The notes under the pieces are model-generated. The model was not told where the DNA came from, did not search any database, and saw only the letters and a list, made by a program, of their open reading frames with translations. The position numbers and the translations under genes are program-made. Shown one piece after another: positions 1 to 10,375 of a DNA stretch of 10,375 nt. Source of the DNA: an uncultured Collinsella sp. (GTDB lineage Bacteria; Actinomycetota; Coriobacteriia; Coriobacteriales; Coriobacteriaceae); assembly GCA_900759435.1 (NCBI GenBank), contig CAAEVD010000087.1, positions 1 to 10,375 on the forward strand, given 5' to 3'. How positions within the stretch are numbered: position 1 is the first letter of the stretch; each line of letters starts with the position of its first letter.

Positions 1-1628
1 AGCATGGTGAGGATGAGCGTGCGAATGTGGTAGCCGTCAACGTCGGGGTCGGTACAGATGATGACCTTGCTCCAGTTGAGGTTGTCCAGGTCAAAGGCAC
101 CAAGGTTCTTGATGCGCTTGTCCTTGATCTCCACACCGCAGCCCAGCACGCGCATGAGGTCCATGATGATGTCGGACTTAAAGATGCGCGGGTAGTCCTC
201 CTTCAGGCAGTTGAGGATCTTGCCGCGGACGGGCATAACGCCCTGGAACTCGGCATCGCGCGAGGTGCGAATGGCGCCTGCTGCCGAGTCGCCCTCTACG
301 ATGTAGATCTCGCGGCGGCTCTTGTCCTTGGAGCGGCAGTCGATGAATTTCTGCACGCGGTTGGCCATGTCGGTCTTCTGCTGCAGGTTGGTCTTGATGC
401 TCTGTCGCGTCTTCTCGGCATTCTCGCGCGAGCGCTTGTTGATGAGCACCTGCTCCATGATCTTGTTGGCGGCATCTTTGTTCTCGATCAAGTAGGTCGA
501 GAGGCGCTCCTTAAAGAATGCCGTCATGGCCTGCTGGATAAAGCGGTTATTGATGGCCTTCTTGGTCTGGTTTTCGTAAGACGTCTGGGTGGAGAAGCAG
601 TTGGTCACCAGCACCAGGCAGTCTTGGACGTCCTGCCATTTGATGCCGCTCTCGTTTTTGTTGTACTTGCCCTGTTGCTTAATGTAGGCATCGATGGCAC
701 TGGTCAGAGCGCTGCGGGCAGCCTTCTCGGGCGATCCGCCGTTCTCGAGCCACGATGAGTTGTGGTAGTACTCCTGCATCATGAAAGTGCGCGAGAAGCA
801 CATGCAAGCAGTGATTTTTACGTTGTAGTCGGGCAGGTCCTCGCGATCGCGACCGCGACGGTCGGCCTCGATAAAGAAGGGCTCGGTGAGGTAGTCGGCA
901 CCGACCTTCTCGAGCACATAGTCCTCGATGCCCTTGGGATAGCAAAAATCCTCTTCGGAAAACTCGCCATCGTCGCCCTCGATACGCAGGCGGAAGGTCA
1001 CGTTAGCGTTGACCACGGCCTGACGGCGCATGGTTTCGCGATACCAATCGTGGGGAATGCTAATCGAGGTAAAGACCTCAAGATCGGGGCGCCACTTGAT
1101 GGTGGTGCCGGTGCGGTTCTCGTCGCTGGGCTCAATCTCGAGTGCCTTCTTTTTGGCACCGACGACCTTGCCCTTCTTAAAGTGTAAGGAGTACTTGTTG
1201 CCGTCACGCCAGACGGTGACGTCCATGTACTCGGAAGCGTACTGGGTCGCGCACGAGCCCAGGCCGTTGGTGCCGAGCGAGAAGTCGTAGTCGCCGCCCT
1301 GGTTGTTGTTATACTTGCCGCCGGCGTAGAGCTCGCAGAAGACGAGCTCCCAGTTAAAGCGCTTCTCGGAAGGGTTCCAGTCGAGCGGGCAGCCGCGGCC
1401 GTTGTCCTCTACCTGAATGGAGCCATCGCGAAAGGCGGTAAGGGTGATGAGTTTGCCGTAGCCCTGGCGCGCCTCGTCAACGGCGTTGGACAGAATCTCG
1501 AAGGCGGCATGCGCGCAGCCGTCGAGCCCGTCCGAGCCAAAGATAACGGCGGGGCGCAGGCGTACGCGCTCCTCGTCCTTGAGCTGGCGGATACTGTCGT
1601 TACCATAGTTTGCGGTGTTTTTTGCCAT
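1..1628 (-). CDS. Type IIA DNA topoisomerase subunit B (GyrB/ParE family), divergent, 3' end outside window
   Basis: This is the ATPase/TOPRIM subunit of a gyrase or topoisomerase IV, which would work with a GyrA/ParC partner to pass DNA strands using ATP. About 542 codons are visible and the C-terminus lies beyond base 1. The GHKL ATPase region shows a FEILSNAVDEA helix with the Mg-binding Asn at residue 48, the DNGRG loop at 75-79, LYAGGKY at 100-106 and GTTIKWRPD at 174-182. The transducer lysine sits in NQTK at 353-356. TOPRIM shows VEGDSAAG at 444-451, RGKILN at 468-473 and DPDVDG at 527-532. Several motifs differ from housekeeping GyrB: EGDSAAG instead of EGDSAGG, and GTNGLGS instead of the usual GLHGVG-type lid. 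This suggests a second, paralogous B subunit. The ATG at 1628 is the only plausible start, since no start codon lies in frame just upstream. An AAAGGAG stands 16 bases before it, which is far for a ribosome site. The family is sure; gyrase versus topo IV is not. Confidence 0.93.
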   Translation of the reverse strand, partial: MAKNTANYGNDSIRQLKDEERVRLRPAVIFGSDGLDGCAHAAFEILSNAVDEARQGYGKLITLTAFRDGSIQVEDNGRGCPLDWNPSEKRFNWELVFCELYAGGKYNNNQGGDYDFSLGTNGLGSCATQYASEYMDVTVWRDGNKYSLHFKKGKVVGAKKKALEIEPSDENRTGTTIKWRPDLEVFTSISIPHDWYRETMRRQAVVNANVTFRLRIEGDDGEFSEEDFCYPKGIEDYVLEKVGADYLTEPFFIEADRRGRDREDLPDYNVKITACMCFSRTFMMQEYYHNSSWLENGGSPEKAARSALTSAIDAYIKQQGKYNKNESGIKWQDVQDCLVLVTNCFSTQTSYENQTKKAINNRFIQQAMTAFFKERLSTYLIENKDAANKIMEQVLINKRSRENAEKTRQSIKTNLQQKTDMANRVQKFIDCRSKDKSRREIYIVEGDSAAGAIRTSRDAEFQGVMPVRGKILNCLKEDYPRIFKSDIIMDLMRVLGCGVEIKDKRIKNLGAFDLDNLNWSKVIICTDPDVDGYHIRTLILTM

Positions 1629-1682
1629 ACTCGCTCTCTCGGTGCTCCTTTGCTGCGTTTAAGCCATATAGATAGTCAAGGT

Positions 1683-1711
1683 AGCATAGCCCAGCCCACA
1701 GACGATTCCAA
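1683..1711 (-). promoter_or_regulatory. Candidate sigma70-type promoter of the topoisomerase gene
   Basis: Read on the minus strand, TTGGAA (1711-1706) and TATGCT (1688-1683) are separated by exactly 17 bases. The -10 box lies about 55 bases before the ATG at 1628, leaving a short leader. It is only a moderate match to consensus, so this is inference from spacing and position. Confidence 0.4.
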
Positions 1712-1722
1712 CCAACACGAAA

Positions 1723-1753
1723 TCCATCGAACAATCGTTCGGAGTTCGATGGA
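1723..1753. repeat. Inverted repeat, 10-bp arms, 11-base loop
   Basis: The arms TCCATCGAAC (1723-1732) and GTTCGATGGA (1744-1753) are perfect reverse complements. Within it, CGAAC (1728-1732) can alternatively pair with GTTCG (1737-1741). It lies between two divergent genes, just upstream of the candidate topoisomerase promoter, so neither side needs a terminator here. An operator or a small palindromic repeat element is more likely. Confidence 0.75.
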
Positions 1754-1760
1754 GATTCGT

Positions 1761-1797
1761 TTACTCGGACAAAACCGAGTCGGTTCTGTCCGAGTAA
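1761..1797. repeat. 37-base near-perfect palindrome
   Basis: The outer arms TTACTCGGACA (1761-1771) and TGTCCGAGTAA (1787-1797) pair perfectly. The inner arms AACCGA (1773-1778) and TCGGTT (1780-1785) also pair, around a central G at 1779. The only break is A1772 against C1786, giving 17 of 18 possible pairs. There is no T-run on either strand next to it, so it is a poor intrinsic terminator. It may be an operator, a cruciform site or a REP-like interspersed palindrome. Confidence 0.85.
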
Positions 1798-1857
1798 GTT
1801 TGAATAGTGAACCGAAGTTGTAATGTCCGCATGGCGATGACGAACATGGTTTTCATA

Positions 1858-1926
1858 ATGACAGATATAGTTGACATCTTCTGATGGATGCAATATATTT
1901 CTGTCATGTTGCAACGGATATCTGTC
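1858..1926 (+). promoter_or_regulatory. Candidate operator motifs around the XRE promoter
   Basis: A motif occurs three times around the promoter: ATGACAGATAT at 1858-1868, its reverse form TCTGTCAT at 1900-1907, and ATATCTGTC at 1918-1926. The last is the exact reverse complement of 1860-1868. The first copy precedes the -35 box, the second overlaps the end of the promoter and the expected transcription start, and the third lies in the leader. That layout fits autorepression by the downstream XRE protein, which is inference. Confidence 0.45.
1871..1899 (+). promoter_or_regulatory. Strong sigma70-type promoter of the XRE/membrane protein operon
   Basis: A perfect -35 box TTGACA (1871-1876) is followed after exactly 17 bases by TATATT (1894-1899). 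Transcription would begin near 1906, about 40 bases before the chosen ATG at 1948. The in-frame ATG at 1888 falls between the two boxes, so it cannot be the start if this promoter is used. Confidence 0.75.
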
Positions 1927-1947
1927 CATTACTACGAAAGGAACTCC

Positions 1948-2178
1948 ATGCCGGGCAAAAAGAACCTACGCATGAAGGCGGCGCGCGCGGCGGTTGGCCT
2001 TTCGCAAGCCGACTTGGCCCAGGCCGTGGGCGTTACGCGCCAGACCATCGGCCTGATCGAGGCGGGCGGCTACAACCCCACGCTCAATTTGTGCGTGGCA
2101 ATCTGTAATGCGCTACGCGTTACGTTGAACGACTTGTTTTGGGAAGACGAAAACGACGTCGACCCTGACACTCTTTAG
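1948..2178 (+). CDS. Small XRE-family helix-turn-helix regulator (76 aa)
   Basis: This is a single-domain DNA-binding protein of the Cro/C1 (XRE) type, in the cytoplasm and probably a dimer. The HTH spans about residues 7-62. It has the classic pattern of LSQADLAQAVGV, the recognition helix TRQTIGLIEAG and the closing NALRVTLNDLFW, followed by a short acidic tail. The length is typical of the compact regulators encoded just before a membrane-protein gene. The start at 1948 is preferred over the in-frame ATG at 1888 because AAAGGA (1937-1942) stands 5 bases before it and the earlier ATG lies inside the promoter. The gene ends 9 bases before the next ATG, so the two are cotranscribed. The repeated TCTGTC motifs around the promoter suggest it represses its own operon, but the target and signal are unknown. 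Confidence 0.92.
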   Translation: MPGKKNLRMKAARAAVGLSQADLAQAVGVTRQTIGLIEAGGYNPTLNLCVAICNALRVTLNDLFWEDENDVDPDTL

Positions 2179-2187
2179 GAGTTCGCT

Positions 2188-2772
2188 ATGAAATTTAAAG
2201 ATTTAAAACTCGTGCAAAAGTGGCGTGAATATGCCGGCCCAAAGGATGAGCGCCTGGAGGCTGAGAGCGCGAAGATCTACAAGATTGGTTTCGTGCTGCT
2301 TTCGTTTGGCATGTTGATGATCTTTTTCTACCAGTTTATAGCTCGACAGGTTGCGTGGGTTCACAGCGACGCCAGTGAAATGCCGCATGGCTTTGCAACG
2401 CCGTTCGAGGCAGCCATGTATTTGTGGCTCGTTCTCGTGATGTTGATTTGCGCAGGACTGCAAACGCGGAAGGGCTATGTCGATACCAATCGTTTTGGGC
2501 AAACCGAGCATCTTCCTGTTGGATATTTCCTGCTTCTCAGCGGTCTTAGCGGCGCCGCGTTCGCGCTTGTCATTGCCGCAATGCGCTGTATCGCTGAGGC
2601 GCAGATCGTACCGCTCGAAAGCGTCTTTTGGTTGGCGAACCTGGCCACGGGCGTGTTCTGCGGTGCGATGATTTTCGCGGCCACGTTTGCTGCCCTGTGC
2701 GCAACGTTTTTCACGGCGAAAAGACGCCGTGCCAAGCTCGAGGCAGAACTCGACTCCTCTGACGACATCTAA
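2188..2772 (+). CDS. Four-helix integral membrane protein of unknown function (194 aa)
   Basis: No catalytic motif is visible. The N-terminus is charged (about 1-30, with PKDERLEAESAKIYKIG leading into the membrane). Four hydrophobic segments follow at about residues 32-52, 74-91, 111-132 and 146-176, and the C-terminal tail is basic and then acidic (KRRRAKLEAELDSSDD). The arginine- and lysine-rich stretches after segments 2 and 4, with an even number of helices, suggest both ends are cytoplasmic. AGGAG (2177-2181) overlaps the stop of the XRE gene and serves as ribosome site, so the pair is tightly coupled. The layout resembles the common pairing of a small XRE regulator with a multi-pass DUF protein (for example the DUF6773 or DUF3169 types). 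I cannot confirm the family from sequence alone. A role in envelope stress or as the regulator's signal partner is only a guess. Confidence 0.85.
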   Translation: MKFKDLKLVQKWREYAGPKDERLEAESAKIYKIGFVLLSFGMLMIFFYQFIARQVAWVHSDASEMPHGFATPFEAAMYLWLVLVMLICAGLQTRKGYVDTNRFGQTEHLPVGYFLLLSGLSGAAFALVIAAMRCIAEAQIVPLESVFWLANLATGVFCGAMIFAATFAALCATFFTAKRRRAKLEAELDSSDDI

Positions 2773-2777
2773 TGCGT

Positions 2778-2814
2778 AATGGGCTGGCTCTGGGTATCCA
2801 GAACCAGCCCATTT
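2778..2814. terminator. Bidirectional terminator hairpin between convergent genes
   Basis: Arms of 16 bases (2778-2793 and 2798-2813) pair with a single mismatch around the loop GTAT. The stem contains GGGCTGG/CCAGCCC, and A and T bases at its ends give a short T-run on each strand (ATTTT rightward, and AATGCGTAAT complement leftward). It starts 5 bases after the stop of the membrane protein gene and lies 49 bases past the stop of the large leftward gene, so it can end both transcripts. Confidence 0.8.
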
Positions 2815-2862
2815 TGATGGTCGATGAGCCGAGTTGGCGTCTCTCGCAAAGGTAACTGAGAG

Positions 2863-5800
2863 CTAGCGAGGCTTATCCGAATTGACCTCATTGGCGGTGT
2901 CGGTTTCGAGCGCCGTGCGGCGGGCACTGTAGGCGACGAGGCCGGCCCCTGCCGCGGCGAGTGCTGCTGCGGCTGCCGTAAGGGGAGCGTTGACATCGCC
3001 CGTGCCCGCAAGCGCGCCCGCTTTTCCAGAGCGCTTGTTATTGCCGTGAGCCTTGCCACTGCCAGAGCCACTGCCGCCACCGGAGCTGCTTCCGCCGGAG
3101 CCGCCGCCCTTGTCAGTACCGCCGCCACTCGAGCCGCCACTGCCGTCCGCCGTCATCGGTGCATCGTGAAGCCCCGTCGTATCCGCGCTGTCGCATACGC
3201 CGACCTGAACTTCTGAGCGTTCGCATGCCGCGTCGGGCACGTGGAGCTCGTGCAGTACAGCACCCAGCGCCGAGTTCGCGCCCGGTCGAATTTCTTCGAG
3301 CGTTACGGGATCGAGCGCCACCAGATTACGCGCCTTCGCATACAGCGTTACGCGTTTGCCCACTTCGTCGCTCCAACTCTCGGGGATGGCGAAGCTCATA
3401 CGGAACTGTGCCGTGCAACCCGGTGCCAGCACGGCGTTGCCGTTGTCGGCTACCAGCGGGTGCGTTGCAAAACGCGTCCCCAGCGTCTCGAGCGCGTACT
3501 TCACGTGCGCCATGTCGTTGGCCGAAGTGTCCTCGGCAAGCTCTGGATCGTAGATCGAAGCCATGCGCGCGTTCGCTCCGAATCCGATGGATGCGCTGGA
3601 GAACGGCTGGCTGGAGCCCTCTCGGTACAGATCGATCGTGCCGGCGGTCAGCAAGGTGTTGCCGTCGTTTCGCACCGTGACCATGAAGGATTCGCCTGCT
3701 GCTCCGGGCACCACCGCGCCCGAGGTAGCGACCGCGCCCGTCGGAGTGGCACACGCCACCAAGGGCACTTCGATGCCGTGCAGCTCTGCCTCGCTCTTCT
3801 CCGCGCTCACAATGTGCGTGGCGAGCGCGGAGAGCATGCCTCCCGATGTCAAAAATGTCGTTATCTGATCGACGGGATGGTCCAGCTCGCACATCACGAA
3901 CGGCTCCGTGAACAGATCACCTGCCAAGGTGCTGGCGAAGATGCGGAAGTGCTTGCCCATCACTGCTACTGGGTTGCCTTCTTCGTCGTAGGTTTGTCCC
4001 ACCTTGCCATCGGTGTTCTCTACATAGAGCACGCACCTGCCGTTGTTGCTTACGCTAAACGATGCCGGGCCACAGCCTGCGGCACCCACGGGCTGCGTTG
4101 CAAATGCCGATGCGCCTCGCGTCCAAGTAATATGCTGCAGCTGTTCGTTGACGGTTGCCAAAAAGCCCGAATGCTGTGGCCACGGCGCCGCACGGGGTAC
4201 CGTGGCGTCTGGTGGCATAACGCCCCAGCCCGCAATGGACTGGCCGATCACGGCGTACGGTGCGCAGCCGCAACCGTCTGCGGTCTCGTACGCAACGGGC
4301 ACCACCATTTTGCCGTTGATATTCTCGGGCTCGCCCAGCTCGATACTCGACGGTGCTTGCGGAAAGCGGAGAACTTGGCGGAACGTCAGGCTGTCGCCCG
4401 AAACGTCCGACCACAGGGTAAAGCACTCCAGCGCAACCTCAGCCTCGCTGCCGAGCGCCTTTTCTGCGGTGGTTCCGCGGCGGTGGAGGTAGGCACCCGA
4501 CAGGCGCCCGTCGACCAGCGTCTTGCCCACCGTGATACGCGGGCACTGCAGGCAATGGTAGCCATCCTCTTGCAGGCGGCCGCGCGAGATGCTGCGCCAT
4601 GACGTATGCGACACCACGCGAACTCCGTCGTTGCTTATGCGCAGGCGCACAACGGACAGTATGCCGGATGTGCTCGCCGCATCGAAAAGGGTGTTGTCGC
4701 CGTCGGGGCGCTCGCCCGAGACCAGCAGCACGTAGGCGTCCTGGTTTCCTCTTCCGTCCGTGTATTCCACCACGTCGAAGTCGTAATCGTATATGCCGTC
4801 GCGCTCCACGTCGCCCTCGCCAAACCCAAGGGGAAAGTCCACGGGCGCGGGAGCGGACCACGTGCCGTTTGCCTTTGTGTGCACCACCAGGCGCGAGCGG
4901 CCATTGTCGCCGTAGCGCACCGAGGCGATACGGAACAGGCATTCTACGCCGGCGATAATCGCTAGCTTCATGTGGGCTTCGCTGAGCACGCCAGTAAACA
5001 GCACGTTGTCGCTCGAGGGCTTGATGCCGCCACGCTCGTCCTCCGATACACCAACAGAATTGGCGTTGGGGTCCGCAACAGCGTTCGTCGCCTGCCCGAT
5101 ATAGGTGTACTCGTACATCGACGCGGCGTTTTCGCCGTTCCCTATCAGTGCATGGACGAAATGCTCGATCTGTCCCGTGTCGTCGCTTTCTGCATCTGCC
5201 TCGAGCTCAATGCGCGTGACCGCTTGATCCCAATCGCGCACGACAGGCGCGACGTTTACGGCAGTGGCCTTAACCTCGGCGCGTGCGAGCAGCTCGGCGT
5301 TGGTGACGATGGTGGCCGATGCGATAAATTGCGGCACGCCGTCCGCCTCGATGTTGCCGGGCGTGCCGAAGCAGGCATCCAACGTGTAAGGCGTATCTCC
5401 ACCCAATGCGAGCTCAGAGCGCTGGAGCACATACTGGTTGCCATTGTTCACCGACATATTCCACGAATCGAGGAGTGTGGGCCACGACCCCGACCAAGCC
5501 TTGGTGGTCCACTTGAACATTACGAATTGGAGTATCACATCGACATCGACGTCAGCACCTACGCGCAGTCGCGGAAGCTGGTGTCCATCTGCCTTCTCGT
5601 ACCCAATGAACAGCGTGAGGGATGCGGCGCCGCGCACGGCAGACGAAGCGATGCCTGCAACGCCGGCGCCAAAGGTGACGGCAAGCCCAATCTGGATGGT
5701 GAACGAGCCCGAGGTGTTTGAATAGTCGAGCGAAATGTTTTTAAAAAACGCCGCGCCGCTGCCGTGCGTGTGGGCACCCACGGCGAGCGCCAGCTTCGCC

Positions 5801-7248
5801 AGCACCCAGGGGTTGACGTTGAGGAAAAACGGCACCGGTCCTAGGGTAAACTGCTCGGTCCAATTGAGGTCGGTTCTTACCTGGAAGAGGGCCTTAATAT
5901 TGCCGTATGCGGGATCGTTGTTGTTGCCCCAGGTTTTGCCCACCCAATCGTAGGCGAGCGAGCCATACAGCTGTGTGGCGATATCCATCGTGAACAGCGG
6001 CGTGCAATGGTGGCGAAGGAGCTTGGTATTTCTTGGATCGGTTCCCGAACCGGCACTCATACTCTTGTACTGATTCCACTTCCCCTCCATCTCGTCGAGG
6101 TAGCGGTTTGCCTGCTTGGCGCCCGACTCACGCGGTGACTTCTTCCAGTACTCCGGATCCGGATTGCCCGAATCGTTCATGTAGCCGACCGGTTTGTATC
6201 CTCCGCCAAACAGCACGTACCCGGCAAAAGAGAAATCGAACAAAATGGGGAACGAGGGCATCCAGCACGTGAACTTATTGCCGCCGATGCCGGGAAACGC
6301 CGCTGGGAAATCAAACGGAGTGACCTCTTGGTCCATGGTAGTGGGGACGATAGTGGTCGAGCCCGATTCCGCCTTTGCGGCCGGCGCGGTGACAACGGCC
6401 ATGGGGGATGAGAGCGTGTAGGTTTTGCCCTGATAGTCGAGCACAAAGCGCAGCTTGCACCCTTCTTCCAGAAGGTTTGACGCTGCATCGAGGAACGTGT
6501 CTTCGAGCGTGAACGTCGCAAGATTATCCGCGCCCGATGCACTGGCCTTGACTTGGCCAATTTGCGTGACGGTTTCGGGTGAGCTGCCCGCGGCAGGCGT
6601 CACTTTATTGATATGCAACGTTGCCTGCCCGCCCTGCGGCAGATGGGCCTGCACGGTAAAAGCGTGCGTGTTGGGCTGGTCGTTTCCGACGTCGTCCTTA
6701 TGAATTGCCATGAACGTAGCGTCGGCGTACTGGATGTCCCATTCGTCGAATGTGAGCTGGCGAAAGTACGGCTCGCCGTCAGAAAGCGGACGCGTTGGCG
6801 CGGTTATGGCGGTGCCACCCTGGATACGCGCGAGGGGAATCTCGACATCGCGGTAGCCCGCCATGCTAATGGAGATGCCGCCGTTAAAGTCGTACGCGTC
6901 GAGAAGCGTCGTCTCGTCCACGTAGCCTTCCGAAAGCGGCGCGACCTCAAAGATGGCCGTGCCTTCGTCATCGGTCGTGGCGGTGAGCTGCTTGCCTGCG
7001 GCATAGCGCGATGTGAGCGTGACCTGGGCACCCGTGATGGGCGTATTCTTGTTGGCGACGTCGACCACGACCACACCGAACATGGTGCGCGAGAGAACGA
7101 GCACCCTGAAGGGGTCTTTTTCGTCGGCATAGGCTTTGGTGGGCGCGAACGGCAATATGAAGGCGTTTGCGCTTCCCGACACGCGCGGCAACATAATGCT
7201 CGCCAGCGAGGACGCTCCGGCAACAAGTAGCGAACGGCGATCAAGCAT
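2863..7248 (-). CDS. Giant Tat-exported, sortase-anchored surface protein (1461 aa), function unknown
   Basis: The start is the ATG at 7248: GGGAG (7259-7255) stands 6 bases before it and a twin-arginine leader (LDRRSLLVAGASSLA) follows at once. The frame is also open to a TTG at 7344, which has no ribosome site. Visible order: leader 1 to about 29 or 42; an Ig/prealbumin-like region about 45-140 (ITGAQVTLTSR...TTDDEGTAIFEV); a second strand-rich region about 190-290; an unassigned region rich in Trp, Phe and Gly about 320-600, with alternating-hydrophobicity strands at 513-580. Then come propeller-like strands about 745-1160, including RLVVHTKANGTWSAPAPV (786-803), which resembles a BNR/sialidase-type blade. 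A CARDB-like Ig region follows at about 1180-1340 (ESFMVTVRNDGNTLL). A Gly/Ser stalk lies at 1369-1398 and the LAGTG sorting signal at 1413. No catalytic set is recognised, so adhesion or glycan binding is a guess. The upstream LuxR gene, 156 bases away, is a candidate regulator. Confidence 0.88.
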   Translation of the reverse strand: MLDRRSLLVAGASSLASIMLPRVSGSANAFILPFAPTKAYADEKDPFRVLVLSRTMFGVVVVDVANKNTPITGAQVTLTSRYAAGKQLTATTDDEGTAIFEVAPLSEGYVDETTLLDAYDFNGGISISMAGYRDVEIPLARIQGGTAITAPTRPLSDGEPYFRQLTFDEWDIQYADATFMAIHKDDVGNDQPNTHAFTVQAHLPQGGQATLHINKVTPAAGSSPETVTQIGQVKASASGADNLATFTLEDTFLDAASNLLEEGCKLRFVLDYQGKTYTLSSPMAVVTAPAAKAESGSTTIVPTTMDQEVTPFDFPAAFPGIGGNKFTCWMPSFPILFDFSFAGYVLFGGGYKPVGYMNDSGNPDPEYWKKSPRESGAKQANRYLDEMEGKWNQYKSMSAGSGTDPRNTKLLRHHCTPLFTMDIATQLYGSLAYDWVGKTWGNNNDPAYGNIKALFQVRTDLNWTEQFTLGPVPFFLNVNPWVLAKLALAVGAHTHGSGAAFFKNISLDYSNTSGSFTIQIGLAVTFGAGVAGIASSAVRGAASLTLFIGYEKADGHQLPRLRVGADVDVDVILQFVMFKWTTKAWSGSWPTLLDSWNMSVNNGNQYVLQRSELALGGDTPYTLDACFGTPGNIEADGVPQFIASATIVTNAELLARAEVKATAVNVAPVVRDWDQAVTRIELEADAESDDTGQIEHFVHALIGNGENAASMYEYTYIGQATNAVADPNANSVGVSEDERGGIKPSSDNVLFTGVLSEAHMKLAIIAGVECLFRIASVRYGDNGRSRLVVHTKANGTWSAPAPVDFPLGFGEGDVERDGIYDYDFDVVEYTDGRGNQDAYVLLVSGERPDGDNTLFDAASTSGILSVVRLRISNDGVRVVSHTSWRSISRGRLQEDGYHCLQCPRITVGKTLVDGRLSGAYLHRRGTTAEKALGSEAEVALECFTLWSDVSGDSLTFRQVLRFPQAPSSIELGEPENINGKMVVPVAYETADGCGCAPYAVIGQSIAGWGVMPPDATVPRAAPWPQHSGFLATVNEQLQHITWTRGASAFATQPVGAAGCGPASFSVSNNGRCVLYVENTDGKVGQTYDEEGNPVAVMGKHFRIFASTLAGDLFTEPFVMCELDHPVDQITTFLTSGGMLSALATHIVSAEKSEAELHGIEVPLVACATPTGAVATSGAVVPGAAGESFMVTVRNDGNTLLTAGTIDLYREGSSQPFSSASIGFGANARMASIYDPELAEDTSANDMAHVKYALETLGTRFATHPLVADNGNAVLAPGCTAQFRMSFAIPESWSDEVGKRVTLYAKARNLVALDPVTLEEIRPGANSALGAVLHELHVPDAACERSEVQVGVCDSADTTGLHDAPMTADGSGGSSGGGTDKGGGSGGSSSGGGSGSGSGKAHGNNKRSGKAGALAGTGDVNAPLTAAAAALAAAGAGLVAYSARRTALETDTANEVNSDKPR
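2917..3012 (-). other. LAGTG cell-wall sorting signal
   Basis: The encoded C-terminus has LAGTGD at residues 1413-1418, a hydrophobic stretch at about 1420-1441 (APLTAAAAALAAAGAGLVAY) and then SARR. This is the three-part layout of a sortase substrate. LAxTG in place of LPxTG is known for class E sortases of high-GC Gram-positives. The tail after the arginine pair is 17 residues, longer and more acidic than usual. No sortase gene is in the window. Confidence 0.8.
3055..3144 (-). repeat. Gly/Ser low-complexity stalk
   Basis: Residues 1369-1398 of the surface protein are almost only Gly and Ser (GGSSGGG, GGGSGG, SSSGGGSGSGSG), interrupted by TDK. At DNA level this is a run of GGC/AGC-type codons prone to slippage, so length could vary between strains. 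Functionally it is a flexible wall-spanning spacer just before the sorting signal. Confidence 0.8.
7123..7248 (-). other. Twin-arginine (Tat)-type signal peptide
   Basis: The first 42 residues hold MLDRRSLLVAGASS, a good match to the (S/T)RRxFLK pattern apart from the weaker D and the missing K. A modest hydrophobic core (LLVAGASSLASIML) and possible cleavage sites after SANA (about 29) or KAYA (about 41) follow. The moderate hydrophobicity and paired arginines favour Tat over Sec, but a Sec leader with RR cannot be excluded. Confidence 0.65.
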
Positions 7249-7278
7249 CTTTGGCTCCCATCCCGCAGGTATCGGTGG

Positions 7279-7348
7279 AAATAATCCAATTTTGCGAGAA
7301 GTCGCCCCGTGGTGGTAGTGCCGTTCAAGGGTCAAAATGTCCAATTTG
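7279..7348 (-). promoter_or_regulatory. Direct repeat TCCAATTT upstream of the surface-protein gene
   Basis: The plus-strand octamer TCCAATTT occurs at 7285-7292 and 7340-7347, 55 bases apart (about five helical turns), each preceded by an A-rich run (AAATAA, AAAATG). On the coding strand both read AAATTGGA. They lie about 35 to 100 bases before the ATG at 7248, where activator or promoter sites would be. The sites are short, and regulatory use is inference. Confidence 0.3.
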
Positions 7349-7354
7349 AGCGTG

Positions 7355-7384
7355 CGAAAGCGCCAGGACCCCGGAGCGCTTTCG
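7355..7384. repeat. Inverted repeat between the LuxR gene and the surface-protein gene
   Basis: CGAAAGCGC (7355-7363) and GCGCTTTCG (7376-7384) are perfect 9-base arms with a 12-base loop. It begins 20 bases after the LuxR-type gene's stop. On the transcribed strand no U-run follows, so it is either a weak or Rho-assisted terminator or a regulator site about 107-136 bases before the surface-protein start. Confidence 0.6.
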
Positions 7385-7404
7385 ATACGACGGGCAGTCT
7401 GCCG

Positions 7405-8409
7405 CTAGCGCAACATGTGGGCAACCAGCTCGGCGCGAGTTCCGATACCAAGCTTGGCATACACTCCTGATAGGCGGTTTTTGACGGTGCCCGGCGATAC
7501 TCCCATATGGCGTGCGATTTCGGCGTTGGTCCACCCACGACAGGCGAGCATGGCCATGGTGAATTCCGTGGTCGTTAGATCGTCGGCCACGTCCTCGCCC
7601 GAATCAGGGTTGTGGATGCGCCGCCAGCCGTAGCTGAAGCGGTACGTGATCTCGATGATGCGCGCGAAGTCGTCTGGGTATTGCGTTTTTAGGCACGCCT
7701 CGATGAGCCCCTGTAAAAGGCCGTGGTGCTCGCCAATGAGCTCGATAAGGCCGTCGGGGCGCGCAATGCCCCAAGCGGCTCCGAAGTGTGCCTTTGCGGC
7801 GTCGATGTCCTTGAGGCTCATGCATGCCATGGAGGCTGCCAGGTGCAGGAACAGTTCCGAGATCGGATAACTTCCCTGTTTCATAATCAGGGCGTTTTCC
7901 GCCATGCCCAGGCTGCGGCCGTATTCGCCGCGCAGATACAAGGCGTGCGCCATCACGTAGCTGGCGAACAGGCGCAGGCCTTCGGGCAGATGCGCCGCAA
8001 GCGGATAAAACTCTTCGGCAGAATACGGGGAAGGCAAGTGCAGCAGGACACTCGCGGCCGAGGCGAACAGGATATGCGTGGCGTGGATGGCGGGCGATTC
8101 CTCGTCGGCTGGCGTATCGAGGATGCCAGTAAGGCACCGGCGGGCGTCGGCGATACGGTTGAGCGACAGACTGGCGTATCCGCAGATAAAGCATGCGGAA
8201 TAGCGCAGTGTGGGATCGGTGGCGTCAAGATGGGGGCGCGCCGTCTTGGCAGCGAGGGCGGCCTGTCCGCGAAAGTACAGCGCTTCTGCCGTGGCAATGG
8301 CGTGCGAATCGGGGTCGGAAATGCCTGCAACCGCAGCGTCAATCTGCCCCGGCACAAAGGCGGTGCACATCAACGGCATGGGAACGCGTGGGTAGCCATC
8401 GCAGTCCAT
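7405..8409 (-). CDS. LuxR-type transcriptional regulator with TPR-like N-terminal region (334 aa)
   Basis: The C-terminal LuxR/GerE HTH (about residues 277-334) is clear: LTTTEFTMAMLACRGWTNAEIARHMGVSPGTVKNRL and then YAKLGIGTRAELVAHML. The first 270 residues are alanine-rich helices in repeated pairs, for example about 36-60, 68-97, 106-125, 145-173, 184-213 and 221-240. They look like degenerate TPR repeats, as in MalT-like or SARP-like regulators. No receiver Asp pocket, autoinducer domain or P-loop is visible, so the signal is unknown. The start at 8409 has GGGAG (8421-8417) 7 bases ahead; the open frame continues to 8592 inside the kinase gene but has no better start. The gap to the kinase stop is 68 bases without a clear terminator, so it may belong to the same transcript. 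The next gene downstream is the surface protein, its likeliest target by position. Confidence 0.88.
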   Translation of the reverse strand: MDCDGYPRVPMPLMCTAFVPGQIDAAVAGISDPDSHAIATAEALYFRGQAALAAKTARPHLDATDPTLRYSACFICGYASLSLNRIADARRCLTGILDTPADEESPAIHATHILFASAASVLLHLPSPYSAEEFYPLAAHLPEGLRLFASYVMAHALYLRGEYGRSLGMAENALIMKQGSYPISELFLHLAASMACMSLKDIDAAKAHFGAAWGIARPDGLIELIGEHHGLLQGLIEACLKTQYPDDFARIIEITYRFSYGWRRIHNPDSGEDVADDLTTTEFTMAMLACRGWTNAEIARHMGVSPGTVKNRLSGVYAKLGIGTRAELVAHMLR

Positions 8410-8477
8410 CTTCCATCTCCCAACAGCTGGCAACAATAGCAGCAATTGTACTCCTGTTGCTCGGGACCCCTTTCGTT

Positions 8478-9629
8478 TTACTGTTCGGTTAACGCTGCGG
8501 ATCGTTTTGGAAGGCTTACGAGCATGGTGGTCCCGTTCTCGGAACTTGTTTCGACCTCTACTGTGCCACCGTGAAGCGCTGCAATCTCCCAAACGAGTGC
8601 TAGCCCGAGTCCTGCGCCGCCGTATGCCCTGCTGCGGGATTTGTCTAGACGAAAGAACGGTTGGAAGATGCTCTCACGGTACTGCTTGGGTATTCCCGGG
8701 CCCTCATCTTTGACTCGTAGGAGCACGTGGCTGTCGCTGTCGCTGATGGAGACGTTGACAGTCGAGTCGGTGCGGCTGTAGCGGATAGCGTTTTCGACCA
8801 GGTTGAACACCAGCCGGTACAGTAGCGTGTCGCTCCCGATTACTAAAGCGTCTCCAGCACAATTGAGGGCTATGCCCTTATTTTCGGCAAGTGGCGTAAG
8901 GTCGGTGAGGACCTCTTCGGACAAGGGGCCAAGTTCAACATCGTCTTCGCAAGGAACGCTGCGGAGCTCACTCATCTCGAGTAATACCTTGGTCATCCGC
9001 GACATTCGCTCGGTTTGTTCTTGTAGCAGGCCGAGCAGCTCGGCTGTTTCGGGTTGCAAACCGGAGTGCTCGGAGATGAATAGTTCAATCTGTGCTTGCA
9101 TAAGGGCGAGTGGGGTGCGCAGCTCGTGTGCGGCGTTGCCGGTAAACTGACGCTGTGCAGAGAACCCTTCGCCAAGACGAGCGATCATGTCGTTGAAAGA
9201 GGCGCTGCATCGTTGTAGCTCGGTGGGCATATCTTCATTGAGTCTGATTTCGCTTAGGTTGTCAGGCTGCACGCGCTCAACCTGGGCTGCAAAAGCCCGT
9301 AGCGGTTTGAGTGCACGGCCGCTCACAAAGTATGCCAGCACGCCGCCAAGGAGTGTGACTCCAGCCGTGATGTACCAAGCTGTCGTGCCAAAAGATTCCT
9401 GTGCGTCGTTTACGACGATCGTGACCTTGTCATCGGGGGTTGCTTTCGTTGGGTCGAACACCTGGGGCGAATCCGCGCCGGCAGCGTTAAAGGCCGAGAT
9501 GTCACTGCCGATGGCATCCATATAGCGCATGCCCGTATAGCCGACCAGGCAGTTCGTCAGCACGCACGCCGCACACGTCAGCAGCGCCGTCATGATCGTT
9601 ATGCGCCATTGCAGCGAAAGCCTTTTCAT
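8478..9629 (-). CDS. Sensor histidine kinase (383 aa)
   Basis: This is a membrane-bound two-component sensor that autophosphorylates on His and passes the phosphate to the response regulator encoded just before it. Two membrane helices lie at about 10-30 and 84-103 and enclose a small outside loop of about 50 residues. A short HAMP region (about 104-155) follows, then the HisKA domain with AAHELRTPL (phosphorylated His168) and the ATPase domain. That domain has the N box FNLVENAIRYS (Asn276, Asn280), G1 DEGPG (308-312), the F box FQPFFRLD (322-329) and G2 GGAGLGLAL (337-344). All catalytic motifs are intact. Its ATG overlaps the response regulator's stop in an ATGA (9629-9626), a sign of translational coupling. 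The outside loop is too short for a standard PAS or Cache domain, and the ligand is not predictable. Confidence 0.95.
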   Translation of the reverse strand: MKRLSLQWRITIMTALLTCAACVLTNCLVGYTGMRYMDAIGSDISAFNAAGADSPQVFDPTKATPDDKVTIVVNDAQESFGTTAWYITAGVTLLGGVLAYFVSGRALKPLRAFAAQVERVQPDNLSEIRLNEDMPTELQRCSASFNDMIARLGEGFSAQRQFTGNAAHELRTPLALMQAQIELFISEHSGLQPETAELLGLLQEQTERMSRMTKVLLEMSELRSVPCEDDVELGPLSEEVLTDLTPLAENKGIALNCAGDALVIGSDTLLYRLVFNLVENAIRYSRTDSTVNVSISDSDSHVLLRVKDEGPGIPKQYRESIFQPFFRLDKSRSRAYGGAGLGLALVWEIAALHGGTVEVETSSENGTTMLVSLPKRSAALTEQ

Positions 9630-10300
9630 TCGCTATCCTCCATAACGTAGCCCTCTCCAATCCGATTGCGAATCGGGTCGTATCCCAAAGCGCTGCGCAA
9701 CTTTTTTCGGAGCGACGAGATGTGAACGCGGGTTGCGTTGCTAAAGCTGTTCACGCTGCTATCCCAAACGTGCTCGATAAGCTCCTCTTGACTTATCGGA
9801 CGCCCCTGATTAAGCATCAGGTATTCCAAGATTCCCGTTTCCTTGCGTGTAAGAGATAGAGCCTCTCTGTCCACGGAAGCGATGCGCGCCTTGGTGTCAA
9901 AGCGGAGCTTTCCGCAGGCTAAAACTATGTCGCTTTGTGTAAAGCGTCTGAGGGTAAGGCTGCGAATTCTTGCCGCAAGCTCGTCCAGATGAAACGGCTT
10001 GGTGAGGTAATCGTTGGCCCCGGCATCGAGTCCGGCGACTTTATCGGATACTTCGCCACGTGCGGACAGAATCAGTACCTTAGTCTCGCAGTCAGTTTTC
10101 CTAAGTTCCCTGAGTACGGTCATGCCGTCGATACGGGGAAGGTTGAGGTCGAGTACCACGAGGTCGAAGGCCTCAACGTCCAGTAGGTCGAGCGCCTCCT
10201 GTCCGTCGTGACAGCAGTCGACACTGTACGCCAAGTTTCGCAAGCTGCGCGCGATTGCGTCACACAGCGCCTGCTCGTCCTCGACGATCAAAATACGCAT
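9626..10300 (-). CDS. OmpR-family response regulator (224 aa)
   Basis: This is the DNA-binding partner of the kinase encoded next. The receiver domain (about 1-115) has the acidic pair E7/D8, phosphoacceptor Asp51 (VVLDLNLPRIDG), Ser79 (ILSAR) and Lys101 (YLTKPF). The winged-helix output domain (about 125-222) shows LTRKETGILEYL, the helix QEELIEHVWD, the recognition helix ATRVHISSLRKKLR and the wing IRNRIGEGYVM. The ATG at 10300 is chosen over one at 10318 because AAGGAG (10312-10307) stands 6 bases before it and the receiver fold begins directly after it. QseB/PmrA-like in layout, but the target genes are not visible; the downstream LuxR and surface-protein genes are plausible members of its regulon. 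Confidence 0.95.
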   Translation of the reverse strand: MRILIVEDEQALCDAIARSLRNLAYSVDCCHDGQEALDLLDVEAFDLVVLDLNLPRIDGMTVLRELRKTDCETKVLILSARGEVSDKVAGLDAGANDYLTKPFHLDELAARIRSLTLRRFTQSDIVLACGKLRFDTKARIASVDREALSLTRKETGILEYLMLNQGRPISQEELIEHVWDSSVNSFSNATRVHISSLRKKLRSALGYDPIRNRIGEGYVMEDSE

Positions 10301-10341
10301 AACAGTCTCCTTGCACATTTCAAATCGCGCTTAACACGGAT

Positions 10342-10347
10342 TTTATA
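10342..10347 (-). promoter_or_regulatory. Candidate -10 box for the two-component operon
   Basis: TATAAA followed by AT reads on the minus strand 42 bases before the ATG at 10300. No good -35 box is found at 17 bases, though a TTGGAC lies closer than normal. It is a weak promoter by eye, which fits activator dependence or autoregulation, and this is only suggestive. Confidence 0.35.
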
Positions 10348-10375
10348 GCCGATATGGTCCAATGGTCGCGTAACG

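Follow-up and report, generated by a model that had tools for sequence, protein, structure and literature searches.

Conserved Twin-Arginine and Sorting Signals in a Family of Very Large Predicted Surface Proteins of Collinsella and Its Order

Results

The Gene and Its Neighbours

The window, i.e., the whole stretch of 10,375 nucleotides that was analysed, originated from an uncultured Collinsella sp. (contig CAAEVD010000087.1). An open reading frame of 1461 residues was located on its minus strand (7248..2863), with an ATG at 7248 and a TAG at 2865-2863. The position given for this frame in the initial annotation was right; the coding strand is the minus strand, the plus-strand reading of 2863-7248 being interrupted by stops. 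The residues quoted there were also read correctly, namely, RR at 4-5, LAGTG followed by a helix and RR, the CxxC of C899-C902 and the CGC of 993-995. The features of the gene are listed below.

2863..7248, minus strand: whole gene, 1461-residue precursor of 154 kDa (open reading frame list and sequence)
7255..7259, minus strand: GGGAG, likely ribosome-binding site ahead of the ATG at 7248, kept in 19 Collinsella loci
7126..7248, minus strand: Tat-type signal peptide, residues 1-41, with RR invariant and A39 and A41 conserved
7234..7239, minus strand: twin-arginine codons, residues 4-5, with RR in 182/182 rows reaching these columns
6784..7086, minus strand: transthyretin/prealbumin-like (TTR-like) domain, residues 55-155
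6385..6783, minus strand: macroglobulin-like beta-sandwich, residues 156-288
5467..6012, minus strand: amphipathic beta region of long strands, residues 413-594; residues 520-538 form a hydrophobic stretch
3823..5001, minus strand: predicted beta-propeller, residues 750-1142
3313..3780, minus strand: Ig-like beta-sandwich, residues 1157-1312, from model strands, with pLDDT blocks up to 91
3016..3144, minus strand: Gly/Ser-rich linker, residues 1369-1411, from the sequence
2917..3012, minus strand: sorting signal (LAGTG, D, helix, YSARR), residues 1413-1444, from tail conservation

The start Met of the frame coincided with the start Met of the Collinsella copies. The mature part of the protein, residues 42-1416, had a mass of about 146 kDa (145.6 calculated) and a pI of 4.8.

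A LuxR-type (GerE) regulator gene (7405-8592, minus strand) was found directly upstream on the same strand, across a gap of 156 bp, and a match to it was present within 19 of the 19 named Collinsella loci. This regulator may control the gene of the surface protein. A sensor kinase and an OmpR-type response regulator formed a pair upstream of the LuxR-type gene (8478-10318, minus strand). A small probable membrane protein was encoded on the opposite strand just beyond the end of the gene (2188-2772, plus strand) and had a weak DUF6773 match that was under the cut-off.

Distribution and Conservation of the Family

Relatives of the window protein were gathered via three protein searches and whole-genome searches. 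The gene was present in the nearest genome compared (G001) with 94% DNA identity to the window copy; for 19 named loci, from Collinsella aerofaciens and further members of the genus, protein identity was 90-95%. Both ends of the protein were kept in relatives down to about 26% identity. An HMM built from alignment A2 yielded 234 matching sequences, and 132 rows spanned both ends of the family alignment. According to searches with A2 (E 1e-10), the family occurred in 23 of 43 genomes of the genus and in 21 of 138 and 26 of 140 genomes of two other families of the order. Among 197 genomes of the order, searches with alignment A1 (E 0.001) found it in 36, although only the tail matched in 7 of these (E about 3e-4 to 6e-4).

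The full-length relatives comprised 1,424-1,539 residues. Longer open frames exist, and those of more than 1,600 residues run from stop to stop, which may overstate the length of the protein. Representatives were obtained by dereplication at 70% signal-peptide identity, which gave 49 sequences for the RR count. Across 42 representatives, 57 columns were at least 90% conserved, including R4, R5, F7, D1418, Y1440, R1443 and R1444. A literature search returned no paper on the family of the window protein, which is not proof of absence.

The gene was interrupted in several Collinsella genomes (L030, L034, L035, L178, L159 and L174), with stops near residue 1213 or 588 and a frame break near 502-505. 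Transposase-type domains were present in the P0074 copy. The broken copies in Collinsella perhaps reflect frequent loss or switching of the gene.

Twin-Arginine Signal

The RR pair of the window leader sits within MLDRRSLLVAG. The Tat consensus is SRRxFLK, and the loose Tat pattern is RR.[FGAVML][LITMVF]. Of the 234 family rows, 182 extend to the RR columns, and every one of them has RR, as does each of the 49 representatives; this last number becomes 47 if L058 and L178, two Collinsella copies counted only through a cut-short locus, are excluded. The remaining 52 rows began after the RR columns: they were truncated by the edge of a contig or locus, started from a Met called late (P0042, P0043, P0045, P0058 and P0075) or represented later pieces of copies that were interrupted or fragmentary; no family N-terminus without RR was found among them. 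In the 49 representatives, K accounted for 2673 of the 4965 K and R residues in the mature parts (54%) and for 22 of 58 in the n-regions, with none at the 98 RR positions. As K was common elsewhere, its absence from these positions indicated that the pair was not a product of composition; judged from the sequences, RR goes beyond chance.

The residues around the pair were also constrained. [ST]RRxF was found in 43 and RRxF in 46 of the 49 representatives, and the residue preceding RR was S, T or D in all of them. The window motif, DRRSLL, was weaker than the SRRxF of the relatives, with L at position 7 where F7 is conserved, and this weaker DRR form was shared by the window's own clade. A39 and A41 were conserved to 90% or more across 42 representatives, which fits signal peptidase cleavage after AYA; the cleavage site is predicted between AYA and DE, after residue 41.

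The leader could in principle belong to an ordinary Sec substrate that is threaded unfolded and has RR incidentally in a short basic n-region; this was considered quite improbable. Most sortase substrates use Sec, and high G+C favours R-rich sequences, as described by Gallego-Parrilla et al. (2024; PMC10924467). The Tat profiles also missed the window protein, which was recognised by neither TIGR01409 nor PF10518. The G001 copy was absent among the 9 TIGR01409 matches in G001, and among the 16 members of A2, PF10518 matched 1 (E 0.01) and TIGR01409 none. Moreover, the loose pattern also matched, by eye, two further anchored proteins of G001 (L083 and L087), and hence a bare RR motif search was insufficient. 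However, an incidental pair would not be expected to exclude K in 49 of 49 representatives, to be followed two residues later by F in nearly all of them and to be preceded always by S, T or D. The conserved internal hydrophobic peak described below likewise argues against unfolded threading and for the Tat reading of the leader.

A Tat lipoprotein was rejected, with no lipobox in the 49 representatives. Five other proteins of G001 (L091-L095) had TIGR01409 signals over the cut-off, with a GC lipobox seen by eye after each, and resembled substrate-binding or similar lipoproteins. This suggests that Tat-exported lipoproteins are common in Collinsella.

Sorting Signal

In the C-terminal part of the window protein, LAGTG (1413-1417) and D1418 precede an Ala/Gly-rich helix, after which RR occupies 1443-1444. 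The layout of a sortase substrate was thus complete, with an LPXTG-like pentapeptide, a hydrophobic helix and a basic C-terminal tail. The Gly/Ser-rich linker at 1369-1411 is probably wall-spanning.

Under a lax rule ([TMA][GSAN][DE] followed by a hydrophobic stretch and one or more K or R residues), 176 of the 183 rows that end naturally had a tail of the sorting type, as did 46 of the 51 representatives. The misses were P0079, which had a different ending, and L030, P0053, P0073 and P0076, which were interrupted, out-of-frame or fused. P0079 kept the Tat signal and carried a fibronectin type III-like C-terminal domain and no sorting signal. A stricter count gave 43 of 44, taken over rows with the tail aligned at two columns, a choice that could favour intact tails. 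Among the 44 closely aligned representatives, the tail core was TGD in 32, TAD in 5, TSD in 2, MGD in 2, TND in 1, AGD in 1 and none in 1. Of 43 representatives, 21 had A and 18 had P as the second motif residue. The tails of L128 and L130 had little terminal charge.

These results bear on whether the tail is a sortase signal or simply an anchor. In the latter case, the protein would be exported by Tat and its helix would stay in the membrane, with little or no transfer by sortase; tail-anchored Tat substrates are a known class according to PMC10924467. The anchor profiles were below their cut-offs, with PF00746 at 11.3 of 20 for the window protein and TIGR01167 at 13.3 on the G001 copy (cut-off 15.9). 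Furthermore, some relatives lacked TG (TAD, TSD, TND, MGD and AGD) or the whole signal (P0079). Against this, 46 of 51 representatives combine the pentapeptide with a helix and a charged end, and a Gly/Ser linker precedes the signal. The same motif recurred in other anchored proteins of G001, LAxTGD being found in 7 of its 13 anchor-profile matches. Sortases also accompanied the family almost without exception, as described in the next section. Anchoring by the helix only is hence judged unlikely, and the tail is read below as a sorting signal.

Tat and Sortase Machinery

Seventy family-bearing genomes were listed, and 66 of them were searched for tatC and sortase, with G227, G228, G179 and G373 left out. 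tatC was found in 64 of the 66 (48/50 and 16/16) and a sortase in 65 (49/50, of which 48 were over the cut-off, and 16/16). Both occurred in 26 of the 26 good-quality genomes within the set of 50. In a wider set of 58 relatives, tatC was present in 55 and sortase in 55. The check for tatC that had been proposed in the initial annotation was positive in G001, which contained tatC together with sortases. The central proposal of that annotation, a Tat-type leader combined with a sortase signal, is therefore strongly supported: both are conserved, and the relatives contain tatC and sortases.

Two sortases were found in G001, one of class C beside pilin genes and one of class B type. TIGR03064 was the best profile for the latter (144.2 bits, under the cut-off of 153.75), which also matched a PDB SrtB-family chain with an E value of 4.8e-25. 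The class B-type gene was located at L037:6214-7212. Two genes ahead of it, an open frame of 1780 residues (L037:77-5419) ended in a PNTGD tail and had partial matches to alpha-glucosidase and lacto-N-biosidase models. Twelve family-bearing genomes had a single sortase match; 7 of these were classified, and TIGR03064 (class B) was best in 7 of 7 and over its cut-off in 4. G120 was among the 5 of 12 outside the classified set; its only match reached 93.3 bits and scored like class C, and its copy of the family gene was broken by a stop.

The initial annotation had expected a class E sortase that accepts LAxTG, and this expectation failed. None of the 58 relatives, G001 included, had a class E sortase over the NF033747 cut-off, and class E was rejected as the partner; the cut-off was exceeded in 1 of 14 control genomes, with Corynebacterium glutamicum among the controls searched. 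A class E enzyme, or a class C enzyme of the pilus type, in place of the class B-type one appears very improbable as the anchoring enzyme. In Streptomyces, LAETG serves as the class E motif (PMC10924467); a class C enzyme is encoded in G001, and the sole match in G120 resembled class C. However, the class E cut-off was passed in a control and in no relative, the G001 gene for class C lies beside pilin genes, class B was found in seven single-sortase genomes that bear the family, and A and P interchanged at the second motif residue (21 and 18 of 43). As class B was the best family in the seven classified single-sortase genomes and has a precedent in Clostridioides difficile (PMC4155245), a class B-type enzyme is inferred to be the best anchoring candidate.

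Domain Organization and the Hydrophobic Region

No match to the window protein was over a curated cut-off in Pfam or NCBIfam, and the PDB sequence search gave nothing below E 0.05. A PRK12370 match (E 0.055) was taken as chance. Structure models of modest confidence (mean pLDDT 62.5 and 66.5) predicted a chain that is mostly beta. In one fold search, the rows lay mainly over model residues 11-245. The label Ig-like for residues 1157-1312, a domain with a conserved RNDGN motif inside it, is a reading of the model without a fold-search row. The likeness of the predicted propeller to lectin and sialidase propellers suggests that the surface role is probably binding.

Region 413-594 was modelled as seven strands of 16-26 residues (pLDDT blocks 50-81), and faces alternated along the strands. 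The hydropathy peak of the 500-556 region was 1.75 in the window protein, and its median was 1.68 over 41 representatives (the region was present in 41 of 42). The peaks inside eight other anchored proteins of G001 were 0.76-1.28; these controls came from one genome, and two of them, L037 and L088, had no visible leader.

The initial annotation had connected folding before export with the cysteines of the protein, including CxxC and CGC. The description of these cysteines as many was weak, with 17 in 1461 residues. Moreover, the motifs were poorly kept: C899 was retained in 11 of 40 and C902 in 19 of 40 representatives, C993 in 8 of 34 and C995 in 3 of 36. As the CxxC and CGC positions varied, a cysteine or metal-site reading was dropped, and the cysteines do not account for folding before export.

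Discussion

Proposed Route of Export and Anchoring

Both signals exist in the window protein and, at the level of sequence, are conserved family-wide into other families of the same order, and hence a rarely described combination can now be tested. The protein is probably exported in folded form by Tat and then likely joined to peptidoglycan by a class B-type sortase. In this route, the chain would fold in the cytoplasm prior to export, and TatC would read the RR signal. The mature chain of about 146 kDa would then cross the membrane folded via the Tat translocase, while the Ala/Gly-rich tail would remain in the membrane. Signal peptidase would cut after AYA41. The sortase would cut between LAGT and GD and transfer the protein to peptidoglycan, and the Gly/Ser linker would act as a stalk that extends the propeller head across the wall to the outside.

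The use of Tat over Sec may be explained by the conserved internal hydrophobic beta region. The stretch in 413-594 is as hydrophobic as the tail anchor and could stall in Sec or insert sideways. Folding first would bury this conserved stretch of the long-strand region; Tat is thus proposed to be used because the stretch could block unfolded threading through Sec. A broader claim, in which these proteins would be the largest single-chain Tat substrates yet, would depend on Tat for a Sec-impassable beta region and not for cofactors and would be taken over by a class B sortase, is tentative and rather doubtful.

If the proposed route is true, export of folded protein followed by sortase anchoring would be a standing route for giant gut-bacterial surface proteins, and the size limit of Tat cargo would be pushed upward. 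It would also provide a physical reason for the use of Tat without any known cofactor. Furthermore, the results suggest that an LAxTG motif need not imply a class E sortase.

Comparison With Known Systems

The combination of a Tat signal and a sorting signal has a recent precedent. Gallego-Parrilla et al. screened 89,292 genomes for proteins combining a Tat signal and a C-terminal helix, and six proteins were validated through reporter fusions, four of these being sortase substrates; to the knowledge of those authors, natural Tat-dependent sortase substrates had been undescribed before (PMC10924467). The pairing is therefore already published. The initial annotation had treated it as unusual, which was apt until recently but no longer holds after the four validated cases of 2024 and the statement in PMC10924467 that such substrates may be abundant in actinobacteria. 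The examples given there include SCO1860-family LAETG proteins and an HtaA-domain LPXTG protein of Streptomyces, and its main text names neither Collinsella, Coriobacteri nor Eggerthella.

Compared with the proteins described in PMC10924467, the window family is beta-rich and 1,424-1,539 residues long, a distinction drawn from their description. Its hosts are Collinsella and members of other families of the order, its likely partner is of class B type where that of the published proteins is class E, and no cofactor was recognised in it. What is new is the family with its size and family-wide conservation, the pairing with class B and a proposed reason for Tat. In terms of size, FdnGH (142 kDa, two chains) is listed among the largest known Tat substrates in a 2026 review (PMC13186574), and the mature window chain of about 146 kDa would match or exceed that value, which counts against the proposed route.

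The predicted propeller resembled the Photorhabdus propeller lectins PHL/PLL and sialidase propellers in fold only (11% identity, rmsd 5.6). The proposed anchoring resembles that of C. difficile, in which, as described in PMC4155245, the class B enzyme is the only sortase and acts on substrates such as SPKTGD. This housekeeping enzyme has several surface substrates, some with motifs followed by D, features that the candidate class B-type enzyme of the window family would share, whereas the motif is (S/P)PXTG in C. difficile and LAxTGD or LPxTGD in the window family.
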